From Phycisphaerae bacterium (GTDB lineage Bacteria > Planctomycetota > Phycisphaerae > Sedimentisphaerales > Anaerobacaceae): a stretch of 64,000 bases of DNA. Location of the stretch: assembly GCA_026386805.1 (NCBI GenBank), contig JAPLMX010000077.1, forward strand, positions 17,550 to 81,549, written 5' to 3'. The notes under the pieces are model-generated. The model ran no database searches. It had not been told where the DNA came from and was given only the letters and a program-made list of their open reading frames with translations. How positions within the stretch are numbered: position 1 is the stretch's first letter; every line of letters starts with the position of its first letter. The position numbers and the translations under genes were made by a program. This document shows, piece by piece, positions 1 through 64,000 of the stretch.

Positions 1-60
1 ATGATGACCGCCATCGTGATCACGATCTTGGTGATCCGTTTGAAGCGGGGGTTCAGTCGT
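1..60 (-). pseudogene. partial paralog of the zinc-ribbon/TM protein encoded at 5491-5868
   Basis: Reverse strand reads LNPRFKRITKIVITMAVI, matching WLNPRFGRITKTLITVAVIVV of the 5491-5868 gene; upstream context differs; truncated by window edge. Confidence 0.4.
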
Positions 61-389
61 GTAGGGTGTGCTGTGCACACCAGCTTCTCTATCTGGATGG
101 GCCGTCAAGGGTAATCTCAACGCGATAGAAGCTGCTATGGCCCAAGCTTACGCGGTGGTAGACTTTGCACCGACACGCATGAACCGGATGATCCCTCTCT
201 GTCGTTCGTTTCGATCAAGGTGGCGAGTTGTTGCGTTACCCGGCGGCGTTTGCCTGCCTTATACAGGGTGAAGCCGGACGGGTGTTCATTGGGGTCCCCA
301 ACGGCGCTGGGTCGCGTTTGGGATCCCTTCCTCGCTGGCGGGCGGCACCCACAGACAAGTTGGTACTCTTGCTTAGGAGAAGGACAAGC

Positions 390-3122
390 ATGTTTGGCTG
401 CAAACGGATTCTCAAGTCCCGCGTGTTCTGGTTTGTGGCGGTTGTCGTGGTTCTCGCAGCGGCGTTCTTCTTTGCCTCGGTCGCCCGATACGGGCCTGAT
501 CCGCAGGAGACGATGGTGCTGGGTCAGTCCAGTCTCTTCGCGGACAGTACCGCCGCCTTTCGTATCTTGGTGAGAGATCATGTCAAGTTGGCGCCCATCG
601 CTGGAGCCAAGGTGAAGATGGTGATTGCAGGGCAGGGGCGGCGCGCGGAGATCGGCGATTTCACGACGGACGCCGACGGGAGCCTGTTCGATTCGGTTCA
701 CGTGCCGTCCCTCGCTCCCGGCAAGTACGAGTTGACCGTCGAGAGCGTCTCGGCCGTTGGTAAAGACCGCATTGTCCAACCCCTCTGGATCGAACGGACC
801 AGCCGGGTGTACGTCACGACCGACAAACCGGTCTATCAACCCGGCCAGACGATCCACATGCGAGCACTGGCCCTCGACAGAGTATCTCTCAAGCCCGTTG
901 CCGCCCAGCCCATCCTGTTCGAAGTCACGGATGCCCAAGGAAACAAGGTTTTCAAAGCCGATCTTACGACGTCGGCGCATGGGATTGCCTTCTGCGATTT
1001 CACCCTGGCTACGGAAGTCAACTTGGGCAACTACCACGTCCGCGTGACCACCGGCAAGGTCGAGTCCGACCGCGTCGTGCGGGTGCAGCGGTATGTCCTG
1101 CCCAGATTCAAGATCGGCCTGACCACCGATAAGCCCTTCTACCTGCGGTCGGAGAAGGTGCATGGCGAGGTTCGAGCCGACTACTTCTTCGGCAAGCCCG
1201 TGGCCAATGCCGAGGTGAGGGTGACAGGCAGGACTCTGGACATCAGCGCCGAGGAGATCTTCACCGTCACAGGGGCCACGGACCCGAACGGCATCTTCCG
1301 CTTCGACGCCGCTTGCAGCGAACGTCCTGGGAACGAACGGTCTGATGATTCTGCGGGATTGTCGTCGCGGCGCCGAGATGCCGCGCGGGAAGAGAACACT
1401 CCCTTCGAGATCGAGGTCACGGCGAAGGACCGAACGGGGCACGAGGAGACCGCCGTGGAGCGGCGTACGCTGGCTGGGCAGGGGATCGATATTCACGTGT
1501 TCCCCGAGGGCGGCAGTTTCCTTAAGGGGGTGGAGAACATCCTCTATATTCTGACCGCGTACCCGACGGGCCATCCGGCGGTCTGCCGCGTCGAGGTCAA
1601 CGGCGCCGCATTTCAATCGGATTCCCTGGGAGTCACCATTTTCAAGACCCGGCTGGACGCGCCAGGGCTGACACTCGACGTCAAAGCCCGCGATGACGCC
1701 GGGCTGACGGGTGACTGGACCGACGAGATAGTTGCCTGGGGCCTGAGCAACGACCTGCGCTTACGGACCGACAAGGCGGTGTACCGTCTGGGCGAGAAGC
1801 CCCAGATAACCGTTCTGTCCCCGTGGCACCGGGCCACGTTCTTTCTGGACGTGCTGCGCCACGGCCAGACCGTGCTGACCCGGACCCTGCCGGCCAATGA
1901 CCAGGGGCAGATGCAAATGGCCCTGGATTTGCCGGGCGATCTCTGGGGCACGCTGGAACTGAAAGCCTACACCGTGACCGCCGGCACGCGGATCGACATG
2001 GAGACACGAGTGATCTACGTGCGCGGAGCCGACGAACTGCGGATCGAGACCTCGGTGGACAAGGCGGTGTTCAGGCCGGGCGAGACGGTCCAGGCGCACT
2101 TCCAGGTTGCCGACAGCGGCGGCAGGCCCGTCCCGGCCGCCCTGAGCCTGGCGGCCGTGGATGAAGCGGTCTTCTACGTCTGCGAGAATCAGCCGGGGAG
2201 GCTCGACCAGTTCTTCCTGGCCGATGGCAAGCTGCCGCTGTCCGGCTACCAGATGGCCTTCGCCATCTCCCCGGCGAAGCTGCTCAGCGGCGAAGAGCAG
2301 TACCAGAACCTGGCGCAGGCCCTGTTCTCCGTGTACGGACGGGCGACAGGCCGCAACCGAGAGGACGAGAATCGCCGCGAGGGTGCGGACCGGCAAGTCT
2401 ATGAGACTTACCGCGGCATTGACCACCAGGGCTATACGCTTTGTGCGGAAAGCCGCTCGCAGAAGCTGGCCGAGGCCGCCGCTTTCCGCCACCGGTATCT
2501 CCACGTGCCCCTGGTCAGCTTGGCAGTTCTGGCGGTGCTGATGGTCGTTCTCGGCGCGCTGATCGTCCTCGCACGAAGCCTGTTCCGGCTGTTCCGCCAG
2601 ATGGCCGCAGAGGAGTGCGATGATGGCCAGCGCTTGACGCCGGGCGCTGTCGAAAGGCGAGTCCATGTGCTGGCGTTCGCGGTTCTTCTGCCGCTGGTGA
2701 CCTATCTCGATGCCGTCGTGCTCACGTCGCTCCTGGATTCCTACCGGGCCGAGGATCGTTTCAGTCTCGATCCGCGGCTGCTGGGAGTTCTGATGGTTGT
2801 CCTGTCGGCCTTGGCCACTTCGGGGTTTCCTCTGGTCTATCGCTTTGGCACGACCCCGTTTCGCCGGCTTGGCAAGGCGGCCTTCAAGGTTCTCTCGCTG
2901 CCGCTTCTGTGTATCGGTCTGGTCTACGGGGTCACCTACGTTGCGGCCAAGGCCATCATAGGCGTGTGTGGTTCTCACGAGTCGGACGCCTATAGTTTCC
3001 TGAGCTTGGTGGTGCCGGTCGCCTTATGCCTGGGGCTTTGCTGGCGGGCCGGCGTGGCGTCGCGCCGGCCGCCCGGCGGTTCTATGCAGATCTCGGGCGC
3101 TCGGGGCGGATCGTGCTGGTGA
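390..3122 (+). CDS. alpha-2-macroglobulin family protein, N-terminal part (MG domains plus TM segments)
   Basis: ATG at 390 in frame with the ORF, RBS-like aggaga 10 nt upstream; MG-type repeats (TDKPVYQPGQTIHMRAL, TDKAVYRLGEKPQI, VDKAVFRPGETVQAHF). Confidence 0.8.
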   Translation: MFGCKRILKSRVFWFVAVVVVLAAAFFFASVARYGPDPQETMVLGQSSLFADSTAAFRILVRDHVKLAPIAGAKVKMVIAGQGRRAEIGDFTTDADGSLFDSVHVPSLAPGKYELTVESVSAVGKDRIVQPLWIERTSRVYVTTDKPVYQPGQTIHMRALALDRVSLKPVAAQPILFEVTDAQGNKVFKADLTTSAHGIAFCDFTLATEVNLGNYHVRVTTGKVESDRVVRVQRYVLPRFKIGLTTDKPFYLRSEKVHGEVRADYFFGKPVANAEVRVTGRTLDISAEEIFTVTGATDPNGIFRFDAACSERPGNERSDDSAGLSSRRRDAAREENTPFEIEVTAKDRTGHEETAVERRTLAGQGIDIHVFPEGGSFLKGVENILYILTAYPTGHPAVCRVEVNGAAFQSDSLGVTIFKTRLDAPGLTLDVKARDDAGLTGDWTDEIVAWGLSNDLRLRTDKAVYRLGEKPQITVLSPWHRATFFLDVLRHGQTVLTRTLPANDQGQMQMALDLPGDLWGTLELKAYTVTAGTRIDMETRVIYVRGADELRIETSVDKAVFRPGETVQAHFQVADSGGRPVPAALSLAAVDEAVFYVCENQPGRLDQFFLADGKLPLSGYQMAFAISPAKLLSGEEQYQNLAQALFSVYGRATGRNREDENRREGADRQVYETYRGIDHQGYTLCAESRSQKLAEAAAFRHRYLHVPLVSLAVLAVLMVVLGALIVLARSLFRLFRQMAAEECDDGQRLTPGAVERRVHVLAFAVLLPLVTYLDAVVLTSLLDSYRAEDRFSLDPRLLGVLMVVLSALATSGFPLVYRFGTTPFRRLGKAAFKVLSLPLLCIGLVYGVTYVAAKAIIGVCGSHESDAYSFLSLVVPVALCLGLCWRAGVASRRPPGGSMQISGARGGSCW

Positions 3123-5479
3123 TCCTGCTGGCCCAGACTCTGGTTCTTCCCGTATGGTTTCTCCTGCCGACACACAGATCAGCGTGGTGGACTTCCTGGA
3201 GATGGACACCGTCGCGCGCGTATAACGAGAGACTGACCGTGAATGAGAATACGCGATCGGGCTCGCTCTTCTATGAACATCAGGAATTAGTGATGGGCGA
3301 GATGATGGGTGGTATGGGCGGTTATGGTGGCATGGGTGGCATGGCGGGATACGCCCCCCAGCGCCTGACCGCGAGCACGCCGCCCGAGCCGCGAGTGCGC
3401 CGGTTCTTCCCGGAGACCCTTCTGTGGCAGCCGCAGGTGATTACGGATGAGGCAGGGCGGGCCAGTGTCGAGGTTCCGCTGGCCGACTCCATTACCGCGT
3501 GGAAGATGAACATCGACGCCGTGTCTGCGGGCGGGCAACTCGGTAATTCCGCAGTGGACCTACGCGTCTTCCAGGATTTCTTCGTCGATCTGGACCTTCC
3601 TGTGGCGTTGACGCGCGGCGACGAGATTTCCGTGCCCGTTCTGTGTCATAATTACTTGCCGAAGCCGCAGGTTGTAACGCTGACCTTGGAATCCGCTCCT
3701 TGGTATGAAGTCCAGGGACCTGTCGTGCAACAGATTGAGCTTGGACCTGACGGCGTCGAATCCATCGTATTTCGCATCAAGGCGAAAGAAGTGGGGACTC
3801 ACGAATTGGCGGTCCTGGCCCAGGGCTTGTCCCTCCGTGATGCGGTCCGGCGGAAGATCGAGGTTCGTCCCGACGGCGTGCAGGCCGAGGACCTGCAAGG
3901 CGGAGTCTTGTCCGAAGCGGCGGAACACACGTTCCCTCTTCCGCCGGAAGCGATCCCGAATTCGCAGAAACTGCTGCTGCGGGTGTATCCCTCCATGTTC
4001 AGCGAGGTGATCGAGGGGTTGGACAGCATCCTCCAAATGCCGCACGGGTGCTTCGAGCAGACCTCCTCGACGACGTACCCGAACGTCATGGCCCTGCTCT
4101 ACATGAAGCACACCGGGCGGATCACCCCCGAAATTGAAGCCAAGGCGAAGACGTATATCGCCGCCGGCTGTCAGAAGCTGCTGACATTTGAAGTTCGAGA
4201 TGGCGGCTTCGACTGGTTCGGTCGCCCACCCGCAAAAGAAAAGTTGACAGCCTACGGGATCATGGAACTGACGGACATGGCGCAGGTCCACGATGTCGAT
4301 CCGGCCGTCATCGACCGCGCGACCCGATGGCTGTTGGGACGCCAGAATCGCGACGGTTCGTGGGACGATGCCGACTCGCGGCAAGCCCAAACCGGCCCGG
4401 ACTCGCGCGTGTGCGAGACGGCGTATATCGCCTGGGCTCTGGCCCAGGCCGACGTTCGGGATCGGCGGCTCGATCAGGCGCTCGAATTCCTCCGCCGGAA
4501 TGTGCGCGAGACCGATTCCACCTATACCCTCGCCTTGTCCGCCAACGCCCTGCTGGCGGTCGATCCGAACGATGCCTTCGGCCGCCGGCTGTTGACCGGC
4601 CTGCAATCGAGCTTTCGCCGCAGCGGCGGGTCCGGCTACATCACTTCCACGGGCGCCGGCGCCCTGTACTCCCGCGGCTCGTGCCTCGACATCGAGACGA
4701 CGGCCCTGTCCGCTCTGGCCCTGATGAAGGTGAATCCCTTTGCCGACGTGGTGTCGAAGGCCCTGGCGTGGCTGTGCGAGCAGAAGGATCAGCGCGGAAC
4801 GTGGCGCTCGACCCAGGCCACCGTTCTGGCGATGAAGGCCCTGCTTGCGGGAACGCGTCCGGCGCAGGAGAGCGACGCACCCACGCGCATCGAGGTCACG
4901 GTCAATGACGCCAATGCCGGCGGGATCGAGGTGACGGCCCAGACACGCGACCTCCTGCACACGCTCGATCTGACGAGTCATCTCAAGCCGGGCGCCAATG
5001 CCGTGCGTCTGACGCGTAAGGGAGGAAGGGAGGTGCCCTATCGGCTGGTGGGAACCCACTGGATGCCCCGGACTGCTCCCACGGCCCCGCCTGCGGGCGA
5101 ACTCCGGATCGACGTCCGGTATGACAGGGATCATCTGAACGTAGACGATCCTCTGCAATGCAGCGTGCAGGTGACGTACCTGGGCGCGGTACCTCTGAAC
5201 ATGGTCGTCGTGGAACTGGCTTTGCCGCCGGGGTTCGCGGTGGATTCCTCGGCGTTCGATCGGTTGGTCGAGTCCGGCGTTTTCGCTCGATACGAGATGG
5301 CCGCAGATCGTGTGGTCCTATACGTCAGGAGCACGGTCCCCCAAAAGACGATCCGCTTTGGCTATGAACTGCGAGCCTTGCGTCCCCTGCGGGTGCAGAT
5401 CCCACCGTGTTGCGCTTACGAGTATTATCAGCCTGAGAACCGGGCCGAGACCTTGCCCTGCGCGATCGTTGTGGAGTGA
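3026..5479 (+). CDS. alpha-2-macroglobulin family protein, C-terminal part with thioester motif
   Basis: MPHGCFEQTSSTTYPNVMALLYM (CxEQ thioester motif), A2M-type RFFPETLLWQPQVITDEAGRASVEVPLADSITAWKM; overlaps the previous ORF in the -1 frame. Confidence 0.8.
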   Translation: MPGALLAGRRGVAPAARRFYADLGRSGRIVLVILLAQTLVLPVWFLLPTHRSAWWTSWRWTPSRAYNERLTVNENTRSGSLFYEHQELVMGEMMGGMGGYGGMGGMAGYAPQRLTASTPPEPRVRRFFPETLLWQPQVITDEAGRASVEVPLADSITAWKMNIDAVSAGGQLGNSAVDLRVFQDFFVDLDLPVALTRGDEISVPVLCHNYLPKPQVVTLTLESAPWYEVQGPVVQQIELGPDGVESIVFRIKAKEVGTHELAVLAQGLSLRDAVRRKIEVRPDGVQAEDLQGGVLSEAAEHTFPLPPEAIPNSQKLLLRVYPSMFSEVIEGLDSILQMPHGCFEQTSSTTYPNVMALLYMKHTGRITPEIEAKAKTYIAAGCQKLLTFEVRDGGFDWFGRPPAKEKLTAYGIMELTDMAQVHDVDPAVIDRATRWLLGRQNRDGSWDDADSRQAQTGPDSRVCETAYIAWALAQADVRDRRLDQALEFLRRNVRETDSTYTLALSANALLAVDPNDAFGRRLLTGLQSSFRRSGGSGYITSTGAGALYSRGSCLDIETTALSALALMKVNPFADVVSKALAWLCEQKDQRGTWRSTQATVLAMKALLAGTRPAQESDAPTRIEVTVNDANAGGIEVTAQTRDLLHTLDLTSHLKPGANAVRLTRKGGREVPYRLVGTHWMPRTAPTAPPAGELRIDVRYDRDHLNVDDPLQCSVQVTYLGAVPLNMVVVELALPPGFAVDSSAFDRLVESGVFARYEMAADRVVLYVRSTVPQKTIRFGYELRALRPLRVQIPPCCAYEYYQPENRAETLPCAIVVE

Positions 5480-5490
5480 GCCTCCAATCG

Positions 5491-5868
5491 TCAACCCAGG
5501 CCCAGGGCTTTGATTTGGTCCATGAGGTTCTTATAGGTGCTGATCATGATCTGGCAGGCCACGATCGTCACGACAATGACCGCGACGGTGATCAGGGTCT
5601 TGGTGATCCGTCCGAACCGGGGGTTCAGCCATACGAGTGGCAGGGCCAGCGGTCCCATCGTCAGCAGGGCGACCGTGAGGCTGGAAGTCGAATAGTACCA
5701 CTTCGGCCGGTTCTGCACGGGCGGCGTCGCGGGGACTCTTCGCGTTGGGTCGAGGAACTCGCCGCAGTAGCGGCATTTGATGGCTTCGGCCTGGATTTGC
5801 TCCGCGCAGAACGGGCACTTCTTCGTCTGCGTCACCTGACGATTCTGTTCCAGCAAGGTCGTCTGCAT
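5491..5868 (-). CDS. zinc-ribbon membrane protein
   Basis: CPFCAEQIQAEAIKCRYCGEFLD zinc ribbon followed by two hydrophobic segments; start at internal Met (MQTTLLEQ). Confidence 0.7.
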   Translation of the reverse strand: MQTTLLEQNRQVTQTKKCPFCAEQIQAEAIKCRYCGEFLDPTRRVPATPPVQNRPKWYYSTSSLTVALLTMGPLALPLVWLNPRFGRITKTLITVAVIVVTIVACQIMISTYKNLMDQIKALGLG

Positions 5869-5900
5869 GAGCAGGTCTCCTCCTTTCGGAAGGTCGAAAC

Positions 5901-5982
5901 TGGAATGCTGGAATACTGGAATCATGGGGGAACGAGTTCAACCGCCCCAACATTCCAACATTCCAACATTCCATTATTCCAA
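5901..5982. repeat. opposing arrays of 8-nt units
   Basis: TGGAATGC/TGGAATAC/TGGAATCA (5901-5924) versus CATTCCAA/CATTCCAA/CATTCCAT/TATTCCAA (5951-5982). Confidence 0.85.
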
Positions 5983-6085
5983 CAGGCTCTATCGGCCTGA
6001 TCTCGCAGGAGATTAACAAGATTGGGCGCGAGCTTGCGGCGCGGCCGTCCTGGTGCCACGCGGGCCCATATTATCGCCACTGTAC

Positions 6086-7051
6086 CTACCGGTTTAGTTG
6101 CTCGATGGTTCGCTGGATACGCTCGCGGGTCCATTCCGGCGGGCGGTCGCCCTGCAGATTCGCTTCCATTTGCTCGGCCGTGGGCGTCTTGCTGGCGACG
6201 CCGCCAGGCGGGACTTCGATGCCGGCGGTCCAGCAGATGGCATTGAGGATCAGCTTGCGGAAGTCGTTCTGGGCGTAGGCCCAATGGGTGTGGCCGCCCG
6301 TGCAGCCGAAGCCTCGGCCGCCGCCGGGACGTTCGTAGGCCCACGCGACGTGCTCCGCCATCCCCATCCGGGCGCGGACCTCGGCGTTGCCGGTGTGGGG
6401 GCCGTCCGGACCTTTCCGCGTGCTGTCGGGCGGTACGGCCGACAGGATCGGCGTCACGCCGGCCATGCCCGCCACGAATCGCATGTGATAGTACCATTCA
6501 TCGGCGACCTTGAACGGCTGGACGCCCCGCGCGATCGGATGCTCGGGCAGGGTCTTGAACTCGGCCAGCCACGAGGGATTGATCGACCAGAATTGCTCGT
6601 AGTAGCCGCCGATCCAGTTGAGCAGGTACTTGCCGAACTCTTTGCCCGGGTCGAGGGCGTAGTGGAGGTAGGCGATCCCGATGCCCTTTTTCGCGATCTC
6701 ATCGAGGGCCTTCCAGTTGGATTCGGAGCGGAGCAGATTGTTGCCGTCGCAGGCGATGACGATGGCCGCAGCGCCGTCGAGGACCTTGAGGTCCTTGGGC
6801 CAGCCGCCTTCGAGGACGACCGCCTCGACCGCCGGCACGTTCTCCTTGAGGATCGCGGCCAGCAGCTTGCAGTCGGCGGTGTACGCGTGGCCGGTCCAGC
6901 CGTGACTTTGCGGGCCGGGGATAAAGACGATCTTCTTCTTGGCGGCCGTGGCCTCACCGGCACGCACTTGCGTCGGATGTAGGCAGATCAGAGTGCAGAG
7001 CAATGCCGCGATAATGACAACTGACCGCCTTCGGCTAAGTATTCCCGTCAT
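6086..7051 (-). CDS. ThuA-like domain protein (secreted)
   Basis: KKKIVFIPGPQSHGWTGHAY... HPIARGV... ADEWYYHMRF... GRGFGCTGGHTHWAYAQNDFRKLILNAICWTAGIEVP; signal peptide at N-term. Confidence 0.75.
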   Translation of the reverse strand: MTGILSRRRSVVIIAALLCTLICLHPTQVRAGEATAAKKKIVFIPGPQSHGWTGHAYTADCKLLAAILKENVPAVEAVVLEGGWPKDLKVLDGAAAIVIACDGNNLLRSESNWKALDEIAKKGIGIAYLHYALDPGKEFGKYLLNWIGGYYEQFWSINPSWLAEFKTLPEHPIARGVQPFKVADEWYYHMRFVAGMAGVTPILSAVPPDSTRKGPDGPHTGNAEVRARMGMAEHVAWAYERPGGGRGFGCTGGHTHWAYAQNDFRKLILNAICWTAGIEVPPGGVASKTPTAEQMEANLQGDRPPEWTRERIQRTIEQLNR

Positions 7052-7174
7052 GATGACAGCCTCCCGATCACACTCGATTGTTATCCGACTTTCGCCGGTC
7101 GATGCCTTCAAGAAGCCTACCACAAGGGCGTCAGTACCACAAGCTTGATACGCCGGAGCAAATCGGTAGGATAG

Positions 7175-7231
7175 CGTAGGTCGTGCGTCCTCGCACCACG
7201 ATCTTCGGCGAGCGGGGACGCCCGCCCTACG
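7175..7231. repeat. palindromic REP-like element (CGTAGGTCGTGCG...CGCCCGCCCTACG)
   Basis: Same sequence as reverse complement of 13247-13303, with a few mismatches. Confidence 0.7.
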
Positions 7232-7263
7232 TAGCGGTGGTTTTTAGCGAAAGGACCGGACTC

Positions 7264-10200
7264 ATGAGAACACTCCTTCTGTTCGCCTCAGTGCTATCGT
7301 TTGCCGCCGCAGGATGGGCTGCGCCCGCCGATTCCCAGGCTGCTGCGTTTGACATCGCGTCATTTGGCTCTCGTATGTCCTATGAGGACGGCAAAGCTCA
7401 CGGCGTCCGGTGGGCGGAGCCTCGAAAGGTCCGGCGCGTGGTCGTGGAATTCGATGGAAGTCAGACCCCGCCCGAGCCGTCGCGGGTTCGCTTGGAGTAC
7501 TGGCATCGGGTCTGGGACGGCAAGGCCGACCCGTTGAACTTCGAGCGTGGCGCCGGCGGCGTCGGCTGGGACGCGCTGGATGACTGGACGAACGGCCGGT
7601 GGGTTACGGCGAAAGGCCGCGTCGAGCGGACCGGCAACTCGTATGAATTCACCTTCGCTCCCACCTCCTCGGAGGAAATCCCCAAGTTCCAGGGTGAGGG
7701 AGTGACGTACCGCAAAACGCTCGCGGTTCGCATCGCGGCCGATGGTGGCCTGCCCGCGCCGGTGCGGTTTCGGGTGTATACGGACTCGATCTGCAAGACT
7801 CTCCGCATTCGCATCCAGTTCGGCGCGCCCCGGGAGGCGGCTTTCAAGGCGGGCCAGGGCGAATCGGGCCGGCTGGAGGTCTTCAATGGCATGGTGACGG
7901 CCGTTCGGCCGATAGACGATGGCTCCGTCACGATCCAGCCGGACCTGACGTGGACTTTGAATAAACCTAATGCCGGCGGCGTCGAGGCCGATCTGCTGAT
8001 GGCTGCCGATCCGATCGACGGCCGCTATGATCGCACGATTGTCACCGTGCGTTCGAGCACGAGGCCGTTTTCCTTCGCGGCGGATGAAGTGGCGCGGGGC
8101 GACCGCGTCCTCGTGGACGATCTCGGCGTGCTCGTAACGAGTGCGGAGGACAAGATCTCTCTCGACGCCTACCGCGAGGCCCTGCGGCGCGAGTTTGGAG
8201 GTCAGACGGTCTACGACCGCGTCGCCGCCGGCGACGAGCAGACCCTGAGCCGTGCCTGGAATGACATGCCGCTGAAGCGCCCGTGGAACTTTGCCCACGG
8301 CCTGCCGGGCAATCGCAACACGATGCGCCAGTGGCCCAACGGGGAGATCGAAGTCACCGCTTACAAACGCTGGTTCGACGTGCAGCGAAGTCCTCGCGAC
8401 AGCGACCGCAAGCTCTGGTCTGGCGAGATGCTGCGGATCTCCTGCAGCTTCCCGGCGGACGGCCGCGGCGGCCGCGAGCTTCAGGACGGCTACCTGCCCG
8501 TCCTGCGCACGTGGTGGCAGAGCGGGCCGGTGTACTACGAGCAGAAAACGGTCCTGACGGCGGCGGTCAAGAACTTGGACGACGTGGCCCTGGACACGCC
8601 CACCATCCTGCTGATGCAGATCCGGGTCATGAATGTCTCGGATTCCCAGGAGGCTGCGGCGACGCTGCGGTTCGGCGCGCACGCCGACGGCAACGAAAAG
8701 ATCATGCTCAGAAACGACCAGGCAATGGCTGTGACGGTCGCCGGCGAGAGGCTACGTTTCCTTGTCAGCGCCGAAGGCCAGACGGGCTTGGGTTCCCAAA
8801 CGCAATCTTCCGCGTTGGGGGTCCCCTTCCAGCAGGAGAACGATTCCGTGGCCTGGACCGCGAGCCTCAAGCCGGGCGAGAGCAAGCTGCTCCGCGTGAC
8901 CATTCCCTCGATTACTCTGCTCCAGGGCGACGAGATCGAGTTGGTCAGGACGCTGAGCTTCGAGGCCGAGGCCGAACGCGTCTGTGCCTTCTGGCGCGGA
9001 GTGACGGCGAAAGGGACGCAGATCCAGACTCCTGAGCCTTGGATCAACGATTTCTACAAGGCCCACGTGCGGCACCTGCTGATCAACTGCTTCAAAGAGC
9101 TGGGCACGGACTACCTCCACGCTCACGTGGGCACGTTCCACTACGGGGTCTATCCGAGCGAGTCCGTCATGATGATCAGCGACCTCGACCGGCGGGGCTA
9201 CTATGACCAAGCCCGCCGTAATTACGATGCTTTTCTGCACTATCAGGGCACGGTCGCCCTGCCCGGCAATTTCAAGAGTTCCGAGGGCGAGTTTTACGGT
9301 GCCGGCGGCCACGAGACGGGCGGCTACAACAAAAGCCACGGCTACGTCCTGTGGGGCATGGCCGAGCACTGGTGGTACACCCGCGACCGGGAGTGGATGG
9401 CGAAGGCGGCCCCGGGGATGGTCAAGGCGTGCGAGTGGGTCATTCGCGAGCGGCAGGGCACGATGGCCACGAACCCGGACGGAAACAAGCCGCTGGAATA
9501 CGGCTGGCTGCCCGCCGGCTCGCTGGAGGACGTGACCGACCGCTGGAATTGGCTGGCGACGAACAGCGCCACGGTGTGGGGCTTCCGGGCGTTGGCCGAT
9601 GCCTTGGCCGACTTCGGACATCCGGAAGGCAAGCGGTTGCAGCAGGAGGCCCGGGCGTACTATGACGATTTCATGCACGGTATTACGGAGTCGCGGGTCC
9701 TCTGTCCCGTCGTGCGGCTGCGGGACGGCACGTATGTCCCCAAGATCCCGTCGCGGCTCTACGAGCGCGGACGGGCCTACGGGTGGATACGGGAGGTCCT
9801 GGAAGGCTCGATGTTCCTGCCCGCCTACGGCCTGCTCGCTCCCACGGCCCCCGAGACCCGATGGATTCTCAAGGACTATGAGGACAACCTCTACATCTCG
9901 GACCGCTACGGCTATTCGATCCCGGTCTACGATGCCTTCTGGTTCTCGCGCGGCGGGTTCTCCATGCAGGCCAATCTGCTCGATGGCCCGTTGTCGTACC
10001 TGTGGCGCGACGACGTCAAGCACTTCATCCGGGGCTACTTCAACGGCTTTGCCTCGGCGTTCTATCCCGAGATCCGGATGTGCAACGAGCACTCGCTGCC
10101 CGAGCTGGGCTACCCGGCGGGCGACCTCTTCAAGACCTCCGATGAGGCCCAGTCCAACTACTGGCTGCGGCTGATGTTCGTCAACGACGAAGGCCCCGAC

Positions 10201-10521
10201 CTGTACCTGGGCCAGGCGATCCCACGCTACTGGCTCGGCGACGGCAACAAGATCGGCATCCAGCGGGCGGCTACGCACTTCGGCCCCTTGTCGCTGCGGT
10301 ATGATTCGCGGGCGGCCCAGGGGAGCATCAAGGTCACTCTCGATCTGTCCGGCCGCAACCAACCGCGGACCATTTACGTCCGGATTCGCCACCCGCAGTC
10401 CAAGCCGCTCAAGACGGTCCTTCTGAACGGCCAGCCGTACAACAAGCTGGATCAGGACAAAGAGTGGATCATCCTGCCGGGCTCGCTCAGCGGCCGCCAG
10501 GAGATTGCAGGGCTGTATTAG
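7264..10521 (+). CDS. secreted six-hairpin glycosidase-like protein
   Basis: Signal peptide MRTLLLFASVLSFAAAGWAA; long (alpha/alpha)6-type region with GGHETGGYNKSHGYVLWGMAEHWWYTRDREWM. Confidence 0.6.
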   Translation: MRTLLLFASVLSFAAAGWAAPADSQAAAFDIASFGSRMSYEDGKAHGVRWAEPRKVRRVVVEFDGSQTPPEPSRVRLEYWHRVWDGKADPLNFERGAGGVGWDALDDWTNGRWVTAKGRVERTGNSYEFTFAPTSSEEIPKFQGEGVTYRKTLAVRIAADGGLPAPVRFRVYTDSICKTLRIRIQFGAPREAAFKAGQGESGRLEVFNGMVTAVRPIDDGSVTIQPDLTWTLNKPNAGGVEADLLMAADPIDGRYDRTIVTVRSSTRPFSFAADEVARGDRVLVDDLGVLVTSAEDKISLDAYREALRREFGGQTVYDRVAAGDEQTLSRAWNDMPLKRPWNFAHGLPGNRNTMRQWPNGEIEVTAYKRWFDVQRSPRDSDRKLWSGEMLRISCSFPADGRGGRELQDGYLPVLRTWWQSGPVYYEQKTVLTAAVKNLDDVALDTPTILLMQIRVMNVSDSQEAAATLRFGAHADGNEKIMLRNDQAMAVTVAGERLRFLVSAEGQTGLGSQTQSSALGVPFQQENDSVAWTASLKPGESKLLRVTIPSITLLQGDEIELVRTLSFEAEAERVCAFWRGVTAKGTQIQTPEPWINDFYKAHVRHLLINCFKELGTDYLHAHVGTFHYGVYPSESVMMISDLDRRGYYDQARRNYDAFLHYQGTVALPGNFKSSEGEFYGAGGHETGGYNKSHGYVLWGMAEHWWYTRDREWMAKAAPGMVKACEWVIRERQGTMATNPDGNKPLEYGWLPAGSLEDVTDRWNWLATNSATVWGFRALADALADFGHPEGKRLQQEARAYYDDFMHGITESRVLCPVVRLRDGTYVPKIPSRLYERGRAYGWIREVLEGSMFLPAYGLLAPTAPETRWILKDYEDNLYISDRYGYSIPVYDAFWFSRGGFSMQANLLDGPLSYLWRDDVKHFIRGYFNGFASAFYPEIRMCNEHSLPELGYPAGDLFKTSDEAQSNYWLRLMFVNDEGPDLYLGQAIPRYWLGDGNKIGIQRAATHFGPLSLRYDSRAAQGSIKVTLDLSGRNQPRTIYVRIRHPQSKPLKTVLLNGQPYNKLDQDKEWIILPGSLSGRQEIAGLY

Positions 10522-10539
10522 CAAGGGAGGAAGAACCAG

Positions 10540-13155
10540 ATGTGTGCCATGTGGATTGCCGTCAGTCTCGTCCTGGTGTTGTCAGCGTCGATTCGCGCGA
10601 GGGACGCCGGCGAGTGGACGATCTATGTCACCAACGACAACTGCCCCGATTACACGTGGGGCTTTACGGAGGAGCAGACCCGGCAGGCGTTCGCCGACAT
10701 CGTTCACGCTCACCTCGACGAGATGAATCGTACGGACGGCTTTGCGTCTGCGGACCGCGACCGCTACAACATGGCGGTGACGCAGGAGGCGATCTGCTTC
10801 GTCGAACGGTATCCCGAGCGGCAGGCGGAGCTGATCCGTCGGATCAAGGAGGGACGGGTGCTCGTCAGTCCCTTCCTGTGCAATTCCTTGTGGGCGTTCC
10901 AGAGCACGGAAGGTGCGCTCCGCGTCCTCTATCCGGCCCGGCGGCTCGAACGGGACTGGGGGATTGCGATCGACATGGCCGAGCATATCGAGGAACCCTC
11001 TTTGCCTTGGGGTATGGCGCCGATTCTGGCCGGGGCGGGGGTACGCTGGCTCTCGGTGCCTTTCTACAACTATGACTCGACCTTCAAGCAGTTGAAGAAT
11101 CCGCCGCTGTTCGTCTGGGAGGGTCCCGACGGCAGCCGGCTGCGGGTCGTCATGGACCCCTGGGCCTCGAATCGGGCAAGCTACACGCAGGGGGCCGCCA
11201 TCCTGAAGAAACCCCAGAGCATCGAGAAAGAGTGGCTGCCGCATTACAGCGGCCTTGGAGATGCCTATCCGCTCCGCGCGATCTTGGCCAGTGGCACGCA
11301 CGGGGACATCTCGCCCCGCAGTGGGGACCAGGCCCAGGGTTTTGCCGAAACCATCAGGAACTACAATGCCGGCGACGGTCCGCACCCGAAGCTCGTCAAT
11401 GCCACAGTGGCACAGTTCTGCGCGGCGGTGGACCGAGTACAAGCAGAGCGGCCTTTCCTTCCCACCGTGCGTGGCTGCTTCGGACACTCCTGGGACCTAT
11501 GGCCCGTATCGCTGGCCAGGTACGTGGCGGACCTGCGGCAGGCGGGGAGGGACTACTTAGCCGCCGAAACGCTATTGGCCGTCGCCGCCTGCGACCGGCC
11601 GGAGCTGCGCGATGCGACGCGAAAAGATCGCGAACGGGCCGAGTGGTGCTGGGCGATGCTCAGCGACCACGCCTGGAACGGCACCAACGAGCAGAACAAG
11701 CGGCACAACGCAGACCTGCGACGACGATGGAACGCGGAGCTCGCGAGCCTCGGTGTCAAGCTGCTGGACCAGGGCTGGGCGGCGGCCGGGCTGACGCGTG
11801 ACCCGCAGAGAATCACGGTATTCAATAGCCTCAGCTTCCCGCGAACGGGCCTCGTGCGCATGGCGGTCCCGCAGGAGGTACGTGGCGAGGGCTTCCAGCC
11901 CTTGCGTCTCGAGGCCATCCTGGCCTTGTCTTCCGAGGGCGGGACGGGTACCCAATCGCAAGAAGATCGCGATTGGGAACCCACGCTCTCGCCACGACAG
12001 GCCATTCCCTGCCAAGCGGTTCGCGAGGGAGAAGGCCGGGTCCTGTACTTCGTTGCTCCGGAGGTCCCCGGGTTCTCCGTTCGGCAATTCCGACCGAGTT
12101 TGGCACCGGCGGTCGCCGGCAGCGTGTGCACCGCGAGCCCGAGCGGCTTGGAGTGTCCTTTCTATCGGCTCGCGCTTGACCCGCGCACGGGCGGCGTGGC
12201 AAGTCTCGTCCACAAAGCGTCGGGACGAGAGTTGCGCGTCGCGGGTTCCCACGGGCTTTGCCAAACGGTGTTCTTCGACGGCCAAGAGCATGCGTTGGAG
12301 AATGTCACGACTGAGGTCGTCGCCGAGGGCCCTGTTCTGGCGCGGCTAAAGGTCACGGGCACGGTCGAAGGCATGGAAGTCACGAACGACATCACCGTCT
12401 ACGCCGAGCTGGATCAAGTGGATTTCGACCTCCGTATACATAAGCCCGTCACCACGAAGGAGCAATGGCTCTGTCACGTGTTTCCGGTCGTGTCGGAGCG
12501 GGCCGAGCTTCGGATCGAGACGCCCGGCGCCGTGATTCGCCCACGCTCGCAGCCCGAAGGGGATTTGCTGCCGGGGGCGGATACCCGCCGGTTCGCGGTG
12601 CAGGGGTTTGTCGATGCTTCCGTGCCGGACGGCGCAGGTGTCACGATCGCGCCGCTCGATGCCTTCGCGCTTCGGCTGGACTTGGCCCCGCTCACGTTCG
12701 AGGCCATAGGCAACGATCAGAACTATCGCGAGGTCGTCCAGGACCAGGACGGCGTCACGGACTTCCGCTTCCGGTACGTCCTGCGCGGTCACGCCGGTGG
12801 TTACAGCCAAGGCCAGACCGTGGCCTGGAGCCGAAGCGTCACGACGCCCTTAGCGGCCACCTTGGGCGGCATCCCAAGTGAGCGTATGACTCGTCCAACA
12901 ATCCAGCTTGACCCATCGCGTGCGATTGCCACGTGCTTCAAGTCTGCCGATGGCGACAGTTCCGGCGGCCTCATTCTGCGTCTGTGGGAGACCACCGGCC
13001 GATCCGACCCCGTCCAGGTTGCCGTGAAAGGGTATCGCAAAGCCATCCTCACCGACCTGCTCGAACGGGACAAGAATGAGCTTGCGGTCACCGACGGACG
13101 CATCGAGATCAAATCGAATCCGCACGGCTTCTCTTGCGTGCGATTGCTTCCGTAA
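10540..13155 (+). CDS. GH38-like (alpha-mannosidase-type) secreted protein
   Basis: N-terminal (beta/alpha)7-like region with ERYPERQAELIRRIKEGRVLVSP, WGMAPILAGAGVRWLSVPFYNYDS, DHAWNGTNEQNKRHN; C-terminal beta region. Confidence 0.6.
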   Translation: MCAMWIAVSLVLVLSASIRARDAGEWTIYVTNDNCPDYTWGFTEEQTRQAFADIVHAHLDEMNRTDGFASADRDRYNMAVTQEAICFVERYPERQAELIRRIKEGRVLVSPFLCNSLWAFQSTEGALRVLYPARRLERDWGIAIDMAEHIEEPSLPWGMAPILAGAGVRWLSVPFYNYDSTFKQLKNPPLFVWEGPDGSRLRVVMDPWASNRASYTQGAAILKKPQSIEKEWLPHYSGLGDAYPLRAILASGTHGDISPRSGDQAQGFAETIRNYNAGDGPHPKLVNATVAQFCAAVDRVQAERPFLPTVRGCFGHSWDLWPVSLARYVADLRQAGRDYLAAETLLAVAACDRPELRDATRKDRERAEWCWAMLSDHAWNGTNEQNKRHNADLRRRWNAELASLGVKLLDQGWAAAGLTRDPQRITVFNSLSFPRTGLVRMAVPQEVRGEGFQPLRLEAILALSSEGGTGTQSQEDRDWEPTLSPRQAIPCQAVREGEGRVLYFVAPEVPGFSVRQFRPSLAPAVAGSVCTASPSGLECPFYRLALDPRTGGVASLVHKASGRELRVAGSHGLCQTVFFDGQEHALENVTTEVVAEGPVLARLKVTGTVEGMEVTNDITVYAELDQVDFDLRIHKPVTTKEQWLCHVFPVVSERAELRIETPGAVIRPRSQPEGDLLPGADTRRFAVQGFVDASVPDGAGVTIAPLDAFALRLDLAPLTFEAIGNDQNYREVVQDQDGVTDFRFRYVLRGHAGGYSQGQTVAWSRSVTTPLAATLGGIPSERMTRPTIQLDPSRAIATCFKSADGDSSGGLILRLWETTGRSDPVQVAVKGYRKAILTDLLERDKNELAVTDGRIEIKSNPHGFSCVRLLP

Positions 13156-13246
13156 GGGACCACGCGGACAGGCGTCAGCGGTACTAGGCTAATTGGGCGG
13201 ATGGCGTACACGTGTTGTCACGCGGCGACGGCACAGCTCATCTCTT

Positions 13247-13303
13247 GGTAGGGCGAGCGTTCCCGCTCGCCTAAAGCCGTCGTGCGAGGACGCACGACCT
13301 ACG
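13247..13303. repeat. palindromic REP-like element, inverted copy of 7175-7231
   Basis: GTAGGGCGAGCGTTCCCGCTCGCC...CGTCGTGCGAGGACGCACGACCTACG. Confidence 0.7.
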
Positions 13304-13416
13304 AAGAGACGCCTTCCGGGTCGGCCCACCACATCAGGGTGGTTGGCGTAGGCGCAGGGTGGGCTCGCGCCCACCATCCTCCGCATAAAAAGTAGCGTTG
13401 CACCGACGTTTTGTAG

Positions 13417-13445
13417 TTGACATAGCATGGTATGTATAACATAAT
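13417..13445 (+). promoter_or_regulatory. sigma70-type promoter upstream of padR-like gene
   Basis: TTGACA (13417-13422), 17-bp spacer, CATAAT (13440-13445). Confidence 0.5.
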
Positions 13446-13490
13446 AGGCGAAACATAACACGATTCGTGCAGGTGAATCAGGAGGTTGTC

Positions 13491-13835
13491 ATGAAGTTTG
13501 AAAGTCAGTTGCTCAAAGGCGTGGCTCCCGTGGTGGTGCTGCAAATCCTGTCGCGGGGGCCGATGTACGGCTATGAGCTCAGCCAGGCGATCGAGCAGCG
13601 CAGCGGCGACATCCTCACGCTGGGCAAAGGGACGCTGTACCCCTTGCTTTACAACCTGGAGGCCAAGAAGCTCGTCCAGGCCAAGTGGGAGACGACCGAC
13701 TCCGGCCGGAACCGCCGCTACTACTCGATCACTGGCAAGGGCGAGGAAGACTTGGCCCGGCAAAAGGCCCAGCTTCAGGGCTTGGCCAAGGGCCTCGACC
13801 TGCTCTTCGGCGGCACCCTGAAAGCGGCGATTTGA
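13491..13835 (+). CDS. PadR family transcriptional regulator
   Basis: LQILSRGPMYGYELSQAIEQRSGDILTLGKGTLYPLLYNLEAKKLVQAKWETTDSGRNRRYYSIT; RBS ggaggt before ATG 13491. Confidence 0.9.
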   Translation: MKFESQLLKGVAPVVVLQILSRGPMYGYELSQAIEQRSGDILTLGKGTLYPLLYNLEAKKLVQAKWETTDSGRNRRYYSITGKGEEDLARQKAQLQGLAKGLDLLFGGTLKAAI

Positions 13836-13859
13836 GAAGACCAGAGGAGGGCCGTCCCA

Positions 13860-14792
13860 ATGAGAACCCGAGAGAAGGTCATCATCGCAGCCGTTATCTT
13901 GCCGCTGGCGGCGTTCACGGCATTTGCCGTCGGGCTGGCGTACTACATGACCAGGCCGCCCCGGGAACTCCCGGGCATCCCGCAGGCCGTCGTGGAGCAG
14001 AGATTCAGGGATGAGACCACCTTCGCGACGGCACGTGATGTCCAGACGAAGGTCCCGCCTGTGGCGTTGGAAGAGATCGTTTCGGAGACCACTGGTCTTG
14101 GCGGAACAGAGCTGCATACTGCAGAGGGCAGAAGGGCTATCTGCGTCCGCCTGTTCCGTGGCGCGGGATTCGATCCTGTCGTAACCGAGGACGGGGACGT
14201 CCTCGTATACAAGCAGGGGCGCACCGTGGACTACGTGGCGGTGGGGGCCCACTATGACAAGGTCGATGGGCCTTCCGAAGGCATCCTGGACAATATGCTG
14301 GGCTGCATCCTGGTTAGCAATATCGCCAAGGCCCTGAGAGACGAGCCCACGAATTACACGTATCTATTTCTTGCCTATGGGAACGAAGAAACGGGCCGGC
14401 GGATAGGATCGGCGATCCGTGGCTATGAATCGGGACGCCGTGAGCGACCCACCTATATCATCGAAATAGACTATGTGGGTGACAAGGATGCCGAGCTTGG
14501 GGGGAGATGGATGAGTCCAATCGACGGCAGATTCCTACAGACCGGGATCAAGATCAACACCATTCCCATGCCCGATCCACGGAAGATCCACACGGAGAAG
14601 GACAACCTCAGCAACGTCCACTTCGGGCGGGCTTACCTGGCGTACAAAACCGTGATTTCCCTGATTGAAGGAATCGAGCGTGGGGAAGGGCTGAAGCCGC
14701 CCGACACTGTCAACTTCTGGAGAAAGGAAAACCCCTTGTTCGGCTGCAAGCCCGCTGTCTCCCAACCAACGCCTTCAAAGCCGATCCTGTGA
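13860..14792 (+). CDS. M28-like zinc peptidase (membrane anchored)
   Basis: VAVGAHYDKVDGPSEGILDNMLGCILVSNIAKAL... YLFLAYGNEETG; N-terminal TM. Confidence 0.7.
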   Translation: MRTREKVIIAAVILPLAAFTAFAVGLAYYMTRPPRELPGIPQAVVEQRFRDETTFATARDVQTKVPPVALEEIVSETTGLGGTELHTAEGRRAICVRLFRGAGFDPVVTEDGDVLVYKQGRTVDYVAVGAHYDKVDGPSEGILDNMLGCILVSNIAKALRDEPTNYTYLFLAYGNEETGRRIGSAIRGYESGRRERPTYIIEIDYVGDKDAELGGRWMSPIDGRFLQTGIKINTIPMPDPRKIHTEKDNLSNVHFGRAYLAYKTVISLIEGIERGEGLKPPDTVNFWRKENPLFGCKPAVSQPTPSKPIL

Positions 14793-14814
14793 AGATCGGC
14801 GGAGGTTCTCGATC

Positions 14815-16202
14815 ATGGACAACAAGCCTGAGAAGAATCGCGGCACGGACCTGCCTCTCTGTGCGACGGAGTTCATCCGGCGCGTGGTTCGGCGGATGTG
14901 GTATGTGTGCTGTGCGCCCTGCCGCCCATGCTGGGCCGGCCTACCATCCGTGTCAACTATGTCGAATGGCTGAGCGACCACTGGCGGCCGGCTGGGCAGG
15001 ACATCGAGAACGCCAAAGTCTACTATGACAAGGCGGTTGCGCTTCTGGTCGAGCCGCCGCAGGGGCTTGAGGGCAAGATGCAGTTGCGTCGCTGGTCATC
15101 GGTCGGCTACGGCGACGGCGACGTGCAGGCGATCGAGCAGTGGCTCGCCGGGAACCAGGCCGCATTCAGTGCGCTGAGACGAGGCGCGAATACGCCCCAT
15201 TACTGGCCGGCCTATGACAGCAAGGAATCCACTCCTATCGAGACGAGCATCGTTGCGAACGAGATGAAGTCGCTCAGCCAGTGGCGGCTCGTGACATTCG
15301 CTTTCAAGGAACAGATCATTTGGGAGGTCCGCCGGGGGGAAGTCGCGAAAGCTATGGATGACTGCCTGGTTCTCTGCCGGTTCGGTCGGCACTTGCAGAA
15401 CAAGGGTTGTCTGAACGGACAATTGGTGGGGGTCTCGATTGAGGCTCTGGGCTACAATGGCGTCACCGCCATCGTGCAGAACGCGGGTATCCCTGCGGGA
15501 CTTCTGGAGAGCGTCCAAAGGGAATTGGAGTCAGGTTTCGATCTTCACCGGCAGGTCATCGACCTGGATTGTGAGAAGGCATTGTGGTATGACCGCATCC
15601 AGCGGACCTTTACCGATGACGGGAAGGGGGGAGGCCATGCGTTGTCGAAAGGATTCATCTACGCTCCCGGGGACTGGAAAGACAATTTGCTCAAGACCTT
15701 TCTGTTTCACTACCCGGGCCGTCGCGAGACGATGGCGATGGTGGACCGGTTCTTTCAGCAGGCACAACGCCGGCTGAATACGCCACCAGACGCAGAGGAA
15801 CACGAGCGGCTGAATGGAAGCGAGCAAGTAGCATCGCTGAGCATATTCTTCTCCATCACCACGCCGGCCTACGAACGCGTGGGCCTACTGAGCTGGAGGC
15901 TGAAAACGCACGAGACCGCCACCATCACGTTGCTGGCGGTCCAGCGGTATTTCCAGGCGAACGGGAGCTATCCTGACAGCCTGGACCAATTGATGGCGCG
16001 AGGCTACCTGAAGGAGCCGCCGAAAGACCCGTTCGGCCCAGGGCTGCTCACCTATCGGAAGACGGACACCGGATTCCTCCTCTACAGTTGGGGTGCGAAT
16101 CGCCAGGACGACGGCGGGCAGTTGGGCACGGGCAGCCAGGGCCAACCCCGCATGTGGGCGGACAACGGCGACTGGGTCTTTTGGCCGATCGGGGAGCCGT
16201 AG
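14815..16202 (+). pseudogene. planctomycete membrane protein family, internally deleted and frameshifted
   Basis: Reading from 14815: MDNKPEKNRGTDLPLCATEFIRRVVRRMWYV...; downstream frame (ORF 14898-16202) MLGRPTIRVNYVEWLSDHWRPAGQDIENAKVYYDKA...GFLLYSWGANRQDDGG. Confidence 0.5.
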
Positions 16203-16328
16203 AGCAATTGTCACATGCCACCCGGAGAACGCCGGCTTCTCGCACACCCTGTGAGAGTCGTAGCGTCCACTTTCAGGAAATCCTTGAATTCCCCCGTTTA
16301 GGGTCCTACCATACTCCCTTGTGGATCA

Positions 16329-16403
16329 CGTAGGATGGGCTTCAGCCCATGCGGACAGTCACGGATCCGCGCGAAAACCGCATGGGCTGAAGCCCATCCT
16401 ACG
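16329..16403. repeat. palindromic REP-like element (CGTAGGATGGGCTTCAGCCCATGCGG...CCGCATGGGCTGAAGCCCATCCTACG)
   Basis: Perfect outer arms of 26 nt around a ~23-nt loop. Confidence 0.85.
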
Positions 16404-16452
16404 GGTCCGTGTGGCACTCGGAGTCCGGCATTTTGGGTTAGGGGAGATCACG

Positions 16453-17928
16453 ATGAGTAGTGGACGGTGTCCCTTGCATTGTCACGAGGGCCAGTGCGTC
16501 AGTCGGCGCGGGTTTCTCAAGGGTTCCACGGCGATCCTGGCGGGGTCGTCTTTTCTGGCCGGGTGCTCATCGCTGAGCCAGAATCACGCTGCCTCGCACC
16601 CGATCCGGCAATGTGGGCCGGCGTCGAAGTGCCGGCCCATGCTGTGGGCGGCCTTCGTGCGACGGCAGGGCGAGTACGGCATGCTCTGGCCCGGGGCGGT
16701 GTACGATGGCGAGGCCGCGCGCACGATGTATGCCAGGAAGGTGACCGAGACCGTCTCGAAGCTCGGCGCCCAGCTCAGTTTGCGGCCGGAGCCGATTTAC
16801 AGTCTGGCCGAGGCAGACGCCTGGATCGCCCAGGCCCAGGAGGCCAAGGCCGATGGGCTCGTCCTCGTGATGCTGGATCGGCAGCAGCACGCCTGGCCGA
16901 CCGCGAAGAAAGTCGCGCAGAGCAAGATTCCGTCGATCATCTACTCCCCGCTGGGGACTTCCTTCACGACGAATACGATTGACCTTGCCGAGACTCCCGG
17001 ATGCGTGGTGTACTCGACCGACGACTTCAGCCAGGCGGCCTATGGCATGAAGATGCTCTGTGCGGCGGCCAAGATGCGCCGGACGTGCTGCGTCGTCATC
17101 AAAGGCGACAAGCGCTACGATGTGACGCTGGCGGATACCGGGATCAACCTGCGGCATGTCCCGGCCTCGTCGTTCATCGAGGAGTACAACGCCACGCCGG
17201 ATAGTGATGAGATCTTGGCGATGGCGGACGAGTATATGCACCGGGCCCGGCGCCGGATCGCCGCCACCCGGCAGGATGTCGTCAACGGGCTCAAGAGCTA
17301 CTATGTCGCCGGCAAGTTTCTCGAACGCGAGGGCGGTGATGCGATCACGATGGATTGTCTCGGGGCACTCGGCAAGATCCCCGTGAGTCTGCCCTGCATC
17401 GCGTGGTCGCGGATGAACGACGACCGCATCCCGGCGGCCTGCGAAGCGGACTACGGGGCGGTAGCGTCGCACGTGATGGTCCAGTACCTGTTCGACCGGC
17501 CGGGCTTCCAGCAGGACCCGGTGGCCGATACGGCGGATAATACGATCATCGGGGCACACTGCTGCTGCGCCACGAGATTGAACGGCTACGATAAGCCGCC
17601 CGAGCCGTTTGACATCAAGCACCACCACGGCAACCGGGACGCCGTGCCGCGGGCCCTCTGGCGAAAGGGCCAGCGGGTGACCAATATCGACCTGCTGCCG
17701 GGCGACGCCCAGACGCCCTCGACCGTCCTGATCTCCGCCGGTACGGTGGTTGACAATATGGAGGTCCCGCCCAGCGGCGGCTGCGTCGTCTCCGTGAAGG
17801 TGAAGTTCGACGGTGGCCAGGAGGTCCTGAGCTTCCCGGGCTTTCACCAGATCTTCTTCTACGGCGACTACAAGGAGCAGATGAAGGACTTCTGCCAGCT
17901 TTGCGGCTTCAAGGCCCAGGTGGTGTAG
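16453..17928 (+). CDS. TAT-exported L-fucose/L-arabinose isomerase-like protein
   Basis: SRRGFLKGSTAILAGSSFLAGCSS TAT/lipobox signal; ATG at 16453; isomerase-like DGLVLVMLDRQQHAWPTAKK... DAITMDCLGAL. Confidence 0.55.
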   Translation: MSSGRCPLHCHEGQCVSRRGFLKGSTAILAGSSFLAGCSSLSQNHAASHPIRQCGPASKCRPMLWAAFVRRQGEYGMLWPGAVYDGEAARTMYARKVTETVSKLGAQLSLRPEPIYSLAEADAWIAQAQEAKADGLVLVMLDRQQHAWPTAKKVAQSKIPSIIYSPLGTSFTTNTIDLAETPGCVVYSTDDFSQAAYGMKMLCAAAKMRRTCCVVIKGDKRYDVTLADTGINLRHVPASSFIEEYNATPDSDEILAMADEYMHRARRRIAATRQDVVNGLKSYYVAGKFLEREGGDAITMDCLGALGKIPVSLPCIAWSRMNDDRIPAACEADYGAVASHVMVQYLFDRPGFQQDPVADTADNTIIGAHCCCATRLNGYDKPPEPFDIKHHHGNRDAVPRALWRKGQRVTNIDLLPGDAQTPSTVLISAGTVVDNMEVPPSGGCVVSVKVKFDGGQEVLSFPGFHQIFFYGDYKEQMKDFCQLCGFKAQVV

Positions 17929-17935
17929 AAGCAAA

Positions 17936-18033
17936 GAAGTTTCAAGTGTGAAGTGTCAAGTTTGAAGTGCTGGATTGGGAGGAGCAGGGATCGCGTCTTC
18001 TCACTTCCAACTTCCCACTTCAAACTTCTTCAC
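17936..18033. repeat. opposing arrays of 7-nt units
   Basis: GAAGTTT/CAAGTGT/GAAGTGT/CAAGTTT/GAAGTGC (17936-17970) versus CACTTCC/AACTTCC/CACTTCA/AACTTCT (18002-18029). Confidence 0.9.
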
Positions 18034-18045
18034 AAGGAGTGGGGT

Positions 18046-19512
18046 ATGAGAAGCTTAGGTTGTGGGATTGTTGCTTGCATTTGTGCTTGTACGTGCCTTT
18101 CGTTCGGCCAAGCGCAGGACTTCACCGCCGTGCGGGCCGAGGTCGATTTCTCCAAGCATGTCCGCGATTGGGACGGATTCGGCGTCAATTATGTCGAGGT
18201 GGCCCAGTCCGTCGACTACGCACAGGACCCGCAGGAATACGGGGGCTTTAGCCTGCTGACGGAGGACGAGCGTCAGCAGATTGTGGACATGGTCTTTGGC
18301 GATGAGGGCCTCCAGCCCGGCATTGTGAAGATGTTCCTCGACCCGCTGCACCAGCGCGAGCCCGGCGGCGAGTTCGATCACGAGACCACGACCCGATGGA
18401 TGCGGTACTTCGTCCGGGAGGGCCTGAAGCGGACCCGCGCCCGAGGCGACGATCTGACGATCCTCACGACGCTGTACGGCCCGCCGGCCTGGGCGACGAA
18501 GCAGAAGTTCCTGCGCGGGCGTGACCTCGACCCGGCCCGCAAATACGACCTGGCCAGATACATGATCGACTGGGTTCGATACTTGCGAGAGGACCAGAAG
18601 CTGCCCGTCAAGTACCTGTCGCTGCACAATGAAGGCGAGGACTGGATGCGCTGGCCCGCCGACGGCGAGAGCGGCAATATCGGCACGGGGCACGACTACA
18701 ACCTCTTTTGGCCGCCGGAGCAGGTGGTCGATTTCCTCAAGTTCCTGCGGCCGATGCTGGATGCGGCCGGGTTGCAGAAGGTCGGCATCGCGCCGGGCGA
18801 GTGCACGAACTGGTACCGCTTCAGCGCCTGGGGCTACGCCGACGCGATTGCCGACGACGCCGGGGCCTTGGCGAATCTGGGTCTGATCACGTCCCACGGT
18901 TTCTACGGCGGCACTTACGGCCGCTGGTTCGGCGAGCATCGCAGCCTCGGGACCGACATCCTCCGCGAGAAGCGGCCCGAGCTCCATGCCTGGGTAACCT
19001 CCACAAGCTGGAGCAAAATGGATGCGGCCAACCTCAAGGAGATGCACGGCAACATCTACACGGCCAAGGTCAACGGGATTACGCCCTGGGCGTGTGTCCA
19101 ACGGCCCGCGAAGTGGGTCGGCGGCGACCCGAATCCCGGCACCGCCTTCCGCGTGAGCGAAGACGGCGCCTACGAGGTTCTGCGGGGCTACTACTATTAT
19201 AAGCAGGTCGCCCGCGTCGGTCAGCCGGGGATGGCGGTGGCCTGGACCTTTGCCATGGACTCCGAGGTGGGCGCGATTGCCTTTGCCCGCAACGGCACCA
19301 GGCACCCCGACGCCTTCGTGCTCGTCAACATCGGCAAGGACAACAAGCGGGTCGCGGTGAGGGTGCTCGGCAGCGGCAGCGACACATTCGAGGCCTTTCG
19401 CACGACGGACGAGAAGGACCGCTACGACCTCGTTGGACGGCTCGCTTTGGAGGACGACACCCTCGTTTACGAGGCCCCAGGGCAATCGGCCACCACTTTC
19501 TTTGCCAAGTGA
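18046..19512 (+). CDS. GH30-like secreted glycoside hydrolase
   Basis: DWDGFGVNYVEVAQS, LTILTTLYGPPAWATKQ, PVKYLSLHNEGEDW, signal peptide; RBS aaggagt before ATG 18046. Confidence 0.65.
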   Translation: MRSLGCGIVACICACTCLSFGQAQDFTAVRAEVDFSKHVRDWDGFGVNYVEVAQSVDYAQDPQEYGGFSLLTEDERQQIVDMVFGDEGLQPGIVKMFLDPLHQREPGGEFDHETTTRWMRYFVREGLKRTRARGDDLTILTTLYGPPAWATKQKFLRGRDLDPARKYDLARYMIDWVRYLREDQKLPVKYLSLHNEGEDWMRWPADGESGNIGTGHDYNLFWPPEQVVDFLKFLRPMLDAAGLQKVGIAPGECTNWYRFSAWGYADAIADDAGALANLGLITSHGFYGGTYGRWFGEHRSLGTDILREKRPELHAWVTSTSWSKMDAANLKEMHGNIYTAKVNGITPWACVQRPAKWVGGDPNPGTAFRVSEDGAYEVLRGYYYYKQVARVGQPGMAVAWTFAMDSEVGAIAFARNGTRHPDAFVLVNIGKDNKRVAVRVLGSGSDTFEAFRTTDEKDRYDLVGRLALEDDTLVYEAPGQSATTFFAK

Positions 19513-19716
19513 GCCAAGGCTAACCACACCTCGGTGCTCGACGACATCAAGACCCTTGGGGCGGGCAGGGTCTGCTTCGGCAGCGATACCCCCTTCGCCC
19601 TGATGCACGTCTGTGTCGCCGAGTACAACGCCTTGCTCGACGGTGAAGTCACGCTGGAGGAGAAAGCCCAAGTCATGGGTGGAAACATTCTCCGCCTACT
19701 GAATCGCGGCGCGTAA
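19513..19716 (+). pseudogene. C-terminal remnant of amidohydrolase-2-type metal-dependent hydrolase
   Basis: AKANHTSVLDDIKTLGAGRVCFGSDTPFALMHVCVAEYNALLDGEVTLEEKAQVMGGNILRLLNRGA; no N-terminal barrel. Confidence 0.65.
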
Positions 19717-19768
19717 GTGCGTCATCGCCGCTCGCCTGCCCAGAACCTTTGCAGGAGGTCGCCCAGGT

Positions 19769-19850
19769 CTATTCCTTCGGCCCATGGTTCCGCAACAGCT
19801 CGACGATTTCAGCGTGACGGACGCGGAGGATGAATGGACACCGGTTGTGA
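19769..19850 (-). pseudogene. ankyrin-module C-terminal remnant
   Basis: Reverse strand reads ...VRHAEIVELLRNHGPKE-stop, matching GHTEIADVLRKHGAKE-stop at the end of the 20615-25399 protein. Confidence 0.6.
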
Positions 19851-19944
19851 GCGACAGGGCAGAGATCATCGCCCGTGGCAATGAGCGGCTCTGCTCTACT
19901 CCTGTGGCCGTCTCGGCCTGTTCGTGGGACAGGGTCAGCAGCGT

Positions 19945-20439
19945 TCAACTTTCCTTGGGCTGCCTGACCCAGATCACGGTCAGAATCCGCCAGTGTCCAT
20001 CTTCTTTAATCAAGGTCCGGAATTGGCGGCTCTGCTTTGTCAGTGTCTTGTCATCGGGGTCGCGACTGCCGTACTTGTCAAAAGCGGCCCATGCCAGGTT
20101 TCCGCCAATGCTGATGGAGAGGTTCCTGTATTCCCAATCGCTTAATGGCTGCGGATCTACCGTAAAGAGACCCCGATAGAATTTTTCCAGGTTCTCCCAA
20201 CCGACGTGTTCATATACGTAACCATCCTCGCTTATCCCAATCCACGCGCTGTTGGGCTTGTGTGCCCATGCAGCGACAAACGGATTCCAATCTCTGGCGC
20301 GAAGAGCCTTGAATTCGTTGTTGATCACCGACCGTATTGCCTGCTCCTCTGCCTGCGTACCGATCTGCTCTTCCGAATAGAGCAGTCCGACCGACACGAG
20401 TGTGCCGACGCCGATCAGAGCAAGACTATTTCTCAACAT
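19945..20439 (-). CDS. SnoaL/DUF4440-like (NTF2 fold) secreted protein
   Basis: EEQAIRSVINNEFKALRARDWNPFVAAWAHKPNSAWIG... WAAFDKYG... RTLIKEDGHWRILTVIWV. Confidence 0.6.
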   Translation of the reverse strand: MLRNSLALIGVGTLVSVGLLYSEEQIGTQAEEQAIRSVINNEFKALRARDWNPFVAAWAHKPNSAWIGISEDGYVYEHVGWENLEKFYRGLFTVDPQPLSDWEYRNLSISIGGNLAWAAFDKYGSRDPDDKTLTKQSRQFRTLIKEDGHWRILTVIWVRQPKES

Positions 20440-20614
20440 GGTAATCTCCTTTCATTCGGCTCTTGTTTTCCAGCTAGTACCCATCAGACAACATTTCGTG
20501 GCCTCAGCGCGGGCCATCGAAACAGGGAGAGCAATGGCCCAGTATTGCCCCGGTCTCTCCCATATCTCGTAAACTGTGGCATGTCTCGGACCAGTCGACA
20601 CGTTTGCGGTCCTG

Positions 20615-23600
20615 CTATTCTTTCGCCCCGTGTTTGCGCAGCACGTCGGCGATTTCGGTGTGGCCTTTTTGTCTCGCCAGAAACAAGGGCCTTCTGCCTG
20701 CGTCATCTTGGGCGTTCACCTCCGCGTCCTGGCTGACTAGAGCCTCCACCGCATCTTTTCGTCCCGAATCGGCTGCCCTGTGAAGCGGGGTGCGCGACTT
20801 GGCGTCCTTGGCATTTACGTCCGCACCCTTGCTGAGCAACAGTCTTACCATGTTATCATTGGTCCAGGCTGCCTCGTGCAAGGGTGTCCCTCCGTCCGAA
20901 TCCCTGACGTTGACATTAGCGCCCTTTTCGACAAGCAGTGTAGCAATCGATTCATCTTCCTCCAATACAGCGCAGACAAGCGGTGTTTGTCCTTCGTGGT
21001 CCTTTGCATTAACGTCTGCGCCCCTGGCGATGAGAAGCTCGACCGTGCTCCTACGGGCCCAAGATGCCGCTTGGTGAAGAGGCGTCCCACGCTTAGGCGA
21101 TGTCGCATTGATGTCAGCCCCCTTGTCTAACAACAGGCGTGCCACCTCGTCATGGCCTCGCTCAGCGGCATAATGTAGGGGTGTCATGCCGTCTTGGCAC
21201 CTATCATGGAGATCAGCCGCACTGGTTAAGAGCAGCATCATTACGTTCGTATAGCCATGCATGGCTGCGAGGTGCAGGGCTGTTCTGCCATGACTGTCTC
21301 TTGCTCTGATGTCTGCCCCTTGGCGGATCAAGAACCTCACCATCTCAGTCTGTCCTCCGTTGACGGCAGCATGCAGGGGCGTGCTGTTGCAGTCGTCTCT
21401 TGCGTTCACACCTGTTCCCTGTTCGAGGCACGCACGCATCTTTTGCTCATCTCCAAGGAAACCAGCCAGATGGATAGCAGGCAGCTTGGCCCCTCCTGCC
21501 ACAAGCAATTCAACAATCGTCCTGCTGTCATCGCCACGCTCGATCATGGCGGCATACAATGGGGTTTTACCTTCCCAGTCCTTTAGATCGAGTCTTGCAC
21601 CTGCCTCGATGAGTATCCGGACTACCTCCCTATGGCCTTGCGTGGCAGCTCGGTGCAGAGGGGTCGCTCGGCTGGCCGGCGAAGCATTGACATCCGCACC
21701 TTTGCTGATGAGCAATCGGACTATGTGCTCATGGCCATTTGCAGCGGCGATATGCAGTGGCGTATGCCCTGAGAATTTCTGTGTTGCGTTTACCTCGGCG
21801 CCATGAGCAATGAGGATCTCCACCGTTTCGGTATAGCCCTTGCTCACCGCATAGAATAAAGGCGTTGTACCGAACGGGTCCGTGTCCGGTGCGTTGACAT
21901 TGGCACCGGCGGCGAGAAGTGATTTGACCTGCTCAATATCGCCGTCCGTCGCTGCCCGGTGGAGAGACTCGGCTGGCTTGGCGTCAACTGCTCCGGCAGA
22001 GGACTCGTCTTTCGCCCCGCGCTTCCGCAGCAGTTCGACGATTTCGCTGTGTCCCCTCTTTTCAGCCATGGACAAGGGCGTGTTACCTTGGTTGTCCTTT
22101 GCGGTTGCGTCCGCACCATTTTTCAGCAAGAGCATGACTATATCTGTGCGACCACGACCGGCCGCACCATGTAACGGAGTCATACCCCCCTTGTCCCTTG
22201 TATTAACATCTGCGCCTTTCCCAATCAGAAGTTCCACGAGATCACTCCAACCGTTGTTGCATGCCAGGCGCAACGCTGTCCATCCGGAATCGCCCTTGGA
22301 ATTGACATCTGCGCCTCGGGAAATCAGGAATTCGACCATGTGTTGCGAGTGAATTGCCAAGTCCAGAGGTCGGATGCCGCCATTGGCCTTTGCATTCACG
22401 TCGGCACCTTTGGTGATGAGGAAATCAGCCACCTCAGTGGTGTCCGCGAAAACCGCCCAATGAAGGGCCGTGCGGCCTATTCCATCCTTTGTGTTGACAT
22501 CGGTTCCGTCTTCGATGTATCTCTTAACCTGAGTCAGATCTCCCCGACAGGCGGCCGTGTGGATGGTGTCAGGGTAGTTCCCCCTGGTGACAAGCAGATG
22601 GACCGCGTCTTTTCTGCAATTCCAGACGGCGAAATCCACAAGTGTCCAGCCATCCTTATCCTTTTTTTCATTGATGTCAGCTCCGTTGGAGATTAGCAGC
22701 TCGATCATGTCCATGCTGCCATCCATGATCGCCCATTTCAGGACCGTCCAGCCGTGACGATCTTGTGCGTTGACATCGGCTCCTTTTCGAATAAGCAGTC
22801 TAAAAGCGTTGACGTTCTCGTGGCGGATCGCAATGCGCAGCAGAGTAGAACCATCTCCATCTCTCGCATCGATGTTGGCGCCCTTGGCGAGCAATAGGTC
22901 TGCTATGTCCGCACGATCCTGTGTCGCGGCATAGTACAACGGCGTACACCCAAGCCAATCTCTTGCGTCGACATCGGCTCCCTTCTCGATGAGAAAGGCC
23001 ACGATGTCTTTCTCACCTCCACTTGCCGCCGCATGAAGAGGGGTGAAGCCAAGACTATCCTTGGCACGGATGCTCTCGCCCGAAATCAGAAGACTCTTGA
23101 CCTTCTCCCGATCTCCCATGTACGCCGCCAGAAGTGGAGGAGGAAGTTCGGCACCGTGTTTAACAAGTAGTCTCATGACGTCCTTTCGTCCAGTGGAATT
23201 GCTGGTCATCGCGTGGTACACAGGTGTCCCGCCCAATTTGCCCCCTCCCCAGTCCTCCTTCGCATTGATATCCGCACCTCTGGAAATTAGCAGTTCTGCT
23301 GCAGCTACCCGCCCATGTAGGGCGGCCAGATGGAGTGGTGTGTGCCCATTCGGGTCCTTTGAATCGATATGAGCACCCTTTGAGATGAGCGATTTGACCT
23401 TCTCGACGTCGCCGGCAGCCGCAGCCTGGTGCAATGACTTAGTTGGTTGCTTCTTCTCTTTTCCAGCGGAGGTCTCTTCTTTCGCCCGGCGTGTCTTCAA
23501 GGACACCTGCCATATGTCCACGTCGTCGCCGCCACCGATACTACCGTGCCGGTTCGATACGAAGTAGAGGGTAGAACCGTCGCTCGAGATATGAGGGTTG

Positions 23601-25399
23601 TACTCACCATCCGGACTGTTGACCGTTGGGCCGAGATTGACCGGATTGCCCCAGGGATCGTCCTTGGTCTTTCGGGTTGTCACCCAGATATCAGTGCCAC
23701 CGAAGCCGGGACGGTCTGAGAGGAAGTACAGAGACAGCTCGTCCGTAGAGATCGAAGGCGAGGTATCAGCGTCCGGACTGTTGACGGTTGGGCCGAGGTT
23801 GACCGGCGTGCCCCATGGATCGTTCTTGCTCTTGCGCGTTGTTACCCAGATGTCCTCTCGACCGAAACCTCCAGGCCGAGCCCCAGTGCCGATATGCTCA
23901 GAGAAGTACAGGGACAAACTGTCAGCGGAAATACTCGGCTTGTTTTCGGCGGCGGCACTGTTGACCTTCGGGCCGAGATTGACTGGCGCGCCCCAAGCGT
24001 CGCTCCTTGTTGCCCGCTCGCTTACCCAGAGATCGTAACCACCGCATCCACCAGGCCGGTTTGACATGAAGTAAAGCTCCAAGCCGTCGGCGGATACGCA
24101 CGGGGCTCCTTCAAACGCGGGACTGTTGATGGGTAGTCCGAGATTGACCGGCGCACCCCAAGGATCATCTCTTGTTCTTCGCGTTGTCACCCAGATATCA
24201 GCATTACCGAGACCACCGGGTCGCCGTGAGAGAAAGTAGAGCGACAGCCCATCGGCCGAAGTGTACGGGTCCCACTCGTAAGCCGAACTGTTGACCGTTG
24301 GCCCAAGATGGGTGGGATTGCCGAAGATGCGATCTGCATCCACACCTTCGGTTGTTGGCCGATTTTCCGCTTTGACGGTCAGGACTACGGTTGTCGGGAC
24401 CGATAGCAGAGCCGTCAAGACAACAACCGCCGCCACAGGCAAACTGGGGTGCTTGTAGAATTTCTTTCCTGGCGTTAACATGGTTCTTATCCTTTCTTCG
24501 ATATTCTTGGCTGGCCCGGCTACGGCCAACGATGGGACGGGCCGGGTGGATTCTTGTGCCTGGATCAGGGTGCTGACGATGGCCGAACTGTAGTCCTTCG
24601 GCCTGGCGCCCAGATGGGCGATAGCCATCTCGTCGCAGCATTGTTCTCGCTCGCGGCGGATTCTCTGGTTCGCCCACCAGACGAGCGGGTGGAACCAGAA
24701 GATCCCCTGCGCGATGATTTGCAGGATGTTGACCGCCGCATCGAACCGCAGGACGTGGCTGATCTCGTGGGCGAGAATGTCCCTGCGATGTTCGTCGTCG
24801 TCCATCCTGGCGAAACGGTTTGGCAGGTAAATATCTCCACGAAGGATGCCCCAGACGAACGGCTGGCCGACACCCTCGATGAGCCACACACGCGGCGGGC
24901 GCTTTACGCGGAGCGACCGGAAGGTCTCATCGAAAGAGTCTCCCGATGTTCGTGGTAGCGTGCGCCGTTCCCGCCGCAGCCACAGGATGGTCCGGACAGC
25001 CTTGGTCAAAGCGATGCACGTGAACACAGCCACGCCGGCCAGCCACCCGACCGCAAGCCATTGCCGCGTGGCCAGGTGCAGCGGCTCCTGTGCCGCAGAA
25101 GTCGGTGTTGGCGGCAATCTCTCTTCAACCGATGTTTGCGCCATTTCCTCCTGCGGCGGGGTGGTCGAAATGATCGAAGCCACGGCGGGTGGTCCCCTTT
25201 CAGGCAACACGGCCAGGGGCACTTCCACAACGGGCGGGGTCAGGCACTTGGCCAGCACGAGCAGCCAGAGCAGGTACCGCACGTGCGCACTTCGGTTTCG
25301 CAGGGCCCAGGATGCCAATCCCACGGCAACGACCAGAAGTGCAATCTGCCAGCTTTGCCTCCACAGGTAGTTCGCGATGGTCGTCAGCAACGATTCCAT
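20615..25399 (-). CDS. M56 (BlaR1/MecR1-type) peptidase fused to PD40/WD40-like repeats and ~29 ankyrin repeats
   Basis: M56: DILAHEISHVLRFDAAVNILQIIAQGIFWFHPLVWWANQRIRREREQCCDEMA (HExxH); five PD40-like ~48-aa repeats (LGPTVNS...SADGLSLYFLSxRPG..DIWVTTR); ankyrin consensus TPLHxAAxxGxxxxVxLLLxKGADVNAKD throughout the C-terminal ~950 aa. Confidence 0.9.
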   Translation of the reverse strand: MESLLTTIANYLWRQSWQIALLVVAVGLASWALRNRSAHVRYLLWLLVLAKCLTPPVVEVPLAVLPERGPPAVASIISTTPPQEEMAQTSVEERLPPTPTSAAQEPLHLATRQWLAVGWLAGVAVFTCIALTKAVRTILWLRRERRTLPRTSGDSFDETFRSLRVKRPPRVWLIEGVGQPFVWGILRGDIYLPNRFARMDDDEHRRDILAHEISHVLRFDAAVNILQIIAQGIFWFHPLVWWANQRIRREREQCCDEMAIAHLGARPKDYSSAIVSTLIQAQESTRPVPSLAVAGPAKNIEERIRTMLTPGKKFYKHPSLPVAAVVVLTALLSVPTTVVLTVKAENRPTTEGVDADRIFGNPTHLGPTVNSSAYEWDPYTSADGLSLYFLSRRPGGLGNADIWVTTRRTRDDPWGAPVNLGLPINSPAFEGAPCVSADGLELYFMSNRPGGCGGYDLWVSERATRSDAWGAPVNLGPKVNSAAAENKPSISADSLSLYFSEHIGTGARPGGFGREDIWVTTRKSKNDPWGTPVNLGPTVNSPDADTSPSISTDELSLYFLSDRPGFGGTDIWVTTRKTKDDPWGNPVNLGPTVNSPDGEYNPHISSDGSTLYFVSNRHGSIGGGDDVDIWQVSLKTRRAKEETSAGKEKKQPTKSLHQAAAAGDVEKVKSLISKGAHIDSKDPNGHTPLHLAALHGRVAAAELLISRGADINAKEDWGGGKLGGTPVYHAMTSNSTGRKDVMRLLVKHGAELPPPLLAAYMGDREKVKSLLISGESIRAKDSLGFTPLHAAASGGEKDIVAFLIEKGADVDARDWLGCTPLYYAATQDRADIADLLLAKGANIDARDGDGSTLLRIAIRHENVNAFRLLIRKGADVNAQDRHGWTVLKWAIMDGSMDMIELLISNGADINEKKDKDGWTLVDFAVWNCRKDAVHLLVTRGNYPDTIHTAACRGDLTQVKRYIEDGTDVNTKDGIGRTALHWAVFADTTEVADFLITKGADVNAKANGGIRPLDLAIHSQHMVEFLISRGADVNSKGDSGWTALRLACNNGWSDLVELLIGKGADVNTRDKGGMTPLHGAAGRGRTDIVMLLLKNGADATAKDNQGNTPLSMAEKRGHSEIVELLRKRGAKDESSAGAVDAKPAESLHRAATDGDIEQVKSLLAAGANVNAPDTDPFGTTPLFYAVSKGYTETVEILIAHGAEVNATQKFSGHTPLHIAAANGHEHIVRLLISKGADVNASPASRATPLHRAATQGHREVVRILIEAGARLDLKDWEGKTPLYAAMIERGDDSRTIVELLVAGGAKLPAIHLAGFLGDEQKMRACLEQGTGVNARDDCNSTPLHAAVNGGQTEMVRFLIRQGADIRARDSHGRTALHLAAMHGYTNVMMLLLTSAADLHDRCQDGMTPLHYAAERGHDEVARLLLDKGADINATSPKRGTPLHQAASWARRSTVELLIARGADVNAKDHEGQTPLVCAVLEEDESIATLLVEKGANVNVRDSDGGTPLHEAAWTNDNMVRLLLSKGADVNAKDAKSRTPLHRAADSGRKDAVEALVSQDAEVNAQDDAGRRPLFLARQKGHTEIADVLRKHGAKE

Positions 25400-25426
25400 A
25401 GGTACGCCCTCCGAAATATGGGTTGC

Positions 25427-25801
25427 CTATTCCTTCTCAATCAGCCGCTTGAGAGCTTCGATATCCTCGGCAGTGATCTTGCCGTGCTCCGCCAGATAGT
25501 GCATGAGCGGAATCGGATCGCCCCCGAACAGGCGGCCCAGAAAATCGTTCACGGACCTTCCGATGACATCCTCACGTTTGGTCGCCGTGTAGAACACGTG
25601 CGCCTTGCCCTCCGTCCGATGTTTCAGATAGCCCTTTTTCTCCAGCCGTCGCAGCCAGGTCTGGACCGTGGCGTAGGCGATGTTCCGTTCCGCGGGAAGG
25701 CTATCGCACACTTGTTGCACGGTCGCCTCGCCCACCTGCCAGACCAGCCGGAGGATTTCCGTCTCCGCCGGACTGGTGTTGCGCAACTCACGCTTGGTCA
25801 T
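25427..25801 (-). CDS. BlaI/MecI/CopY family repressor
   Basis: TSPAETEILRLVWQVGEATVQQVCDSLPAERNIAYATVQTWLRRLEKKGYLKHRTEGKAHVFYTA; ATG at 25801 on minus strand. Confidence 0.92.
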   Translation of the reverse strand: MTKRELRNTSPAETEILRLVWQVGEATVQQVCDSLPAERNIAYATVQTWLRRLEKKGYLKHRTEGKAHVFYTATKREDVIGRSVNDFLGRLFGGDPIPLMHYLAEHGKITAEDIEALKRLIEKE

Positions 25802-25815
25802 GACAAATCTCCTTT

Positions 25816-25860
25816 TACAGATGTACAAGCACGATATCGTACATTTGTACAAGGTGTCAA
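25816..25860 (-). promoter_or_regulatory. BlaI-type promoter/operator: TTGACA plus two TACA-N2-TGTA boxes
   Basis: Minus-strand TTGACA (25860-25855); TACATTTGTA at 25840-25849 and TACAGATGTA at 25816-25825. Confidence 0.8.
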
Positions 25861-26010
25861 CGAAAAAAAGAAAAAAAAATTCTGTTTGGATGTCGATTGT
25901 CTGAGGAGCGGGGGCAACGCTGAGGGACAGAGCCCATGTCATGGGCAGGAATTTGCTGCGGCTGCTGGGTATGCCGGGCTGATCGCGGGCAAACCAACAC
26001 CCCTCCCGCG

Positions 26011-26033
26011 TTATCGGCCCGGTGGGCCGATAA
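26011..26033. other. perfect palindrome TTATCGGCCC-GGT-GGGCCGATAA (stem-loop)
   Basis: 10-bp perfect arms, 3-nt loop, between rpsU and blaI-like gene; no T-tract. Confidence 0.6.
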
Positions 26034-26145
26034 TCAACCGGGTATCATAGGGGATCTCTGGGATGCAGAAGGAAGGAACCTCGCAGGCGATACAAGTTCT
26101 TATCTACGCCTGCGTTGTGTTCAGCGATCGGGAAGGTCCGTCCGT

Positions 26146-26322
26146 TTAAATCCTGGGGATGCGCTGGGCTTTTCGCATGCGTCGGCGTTCCCGCTCCGAC
26201 GGCTTTTCATAGTAGGCCGTTCGCTTCATATCGCGGATCAAGCCCTCTTTCTCGCACAGCTTTTTGAAGCGCCGAATCATCTGCTGAACGGACTCGCCGG
26301 ATCGCATCTTCACCTTTAGCAC
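26146..26322 (-). CDS. rpsU: ribosomal protein bS21
   Basis: VLKVKMRSGESVQQMIRRFKKLCEKEGLIRDMKRTAYYEKPSERERRRMRKAQR; likely GTG start. Confidence 0.9.
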   Translation of the reverse strand: MLKVKMRSGESVQQMIRRFKKLCEKEGLIRDMKRTAYYEKPSERERRRMRKAQRIPRI

Positions 26323-26603
26323 TCTGGACTCCTTAATCTTGTGCCCTGTTTCCGACCTCAAACAAATGCAGCCACACCACGTATATGTTTCGTCATATAG
26401 CGCGAAACCGTTAAGATAACACACTCTTCACCTGCTTTCAAGCTCAAAAATTTCCGACGTAATTCTTGACGGGTTCTTCAGCCGCAGGGGCCTATTTCTA
26501 TGGGACCACAGGGTCCCAGGGACCGATAGAACCTGCAGGGGCTTGAATCGGGCCGAGAATGCGGTATAGTGCCTATGGATTTAGTTAGGAGGTCTAATTT
26601 TCC

Positions 26604-27911
26604 TTGGAGAACTCACGGCATACGCTGACAGTCCGGAAAGAGCGAGCCATCCTTGTGGGCGCGATCTTGCGAGGCTCGGACGGTGGGGATGACTTGGCGG
26701 AATTGACCGCGCTGGCCGAGAGTGCCGGTGCGGTGGTTGTGGACCGATTCCAGCAGAAGCTGCGCACCATCCATCCTTCCACGTACATCGGCAAAGGCAA
26801 GACCCTTCAACTCGCCGAGCGAGTCCAGCGTTTCAAGGCCGATGTCATCATCTTCGACAACAACCTATCGCCGGCCCAGGTTCGCGAGTTGGAGAAGATC
26901 CTCGCGGCCAAGGTGCTGGACCGCAGCGAGTTGATCCTCGACATCTTCGCCACCCGGGCGCAGACCAAGCAGGCCAAGCTGCAGGTTGAGCTGGCCCAGT
27001 TGGAATATACCTATCCCCGCCTGGCGCGGATGTGGTCTCATTTGGACACGGTGACCGGCGCCAGCGCCGGTCCTTCGGCCGGCGCGATCGGCACCCGCGG
27101 CCCCGGCGAGCAGCAGTTGGAAATCGACCGTCGGCTGGTCAGCAAACGCATCAACGAGCTTCGGCACGAATTGGCGGGGATCGACCTTCGCAAGCTCCGT
27201 GAGATCAAGGGCCGCAAGGACTTCTTCCAGGTCTGCATCGTGGGCTACACGAACGCCGGCAAAAGCACGCTTTTGAACGCTCTCACCGACGCGGGCGTGC
27301 TGGCGGAGGATCGGCTCTTCGCCACGCTTGACACGCGGACGAGGAAGTGGACGCCGGCCCGGGGGGTGGAGATCCTTCTGAGCGATACCGTCGGGTTCGT
27401 GCGGAATCTGCCGCACCAGCTTGTGGAGTCGTTCAAGGCGACGCTGGAAGAGGCGGTCAACGCCGATCTGCTGCTGCACGTGATCGACGTGGCCAACCCG
27501 GAGGTCATGGGCCAGATCGAGTCGGTCAACCAGGTCCTGTCGGAGATCGGCTGCGGCGCCAAACCGGTGCTGGAGCTGTTCAATAAGGTCGATGCCATCA
27601 AGGACGTTGGCCCGCTGGAAACGCTCCAGACCCTTCGTCCGGAGGCGGTGGCCATCTCCGCCAAGACCGGTCTGGGCCTGGATGAGCTGCGCCGCAAGAT
27701 CATTCAGCACTACAAAGGCTGCGAGATCGTGGTCCGCGTCACCAGCCGCCTTTCCGACGGCAAGGTGCAGAGTTTCCTCCGCGCCCACGGCGAGATTGTC
27801 GGCGAGCAATACACCGACAGTACGGTCGTCCTCGACGTGCGCATGGGCCAAAGACAACTGCCCGACCTCGAACGCCTCCGCCCGGACACGCTGGAAGTCA
27901 TCCAAGGCTAA
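26604..27911 (+). CDS. hflX: GTPase HflX
   Basis: GKGKTLQLAE..., GPGEQQLEIDRRLV, GYTNAGKSTLLNALT, LSDTVGFVRNLPHQLVESFKATLEE; TTG start with aggaggt. Confidence 0.95.
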   Translation: MENSRHTLTVRKERAILVGAILRGSDGGDDLAELTALAESAGAVVVDRFQQKLRTIHPSTYIGKGKTLQLAERVQRFKADVIIFDNNLSPAQVRELEKILAAKVLDRSELILDIFATRAQTKQAKLQVELAQLEYTYPRLARMWSHLDTVTGASAGPSAGAIGTRGPGEQQLEIDRRLVSKRINELRHELAGIDLRKLREIKGRKDFFQVCIVGYTNAGKSTLLNALTDAGVLAEDRLFATLDTRTRKWTPARGVEILLSDTVGFVRNLPHQLVESFKATLEEAVNADLLLHVIDVANPEVMGQIESVNQVLSEIGCGAKPVLELFNKVDAIKDVGPLETLQTLRPEAVAISAKTGLGLDELRRKIIQHYKGCEIVVRVTSRLSDGKVQSFLRAHGEIVGEQYTDSTVVLDVRMGQRQLPDLERLRPDTLEVIQG

Positions 27912-27956
27912 GAGGCCCTCGACACCCAGTTCTCTACTATTGGAGTAGGCTAACTC

Positions 27957-28352
27957 ATGCTGCCGAAAACAGAGTGGAAATGGTTAGTTCAGTACTGGCG
28001 GTTGGCGCAAGAGGATCTTCAGGGACTTGTCTTATTCCCGCAGGGGCATTGTGTTTCCGAGGCAGAGGCTGAAGCACGGAAACGCCTGCTCAAGCGAGGA
28101 TTGCTGGAAACAAGGCGGCCTGGCTACGCCGACACGGGCGTGTTGGATCAACTCAATGTTCCCTATTTGGCCTTCACACTCTCCGGAGAGGACGAAGCGA
28201 GAGTCTATAGTAGTTGGTTCTGGCGAAGTGGCCGTTGGTATTGTGATCATTTGCGTCACCATTGGCTCTTGAACGTGCTGAGTTTTCTCTTAGGTGTCTT
28301 GGGAACGGTAATGGCCCAGTGGCTCAGTAAGACGTGTGGGCTGGGTTCTTGA
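27957..28352 (+). CDS. hypothetical protein with C-terminal TM
   Basis: ORF only; hydrophobic C-term LLNVLSFLLGVLGTVMAQWL. Confidence 0.45.
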   Translation: MLPKTEWKWLVQYWRLAQEDLQGLVLFPQGHCVSEAEAEARKRLLKRGLLETRRPGYADTGVLDQLNVPYLAFTLSGEDEARVYSSWFWRSGRWYCDHLRHHWLLNVLSFLLGVLGTVMAQWLSKTCGLGS

Positions 28353-28423
28353 TTCTGCACGGCGTTGAGGGATCTGTGCAAGACGCCACGTCATTCCATT
28401 TGGCTTGGACGCATCCGTGCGCC

Positions 28424-28456
28424 GGGTGGCACGGCCAAACTTGTTTGACCGTGCTT
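28424..28456. repeat. REP-like hairpin GGGTGGCACGGCCAAAC-TTG-TTTGACCGTGC
   Basis: Near-perfect arms CACGGcCAAAC/TTTGaCCGTG. Confidence 0.5.
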
Positions 28457-28818
28457 GCCCCGTTCCATTCCCTGGCGTAGGAAGACATGCTCAAGGCGAG
28501 TCTGAGCGCGGCACCCAGCACCGGAATGGGAAACCTCCAGAATTCTCCTTGAAACTTTGGCAGGGACTCTCTCGCACATCTTCACGAGGCAATTCCTGAT
28601 TTCCCGTCTTTCGCAGCACCGCGAGACCTGCGGGCCGTATCTACCAGCGCTTTTCAACTCTGGCGGAAGCGTGTGGCACGTCGCCGGCGGTCGGTCCGCA
28701 CTTGGATCGGTCGCGGGGGAGATTCGTTGCACGAGTACGTACCATGTGTGAGGGGTGCAAACATGAAACTCAGGGACTGGACTATTCCCGCGGTTCTCCT
28801 GTTGGGCTGGGTGCGATC

Positions 28819-29067
28819 ATGGAATGGGAAAACGACTTGAAGGAGCAAGTCCGGGGCATTCTGGAGTACCTGCGGCAAAGCGAGTCGCGTCCGGCGCGGT
28901 TCGGCGTGGTGGAGTCGGTCGGGTACTGTCCGTCCAGCGGATACTACTGCACGATCGAGGGCGTCGATAAGGTGCTTGCTACGGGCGACAGGATCGGCCG
29001 CATTCGGGTCCTGAAGATCGACCCGGAAAAGGTCGAGTTCGCTAAGGACGGGACCACGTGGGCGTAA
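28819..29067 (+). CDS. small hypothetical protein
   Basis: MEWENDLKEQVRGILEYLRQSESRPARFGVVESVGYCPSSGYYCTIEGVDKVLATGDRIGRIRVLKIDPEKVEFAKDGTTWA. Confidence 0.5.
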   Translation: MEWENDLKEQVRGILEYLRQSESRPARFGVVESVGYCPSSGYYCTIEGVDKVLATGDRIGRIRVLKIDPEKVEFAKDGTTWA

Positions 29068-29220
29068 GCCCTGGGCGCCTCCGCACAGTCATTTTGGGAC
29101 TGAATCGAGATCACCTTGCATAACGCCATGATTGACTTCTTAACAGGGCATGGTTTTAATCGCAGCCAAGGCTCGCAGTGCGAGATGAGCCGAAAGAAGT
29201 AATCAAGGATTGAGGTGGTC

Positions 29221-30246
29221 ATGGAGACCGGCGGATACGGGAACGTCGCGATTATCGGCGACGGCGGCATGGGGAGCGTGCTGTCGATTCTCCTGTGTGA
29301 AAAGGGCATCGTCACGCGGATGTGGGGCTACGATGCCGAGCAGTTGGCCCAGATCAAGGGCCGACGGGAGAACTGGAAATTCCTGCCGGGCTACCGGCTA
29401 CCTGAGTCGCTGGTCTTCGAGTCGCGTGACGACCGCGCGCTGGCCCAGGCCCAGTTGATCGTCTCCGCCGTTCCCTGCCAGTACATGCGAAGGGTCTGGC
29501 ACCGGCTGGCCAAGCACGTGCCGGTTGGTGTGCCGATTGTCTCCGTGGCCAAGGGGATCGAGAACGACACCCTGCTTCGGCCGACGCAGATCATTTCCGA
29601 CGTGCTCGGTGAGAGAACGGCCTTAGCGGCATTGAGCGGGCCGACTATTGCGGACGAGCTGGCCCGGCGGCTGCCGGCCACGGCTTGCGTGGCGGCCCAG
29701 GACGAGGCCCTCGCCCGGAAGGTCCAGTACACGTTTACCTGCCCGTGGCTGCGCGTCTACACGAATACGGACCTGACCGGCGTCGAGCTGGCCGGGGCCA
29801 TGAAGAATGTGATTGCCATTGCGGCGGGCATCATCGACGGCGTCGGCGCCGGCGACAATGCCAAGGCGGCCCTGCTCGCCCGGGGCCTGGCGGAAATCAC
29901 GCGTCTGGGGTTGGCCATGGGGGCGCGAGAATCGACGTTTGCGGGCCTGACCGGCTTGGGGGACCTCGTGACGACGTGCATTTCGCCGAAAGGCCGCAAC
30001 CGCTCCTTCGGCGAGAGGATCGGCGGCGGCCAAACGATGGAGCAGGCCCTGCAGGCGACCGAATCGGTCGTCGAGGGGGTTTCCACATGCCAATCCGTAG
30101 CGGCCCTCGCGGCTCGGCACGGGGTCGAGATGCCGATCACGCGGGCAGTCTATGAAGTGCTCTTCAAAGGCAAGCCTGTGCACACGGCCATCGAGGACTT
30201 GATGAGCCGCCGGCTCAAGCCAGAGTGTGAGGTCAACGTCCTATAA
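29221..30246 (+). CDS. gpsA: NAD(P)-dependent glycerol-3-phosphate dehydrogenase
   Basis: VAIIGDGGMGSVLSILLCEKG, SGPTIADELARRLP, GVELAGAMKNVIAIAAGIIDGVGAGDNAKAALLARGLAEI, GLTGLGDLVTTC. Confidence 0.95.
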   Translation: METGGYGNVAIIGDGGMGSVLSILLCEKGIVTRMWGYDAEQLAQIKGRRENWKFLPGYRLPESLVFESRDDRALAQAQLIVSAVPCQYMRRVWHRLAKHVPVGVPIVSVAKGIENDTLLRPTQIISDVLGERTALAALSGPTIADELARRLPATACVAAQDEALARKVQYTFTCPWLRVYTNTDLTGVELAGAMKNVIAIAAGIIDGVGAGDNAKAALLARGLAEITRLGLAMGARESTFAGLTGLGDLVTTCISPKGRNRSFGERIGGGQTMEQALQATESVVEGVSTCQSVAALAARHGVEMPITRAVYEVLFKGKPVHTAIEDLMSRRLKPECEVNVL

Positions 30247-30683
30247 CCAAGACCGAGGGCAGAAGAGAGGAAGGTAGGAACGAAAGAAGGTAAGAACCTG
30301 CGTCCTGCCTTCTCAATCTTCTGAAGCTCTTGGCTTTCCTGTCGTCCTCTGTCCCATCTCTTTTGTGCCTCCTATTATCGGGCGAAGATTCGCCCCGACT
30401 TGACCACGTCCGCGCTGTCTTCAAATGCCACGGGCGGCTTTTGGTCCCGCACCAATCCATTCATATACTCTAATTGACGCCGCTTGGACTGGCGAGGGGC
30501 TTCCAAACGCCGTGTCTTGCGTGGGGGCCCCGGACACAGGATGGCGAAGGGTCGAGGACAGCAGTCAATATCGTCGGGCCGGTTACCAAAGAAAGGGGAG
30601 CCGAAAGGTAGTGTGAAATGATCGTAGCCTCTCAGCATCACGGTCTCAGCAGGCGGGCATTTCTTAGGATAGGTTAGCCTCGT

Positions 30684-31622
30684 ATGTTTGGATTCGGCAA
30701 GAAACAGTCACATGTGATCGGGGTCGATTTGGGCAATGATTGCCTGAAGATGGCCCAATTGGCCAACGGCACGGAAGAAACGCACCTGATGGCCGGCCAG
30801 TACGTCAGCCGTCCCGCCGACATTACGCCGGGAACGGCGCGCTGGCAGCGCTGGGCGATCGAGGGGCTCCGGGAGGCGGCGGCCAACGGGAATTTCAAGG
30901 GCAAGGACGTCGTGGCGGCCCTGCCCGCCAACGACGTCTTCATCGACCACCTGAAATGGCCGAAGAAATTCGACGGCAGAATCGAAGACGCTCTCTTTGC
31001 CAAGGTCCGGCAGAAGCTGCCCTTCGAGCCGATTGAGAAGAACACGATGATCAAGTACATTCCGGCGGAGCAGGATGGCTTGATCGTGCTGGCGACGGAG
31101 CGGACCGTGATCGACCATCATCTGGCGATCTACGAGCGGGCGGGCCTGGTGATCCACTCGATCGGCGTCTGGCCGGTCGCCTTGGCGCAGTGCTACGCCC
31201 AGTTCTTCGGCCGCCGCAAGTCGGACCTGGAGGCCGTCGTCCTGCTGCTCGACATTCAGCCGGAGTGCACCAACATGGTGATCAGCCGGCACAAGAATCC
31301 CCTGTATGCGTGCTCCGTGCCGGTAGGCGCCCGGCATCTCAAGGACGAACCGGCCGTGGGCCGGCTCGTGATGGAGCTGACGGCCGGCCGGCGCGAGTTC
31401 CTCGCGCTGTACAAGAACGTCCAGATCGAGCGATTGATCTTCCTCTCGGGATTGGCCGTGGAGGCAGAGGTCTACCGCACCATCGCCAAGCAGTTGGAAG
31501 TGCAGGCGCAGATGGGGGATTGCATGGCGGCCGTCGAAATCCGGGACCCGGACCGCTTCGGCCTGGAGCGGCGTAACGGCACGGCAAGCTGGGCCCTGGC
31601 GTTTGGGCTGAGCCTCAGTTGA
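30684..31622 (+). CDS. pilM: type IV pilus assembly protein PilM
   Basis: MFGFGKKQSHVIGVDLGNDCLKMAQL; ATPase-fold PilM features, followed by pilN/pilO. Confidence 0.85.
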   Translation: MFGFGKKQSHVIGVDLGNDCLKMAQLANGTEETHLMAGQYVSRPADITPGTARWQRWAIEGLREAAANGNFKGKDVVAALPANDVFIDHLKWPKKFDGRIEDALFAKVRQKLPFEPIEKNTMIKYIPAEQDGLIVLATERTVIDHHLAIYERAGLVIHSIGVWPVALAQCYAQFFGRRKSDLEAVVLLLDIQPECTNMVISRHKNPLYACSVPVGARHLKDEPAVGRLVMELTAGRREFLALYKNVQIERLIFLSGLAVEAEVYRTIAKQLEVQAQMGDCMAAVEIRDPDRFGLERRNGTASWALAFGLSLS

Positions 31623-31629
31623 TGGAGTG

Positions 31630-31697
31630 GTAGGGTGGGGCTTGCCCCACCAAAGCCCGCGTGGCGGGAAGAAGCGGTGGGGCAAGCCCCACCCTAC
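31630..31697. repeat. palindromic REP-like element (GTAGGGTGGGGCTTGCCCCACC...GGTGGGGCAAGCCCCACCCTAC)
   Basis: Perfect 22-nt arms in the pilM-pilN spacer. Confidence 0.9.
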
Positions 31698-31726
31698 GGA
31701 GACTGAGAACCTCGGAGACAAGTGCA

Positions 31727-32443
31727 ATGTCCAACATCAACTTCGTACCGGATGATTACATCCAGAGCAACGAGTCCCGCAGGGCGAATCTGATGTGCCT
31801 TGTCCTGTTCTCGGTCGTGATGGCGGCCTTGGGCGGCTCTTCGGTGGCGATCCGGATCCGGCAGCGTGCCTGCCTTGCTGACGAAGCGCGCGTGAACGCC
31901 GAGATGGCACAGAAGGAGGAGTTCATCAAGCAGTTCGATGACCTGCAGACCAAGCGCAGAGCGATGATGCGCACGGCCCTGACGACGGCGGAGCTGCTCG
32001 AGCCGGTCCCACGCAGCGTGCTGCTGGCCTCGCTCACGAACAATTTGCCGCCGGGCGTGTCGTTGGTCCGGCTCGACATGATCCAAAAGGAAGCGCCGAA
32101 ATCGGCGGCGAACCAGCCGGCGAAAACCAAGTACGAGGCGGCCCAGGAGAAAGGCGGTCCCGAGCCGGACGCCAGGCTTTCCTCGGAGAAGCTGCTGGAG
32201 ACGCGTATGGAGATCGAGGGGATCGCACCCAGCGACCTCCAGGTGGCGGCCTATATCGAGCATCTGGGCAACTCTCTCCTGTTGGACAACGTGGCACTGG
32301 TGGAGTCGAAAGAGAAGAAGATCGAGGACACCAACTTCCGGCTCTTTAAGCTCACGGCCATGCTCAGCAAGGAGGTCCACCTGACGAAGGAGGACATCGA
32401 TCGAATCCGAGCGAAGGCGGAGCAATCCATATATCAATTTTAG
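31727..32443 (+). CDS. pilN: type IV pilus PilN-like protein
   Basis: MSNINFVPDDYIQSNESRRANLMCLVLFSVVMAAL; coiled coil, LEPVPRSVLLASLTNNLPPGVSLVRLDM. Confidence 0.75.
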   Translation: MSNINFVPDDYIQSNESRRANLMCLVLFSVVMAALGGSSVAIRIRQRACLADEARVNAEMAQKEEFIKQFDDLQTKRRAMMRTALTTAELLEPVPRSVLLASLTNNLPPGVSLVRLDMIQKEAPKSAANQPAKTKYEAAQEKGGPEPDARLSSEKLLETRMEIEGIAPSDLQVAAYIEHLGNSLLLDNVALVESKEKKIEDTNFRLFKLTAMLSKEVHLTKEDIDRIRAKAEQSIYQF

Positions 32444-32457
32444 AGTGGGGATGGGCC

Positions 32458-32994
32458 ATGACGAGCGGTTTGAGACAAGCCATATTCTTCGTTCTGCTGG
32501 TCGGCGTTGCGGCGCTGGGCTACCAGGGCATGATCAAGCCCGCCAACCGCAAGCTGGTGGAGGCCAAGCAGAAGCTGGAAGGCAAGCGGGCGAAACTGGC
32601 CGAATTCGAGCAGGCCAAAGCCAAGGCCGACGACCTCAACAAGCAACAGGCGCAGCTCGAAGAAGCCGTGCGGTTCTTCGAGAACAAGCTGCCCCCGACG
32701 AGCGAAGTGCACAAGGTCCTGGAACAGGTGACCGTCATCGCCCAGAAGCAGGGGCTCAAGCCCAAGACGATCCGGACCCTGGCGCAGAAGAACAACAGCG
32801 GCTACGTCGAACAGCCGATGAATATGAGGCTCGTGGGCAACTTCACCTCCTTCTATTCGTTCCTGCTGGAGCTGGAGAAGCTTCCGCGCATCATGAAGCT
32901 CCGGGAGCTCAAGCTGGAAAAGGAGAAAGAAGGTGAGGGGCAGATCGGGGCCGAGTTCATTGTGAGCATCTTCTTCCAGAACAAAGCTGCCTGA
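32458..32994 (+). CDS. pilO: type IV pilus PilO-like protein
   Basis: N-term TM, coiled coil, FTSFYSFLLELEKLPRIMKLRELKLEKE. Confidence 0.75.
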   Translation: MTSGLRQAIFFVLLVGVAALGYQGMIKPANRKLVEAKQKLEGKRAKLAEFEQAKAKADDLNKQQAQLEEAVRFFENKLPPTSEVHKVLEQVTVIAQKQGLKPKTIRTLAQKNNSGYVEQPMNMRLVGNFTSFYSFLLELEKLPRIMKLRELKLEKEKEGEGQIGAEFIVSIFFQNKAA

Positions 32995-33015
32995 CGATAG
33001 GGATGGAGTGGATTT

Positions 33016-33732
33016 ATGCTGTCTTTCATGCGTGAACAGGAACCCCAAAACGCGGCGGACCGTCCCTCGGGGGGCCCGGACGCCCAGGATGGCCCTCTCC
33101 CGGACCCGTCCGGGCCGCAAGAATACCTCACCGTGGCAGCCAACAGCAAGAGCCTGCGCCGCAGCACGAAGCTGGTGGCCGTGCTGGTCGGCATCGGTTT
33201 GCTGTGTCTGCTGGTGATGATTCGCCGCAGCCAGCCCCAGGCCGCCTCCGCCGCCCCGGCCGTCGGGGACCAGACGAAGATCGAGGCTGCCATCAGCCGG
33301 CTCACCGGCGTCCGGTCGGAAATGGCCGGCCGCATGGACGAGATCGTCAAAAAGTTCTACGAGTTCTCGGACGTGGTCCAGGTGAAAGTGGAGGAGTTGG
33401 TGAAGAACCCGTTCGAGGTGGAAGGCTTCATGAAGGACCTCAAAACCGGGACGCCCATCGAGGACCCGCAGGCCCAGGCGGAGCTGTTGCGGCGCCAGCA
33501 ACTGGAGCAGAAGGCCAAGACGCTCAAGCTGCTGAGCATCATGCGCTCCGAGCAGGGAGACTGCTGCATGATCAACGACCGGATCCTGCGGCCGGGGGAC
33601 ACCATCGAGGGGTTCAAGATCGTCCGAATCAGCGGCAACTCCGTCGAGCTCACGTGGCCGTCGAACGGGGCGTCCGAGGCCGGAACGTCGCCAACGGAAG
33701 AAATGAAGACTGTATTGAAGTTGTCGGACTAA
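33016..33732 (+). CDS. PilP-like/hypothetical pilus inner-membrane protein
   Basis: Single TM near N-term, C-terminal NDRILRPGDTIEGFKIVRISGNSVEL. Confidence 0.5.
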   Translation: MLSFMREQEPQNAADRPSGGPDAQDGPLPDPSGPQEYLTVAANSKSLRRSTKLVAVLVGIGLLCLLVMIRRSQPQAASAAPAVGDQTKIEAAISRLTGVRSEMAGRMDEIVKKFYEFSDVVQVKVEELVKNPFEVEGFMKDLKTGTPIEDPQAQAELLRRQQLEQKAKTLKLLSIMRSEQGDCCMINDRILRPGDTIEGFKIVRISGNSVELTWPSNGASEAGTSPTEEMKTVLKLSD

Positions 33733-35615
33733 TGCTACGCTTCTTATCGCACCAGAAAGACAAGAGCAGAGGCCCGTCGCGGTCGAGCCGGCCGGGGCCG
33801 GACCCGGCGCGCACCGTCCCGATCTACCCGGACGACGAGCAGGTGCGCGGGCTGTGCGATCTATATTCCCCCGAGCCGACGAGCTGCACGCACGTGCGCG
33901 ACCTGGCGGACGTCTTGCTCGAACTGGGGAAGATCACGGATGAGCAGTACGGGCGGCTGCGCCGGGAATCGATCGGACGGCCCAGAGTAGACCCGACGGC
34001 GTGGCTCCTCAAAGAGGGACTCGTCGGCGCCAATGACATCCTCGAAGCGAAGGCGAAAGTCAACGGCTTGGAGTTCCGCCGCCTGACGCCCGAGCAGGTG
34101 GACAAGCAGACGTTCCAGAAGCTGGAGCCGGACTTCATCAAGAGGAGCAACATCGTCCCGGTCGAGGTCGAGGGCAGCACGCTGCTCGTCGCGACCAGCG
34201 AACCGACGAACCTCTTCGCGTTGGAAGACGTCAAACGGCAGACCGGCATGGAGGTCCGCGCCTGCGTATGCCCGCCGGAGGACATCGCGGCGATCTGCGC
34301 GACGCTGCACGAGGAGCCGGCCGAGGTCGTTCTGGACGATATCATCAGCGATATGACCGAGGTCGAGGTCGTGCAGGATAAGGAGGAGGTCAGCGACGAC
34401 CTCGAAAAGATGGCCGGCCAGTCGCCGGTCATCAAGTTCGTCAACTACCTGATCAGCAACGCCGTGCGCGAGGGGGCCAGCGATATTCACATCGAGCCCA
34501 GGGAAAAGCACACCAAGATCCGTTACCGCATCGACGGCGTTCTCTTCGATACGATGCAGGCGCCGCAGAAGATGCACCCGGCCATCGTTTCCCGCATCAA
34601 GATCATGGCCAATCTGGACATCTCCGAGCGGCGGGTGCCGCAGGACGGCAAGGTCTCCGCCATCGTCGGGAGCCGGGCGATCGATCTGCGCATCTCGATT
34701 CTGCCCACCAACCACGGCGAGAAGACCGTCATTCGTATTCTCGACAGCAAGTCCATCACGCGGGGACTCGAGCACGTCGGCATGGAGTCCGACGTCTGCC
34801 GGGTTTTCAAAGAGCAAGTGGCCCTGCCGCACGGGATCCTCCTCGTGACGGGACCGACGGGATCGGGCAAGAGCACCACCCTGTATTCGGCGCTGAGCGA
34901 GATGGACGGCCAGCGGCTGAACATCTCCACGGTCGAGGACCCGATCGAATATGAGCTGGATACCTGTAACCAGGTCCAGGTCAACGAGAAGACCGGGCTG
35001 ACGTTCGCGGCGGCCCTGCGGAGCTTGCTGCGCCAGGACCCCGACATCATCATGGTCGGCGAGATTCGCGACAATGAGACCGCCCGCATTGCGGTCCAGG
35101 CGGCCTTGACGGGCCACCTGGTTCTGTCGACGCTGCACACGAACGACGCGGCGACCAGTATCACACGTCTGGTCAACATCGGGATCGAGCCGTACTTGAT
35201 CGCCGCATCGTTGAACGCCGCCGCGGCCCAGCGGCTCGTCCGAAGAATCTGTCCCAAGTGCAAGGAGCCGTACAAGGTCTCCAAGGACCTGCGCAAATAC
35301 ATCGAACGGGCCGGCGGCAAGTGCAGCGAGATCGTCCACGGGGCCGGCTGTGACGCCTGCCGCGGCTCCGGGTACATCGGGCGCGCCGGCATTTTCGAGC
35401 TGCTGGTCATCGACGACAGGTTCCGCGACATGATTCACACGGATACCTCCGTGAGCAACATGCGCCGCGCGTTCCGGGACAGCGGCCGGGCCACCCTGTT
35501 CGATGACGGTATCAAGAAGGTGATCCAGGGGGTCACCACGATCGAGGAGGTCCTCCGCGTCACCGAGATCTACGGAGAGAACGAAGACGAAAAGGCTGTC
35601 GAGAACCAGAACTGA
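33732..35615 (+). CDS. pilB: type IV pilus assembly ATPase PilB / GspE family
   Basis: GPTGSGKSTTLYSALSEMD, Walker B DIIMVGEIRDNETA, tetracysteine CPKC...CDAC; ATG overlaps stop of previous CDS by 1 nt. Confidence 0.92.
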   Translation: MLRFLSHQKDKSRGPSRSSRPGPDPARTVPIYPDDEQVRGLCDLYSPEPTSCTHVRDLADVLLELGKITDEQYGRLRRESIGRPRVDPTAWLLKEGLVGANDILEAKAKVNGLEFRRLTPEQVDKQTFQKLEPDFIKRSNIVPVEVEGSTLLVATSEPTNLFALEDVKRQTGMEVRACVCPPEDIAAICATLHEEPAEVVLDDIISDMTEVEVVQDKEEVSDDLEKMAGQSPVIKFVNYLISNAVREGASDIHIEPREKHTKIRYRIDGVLFDTMQAPQKMHPAIVSRIKIMANLDISERRVPQDGKVSAIVGSRAIDLRISILPTNHGEKTVIRILDSKSITRGLEHVGMESDVCRVFKEQVALPHGILLVTGPTGSGKSTTLYSALSEMDGQRLNISTVEDPIEYELDTCNQVQVNEKTGLTFAAALRSLLRQDPDIIMVGEIRDNETARIAVQAALTGHLVLSTLHTNDAATSITRLVNIGIEPYLIAASLNAAAAQRLVRRICPKCKEPYKVSKDLRKYIERAGGKCSEIVHGAGCDACRGSGYIGRAGIFELLVIDDRFRDMIHTDTSVSNMRRAFRDSGRATLFDDGIKKVIQGVTTIEEVLRVTEIYGENEDEKAVENQN

Positions 35616-35626
35616 AATGACGAGGG

Positions 35627-36736
35627 GTGATGATGGACATCAAGACGATCTTGGCGGCGGCCATCGAGAACAAGGCCAGTGACGTGCACATCAATGTCGG
35701 CATGCCGCCGGTCCTGCGCAAGGACACGGAGCTGATCGACATGGATTGCCCCCCGGTGACGAACCAGGACGCCCGGGCCATGGTGCTGGCGATGGTGGGG
35801 CCGGAGAAGATGAAGAAATTCGAGGAGAACCGGGACCTGGACTTTTCCACGCAGGTGGCCAGCGGGCATCGCTTTCGCGTCAATGCCCACGTCCAGCGGG
35901 ACACGTTTGCGCTCTCGTTCCGCGTGATTCCCAACCAGGTGGCCAAGATCGACGACCTGCACCTGCCGCCGATCGTCAAGGAGCTGACGGACCTGCCCCG
36001 CGGGCTGGTGCTCGTGACGGGCCATACCGGCTCGGGCAAAAGCACCACGCTGGCCTCGATGATCGGGCTGATCAACTCGCGCTACGGCAAGCGCATCATC
36101 ACCCTGGAGGACCCGGTCGAGTACCTGATCGAGAACGAGCGGTGCATGATCGAGCAGCGGGAGATCGGCTCCGACTGCCCGAATTTCGCCTCGGGCCTGC
36201 GGCACGCGTTGCGCCAGGACCCCGACATCATCATGGTCGGCGAAATGCGCGACCTGGAGACGACCAGCTTCACGATCACGGCGGCCGAGACCGGCCACCT
36301 GGTGCTCAGCACGCTGCACACGATCAACGCCCCGCAGAGTATCGAGCGCATCATCGACATCTACCCGTCCGGTCAGCAGAACCAGATTCGGACCATGCTC
36401 GCGAACACCCTGCAGGCCGTGATTTCCCAGACCCTGTTCAAGCGGATCGATCAGCCGGGTATGGTGCCCTGCATCGAGATCCTGCTGTGCACCTCGGCCA
36501 CGCGTAACTGCATCCGAGAAAACCGGATTTACGAGATCCCGAATATCATCGAGACCTCCCGGCGCATGGGCATGCAGACCATGGATGCCAGCATTGCCGA
36601 GATGTATTTCAAGGGCTTCATCGACCGGGATGAAGCGATTGTGCGGTCCAGCAATCCGGGGAAAATGGAAAAGACCCTGGCGGCCGCCGGCAAGATGAAC
36701 GACGCGTCGCGGGCGGTGGTCGGCGCCGCCAAGTGA
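35627..36736 (+). CDS. pilT: twitching motility ATPase PilT
   Basis: GHTGSGKSTTLASMIGLIN, DPDIIMVGEMRDLETTSFTITAAETGHLVLSTLHT. Confidence 0.93.
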   Translation: MMMDIKTILAAAIENKASDVHINVGMPPVLRKDTELIDMDCPPVTNQDARAMVLAMVGPEKMKKFEENRDLDFSTQVASGHRFRVNAHVQRDTFALSFRVIPNQVAKIDDLHLPPIVKELTDLPRGLVLVTGHTGSGKSTTLASMIGLINSRYGKRIITLEDPVEYLIENERCMIEQREIGSDCPNFASGLRHALRQDPDIIMVGEMRDLETTSFTITAAETGHLVLSTLHTINAPQSIERIIDIYPSGQQNQIRTMLANTLQAVISQTLFKRIDQPGMVPCIEILLCTSATRNCIRENRIYEIPNIIETSRRMGMQTMDASIAEMYFKGFIDRDEAIVRSSNPGKMEKTLAAAGKMNDASRAVVGAAK

Positions 36737-36748
36737 CGGAGGGTGCAC

Positions 36749-37960
36749 ATGGCAACACAGACAGCACAAAAACTCGAGGGGACCGCCGTGGCCGAGACTT
36801 GGCAGGGGGCGAGTCACCGAAACTCCGGAGAAGGTCCGCGCCGATATGGGACGCCGGAAAGCACGGGGCGAGCGGACGGCTCGGTCATGGGCAAGCTGCG
36901 CGGGTTCCGCGTGGAGTTCGGCCCCGGCCGCAAGGACATCCTGAATTTCACCAGCCAGTTGGCCGTCATGATTCGCGCCGGCATCAGTCTCCAGGACGCC
37001 CTGGAGGGCATCGGCTCGCAGAACGACAACGCGAAGTTCAAGGCCGTCATTGGCGATCTGAAGCTGCGTATTGAGGAAGGCAACAGCTTCTCCCAGGCGC
37101 TGGCGGAGCACCCGCAGGTCTTCAGCAGCCTCTACATCAACATGGTGGCGGCGGCCGAAGCCTCCGGCTCGCTCAGCGACATGCTGCAAAAGCTGGCCGA
37201 GTATCTCGACCAGGAGGCGGAGACCCGCTCGCAGATCAAGAGCGCGATGGTCTATCCGATCATCATCGCCGTGATGGCGGTCTCGGTGACGATCTTCTTG
37301 CTGTGCTTCGTGCTGCCCCGCTTCACGACGATCTTCCGCGGCAAGGAGGACCTGCTGCCCCTGCCGACGGTGATTCTCATGGCCAGCAGCGCCTTCCTGC
37401 GGCACTGGTGGTACGTGATCCTCCCGGCCATCGGTGGTGGCCTGTGGGGCTTTTGCTACTTCGTCAACACGACGGTCGGACGCCGGTGGTGGGACAAGAC
37501 CAAGCTGGTTCTGCCGCTGATCCGGACGCTGTGCCGGAGTCTCTACATCACCCGGGGCCTGCACACGATGGGCGTGCTGACGAAGGCGGGCGTGCCGATC
37601 CTCAACACGATCTCCATTACGGCTCACATCTCCGGCAATGTGCTCTACAAGGACATGTGGCTGAGCGTCTACGAGGAGGTGCGCCAGGGCAAGAAGATCG
37701 CGGCGGCGCTGGCCCGCTGCAACCTGATGCCCAGCAGCGTCGTCCAAATGATTCGAAGTGGCGAGGATTCGGGCAACATGGCGGAGGTCCTGCGGGATGT
37801 CTCTGCCTTCTATGCCCGCGAGCTCAAAACGGTGATCAAGACCGTGACGTCGATGATCGAGCCGATCATGATCGTGCTCATGGGATGCCTGGTGGGTTTC
37901 ATCGCCATGAGTATCATTCTGCCGATCTTCAAGATGTCGAGCCTGGTCACGGGCAAATAA
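36749..37960 (+). CDS. pilC: type IV pilus inner membrane platform protein PilC / GspF family
   Basis: FTSQLAVMIRAGISLQDALEGI, TRGLHTMGVLTKAGVPILNTISI, GEDSGNMAEVLRDVSAFYARELKT. Confidence 0.92.
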   Translation: MATQTAQKLEGTAVAETWQGASHRNSGEGPRRYGTPESTGRADGSVMGKLRGFRVEFGPGRKDILNFTSQLAVMIRAGISLQDALEGIGSQNDNAKFKAVIGDLKLRIEEGNSFSQALAEHPQVFSSLYINMVAAAEASGSLSDMLQKLAEYLDQEAETRSQIKSAMVYPIIIAVMAVSVTIFLLCFVLPRFTTIFRGKEDLLPLPTVILMASSAFLRHWWYVILPAIGGGLWGFCYFVNTTVGRRWWDKTKLVLPLIRTLCRSLYITRGLHTMGVLTKAGVPILNTISITAHISGNVLYKDMWLSVYEEVRQGKKIAAALARCNLMPSSVVQMIRSGEDSGNMAEVLRDVSAFYARELKTVIKTVTSMIEPIMIVLMGCLVGFIAMSIILPIFKMSSLVTGK

Positions 37961-37964
37961 GGGC

Positions 37965-38069
37965 AAGTTGGAAGTGTGAAGTTTGATGTTTGAAGTGAGA
38001 TGTCTGGCGGCAGTTCCTCCAACCGGGAATCAGAAATGAAAAATCAAACATCAAAAATCAAACATCAAG
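37965..38069. repeat. opposing arrays of 7-nt units, right arm inside prepilin leader
   Basis: AAGTTGG/AAGTGTG/AAGTTTG/ATGTTTG/AAGTGAG/ATGTCTG (37965-38006) versus AATCAGA/AATGAAA/AATCAAA/CATCAAA/AATCAAA/CATCAAG (38028-38069). Confidence 0.9.
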
Positions 38070-38566
38070 AATCCCCGAAGGGGTTCACGCTGATCGAGGT
38101 CCTGATCGCGACCGTCCTGATCGGCCTGTCCATCGCGGCCCTGGTCGGGGCGAACGTCTCGTTCTCCATGGCCAACGTCACGGGAGCGGACTTGTCCACC
38201 GCCGAATTCCTGGCCGAGCAGATTCGAGAGCTGACCACGATGCTGCCCGTGGTAGAGCCCGGCGCGACCACCTGGACGGTGCTGGGTCCGGAAAGCGGTG
38301 AGACGACCGTGGCGCTGTATGACGACGTGGACGATTTCGATGGCTTCGACAGCGCCTCCCTCGGCGCGCCGATCAGCGCACAGAGGACCACGCTCCCCGA
38401 CCTGTCGGCCTTTCGCCAGAGGGTCATCGTGGAGAAACTGAATCCGTTGAACTTCAACGAGCCAAAGGCAGACAGCTACACCAGCAATTTCGTCCGGGTC
38501 ACCGTGACCATCCTACAGAGCGGACGGCCAATCAGCTCGGCGAGCTGGATTCGGGCGAGATATTGA
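38036..38566 (+). CDS. prepilin/pseudopilin with class III-type N-terminal methylation motif
   Basis: MKNQTSKIKHQESPK-GFTLIEVLIATVLIGLSIAALVGA. Confidence 0.85.
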   Translation: MKNQTSKIKHQESPKGFTLIEVLIATVLIGLSIAALVGANVSFSMANVTGADLSTAEFLAEQIRELTTMLPVVEPGATTWTVLGPESGETTVALYDDVDDFDGFDSASLGAPISAQRTTLPDLSAFRQRVIVEKLNPLNFNEPKADSYTSNFVRVTVTILQSGRPISSASWIRARY

Positions 38567-38568
38567 GG

Positions 38569-38636
38569 GTAGGGTGGGGCTTGCCCCACCAGTCTCTCTT
38601 GCCACCAGGGTTCTGGTGGGGCAAGCCCCACCCTAC
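38569..38636. repeat. palindromic REP-like element (GTAGGGTGGGGCTTGCCCCACCAG...CTGGTGGGGCAAGCCCCACCCTAC)
   Basis: Same arms as 31630-31697, begins 2 nt after the prepilin stop. Confidence 0.9.
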
Positions 38637-38666
38637 AACTTGAAACCGTCTTTACACTTGGTCGTT

Positions 38667-39230
38667 ATGGCAAGCAAACATATACACTATCGGATCGGCC
38701 GCCGGGGTTTCACCATCATCGAGTGCCTCCTCGGACTGGCCATCTCGGCCATGCTGCTGACAGCGGTCGCGGCGGCGTTCAACGCTTCCGTGATCAGCTA
38801 CCGCGAAAACGAGGACATGTTCTGGACGATGAACAACGCCAGGCAGGCGCTGACGCGGATGACCAGCGAAATCCGGACGGCGGGATACCTTCCCAACCCA
38901 AGCTTGCCGAATAGTTTCCTTTCAGTGGATCCGTCTGCGCCGCCCAACAAATGTAGATTCTACACGCCGACGGGAGAGCTTATCACTTACCAGTTCCGTG
39001 ATGTCACATACCCAGATCCGGCCTGCCGCAACAAGCTCTATTTGGTGAAGACCGCCACAAACCAAGAGTATGTTCTTTGCGACAATGTCATAGTTGCAAC
39101 ATTCACCAAGACACCAACAGAGACCCACCCGCTGACTCTCGCAAAAAGCGTGCTGATCTCACTGACCGTCCAGAGCGGCCATTTCCAGCGAACACTGGCC
39201 GCCGCGGCGGTGGTCCGGCGGAATCCGTAA
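38667..39230 (+). CDS. prepilin/pseudopilin (PilW-like)
   Basis: RRGFTIIECLLGLAISAMLLTAVAAAFNASVISY; ATG 38667. Confidence 0.75.
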   Translation: MASKHIHYRIGRRGFTIIECLLGLAISAMLLTAVAAAFNASVISYRENEDMFWTMNNARQALTRMTSEIRTAGYLPNPSLPNSFLSVDPSAPPNKCRFYTPTGELITYQFRDVTYPDPACRNKLYLVKTATNQEYVLCDNVIVATFTKTPTETHPLTLAKSVLISLTVQSGHFQRTLAAAAVVRRNP

Positions 39231-39343
39231 GCCCTCCGTTTCCCGGACCCTCCTCATGCCGCATCAACAATTCACGAAAAACCAAGCAAAATCTCTTGAT
39301 CTTCTTCCGTCGAGCAGCGATACTATGACCAGTTTGCTACGAT

Positions 39344-39417
39344 GGGCGGTTAGCTCAGTTGGCTAGAGCGCGTGCTCGACACGCACGAGGTCAGAGGTTC
39401 AAGTCCTCTACCGCCCA
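39344..39417 (+). tRNA. tRNA-Val (anticodon GAC)
   Basis: Cloverleaf GGGCGGT-TA-GCTC-AGTTGGCTA-GAGC-G-CGTGC-TCGACAC-GCACG-AGGTC-AGAGG-TTCAAGT-CCTCT-ACCGCCC-A; CCA not encoded. Confidence 0.9.
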
Positions 39418-39677
39418 TTTCACCTAAATCTCCTACGACTGGGGAGTTATGCGAGAAACCAGGGACGCTGGAGACCTTGCCCGGTCGGTGGGTCCGCCCC
39501 TTGCCGGTGGGCCGGCCGAAGAAGACGCGAGAGGACGCTGAAGAGGTCAAAGGGAAACGGACGTAGATCGGCCGTGTCCACGTCACTCGTGTCGAGTTCG
39601 TCCACTGCTTCGGTAATAGCGAGACAGGTGTCCGAAGCAATCCGGGCGATGATCGGGGTATTGGCGCTTATCTGTCG

Positions 39678-40481
39678 CTATTTGATTCCCAAAACGTCGG
39701 CCATGGAGTAGAGGGCGGGGGGCCTGTTGAGGAGCCACTCGGCGGCGCGCAGGGCGCCGCGGACGAAGGTGTCGCGGCTGTGGGCGGTGTGATTCAGGGT
39801 GATCGTCTCGCCCAGTGCGCCGTAAATCACGGAGTGAACGCCGGTTATGTCTCCGGCGCGGACCGCGTGCATGCCGATCTCCCCTTTCTTGCGCAGGGTG
39901 TCTCTGCCGCTTCGGCCGCCAATGAGGGTGTCTGGATAGGGGCGGTTGGTGGACTTGCAGATGCTCTGGGCCAGGGTCAGGGCACTGCCGCTGGGGGCGT
40001 CTTTCTTGAACCGGTGGTGCTCCTCGACGATCTCGATGTCGTAGTCCTCGCCGAGCATGGCGGCCACCTTGCCCACGACGGCGAACAGGACGTTCATCCC
40101 CACGCTCATGTTGGTGCCATAGAGAATGGGGACCTTCTGGGCGGCGGCTTTGATCGCCTCCTGCTGGGCGGTGGTCAGGCCGGTGGTCCCCATGACCAAG
40201 GCACAGCCGTTGGCTGTGCACTGCTGAAGGGTCTTGCCAGCGGCTTCCGGCAGGGAGAAGTCGATAGCCACGTTCGCCCCGGCGGGCCAGGAACTGCCGA
40301 GCGGGACATTCAGCCGCTCGATCCCGGCTACGAGCCCCGCATCTTTGCCGATCTCGGGGTGTCCTTCGTTCTCAAGGGCGCCCACGATGTCAAATCGACC
40401 CGACTCCGCCGCCAGAGCGACGATGCGCCGGCCCATGCGTCCGGCCGCTCCTACAACCGCCAGTTTCGGTTTCATCTGCAA
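39678..40481 (-). CDS. dapB: 4-hydroxy-tetrahydrodipicolinate reductase
   Basis: AVVGAAGRMGRRIVALA, MGTTGLTTAQ, YGTNMSVGMNVLF, EIVEEHHRFKKDAPSGSALTLAQSI. Confidence 0.95.
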   Translation of the reverse strand: MQMKPKLAVVGAAGRMGRRIVALAAESGRFDIVGALENEGHPEIGKDAGLVAGIERLNVPLGSSWPAGANVAIDFSLPEAAGKTLQQCTANGCALVMGTTGLTTAQQEAIKAAAQKVPILYGTNMSVGMNVLFAVVGKVAAMLGEDYDIEIVEEHHRFKKDAPSGSALTLAQSICKSTNRPYPDTLIGGRSGRDTLRKKGEIGMHAVRAGDITGVHSVIYGALGETITLNHTAHSRDTFVRGALRAAEWLLNRPPALYSMADVLGIK

Positions 40482-41138
40482 CTCCTATAATTCACTGCGA
40501 CCCACCTGCGGCAAGGAATATAGCGGCAAACCTCAGGCATGACAAGCCATAAAGGAATGTGCATCGCTACAGAATCGTACATTGACATGGTGGCCCAAGA
40601 TATTGGGCGGCATCACCACATAGGCACAAGCTGTTGGGGGTGCCGCTGCTTGGAGCTCGGGACCCTCTTGTGCTTTATCCCATTGCAGCAGCGGTCATGA
40701 ATCGGTGGACGGACTGTTTTATCGGTCCTATTGCCGGCTGGCGGTCAGGCATGGTGGCGGGCCGGGATTCGGTCAAAAAGGGGCAAAATCTACAAAAAAG
40801 ATGTTGCCACTTGGATGTTCGGCGATTATCATAGCCACTTTGGTGAAACAAGCTAACGGCTACCACAGCTATCAGTGCAGGTAGTAAAGGTATAAGAAAT
40901 GGCCTTAGGACGGGTTCTGAACGGTGCGGCGGCGTGAGTGTATAACTATGAAGAACGCTGCGTTTTCGCACAGGTGGTGGCTGTGGGACCGATGTTTCTG
41001 CTTCAACGTTGTGGCGCCAGTGAGGTTGAAGATGAGGTTTGGCTTTTTGAGCAGTGGGCCGGGTCAAACCGCTGTCGGAGGCGACTACTGATGTAGGCGA
41101 AGGGCGGATGACAATCTCAGCCGGCAGGGGCGTTTGAG

Positions 41139-41168
41139 AAGTGGAAACTGTAAGGGTTTCCACTTTTT
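41139..41168 (+). terminator. intrinsic terminator-like hairpin in nusA leader
   Basis: AAGTGGAAAC-TGTAAGG-GTTTCCACTT followed by TTTGTTT; 10-bp perfect stem. Confidence 0.7.
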
Positions 41169-41212
41169 GTTTGGCCCTGGAGAAGCAGGACTTCTATTGA
41201 CGGGATCGGATC

Positions 41213-42448
41213 ATGAATCAGGAACTGCTGAGAATCGTGGAAAACATCGCAAGAGACAAGAATATCGACAAAGAGTCGATTTTTGCCGACTTGGAGGAGG
41301 CGATGGTCTCGGCGATTCGAAAGCACTTCGGGGATACGGAAAGCGAGATCGGCGTTCAGATCGACCGAAGCTCGGGCAAAGTCACCGCGGCCCAAGACGG
41401 CAAACCGATTGACATCCTGGCGCTGGGGCGGATCCCCGCCCAGACGGCCAAGCAGGTCATGATCCAGAAAATCCGGGCGGATGAGCGGGAGAGCATCTTC
41501 AGCGAGTTCGCCCAGAGGAAAGGCCAGCTTGTCAGCGGGGCCGTGGTCCGGTATGAAGGCGGGACGCTGATCATCAACCTGGAACATTCGACGGAAAGCT
41601 ACATGCCCAAGGGCGAGCAGATCATGGGGCAGACCCATCGCCCGGGCGAGCGGATCCGCTGCTTGATCCTGGATGTGAAGGAGACGGCCAGCCAGGTCAA
41701 GATCATTCTGTCGCGAACGCATCCGGACTTCATCCGGCGGCTGTTCGAGTCCGAGGTGCCCGAGATCGCCGAGGGCATTATCGAGATCCGGGCTCTGGCA
41801 CGCGAGGCGGGCTATCGAAGCAAAGCCGCCGTGACTTCGTATGACGACAAGGTCGATCCGGTGGGAGCCTGCGTCGGCGTGCGTGGCAGCCGAATCAAGA
41901 ATATCGTCGAGGAACTGGGCGGCGAGAAGATCGATATCGTCCGGTGGAACGACTCGTCGCAAGTCCTTGTGGCGAACGCTCTTATGCCGGCGAAGGTGAG
42001 TGAGATCGCCCTCTGTTTCGAGTTGGGGCGGGCCACGGTGGTGGTCGAGGAGGACCAGTTGAGTCTGGCCATCGGCAAGCACGGCCAGAACGTTCGATTG
42101 GCCGCGCGGCTGACGGGCTGGGATATCGATATCCTGACGCCGGATGAATACAACCAGGGGATCGAGCGGTTGGCCGGGTGCGTCAAGAACGTCGAGGGGG
42201 CGGAGGAAGTCCTCGTCGACAAGCTTATCGCGCTGGGGATCATCTCCGTTCTCGACATCGACGATGTCGGAGCGGAACCGTTGGTCAGCGAGCTCAAATT
42301 GGATCGTGGGTTTGCCGAACGGCTGGTGGCCGCCGCGGACCGTGAGGCCAAGACGCTGATCGCGGAGGCAGACCAGAAGCAGGCGGAGAAACAATTGGCG
42401 CAACAAGGGAAGGTGTTAGATACGATGCAGCGCGATGATGAAGGATAA
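41213..42448 (+). CDS. nusA: transcription termination/antitermination factor NusA
   Basis: S1 and KH domains: RDKNIDKESIFADLEEAMVSAIRKHFG, DPVGACVGVRGSRIKNIVEELGGEKIDIVRW, LAIGKHGQNVRLAARLTGWDIDI. Confidence 0.95.
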   Translation: MNQELLRIVENIARDKNIDKESIFADLEEAMVSAIRKHFGDTESEIGVQIDRSSGKVTAAQDGKPIDILALGRIPAQTAKQVMIQKIRADERESIFSEFAQRKGQLVSGAVVRYEGGTLIINLEHSTESYMPKGEQIMGQTHRPGERIRCLILDVKETASQVKIILSRTHPDFIRRLFESEVPEIAEGIIEIRALAREAGYRSKAAVTSYDDKVDPVGACVGVRGSRIKNIVEELGGEKIDIVRWNDSSQVLVANALMPAKVSEIALCFELGRATVVVEEDQLSLAIGKHGQNVRLAARLTGWDIDILTPDEYNQGIERLAGCVKNVEGAEEVLVDKLIALGIISVLDIDDVGAEPLVSELKLDRGFAERLVAAADREAKTLIAEADQKQAEKQLAQQGKVLDTMQRDDEG

Positions 42449-42454
42449 GGGCCA

Positions 42455-42530
42455 GTTTGAAGTGGGAAGTTTGAAGTCCCAAGTGAGAAGCGGTTTCATC
42501 CCGTCGGAGACTTCAAGCTTGACGCTTTCC
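42455..42530. repeat. opposing arrays of 7-nt units
   Basis: GTTTGAA/GTGGGAA/GTTTGAA/GTCCCAA/GTGAGAA (42455-42489) versus ACTTCAA/GCTTGAC/GCTTTCC (42510-42530). Confidence 0.8.
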
Positions 42531-42549
42531 TCGAATACGTGGAGGCTTT

Positions 42550-45249
<2,700 letters not shown>

Positions 45250-45334
45250 GGATAGCAGGTTTGCAGGTGGACTTGGGCGGATCGGACCGACGTCCGTTTT
45301 GCCAAAGTCCAATGGACAGCACGAAGGAACATCT

Positions 45335-45715
45335 ATGCCTACCCGAAGGCAGGAAAAAGTTGCCCGAGTGATTCGGGAGGTGGTCAGCGACGCGGTCGCC
45401 AACCATCTGAGCGATCCTCGGATCACGGGCTTTGTGAGCGTCACCCGGGTGGAGGTGATGCCGGATCTGCGCAGCGCCGACGTCTATGTGAGCATCTTGG
45501 CGTCGGACGAAAGCGCCAAGGACAGGACCTTCGAGGCGATCACGCACGCCAGGACGAGGATTCAGTCGTTTCTGGCCGACGCCGTGGAGAGCAAGTTCTG
45601 TCCCGTGCTGCGCTTTCATGAAGACGAGCAATTCCGCAAGACGCTCGAAGTGATGAAGCTGATCGATCAGGTGGCCAGTGAATGGCAGAACAAAGACACT
45701 GACCCGCAAGAGTAG
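45335..45715 (+). CDS. rbfA: ribosome-binding factor A
   Basis: EKVARVIREVVSDAVANHLSDPRITGFVSVTRVEVMPDLRSADVYVSIL. Confidence 0.93.
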   Translation: MPTRRQEKVARVIREVVSDAVANHLSDPRITGFVSVTRVEVMPDLRSADVYVSILASDESAKDRTFEAITHARTRIQSFLADAVESKFCPVLRFHEDEQFRKTLEVMKLIDQVASEWQNKDTDPQE

Positions 45716-45817
45716 TACGGTGCGCTCGTGATCGGGCGGGCGCATTGGGGATTGACCTTCGGCGGCGGCGGTCCGTGGGGCGTGCAAAGCTGCTGACCTG
45801 CGGTGTCTGGAAGGGCC

Positions 45818-46492
45818 ATGAAGAACAGTAAGGAACATGCTCAGCGACTGCAACGGCTGTACCGAGAGCTCAAACGTGCACATCCCGAGGTCGAGAAGAC
45901 CACCTACGAGGACCCGGTCGAGGCCTTGATCTGCGGCATTATCAGCGAGCGGATGACCGAGGTCGCCGCGCAAAAGGCCTTCCGGGAGATCTCCAAGGCG
46001 TTCGTCGATTGGAACGACCTGCGGGTCTCGCGCGTGGAGGAAGTGGCCGAGGTGTTGGGCCGCAAAACGGTGACCGGCCGGGCCACGGCCGTGGCGCTCA
46101 CGGCGGCCCTGCGGTGGGTCTTCGACAAGCATCACAAAATCAGCCTCCAGACCCTCAAGAAGCTGGGCAAGCGGCCCGCCCGGGAGGATCTCGAGAAGAT
46201 CGACGGGATCAGCCGTTTTGTCATCAACTATTGTCTTCTGACGTCGCTGGAGGCCCACGCCATTCCGGTGACGGAGCCGATGGCCGACTACCTCAAGCAG
46301 AACGGGATCATCGACGCGAACGCCGATGAGGAGGACCTGGGGGGATTCCTAACCCGGTGCGTCTCGGCGAAGGACGCGCATGAATTCTACGTTCTTCTGC
46401 GCCGCGCGAGTGAGTCGCCGACCATGATGAAGAAGAAACCGAAAGGCCGATCCCGTCCGAAAGAGGGCAAGAAAGACGGGAGCAAGGGGTAA
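45818..46492 (+). CDS. HhH-GPD (endonuclease III-like) protein, apparently lacking catalytic residues
   Basis: DPVEALICGIISERMTEVAAQKAFREI fold; helix-hairpin-helix IDGISRFVINYCLL; basic tail KKKPKGRSRPKEGKKDGSKG. Confidence 0.65.
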   Translation: MKNSKEHAQRLQRLYRELKRAHPEVEKTTYEDPVEALICGIISERMTEVAAQKAFREISKAFVDWNDLRVSRVEEVAEVLGRKTVTGRATAVALTAALRWVFDKHHKISLQTLKKLGKRPAREDLEKIDGISRFVINYCLLTSLEAHAIPVTEPMADYLKQNGIIDANADEEDLGGFLTRCVSAKDAHEFYVLLRRASESPTMMKKKPKGRSRPKEGKKDGSKG

Positions 46493-46557
46493 AGAGCCGC
46501 GCCCGGACAAACCCGAGGCCCGCCCGATAAAGTTGATTTTGTGCATAAGGAATAGAC

Positions 46558-47436
46558 GTGACTGCGGAGCGAATCTTGAAATTGGGCCTGCCCGCCGGAA
46601 GTTTGCAGAAAGCGACGGTCGATCTGTTCGACCGGGCCGGCCTGCACGTGGGCGACTCGAAGCGCAGCTACTGGCCGACCATCGACGACGAGGAGATCCA
46701 GGCCGTGTACCTGCGGGCCCAGGAGATGGGCCGGTACGTGGGGGACGGCGTGCTCGATGCGGGCATCACCGGCTGGGACTGGATCCAGGAGAATGGGTGC
46801 GACGTCCTGGAAATCTGCGAGCTTCCCTACAGCAAGGAGACCAGCAATCCGACGAAGTGGGTGCTGGCGGTGCCCAATGAATCGGCGGTGACCCGGCCCG
46901 AAGACCTCGAGGGAGGGATCGTGGCCACGGAACTCGTCGGCGTCACGACGCGCTACTTCCAGGGCAAGAACATCCACGTGAAGGTCGAGTTCAGTTGGGG
47001 CGCCACGGAGGTGAAAGCCCGCCTCGTCAACGCCATCGTCGAGCTGACGGAGACGGGAACGTCCCTGCGGGCGAACAACCTGCGCATCGTCGACACCGTG
47101 ATCGTCTCCACGACGCGGTTGATCGCCAACCAGGCGGCTTGGCGGGACGGTTTCAAGCGCGAGAAGATCGAGAATATATCCATCCTGCTCCAGGCGGCGA
47201 TCGCGGCCCGCGGCAAGGTTGGTTTGAAGATGAACGTGCGCCGGGCGGACCTGGGCTCCATCCTGAAAGTCCTGCCCGCGGAGAAAAGCCCGACCATTTC
47301 CGGCCTGGCGGACTCCGAGTACGTCGCCATCGAGGTGATCGTCGACGACCGCGTGGAACGGTCGCTGGTCCCCGCACTCAAGCGGGCGGGGGCGTCGGGG
47401 ATCATCACGTATCCGCTGAACAAAGTCATTCATTGA
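46558..47436 (+). CDS. hisG: ATP phosphoribosyltransferase (long form)
   Basis: LKLGLPAGSLQKATVDLFDRAG, DAGITGWDWIQENG, GIVATELVGVTTRYFQ, C-terminal regulatory domain; GTG start. Confidence 0.93.
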   Translation: MTAERILKLGLPAGSLQKATVDLFDRAGLHVGDSKRSYWPTIDDEEIQAVYLRAQEMGRYVGDGVLDAGITGWDWIQENGCDVLEICELPYSKETSNPTKWVLAVPNESAVTRPEDLEGGIVATELVGVTTRYFQGKNIHVKVEFSWGATEVKARLVNAIVELTETGTSLRANNLRIVDTVIVSTTRLIANQAAWRDGFKREKIENISILLQAAIAARGKVGLKMNVRRADLGSILKVLPAEKSPTISGLADSEYVAIEVIVDDRVERSLVPALKRAGASGIITYPLNKVIH

Positions 47437-47524
47437 TGAGTGAACTCCTGCCAATAGGCCTAATGTCCATTTTGCGGAAGTTCAATGACAAGTCCACGGC
47501 CGGGGGGAATCCAGGAGAGCCAAG

Positions 47525-49048
47525 ATGCGTAAGATGAGTCCTGTGGTGGCGCTGTCGTTCGTCGTGCTTCTGTGCCTGTCGGGTCCGTTCCTGACGCCAC
47601 GCTCGCTCGGGGCATCGGCGTCGGAGCCTTCCCAAGCTCCGGGGCAGGCCAAGGACCCGAACCGCAGTTCGGCCGCCCCGGACGTTTCGGTGGTCGCTCG
47701 CATCGGCGGCGACACGATCCTGCAAAAGGACCTGGAGGAACGCCTGCTTCGGGAAATCCGGCCTCACGAAGAGGAGTACGCCCCCCAGAGCACGCCCGTC
47801 ACGGCCGAGGCGGTCCTTCGAATCATGCTGGGCGAGAAGGCAATGAGCTTGGAAGGCCGTAGCCTGGGCTATCTCAAGGATGAGGCGATTCGCCCCGGCA
47901 TCGAGCAATTCGAGCAGCAGCAGCTGGCGAGAATGCTGCTGGATCGCGAGCTGCGGGACCGGGTGACCGCCGAACCGGCGGACGTGAACCAGGCCATGAA
48001 AGCCAACCCGAAGTGGACCCGCGAGCAGGCCACGGCGATGGTGCAGCAGGCCGTCGCGAACCGGCTGTTCGAATCCTTCCACCAGGGGCTGGTCGAGAAG
48101 TTCCATCTGAAGAAGGAAGTGGGCAACTTCGCGCAGGCGGCCGAGATTCATCAGCGCTTGCTGCAGCGGCCCGTGGAAAAGCGGGGACCGGGCGAATTCT
48201 GGATCAAGAACAGCCAGGTCAAAAACGAGCTGACCGAGCAGGAGAAGCATCTCGTTTTGGCCGGCTATGAAGGGGGAACGTTCACACTCGAGGACTGGTT
48301 TCTGACGGTGTGCAACATCGCTCCGCCGCGACGGCCGCAGGATCTGAGCACCTCGGCCGGCGTGGAAAAGCTGTTGGATCGGGCCTTGCGGCTCCCTATC
48401 CTGGTCGCGGAGGCGAAAGCGCGAGGGTACGACAAGGACGAGAAGCTGCGCAGCGAAATCAGACAACTCGAGGACCAGAATCTGCTGTACAAGGTCCAGG
48501 AGGAAAAGACCAAAGGAATGGGCGAACCGACGGCGGAGCAGATCAAGGCCTATTTCGAGAAGAACAAAGACCGATTCGCCCAGGCGGCCATCTTGAAGAT
48601 CAACCAGATTTGGTGCGAGAACCTGGAGGCCGCGAAGAAGGTGAAGGCGGTTCTGGAGGGCGGCGCGGATTTCGAAACGGCCAAGAAAGTCCATTCTCTG
48701 CAAAGGGAAGAGGCTCCTCACGTGGTGACCGCCGTCGGCGAGGGGCTGTTCTGGGCCGAGTTGTGGAAGGCCGATCCGAATCAGACCGTCGGTCCCATAC
48801 GGGGTTTCTACGGCAGCGGCGTCAAGTGGCGGATGGTGAAGATCCTGGAGAAGACGCCGGCGAAAGCCCAGCCGTACTCCGAGCAACTCGCCAACAGCAT
48901 CAAGTGGACGTTGATCGACGAGCAGCGACAGCACGTCCTGGAGGAATATCGGATGGAACTGCTCAAGAAATATCCCTGCGAGATCTTCGGGGACCGTATC
49001 AAGGGTCTGGATCCGCTGGAGATCGCTGCGAAACAAGGTGATCGCTGA
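47525..49048 (+). CDS. SurA/parvulin-like periplasmic peptidyl-prolyl isomerase family protein
   Basis: Signal peptide; VVARIGGDTILQKDLEERL; PTAEQIKAYFEKNKDRFAQAAILKINQIW... Confidence 0.6.
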   Translation: MRKMSPVVALSFVVLLCLSGPFLTPRSLGASASEPSQAPGQAKDPNRSSAAPDVSVVARIGGDTILQKDLEERLLREIRPHEEEYAPQSTPVTAEAVLRIMLGEKAMSLEGRSLGYLKDEAIRPGIEQFEQQQLARMLLDRELRDRVTAEPADVNQAMKANPKWTREQATAMVQQAVANRLFESFHQGLVEKFHLKKEVGNFAQAAEIHQRLLQRPVEKRGPGEFWIKNSQVKNELTEQEKHLVLAGYEGGTFTLEDWFLTVCNIAPPRRPQDLSTSAGVEKLLDRALRLPILVAEAKARGYDKDEKLRSEIRQLEDQNLLYKVQEEKTKGMGEPTAEQIKAYFEKNKDRFAQAAILKINQIWCENLEAAKKVKAVLEGGADFETAKKVHSLQREEAPHVVTAVGEGLFWAELWKADPNQTVGPIRGFYGSGVKWRMVKILEKTPAKAQPYSEQLANSIKWTLIDEQRQHVLEEYRMELLKKYPCEIFGDRIKGLDPLEIAAKQGDR

Positions 49049-49130
49049 TCCCTCGTGCTGGCTCCGGCCGGGACCCAACGGATTGCCTGCCGCTCGCTTT
49101 GAGCCGGCTTGACCACATTGTAGGAAACAG

Positions 49131-50036
49131 ATGATGATGAACACCGCCCAAGGAAAACCCAGCATGCTGTCGCGCCTGTCCTGTGCCGGGATCGGTGTAG
49201 TTTTGGACCGCATGCTCCCCCGCTTCCCTCCCACCGTCCGGATCGAAACGACAAATGCCTGCAACGCTCAATGCGTCATCTGTCCTCATCGCCGGATGCA
49301 GCGTCCGATTGTCACGATGGGCGATGCCCTTTTTGAGAAAATCATCGACCAGTGCGCAGACCACGGATGCCGAACGGTTCATTTGCACAACTTCGGTGAG
49401 CCTCTGCTCGACAAGCGCTTGCCCGACCGCATCCGCTACGCCAAGGCCAAAGGGCTCTCACGTGTCGCGATCTTCTCCAACGGCTCCTTGCTCGCAGCCG
49501 ACATGGCCGAGCGTCTCATCGCGGCGGGCTTGGATGAGATCAAGATCAGCTTCGATGGTGCCACCCGTGAAGAATTCGAGCAGATCCGCATCCCTCTCCG
49601 ATTCGACGCCATCGTCGCCAACATCAAGCATCTGATCGAGATCCGAAATGCACGGAAGGCCCGTCTGAAGATCAGGATCGCCTGCAACAGTACGTCCAAC
49701 AAGTCTGGCACGATGCAGTTCTTCGACGACTCCGCCGATGGGTTTTCCTTTGGGAGAGTTCACAATTGGGCCGATGCTGAGGTCGAATCGGTCTCCCGGA
49801 CCAGCGCACGGAAACCCTGCTCCCGCGTATGGCGGACGTTCACGATCCTTGCCGATGGCTCTGTCGCGTTGTGCTGTCTCGACTATGAAGGCAAAGTCGC
49901 CCTCGGCAGTGCGGCGGAAACGCCCATCGAGGAAATCTGGCACAGCGACTCGTATCGCAGGATCAGGCATTGGCACAAGACCGCGCGGCAGTGCCAGATC
50001 TCCATCTGCGGCAACTGCAGCAAGTCGTTTTGGTAG
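49131..50036 (+). CDS. radical SAM/SPASM protein
   Basis: RIETTNACNAQCVICPHRRM (CxxxCxxC), LHNFGEPLLDKRL, C-terminal Cys set FTILADGSVALCCLDYEGKVALG. Confidence 0.88.
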   Translation: MMMNTAQGKPSMLSRLSCAGIGVVLDRMLPRFPPTVRIETTNACNAQCVICPHRRMQRPIVTMGDALFEKIIDQCADHGCRTVHLHNFGEPLLDKRLPDRIRYAKAKGLSRVAIFSNGSLLAADMAERLIAAGLDEIKISFDGATREEFEQIRIPLRFDAIVANIKHLIEIRNARKARLKIRIACNSTSNKSGTMQFFDDSADGFSFGRVHNWADAEVESVSRTSARKPCSRVWRTFTILADGSVALCCLDYEGKVALGSAAETPIEEIWHSDSYRRIRHWHKTARQCQISICGNCSKSFW

Positions 50037-50198
50037 CATCGCGGGCTGTTGCCTGCCCCCATTTGTCTTTCCCTTTCAGGCGAGAGACTATATGATAACA
50101 TACGCTGACGGTCGCCGGTTCTGTCTCGTAGTGGGCAAACGGTGCTGCCTGTTGATTGGGGAAATACGACTGGTGCATTCTCGACATCGTGACTACGG

Positions 50199-51785
50199 AT
50201 GATCTTCACCTTACATCGCTATATCTTCTGTGAGCTGCTCAAGGTCTTCGTCTTGGCCACGGTCGCGTTGACGCTGATCTTGAGCCTGGGCGGGATCTTG
50301 CGTCCAGTCCAGGAGTACGGGGTGGGACCTCGGCAGGTCGTTCATATCCTTCTCTATTTCATGCCCATCACGCTGACGTTCGTGCTGCCGATGGCGGCGC
50401 TCTTCGCTTCGGCGTTGACCTACGGGCGATTCGCCGTCGATAACGAGCTCGACGCCTGCCGGGCCAGCGGGGTCAGTCTGCTGACGCTCATCTATCCGGG
50501 GTTCGTGCTGGCGCTGCTGGTGGCGATCGCAAATCTGCTCTTGAGCTTTCGCGTCATGCCGTACTTCGTGCATCTGGCTGAGAAGTCCATGAAGGCCGAC
50601 GCCAGGCAGATCCTCTTCCGCAACATCCAGCGCAAGGGCTACTATAGCCTGCCGCCCGATGGGCGGTATTTCATCTACGCGGACTACGCCGATCCGATGA
50701 GCGGCACCCTGTTCGGCATCGTCGTGGTCCAGTACGAGAATGAGCGGATCAAACGGATCGTTACCTCGGAAGCCACCAAGGTGCAGTTCGATCCGCACGA
50801 CAAATTCAACGAGGTGCAGCTCAACGTCTACAACGCCAGGCAGATCGGCGATGCGGCGAACGACTACTGGGGCCGGATCGGGTCGCTGCTCCTGAAGAAG
50901 GAATTCGGGTCGCTCCTGGGCGACAAGATCAAGTTCAAGAAGGTCGATGAGGTGAAGCGGATTCGCGCCGACCTGATGCAGTTCGACCCCATCGCCAAGA
51001 TCGCGCGCACGGCTTACGTGCAGCTTGCCACCGAGATGCTCGCCCAGGACATGGGCCGCAGACTCCGCGCGTCGCCGGGGGACTTTTATGATCTCAAGGG
51101 TTCCCCTCACTCGGTTCGGTTGTCGGCGACCGCCTGTGCCCTGGACAAACGGATGGTCATCTCGCTCAAGCCGCCGGTGATCGTGGAGGAATACGACACT
51201 CGTACCGGCGAGCGTCTTCGGAGGCTGCGGTGTGAGAAGGCCGAGATCTATGTGGAGGAGGACCCCGCGAATCCCAGGCTGGGTCTCGATTTGCACAGCG
51301 CCCGCGACGAGGTCGGGGGGAGCCTGCTGGTGCAATACGTGGTGGCGGACTTGGCCCTGCCTGACACGATCCGACAGAGCCTGGAGCGCCAGCCGATTCT
51401 GTCGGCCGTCTCCTCGCGGGCCCAGGTCACGTCGATGCTGGGAGGGCCGCCGAGCTCGATCCTGGCAGGGCAGCAGACCAACCTGAACGCCGTGATCGTC
51501 CACACCCAGGCCGCCATGAAGTCCGAGATGAACTCACGCCTGGTGTTCGGGATCGGCGGTATCCCGATGATCCTGATCGGGATCGGTCTGGGCATCGTCC
51601 AGCGGGGCGGCCGCTTGCTGGGCGCCTTCGGGGCAAGCTGCGTGCCCGCCGCGGTCATCAGCGGCAAGCGCCTCGTGGAAACCACCGGCCCTCGCGGTCC
51701 CTCCGGCGTCCTCGTCATGTGGGCCGGTGTGGCGTTCCTCGTGCTTCTGACCGCGTGGATCTACCGGAGACTGTTGCGGCGATGA
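50199..51785 (+). CDS. LptF/LptG-type lipopolysaccharide export permease
   Basis: YjgP/YjgQ topology: FVLPMAALFASALTYGRFAVDNELDACRASGVSLLTLI. Confidence 0.8.
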   Translation: MIFTLHRYIFCELLKVFVLATVALTLILSLGGILRPVQEYGVGPRQVVHILLYFMPITLTFVLPMAALFASALTYGRFAVDNELDACRASGVSLLTLIYPGFVLALLVAIANLLLSFRVMPYFVHLAEKSMKADARQILFRNIQRKGYYSLPPDGRYFIYADYADPMSGTLFGIVVVQYENERIKRIVTSEATKVQFDPHDKFNEVQLNVYNARQIGDAANDYWGRIGSLLLKKEFGSLLGDKIKFKKVDEVKRIRADLMQFDPIAKIARTAYVQLATEMLAQDMGRRLRASPGDFYDLKGSPHSVRLSATACALDKRMVISLKPPVIVEEYDTRTGERLRRLRCEKAEIYVEEDPANPRLGLDLHSARDEVGGSLLVQYVVADLALPDTIRQSLERQPILSAVSSRAQVTSMLGGPPSSILAGQQTNLNAVIVHTQAAMKSEMNSRLVFGIGGIPMILIGIGLGIVQRGGRLLGAFGASCVPAAVISGKRLVETTGPRGPSGVLVMWAGVAFLVLLTAWIYRRLLRR

Positions 51786-51822
51786 AGGACAATGACCCGA
51801 TCCAAGGCGAAGGAAGTGCATG

Positions 51823-51910
51823 ATGGACTTCGGGGACGGCGTGGACAGGATGGAGTCGGCACAGCGTCCCTGTCGTCCATGAAGTCCAGGTTGTCCACGG
51901 AGCCCACGGA
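51823..51910. repeat. opposing arrays of 9-nt units
   Basis: ATGGACTTC/GGGGACGGC/GTGGACAGG/ATGGAGTCG (51823-51858) versus GTCCCTGTC/GTCCATGAA/GTCCAGGTT/GTCCACGGA/GCCCACGGA (51866-51910). Confidence 0.85.
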
Positions 51911-51918
51911 GGCAAGAA

Positions 51919-53019
51919 ATGAGAATCCTCGATCGATACATCGCAAAGAGCTTCCTGATCGGATACGTCATTTCGTTCTGCGTTCTCATCGGGCTGCGGG
52001 TGATCATCGATCTGTTCGTGAACCTCGATGAGTTTGCCGAGCACGTCGACCTCGGGGCGTGGTCCGTGGCCAAGAACATTGTCACGTACTACGGCGTCAA
52101 CATGACCCTCTACTTCCGCGACATCGCGGGCGTGATCATCGTGGTGGCCGCCGCCTTTTCCCTGGGCAAGATGGTGCGGGCCAATGAGTTGGTGGCCATG
52201 ATCGCCTCGGGCGTCAGCGCCAAGCGGATCGTCAGTCCCATTCTGATTCTGGCGCTCTTCTTCACGGGACTGTCCGTCGCCGATCAGGAGCTTCTGATCC
52301 CGCGGATCAGCGACAAACTCGCGCGGAACGTGAACGACCTGACGGCCAAGGCATTCTATGCGATCTGGTTCATGCCGGCCGGGGACGGCGCCCTGCTTTG
52401 CTCGATACGGTACGATGTTGAGACGCAATCGTTTCACCATCCCACGATCATCACCCGACGGCCCTCCCCAAAGCCGGGCGTGTGGGACGTGACCGGCCGG
52501 ATCTCGGCGGACCTGGCGACCTACAACCCGCAGACGGGAGAGTGGGACCTGGTCAACGGTCTATACGTCAGCACGGACTCGAGCGTCGCGCCCAAGCCGG
52601 TGGCCTCGTACCACGCGCTCGATCTTCTCCCGAAGGACATCGCGATCCGACGCAAGTCCGGATACAATTCCCTGTTGAGCTCTCGGCAACTGGCGGCCCT
52701 CGCGGCCCAGCAGAGCAAGATGAAGGACATGGCTCAGCTCCTGAGCCAAAAGCACTTCCGCATCACCGACCCGATCATCAACCTGACGATGCTCATGGTG
52801 AGCCTGCCCGTGCTGATCTGCCGCGACCCCCGGACGATGAAGTCCGCCGTCTTGGTCAGCTTCGGCCTGACGGCGGCCTGCTTTGTCACCACGTTCGTCT
52901 GCAAAATGTTCGCGACGGAGATCGTCTTCGAGCGGGTGATGCCGGAGTTGTGGGCTTGGCTGCCTGTCTTTATCTTTCTGCCTATCGCTTTCATCGAGCT
53001 GGACTCGATGAAGACGTGA
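51919..53019 (+). CDS. LptF/LptG-type permease
   Basis: MRILDRYIAKSFLIGYVISFCVLIGLRVIIDLFVNLDEF; FSLGKMVRANELVAMIASGVSAKRI. Confidence 0.85.
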   Translation: MRILDRYIAKSFLIGYVISFCVLIGLRVIIDLFVNLDEFAEHVDLGAWSVAKNIVTYYGVNMTLYFRDIAGVIIVVAAAFSLGKMVRANELVAMIASGVSAKRIVSPILILALFFTGLSVADQELLIPRISDKLARNVNDLTAKAFYAIWFMPAGDGALLCSIRYDVETQSFHHPTIITRRPSPKPGVWDVTGRISADLATYNPQTGEWDLVNGLYVSTDSSVAPKPVASYHALDLLPKDIAIRRKSGYNSLLSSRQLAALAAQQSKMKDMAQLLSQKHFRITDPIINLTMLMVSLPVLICRDPRTMKSAVLVSFGLTAACFVTTFVCKMFATEIVFERVMPELWAWLPVFIFLPIAFIELDSMKT

Positions 53020-53364
53020 CCGGGCCGCAGAATTCCTTGAGCGTGGGCCGTCAGATGCGTAGCATGGTCTGGACCGGCCTCCATGCGTATGCCGTGGTCC
53101 GTGCCGAAGTCCTTTCGAACTGACGCAGAACCTGATTGCGGGAAGGGCAGGGTGTCACCGGCCTCGTTCGGTCTTGACACAGGGGTGGTAAATCGGGTAA
53201 CATAAAAAAAACGTGGGTGTGGTCTGCCGATCGTTTACGCCTGGATTGTGCGGGCAGAACGTCGCCGCCCGGTTTACGCGGCGCACCATCATGGTCACGG
53301 TCATGGCGAACGGGGACGCGCACCCTACAGGGACAATGCCGTCGGTCCACAGGAGTCGACAGAC

Positions 53365-56274
53365 ATGGGGTCAGTGACATATCGGTTCGGACTCCTTCTG
53401 GCGGCCTTGGCTTTGGGCATTGGTGCGGCTGGGTTTGGACAGACGAGGCGTCCGGCCCCGGTCTTGGTCGTGGTCAACGAGATCATGGCGTCTAACCGCC
53501 AGACCCGCGCCGATCCGCAGGGCGAGTACGACGACTGGATCGAGCTGTACAATGAGGCCAGCATCGCCGTCGACGTGGGCGGATGCTTCCTGACGAACGA
53601 TCTGTCCCAGCCGACGAAGTGGCAAATCCCCACGACCAATCCCGCTGCGACGACCATTGCAGCCCACGGCTATCTGCTGATCTGGGCCGACGGCCAAGTC
53701 ACCGACGCCGGCCTGCACGCCGGCTTTCGACTCGGCGCGAAAGGGGGACAGGTCGGTCTTTTTGCCACTGATGGCGTGACGGCAATCGACAGTATTTCCT
53801 TTGGACCGCAGCAAACCGATGTGTCCTACGGCCGCGTCCCCGACGGCGGCCCCGAGCTGCGGGCCATCGCGTCGCCGACGCCCGGAGCGGCCAATGTGGT
53901 CCTCTACGAGGGCGTCGTCGAGCCGCCCCGGATCGATACGAGGACCTGCTTTTGCACCGAGCCAATCACTGTCGCGATCGCTACGGCGACCGAAGGCGCC
54001 ACGATCTACTACAGCGTCGATGGCAGTGACCCGTTGAGCCCAAATCCGACGAGAAGCCGGTCCGCTGCGTCCATGGGCTCCGTCTACACGGCGACCGTTC
54101 AGATCGCCAAGAGTACGACGTTGAAAGCCGCCGCCACCAAGTCAGGGTGGCGGACCAGCGACGTCAGCACGGCGCGGTATATCTTTCTCGGTCCGGACGT
54201 GCAGGGCTTCAGCTCACCGCTGCCGATTGCCGTGATCGATACGTTTGGCCAGACCGTCTCGACGACGAAGATCCCCGCGTTTGGCGCCTTCTTCAATACG
54301 GGCGACGGCGGCAGGGCCACGGTCACCGGCCCAGTCGACTTCGTCGGCCCAGCGGGCATCAACGTTCGCGGCAAGAGCTCCGCCGGTTTTCCGAAGAAGC
54401 AGTATCACTTCGAGACGCAGGACGGTCAGGGTCACGGCAAGAACGTGTCCATCCTGGACTTTCCGGCGGAGTCGGACTGGGTCCTCCAGGGGATGTACGC
54501 CGACAAGTCGCTGATGCGCAACGTCCTCGCCTATCAGTGGAGCGATGACCTGGGGCAGTGGGCGGCGCACACGCGATTCATCGAGCTGTTCCTCAATTCG
54601 GACGATTCCGATGTCACGATGGGCGACTACATCGGCGTGTACGTGTTCATGGAGAAGATCAAGATCGGCCCAAACCGCGTTAACATCACGAAAATCGGGC
54701 CGAGCGACAACGCCGAACCGGAGATCTCCGGCGGGTACATCATTGCCAAAGACAAGGTCGATCCGGAAGACCAGACATTCAACACCAGCCGGGGCCTGAA
54801 CTTGGTCTTCAAGGACCCGAGCGGTCCCAATCTCACGCAGACCCAAAAGGATTGGATCAAGAATTACCTGGACACGTTCGAGGCGGTGCTGTACGGCGTG
54901 AATTTTGCAGACCCGACCAACGGCTACCCCAAGTACATTGATGCCGGCTCCTTCATCGACAATCACATCCTCATCGAGCTGACCAAGAACGTCGACGGCT
55001 TTCGCCTGAGCACCTATTATCATAAGGACCGCAACGGCAAGCTCGTCATGGGCCCCGTCTGGGACTACGACCTCTCGCTGGGCAACGCCGCTGGCTACTG
55101 GAACGACGGCTGGCTCCCGACCGGTTGGTATTTCAGCCATCTCGGTGATGGCGACTACCCTTACTGGCGGCGGCTGTTCGAGGACCCCGAATTCCAGATG
55201 CGCTACGCGGACCGGTGGTTCGGCTTGCGGCGGGACCTCTTCACGACGAGCCGCCTGCTGGGCATCGTGGAAGGCTACGCCGCGCTGCTCGACGAACCGG
55301 CGGCCCGGAATTACGCCCGCTGGCCGACCCTCGGTATCTACGTCTGGCCGAACTGGTTCATCGCCAATACGTACCGCGAGGAAATCGCCTGGATACAGGG
55401 CTGGATCGCCAACCGGCTGGCATGGATGGACGGCCAGATCGCCGTGGACTTTGCGCCGGCCCCGCCTGTCTTCAACCGCCAGGGCGGGCCGGTGAGTGCG
55501 GGATTTGAGCTGACGATGAACGCACCCGGGCCGATCTACTACACGCTCGACGGCTCGGACCCCCGCGCGATCGCGGGGCCGGTCCAGGCGCCGGTCGGCA
55601 CGACCCTCGTGGCCCAGAATACGCCCAAGCGAGTCCTCGTGCCCCTCGGACCGGTGGATAGCGCCTGGCGGGGCGGCAGGGCGTTCGATGACTGGGCCTG
55701 GACCACCGTCACCGGCGGCTCGGGCAGTATCGGCTACAACCTGGGCACTCGCGCAGGGAGCCGTTTCAGTCTCGACGTGGGGGCCGTGATGTATGGTCTG
55801 CGAACGAGCTGCTATGTCCGCGTGCCCTTCACGTTCACGGGCAATCTCCGGAACTTGGCCGGCCTGACGCTGAAGATCCATTACAACGACGGTTTTGTGG
55901 CCTACGTCAACGGCGTCGAGATCGCCCGCCGCAACTTCGCGGGGATGGCCGCCTGGAATTCCGCGGCGGACCGACAATGGGACGCCGATAATTTCGAGAG
56001 CATTCCGATCGTCAATTTTGCCGACGCGCTGCGACAGGGCGACAACCTCCTGGCGATCCAGGGCCTGAATGTCTTGGCGTCGAGCCCGGACTTTCTGATC
56101 TCGGCGGAGCTTACGGCCGACGAATCCAGCGGGCTGCAAACCCCCGCGCGAATCAGCAGTTACACAGTGCCGATTCGTCTTCAGGACAGCGTGCAGGTCA
56201 AGGCGCGGGCGCTGGTCGGCGGCCGCTGGAGTGCTCTGAACGAGGCGGTCTTCACCGTCGGGCCGATCCGCTGA
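53365..56274 (+). CDS. secreted CotH kinase-like protein with lamin-tail and chitobiase-C-like domains
   Basis: LTD: VVNEIMASNRQTRADPQGEYDDWIELYNEA; CotH: GINVRGKSSAGFPKKQYHFETQD...LNSDDSDVTMGDYIGVYVFMEKIK...GPVWDYDLSLGN; CHB_HEX-like ITVAIATATEGATIYYSVDGSDP. Confidence 0.8.
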   Translation: MGSVTYRFGLLLAALALGIGAAGFGQTRRPAPVLVVVNEIMASNRQTRADPQGEYDDWIELYNEASIAVDVGGCFLTNDLSQPTKWQIPTTNPAATTIAAHGYLLIWADGQVTDAGLHAGFRLGAKGGQVGLFATDGVTAIDSISFGPQQTDVSYGRVPDGGPELRAIASPTPGAANVVLYEGVVEPPRIDTRTCFCTEPITVAIATATEGATIYYSVDGSDPLSPNPTRSRSAASMGSVYTATVQIAKSTTLKAAATKSGWRTSDVSTARYIFLGPDVQGFSSPLPIAVIDTFGQTVSTTKIPAFGAFFNTGDGGRATVTGPVDFVGPAGINVRGKSSAGFPKKQYHFETQDGQGHGKNVSILDFPAESDWVLQGMYADKSLMRNVLAYQWSDDLGQWAAHTRFIELFLNSDDSDVTMGDYIGVYVFMEKIKIGPNRVNITKIGPSDNAEPEISGGYIIAKDKVDPEDQTFNTSRGLNLVFKDPSGPNLTQTQKDWIKNYLDTFEAVLYGVNFADPTNGYPKYIDAGSFIDNHILIELTKNVDGFRLSTYYHKDRNGKLVMGPVWDYDLSLGNAAGYWNDGWLPTGWYFSHLGDGDYPYWRRLFEDPEFQMRYADRWFGLRRDLFTTSRLLGIVEGYAALLDEPAARNYARWPTLGIYVWPNWFIANTYREEIAWIQGWIANRLAWMDGQIAVDFAPAPPVFNRQGGPVSAGFELTMNAPGPIYYTLDGSDPRAIAGPVQAPVGTTLVAQNTPKRVLVPLGPVDSAWRGGRAFDDWAWTTVTGGSGSIGYNLGTRAGSRFSLDVGAVMYGLRTSCYVRVPFTFTGNLRNLAGLTLKIHYNDGFVAYVNGVEIARRNFAGMAAWNSAADRQWDADNFESIPIVNFADALRQGDNLLAIQGLNVLASSPDFLISAELTADESSGLQTPARISSYTVPIRLQDSVQVKARALVGGRWSALNEAVFTVGPIR

Positions 56275-56814
56275 GAGTCCGAGCAATTCCGGCGCGCGGA
56301 TCATGCTCCAGGACGCCCGCGACGACAAAGCCGCCTGTGGCGCCCGAGCACCAACCTCGGCGGTCCGCTTGAGCTTGCCGAAGAATTGGCAACCCTCAAG
56401 CGTGTCGTTGATCGCGGCCTTTCCACAGGGGAGAAGGTAGGGGGTGCTTCGTCGTCACATGCCCGCAGGCGACAGGCGGGGCGGCCGAGGGGATGAAGAC
56501 CGGCGCGTTGGAACGATAGGAAGAGGTTGTGTCAAGCGGTCCTGAGGTGTCCGGAGTCTTGCCGGCGGTCCAGAGTTTCGCCTGCTGCTACGTCCACGAG
56601 AAACAACAGCATCACAAATAGCGTGAGAATCATCTCATTCATACACCCATCTCTCCACCAGTGCCACTATCACACGGACACGGAAATACCCGGCCGTCTG
56701 CACCCCACGGCCGAGCCTTTTACGGGCCAAAACCAGGTGCCATACAACACATCTTTTCGACCGAAATAGGGAGCATCTTTAGCCGATGTATGGGGAGGTC
56801 CGGAATTCATCGCC

Positions 56815-58083
56815 TTGCTGCGGTTATTTCCGGACTTGGCCCCTCAATACGCCTTTGACAACCCGTGGCGGACGTTCTATGATCATTTGTTATCTGCCAA
56901 CCCTGACCAGGATGAATTGGAGTCCGTACCAGTGGAATCGAATCACGATTATCAGGATCATCAATCCTCGGCGGCCCGGCCGCGATCTCAGACGTGGCTT
57001 ACTCTGTTCCTGCTGATCCTGGTCTTGCTGCTTCTGTTCAAGGAGGCGAGGACCTGGCTTCCCGATCTCTACTACCAGGGCGCTCAGCCTCGCGCCGTGA
57101 CCGCCCGCGGCGCTCTGGCCGAGGACGAAAAGGGCACGATCTCGCTCTTCAAGTCGGTCTCGCCGTCGGTGGTGTTCATTACGACGATGGCGGTCCGGCA
57201 GGACTTCTTCAGCTTCCGGGCGTTGGAAGTGCCGCAAGGCGCCGGCTCCGGTTTCGTCTGGGACGCCAATGGCTACATTGTGACGAACTACCACGTCATC
57301 TCGGACGCCCCAAGGGCGCGGGTTACGCTGGCGGACCAGTCCACGTGGCCGGCGCAGCTCGTCGGCGCCGAGCCGGACAAGGACATCGCCGTGCTGAGAA
57401 TCGACGCCCCGAAGCACCTGTTGCCGCCGATCCCTATCGGTACGTCGAACGATCTCCAGGTCGGGCAGAAGGTCTTCGCCATCGGCAACCCCTTCGGCTT
57501 CGACCAGACTCTGACGACCGGCGTCATCAGCGGCCTGGGGCGCGAGATCGAGTCCGCCACGCACCGCCCGATCCAGGGTGTCATCCAGACCGACGCCGCG
57601 ATCAACCCCGGCAATTCCGGCGGCCCGCTGCTCGACAGTGCCGGCCGGCTCATCGGCATCAATACGGCCATCGTTAGCCCCTCCGGGGCCTACGCGGGCA
57701 TTGGCTTCGCCGTGCCGGTCGATGGGGTCAACCGGATTGTCCCGCAGATCGTTCGCGGCGAGAAGATCAAGAAGCCGGCCCTGGGCATCAGGTTCCCCGA
57801 GGATTACGCCGTCCGCCGCCTCGGACTCGAAGGTGTGCTGATCACCTACGTCGCGCCGGGCAGCGCCGCCGACAGGGCGGGCCTGCGGCCGACCCAACAA
57901 GACCAGTTCGGCCAGCTCATCCTGGGCGACCTGATCGTCGCCGCCGGGGGCAAGCCCGTCCGCAACGGAAACGACCTCTTCCGGGCCTTGGACTCCCACG
58001 AAGTGGGCGACACGCTGACCCTGACGATCATCCGTAATGGCGGCAAGGTGGACGTGGAGGTCCAACTCCAGGCCCTGCCGTGA
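56815..58083 (+). CDS. HtrA/DegP-type serine protease with PDZ domain
   Basis: GSGFVWDANGYIVTNYHVI, DKDIAVLRID, QTDAAINPGNSGGPLLDSAGRLIGINTAI, PDZ-like C-term. Confidence 0.9.
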   Translation: MLRLFPDLAPQYAFDNPWRTFYDHLLSANPDQDELESVPVESNHDYQDHQSSAARPRSQTWLTLFLLILVLLLLFKEARTWLPDLYYQGAQPRAVTARGALAEDEKGTISLFKSVSPSVVFITTMAVRQDFFSFRALEVPQGAGSGFVWDANGYIVTNYHVISDAPRARVTLADQSTWPAQLVGAEPDKDIAVLRIDAPKHLLPPIPIGTSNDLQVGQKVFAIGNPFGFDQTLTTGVISGLGREIESATHRPIQGVIQTDAAINPGNSGGPLLDSAGRLIGINTAIVSPSGAYAGIGFAVPVDGVNRIVPQIVRGEKIKKPALGIRFPEDYAVRRLGLEGVLITYVAPGSAADRAGLRPTQQDQFGQLILGDLIVAAGGKPVRNGNDLFRALDSHEVGDTLTLTIIRNGGKVDVEVQLQALP

Positions 58084-58210
58084 CCGGCCGGCGCAACGTG
58101 AATCCACTCGCGTAGAGACACCGGGGCGAGCAGTGAGACGACAGATCACATCACTCGTTCGGCGTTGCCCGCGCCTCTGCGCGAGATCCGATCACTTCTG
58201 CCTCGAAGGG

Positions 58211-61087
58211 CTACGGAGCCGCAGGAATAGACACGTCGTCGATGTAGACGGTATCGGCTCCGCGAAAGGAGCCGCTGTCTTTCGCATATTCCCACACGAA
58301 AGTATGGCTGCCCGCCGAGACGGGGAAAGAGACTTCCTTCCATCCCTGTTCTCCGGACAAGGTCTCCTGGAGCTTCCCGTCAATCGAGAACCTGTACACG
58401 TCATATCCCTCCTCGCTGGAGACCTTCCTCCAGAAGCTGATCTGACCCTCCGTGACATTCGCTCGCAGGGTCAAGGATGTGCTTTCGTTGTCGTCAATGG
58501 CTCCTGCTCTCGCACTGTACTTTCCCGCATGCGCGTCTTCGGATGTAACGTACCACCATGGATACCCTGGCGATGACCAGCCGGTGTTGAGCTTGCCCAT
58601 TTCGAAGTCCTCCAGGATGGCGGCGAGGGCGAAATTCGCGATGAGGGTGTAGTCCGCGCTCAGGACCACGCTCGTCTTGGCCGCATCGGGCTTGGCGACC
58701 TTGCCGGCAGCGACGGCGGTGCCGCTCCAGCTCGTGAAACGGTATCCAGCCTTGGCCACCGCCTCAATCGGCACGGATTCTCCCTCACCATAAACGAAAG
58801 CTCCTTCCCCAGGCTTGGTCACCGAGCCTCCGAGCGTTGAAGAGATCGTCAAGGTGCAGTTACTCTTCTTGAAATTGGCCACCAGCGTATAGTCTGCGCT
58901 GACAATAACCGTGGTGCTCGCTGAATTAGGCATGGCGACCTTTCCCGCAGTGACGGCCGTCCCACTCCAGTTCGCGAAGCGGTATCCGACCTTGGCCACC
59001 GCTTCAATTGGCACCGATACTCCCTCACCATAGACGAAGGCCCCTTCCCCAGGCTTGGTCACCGAGCCTCCGAGCGTCGAAGAGACTGTCAAGGTACGGT
59101 TCTTCTTGAAGTTGGCCACCAGCGTATAGTCCGCGCTGACGATAACCGTGGTGCTCGCCAAATTGGGCTTGGCGACCTTTCCGGCAGTGACGGCCGTGCC
59201 GCTCCAGTTCACGAAGTAGTATCCGGATTGGGCCACCGCTTCAATCGCCACGGAGGCTCCCTCGGCACAGACGAATGTACCTATTCCGGGCTTACTCACC
59301 GAGCCTCCGGGCGTTGAAGAGATCGTTAAGGTGGGCTTCTTTTTGAAGTTCGCCACTAGAGTGTAATCCGCACTGACCACAACCGTGGTGCTCGCCGAAT
59401 TGGGTTTGGCGACCTTTCCGGCACTGACGGCCGTCCCGCTCCAGTTCGTGAAGCGGTATCCGGCCTTGGCAACCGCTTCAATTGGCACCGATTCTCCGTC
59501 GTTGCAGATGAAAGCACCTTCCCCAGGGTTGGTCACCGAGCCTCCGGGCGTCGTGGAGACCGTCAGCGTATACACCCGTCCCAAGCAGGCATCATAGTAG
59601 ATCTTGATTCCCGGATTATTCAGCTTGATCACAGGGATGTAGATGGCACACGCCTTCGCATCCAGTGGGTTGTAATCCAGGTGCAACTCGCGCAGGTTCG
59701 TCAGTCCTGTGAGAGGAGAAATGTCGCTGATGCGGTTGTCACCCAGAGACAGTGATTGGACATTCGTCAGTCCTGCCAGAGCGGAGATGTTGCTGACATA
59801 GTTGCTGGTCAGGTTCAGAGTATCGAGCTTTGTCAGCCCAGCCAGTGGACTGACGTCATAGATGCTCCGCGATCCGTAGAAGCCAAGCGTAGTCAGATTC
59901 GTGAGCTTGCTGAGTGGGCCAAGGTCAGCTACGGGAGTGAACGCGGCATCGAAGCTTTGGAGGCTCTTGAGCGAAGCCAACGCCCGGATATCCGTGACCT
60001 GAGTCTTCCCAATTCCAAGCTCCCTGAGAGCTGTGAGACCCGCCAAGGGAGTAAGATCGGTAATCGGATTGCCGGTCAGATTAAGGCAATCCAGGGTGGC
60101 CATGTCTTTCAGCGGGGTGATATCATTGATCTCGTTATCACGCCCCAACTCATCATCGCCCAAGTACAAGTAAGTCAGACTTCGCAGCCCTGCAAGACCA
60201 GAGATGTCGCTGATTTCATTGTGGCGCAGATTCAGCGATGTCAACTTTGCCATGCCGGAGAGAGCCGAGGTGTCCGCCACATGATTTCCTTCGAGATTGA
60301 GGGCTGTCAATTTGACCAGCTTGGCCAATGGCCCTATATCGCGGATCTGGTTTGGGCCAGTCTCATAGACGGGGTTTTGCAGGTATAGTTCCGTCAGCTT
60401 GGTCAATCCCGCCAGGGGTCGGATGTCGGTCAGGTCGTTTTCAGAAAGGTCCAAGTAGATCAGGCCCGTCAATCCGGCCAGGGGCTTGATATCGTTGATC
60501 TTGTTCTGAGCGAGGTTCAGCCGATCCAGGTTTGTCAGACCAGCCAAGGCCGAGATATCGATGATCTCATTCGCGCCAAGCTCTGCTACCTTGAGACTCA
60601 CGAGTCCGGATAAGCCATCCAGATTCGTCAGCTTGTTGTGACGGAGTTCAAGACTCTCCAATAGGACGAGGGCGAATAGTCTTTTGAGGCTGTCGACCCT
60701 ATTCTCGTATAGCCCCAGCCTTGTGAGTCCTATGAGGGAAGACAAAGGGGTGATGTCCTTGACTTGGTTCGAGTTAAGCTCGAGCCGCCTGAGGCCGATC
60801 AGACCGGCCAACGGGCTCACGTCGCTGATCTGATTGCCCTCCAGCACCAGATCGCTGAGGTTCTTGGCGTATTCCAGGCCGACGAGGCTCGCGATCTTCC
60901 GATTTGGAGCATTCAGCGTGATCAGGCCCAACATGGCCTTCGGTGTGGGATTGGCGATGCCGAGCTGTTCCTCGACGACCGTTTTCAGTGCGGCGTCGGC
61001 GAAGTGCACTGGGTCTTCCGCTCTGGTCGTCGCGGCGGCAGCAAGGATCGTTGCCAGCAGAACAATGGCGATTCTCTGCGTCTTCAT
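58211..61087 (-). CDS. secreted leucine-rich repeat protein with InlB-type B repeats
   Basis: ~17-19 SDS22-like LRRs (LAGLTNLDRLNLAQNKINDIKPLAGLTGL), four ~78-aa repeats TLTVSSTxGGSVTKPGEGAFVYGEGxSVPIEAVAKAGYRFxNWSGTAVxAGKVAKPNSASTTVVVSADYTLVANF, C-terminal jelly-roll-like domain. Confidence 0.85.
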   Translation of the reverse strand: MKTQRIAIVLLATILAAAATTRAEDPVHFADAALKTVVEEQLGIANPTPKAMLGLITLNAPNRKIASLVGLEYAKNLSDLVLEGNQISDVSPLAGLIGLRRLELNSNQVKDITPLSSLIGLTRLGLYENRVDSLKRLFALVLLESLELRHNKLTNLDGLSGLVSLKVAELGANEIIDISALAGLTNLDRLNLAQNKINDIKPLAGLTGLIYLDLSENDLTDIRPLAGLTKLTELYLQNPVYETGPNQIRDIGPLAKLVKLTALNLEGNHVADTSALSGMAKLTSLNLRHNEISDISGLAGLRSLTYLYLGDDELGRDNEINDITPLKDMATLDCLNLTGNPITDLTPLAGLTALRELGIGKTQVTDIRALASLKSLQSFDAAFTPVADLGPLSKLTNLTTLGFYGSRSIYDVSPLAGLTKLDTLNLTSNYVSNISALAGLTNVQSLSLGDNRISDISPLTGLTNLRELHLDYNPLDAKACAIYIPVIKLNNPGIKIYYDACLGRVYTLTVSTTPGGSVTNPGEGAFICNDGESVPIEAVAKAGYRFTNWSGTAVSAGKVAKPNSASTTVVVSADYTLVANFKKKPTLTISSTPGGSVSKPGIGTFVCAEGASVAIEAVAQSGYYFVNWSGTAVTAGKVAKPNLASTTVIVSADYTLVANFKKNRTLTVSSTLGGSVTKPGEGAFVYGEGVSVPIEAVAKVGYRFANWSGTAVTAGKVAMPNSASTTVIVSADYTLVANFKKSNCTLTISSTLGGSVTKPGEGAFVYGEGESVPIEAVAKAGYRFTSWSGTAVAAGKVAKPDAAKTSVVLSADYTLIANFALAAILEDFEMGKLNTGWSSPGYPWWYVTSEDAHAGKYSARAGAIDDNESTSLTLRANVTEGQISFWRKVSSEEGYDVYRFSIDGKLQETLSGEQGWKEVSFPVSAGSHTFVWEYAKDSGSFRGADTVYIDDVSIPAAP

Positions 61088-61973
61088 AGAAATGTCCTCC
61101 GGAAAAAGAATGAAAGTGTCGTTACGCACTCCTTGCGAAGAATCACGAAGCCTCCAACATCCAACCGGTTAACGTAGCACATTATCGGGCCAACGTCAAG
61201 AAGAATCTCCGCCCCCGGGCCGGGGTAGACTGGATTTTGTCCGTCCTCAAGCATGGAAGAGCCTGCTCGCCAGGTCTGGAAGACGCTGCGGCGAGCGAGG
61301 GCACGCGGGCAACTCGGGCAGCGCATTCTCTGCGCATCGCGAATCGTCAAACCCTTGGCTGATTGACATTTGTACGCCGCCAGGGCTTCTCATCTGCGGC
61401 GTTTGGCGGGGCGCGGTTTCGCGGTATACTTTAGATGGTTGAGTGTTTTTAGAAGTGCACGCAGTCAAGTCACACTGAAGAAGTACCATCAGAACTCACG
61501 TTCCGTTGCGTTTTGCCCGGAAGGTACGCCGATTCGCCTCTGATGCAATTGTGATTTTTCTTTCCAACAGCTCGCGATGCGGATATTGGCATTGGCCGTA
61601 CGTTTGTGGACCTTGATTGATCCACAGGGGTGAATCCCGGAGCATCGAGTTCGACGGGTGGCTGGTGGCTCACCCGGCGGATGTGTTCGACGAGCACTTC
61701 GATGCCTCATTCCTTGTCGATGGCGTCGTCGAGCGGATGGTCCAGTTCAAACGAGCGGCGGTCCACCCGATCGTCAAGCTGCAGGAGGCGCGCGACGATC
61801 AAGGTTCGGCCGACCGGCAGTATCTCCTTCGATGGCCCGGCGGTGATCCGAGTGCTCGACAAGGACGTCCGGAGCCGGCGACGCCGCTGCGAAGGGTCGC
61901 GGGCCGGCCGAAGGACCGCCGCCCTTGAGAAGCATCCGAGTGGCGGGGCGCAACAATGGCCCTGCCGCCCGGC

Positions 61974-62942
61974 TCACTTGTACGCGAGGGCTGCCGCGCC
62001 CAGGACGGCCACGGCGCCGCCCACCAGAGATCGCACGGTCGGTCGCTCGCCGTCCAGGATCATGGTGAAAGGAATCACGACCAGCGGCGTGGTGGCGATG
62101 ATAGCCAGCACGATCCCGGTCGGGGCCACGGCCAGGGCCCACTGATAGCAGGCCACGCCGAGGGCGGGTCCCGCCAGGGCGTTGGCCACGACCCAGGGCC
62201 AGGCGCGTCGCCAGGGCCGTGGGGTCGGGGTCTCCTGTGGTGGGAGGGTGGAGGACTTGCGCCAGTGGTTGATGAGCAGGACCACGATTGTCAGCAGCAG
62301 GCCGCCCAGAATCCGTTGATAAGCGGCGGTGCCGCCGTCGATGTGCTGGCCCGCCTGCCGGGCCACGTTGAACGCCTTTCGTGTGAGCACAGCCCCGCTG
62401 CCCTGCCCGAAAGCCGCAATCGCGCCCAAAAGAATGCCGACGCCCCATGCGCGTGCGCCGATGATGACGCGGGTATCCGGCGCCAGGGCGGCAAACACCC
62501 CCACCAGGATCGTAGCGCCCCACAGGATCTGGTAGGGGGTCAGCCGTGTGCCCAGCCACACCCATTCGAGGAACGCTCCCAAAGGAGCCGCCAGGCACAA
62601 GCACAAAAGCACGCCGAGTCGCGGGCCGAGGCGGTAATAGGCCCCGTACAGGGCCAGGTCGCCCAGTCCGAAGCCGATGACGCCGCTGACGAACAGCCAG
62701 GGCAGGCCGGCCCCGGTCAGGCCGTAGCCGCCGGTGTGGGCCCATAGGGCCAGCAGGCCCGTGGCCAGCACCAGCCGGCACAGGTTGGCCGTGCTGGCGC
62801 CGAGCAGGCGCGTCGAGCGGCCCGCACTGACGGCGGACATCGCAAACAGAACGGCGGTCAATACGGCCTGAATCACCTGGGGCTGCCAAACTCGGGTACT
62901 GTCCTTGAGATCAAAGCGGTACAGAAGAACCCACGCTGGCAT
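61974..62942 (-). CDS. EamA/DMT family transporter
   Basis: Ten hydrophobic segments; ATILVGVFAALAPDTRV, ALAVAPTGIVLAIIATTPLVVIPFTMILDGERPTVRSLVGGAVAVLGAAAL. Confidence 0.8.
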   Translation of the reverse strand: MPAWVLLYRFDLKDSTRVWQPQVIQAVLTAVLFAMSAVSAGRSTRLLGASTANLCRLVLATGLLALWAHTGGYGLTGAGLPWLFVSGVIGFGLGDLALYGAYYRLGPRLGVLLCLCLAAPLGAFLEWVWLGTRLTPYQILWGATILVGVFAALAPDTRVIIGARAWGVGILLGAIAAFGQGSGAVLTRKAFNVARQAGQHIDGGTAAYQRILGGLLLTIVVLLINHWRKSSTLPPQETPTPRPWRRAWPWVVANALAGPALGVACYQWALAVAPTGIVLAIIATTPLVVIPFTMILDGERPTVRSLVGGAVAVLGAAALAYK

Positions 62943-63029
62943 AGTTTGTCAATAGCTGGCATTTGCGGTGGCATGGCGGTACCATCGATCAGCACGAGCA
63001 ACGTGGCGAGGTACTGGAGAGTTGACTTA

Positions 63030-63161
63030 TGAAAGTGACGTATGATGGTGAGACCGACACGCGGCAATCTGGTGTCGCTGGAGATTCTTGACGCTTTCCG
63101 TCGTGTCACGCAGCCAACCGGAATTGAATATCAGGTGACACCGGTGACGACGCAGATGTAG
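63030..63161 (+). pseudogene. DUF2283-like protein with internal deletion and frameshift
   Basis: MKVTYDGETDT then, in another frame, GNLVSLEILDAFRRVTQPTGIEYQVTPVTTQM-stop. Confidence 0.55.
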
Positions 63162-63239
63162 AAGCAGGATGAGCTTCAGCCCATGCGGATCTTCTGGGCA
63201 GAGCGGGACAGGGGCAGCATGGGCTAAAGCCCATCCTAC
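63158..63239. repeat. degenerate REP-like palindrome (GTAGAAGCAGGATGAGCTTCAGCCCATGCGG...GCATGGGCTAAAGCCCATCCTAC)
   Basis: Same core as 16329-16403 with a decayed left arm. Confidence 0.6.
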
Positions 63240-63261
63240 CGCGATCCAGAGCCAGCAGTCA

Positions 63262-63945
63262 TTAGTCGAAGTCCGTAGGCAGGGCGGGGTTGCGGCGGTG
63301 CTCGAACATGCGGGCGATCTGGAAGGGGAGCGTCCGCGAGATGGACAGTGGCGGGATGGCATCCTCGGCGAAGAATTCGACGCCGGTGGTTTCGTGACTT
63401 TCCGTGGCGGTACCGCCCGTGATTTCGCAGAGGAAGAAAAGCTTGTAGAGGTGAAAGGGCATCAGCGGCAGGTGCGGGTGCTTGCTGCGGTCGTAGACGG
63501 CGGCCAGCTTGACCACGCGGACCTCGAAGCCGGACTCCTCGAAGACCTCGCGGGCCACCGCTTCGGAGGCGGACTGGCACGGGTCGGCCCAGCCGCCCGG
63601 CAGCGTCCAGGCGTCGTCGACCTTCTCCTTGACCATGAGGATCTTGTCGTCGCGAAAGGCAGCGCCGCGAACGTCCACCTTCGGCGTGGCGTACCCCTGC
63701 TCCCGGGAGAACAGGTCGACAAATGCCTTGGTATCGAGATCAGAACCGGCGGCCATCATTTCCGCCGCGATTTGCCGGATTTGGTTGTACCGGTCGATCT
63801 CGTACTCGTTGTCGGAGTAGGTCAAGCCGTCTTGTGCCAGAGCGGCCAGTCGCTTCGCCCACCTACTGAATTTCGCATAATATAGTGACAGATTTTTCGC
63901 ATAATATATTGACACCAGCGTTTCGTTCTCGTAGGCTGTCCGCAT
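63262..63945 (-). CDS. NUDIX hydrolase with N-terminal NUDIX_N_2-like domain
   Basis: Nudix box GGWADPCQSASEAVAREVFEESGFEV; WAKRLAALAQDGLTYSDNEYEIDRYNQIRQIAAEMMA; first ~25 aa likely derived from insertion element end. Confidence 0.85.
   Translation of the reverse strand: MRTAYENETLVSIYYAKNLSLYYAKFSRWAKRLAALAQDGLTYSDNEYEIDRYNQIRQIAAEMMAAGSDLDTKAFVDLFSREQGYATPKVDVRGAAFRDDKILMVKEKVDDAWTLPGGWADPCQSASEAVAREVFEESGFEVRVVKLAAVYDRSKHPHLPLMPFHLYKLFFLCEITGGTATESHETTGVEFFAEDAIPPLSISRTLPFQIARMFEHRRNPALPTDFD
63871..63914. repeat. two 20-bp direct repeats at insertion element end
   Basis: TTTCGCATAATATAGTGACA (63871-63890) and TTTCGCATAATATATTGACA (63895-63914), 19/20 identical, 24-nt period. Confidence 0.85.
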
Positions 63946-64000
63946 GGACAGAAAAGGACGAACACGAAGGGACTTCGACGAGTTGGAGAACCGCCGAAAG
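63944..64000 (+). mobile_element. start of probable IS630-type transposase ORF (truncated by window end)
   Basis: ATG 63944: MDRKGRTRRDFDELENRRK, open to the window end. Confidence 0.45.

Follow-up and report, generated by a model that had tools for sequence, protein, structure and literature searches.

The array between the lptF- and lptG-like genes belongs to a real class of converging short-period hairpins that is dispersed through the genome and turns over between species, with a fixed architecture and changing units. We judge it an even chance that the array represents a small non-coding insert belonging to a class that spreads in the genus, selfish or neutral in character rather than a device for translation coupling. 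By this proposal, converging hairpins with a period mostly of 7 nt, and in fewer cases of 8 or 9 nt, would have spread through the genus, and copies would persist where they do little harm, either just past a stop codon, provided that space remains for the next Shine-Dalgarno sequence, or in frame within a protein linker. The spread would be mainly selfish or neutral, with whole hairpins being copied, and the unit arrays would later be remodelled by whole-unit slippage and by one arm serving as template for the other.

The window—the whole 64-kb stretch of DNA analysed—contains the array in a 133-nt gap between the two genes (Table 1). The lptG protein has two named relatives, one from a Sedimentisphaerales MAG and one from a Planctomycetota MAG, which makes the source a planctomycete MAG, probably of the Sedimentisphaerales. 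The left-arm units read, in order, ATGGACTTC, GGGGACGGC, GTGGACAGG and ATGGAGTCG, and those of the right arm GTCCCTGTC, GTCCATGAA, GTCCAGGTT, GTCCACGGA and GCCCACGGA. Direct reading and shuffling both bear out the original prediction of opposing 9-nt arms and a 7-nt spacer at 51823–51910, followed after 8 nt by the lptG ATG at 51919; dinucleotide-shuffled versions of the gap pass the array criterion at 5e-5 (20,000 shuffles). The GGAGG sequence is unpaired in approximately 30–50% of the predicted ensemble. An Rfam search of the window returned tRNA only, with no described RNA family at the array. None of the terminator-like or promoter matches near lptF-lptG lies inside the array, and a terminator or promoter role there was therefore rejected.

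Table 1. Coordinates of the lptF-lptG array, its neighbouring genes, and the other arrays of the window.
Feature	Coordinates	Strand	Evidence
lptF-like gene, upstream neighbour	50199..51785	+	Pfam PF03739, E 1.4e-41
Left arm: four 9-nt units, consensus xTGGACxxx	51823..51858	+	direct reading, shuffle test
Spacer, 7 nt, GCACAGC	51859..51865	+	direct reading
Right arm: five 9-nt units GTCCxxxxx, the final one degenerate (GCCC)	51866..51910	+	direct reading, shuffle test
GGAGG region, likely lptG Shine-Dalgarno sequence, overlapping the last right-arm unit	51907..51911	+	
lptG-like gene, downstream neighbour	51919..53019	+	Pfam PF03739, E 1.5e-35
8-nt (TGGAATNN) converging hairpin	5901..5981		
7-nt (GAAGTNN) converging hairpin	17936..18028		
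7-nt (GAAGT/GATGT/ATCAAAC) converging arrays	37965..38068		
7-nt left arm only, right arm degenerate	42455..42480		

Four further sites in the window had been predicted to share this architecture. Those at 5901 (8 nt), 17936 (7 nt) and 37965 (7 nt) do so, passing the shuffle test at 5e-5 to 2e-4, whereas the site at 42455 has a left arm but too degenerate a right arm to pass the array test, and is probably a decayed copy. The right arm of the 37965 array encodes the N-terminus of a pseudopilin-like ORF starting at 38036, and over 38036–38075 it gives this protein its start and leader (N_methyl motif, PF07963).

Approximately 1.0 Mb of the genome of the window (5.55 Mb, 279 contigs) was scanned as stretches, each arm being required to contain, at a fixed period, either two 5-mers or three 4-mers, and 57 converging-arm hairpins were retained. 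Some of the stretches were picked for contigs with GAAGT or TGGAAT matches, so the overall density is biased upward; an unbiased subset (every fifth contig, ~262 kb) contains six elements, or ~23 per Mb. Period 7 is dominant, with 41 matches (plus four counted at period 14) versus 0–2 in shuffles of the 1.0 Mb, and there are nine matches at period 8 (0–1 in shuffles) and nine at period 9 (0–3 in shuffles). About six of the period-9 matches are chance matches in GC-rich coding sequence, and six such matches were taken out by hand ahead of counting the 57; 9-nt elements are therefore few, and the 51823 array is among approximately three that are convincing. Period 15 gave six matches (0–1 in shuffles): two belong to a 180-nt repeat described below, and the other four are single-seed matches in coding sequence; all other periods are close to the shuffle background. 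The 7-nt units have a conserved core with variable positions (GAAGTNN, CGGATTN and others), the 8-nt units read from the matches include TGGAATNN and GACGCAGA, and the 9-nt units include CACAGAGNN and GGTCCTTTN in addition to that of lptF-lptG; dozens of unrelated loci carry the same units. The scan thus lends good support to the view of a coherent class, with a strict period at each locus, a unit that differs between loci, and inverted arms. In sister genomes G002, G003, G005 and G008 the density is 39–201 elements per Mb, the stretches having been selected in part for matches, and a few stretches from outside the genus contain 0–38 per Mb. The exact GAAGT hairpin pattern is found in seven of 395 genomes of the phylum, scattered among them; in one distant planctomycete (G098) there are 24 matches per strand to the backward-read pattern, in other words inverted arrays whose two arms come in the reverse order.

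Genes were called for this analysis by a hexamer-based method, and start positions are consequently approximate. Thirty-four of the 57 elements lie in co-directional gaps, six between convergent genes, five between divergent genes, nine inside ORFs and three at stretch ends, and the background of all gene junctions is 492 co-directional, 93 convergent and 89 divergent. Element orientation is that expected by chance, since all junctions show the same proportions—there is no enrichment between convergent genes (6/45 elements versus 93/674 junctions)—and we take this as support for selfish or neutral insertion. The original prediction that such arrays always stand immediately ahead of a start codon, in a gap between co-directional genes, does not survive the convergent, divergent and intra-ORF cases and the match to background. 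In co-directional gaps most elements start between 28 nt inside and 40 nt past the upstream stop, only two fail to leave 12 nt or more ahead of the next start, and the median distance from array end to start is ~30 nt. The tighter positional constraint is the upstream stop rather than the next start, and the spacing is what the loss of copies disrupting a stop codon or Shine-Dalgarno sequence would be expected to leave.

Of the seven sister genomes with the lptF-lptG junction, six have either an overlap of stop and start or a gap of no more than 19 nt there, versus the 133 nt seen here, which argues for insertion; the seventh (G005) carries a different hairpin, of a 7-nt GATGATT type, and in L021, which is more distantly related, the junction holds a 7-nt array with one arm. 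Unit names for the sisters are readings of the printed sequence. At L071:19744 the source genome of the window has GAAGT/GATT units, and among the sisters the array is absent in three, of GAAGT types in two, and composed of AGTTGAC units in one (G003). Six species retain a left arm of GAAGT type, its units changed, between gspF and the pseudopilin gene, and in G006 the gap is 12 nt; the kept arm could mean function, and we count it against the insertion reading. As judged from these genome sequences, the elements are gained and lost between species, and one slot can carry different unit families in different species.

Arrays are also read in frame within proteins, namely an amine oxidase, MalQ, QueG, Lnt, Fe-ADH, FliH, AddA and AddB, and the inserts in the last seven of these point to selfish or neutral insertion; MalQ, QueG, Lnt, FliH, AddA and AddB are conserved proteins. 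The AddB linker has CGGATT units in the source genome, GAGGACR in G002 and GCAGGCC in G008, and is short and without an array in G005 and G006; the FliH linker of G003 has a different 7-nt unit. The swapping of unit families in these two linkers, together with that at lptF-lptG and L071:19744, argues in the same direction. Repeated use of several sites fits with there being a few permissive linkers and a steady flux of elements.

Copying is plain for the element at L071:16452, which is ~150 nt long with heptameric arms; 15 or more long copies of it are dispersed through the source genome, with further ones in the sisters; it is the only family with the MITE-like trait of many dispersed copies of one sequence. 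Its dispersal, and the loop common to members of the GAAGT subgroup, support the insertion reading, although loops are mostly unshared between copies (7/27 match another copy), which we count against it. Arms fit their own partners better than same-family arms elsewhere in the GAAGT (p 0.003) and CGGAT (p 0.013) families, again in favour of insertion, and the TGGAAT arms, with no own-partner preference in the arm-swap test, count on the other side, as does the lack of a target-site duplication signal over the 57 elements, whose boundaries are fuzzy (flank match 3.56 native versus 3.56 swapped).

Predicted folding is strong, with a mean z of -4.6 and 55 of the 57 elements below -2, the elements having been selected for inverted arms. 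The consensus of the 150-nt family is also predicted to fold, but two-sided change is seen in just one of 34 pairs and the covariation term is unfavourable; compensatory covariation in this family was therefore rejected. The motif GACTCGC occurs in loops of both 7-nt and 8-nt families (4/51 loops versus 0.18 expected), too few for it to define the class across families. In four stretches (L236, L247, L248 and L254), 150-nt copies are mosaic, with the outer arm swapped at about the same point for another palindrome (GACAACTCCGCCGCAGGCGGA...).

The GAAGT hairpin is present in 22 IMG/VR stretches. In L272 and L256, which have a clear tape-measure gene and were examined most closely, hairpins lie beside or near that gene, and this occurrence of GAAGT hairpins in phage-like contigs near tape-measure genes also favours insertion; the IMG/VR contigs with GAAGT hairpins may be proviruses. 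No TGGAAT hairpins were found in viral contigs. One 24-kb phage-like contig (L261 and L262; IMG/VR 3300001765_000221) has four GAAGT hairpins with a common loop (AGAGGCTCTAGCC...), and one of the four is oppositely oriented.

Two repeats of other kinds were also seen. A separate dispersed palindrome with GTAG...CTAC bounds is inserted in AddB (L074:3483-3580) and looks like a GTAG-type REP; it has many copies in sister genomes, with up to 100% identity over 50 nt, and the AddB of G002 appears to be without it (alignment break). The 180-nt element, at L071:4624-4806 and 7858-8038 in opposite orientations, has many sister copies at ~78–84% identity and resembles a MITE or IS remnant.

An alternative is a local origin, in which 7–9-nt polymerase slippage and fold-back (snap-back) synthesis would build each hairpin in place, with no mobility. 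Such a process would yield one architecture with many unit sequences, different families in the same slot, arms that fit their own partners, and no target duplication, and slippage of the polymerase has already been put forward to account for an excess of heptamers (cited in PMC4679880 and PMC4692102); we nonetheless consider it unlikely, given the same units at dozens of unrelated loci, some with common loops, and a 150-nt family that is plainly copied. We give a small probability to a sequence-flexible process, perhaps an enzyme extending and folding back DNA ends in 7–9-nt steps, that writes converging short-period hairpins into chromosomes and phages; were it true, architecture rather than sequence would be inherited, and new protein linkers would be supplied.

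Cis-acting RNA control of the downstream gene, either by translation coupling or through binding of an S1, Csp or CsrA-like protein, would agree with the ends of co-directional arrays near starts, the strong folding of elements selected for inverted arms, and the partial pairing predicted for the lptG Shine-Dalgarno sequence. It is rendered improbable by the elements between convergent or divergent genes and within ORFs, by orthologous junctions that have no element or a replacement, and by the near lack of compensatory change in the aligned family; the earlier suggestion of an effect on translation coupling or mRNA structure is thus unsupported by the one alignable family, by junction turnover, and by the in-frame copies. 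Intercistronic hairpins that stabilise mRNA or terminate transcription, as proposed for some REP elements, are highly improbable: strong predicted hairpins do lie directly past stop codons, but they show no convergent-gene enrichment, some copies are intragenic, and all terminator-like matches near lptF-lptG fall outside the array. Least probable is mobilisation as REP elements by Y1 (RAYT-like) transposases. The genome has ten Y1_Tnp loci as well as the GTAG/CTAC-bounded palindrome in AddB, but none of the six Y1 loci examined has converging arrays—an observation we also count against insertion—and this route was rejected; the arrays are moreover periodic, and no GTAG tag was seen by eye at their ends.

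An excess of heptamers in bacteria was noticed years ago and its origin left unexplained (PMC4679880, PMC4692102). The present genus has many unit families in one genome, a swapping of slots between sister species, and in-frame linker inserts, which together make the origin of heptamers directly testable by comparison of strains and reveal a source of operon spacing and protein insertions.

Nothing fitting was found in a search of the literature on planctomycete heptamers. REP/BIME elements and MITEs are likewise dispersed intergenic palindromes, and one family here behaves like a MITE, but the arms described here are periodic, and neither a RAYT link, target duplication, nor (by eye) a GTAG tag was found. 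The STRR heptamers of cyanobacteria are short tandem heptamers of several unit types, known mainly as direct arrays, and by that description resemble the present arrays in their short heptameric repeats and multiple units. Rickettsia palindromic elements are sequence-defined families of ~150 bp that lie in frame inside conserved genes (PMC10969869); the likeness, by description, is in size and in-frame position, the latter applying to other copies of the class and not to the lptF-lptG element, and they are not described in that source as short-period arrays. TAACTGA heptamers, known from Beggiatoaceae, cyanobacteria and Bacteroidetes and suggested to have a cis-acting RNA role, are also intergenic 7-nt tandem units near start codons, without preference for a functional class (MacGregor 2015, PMC4679880). 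They are, however, almost only direct repeats (one is inverted, in the BOGUAY genome) of one unit, mostly forward to the start, whereas the source genome has other units and inverted arms, which places its arrays outside that family.

The closest described case is that of the GGGAATC heptamers of Xanthomonas (Rehm et al. 2015, PMC4692102), whose convergent pairs have a very similar anatomy, and the original remark that no exactly fitting described family was known has to be given up. GGGAATC/GGGANTN units have conserved and variable positions and form 70–75 convergent close pairs per genome; most of them lie in intergenic sequence, at a mean distance of 28 nt from the 5' ORF, and they vary from species to species; the flanking ORFs are mostly aligned, with 16% convergent, 7–8% divergent and 7–11% intragenic (PMC4692102, which also cites Calothrix heptamers). 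Shared with the present class are the 7-nt unit (9 nt in the lptF-lptG element itself), the conserved core, the converging pairs, and an intergenic position near the 3' end of the upstream ORF with no divergent preference. The architecture and placement are the same but the family is not, because the unit sequences differ: the G4-forming GGGAATC unit is absent, by eye, among the units of the 1.0-Mb scan. Xanthomonas has a single G-rich, G4-forming family, whereas here there are many families, units of 8 and 9 nt as well, inserts in frame in protein linkers, and slots that change family between species.
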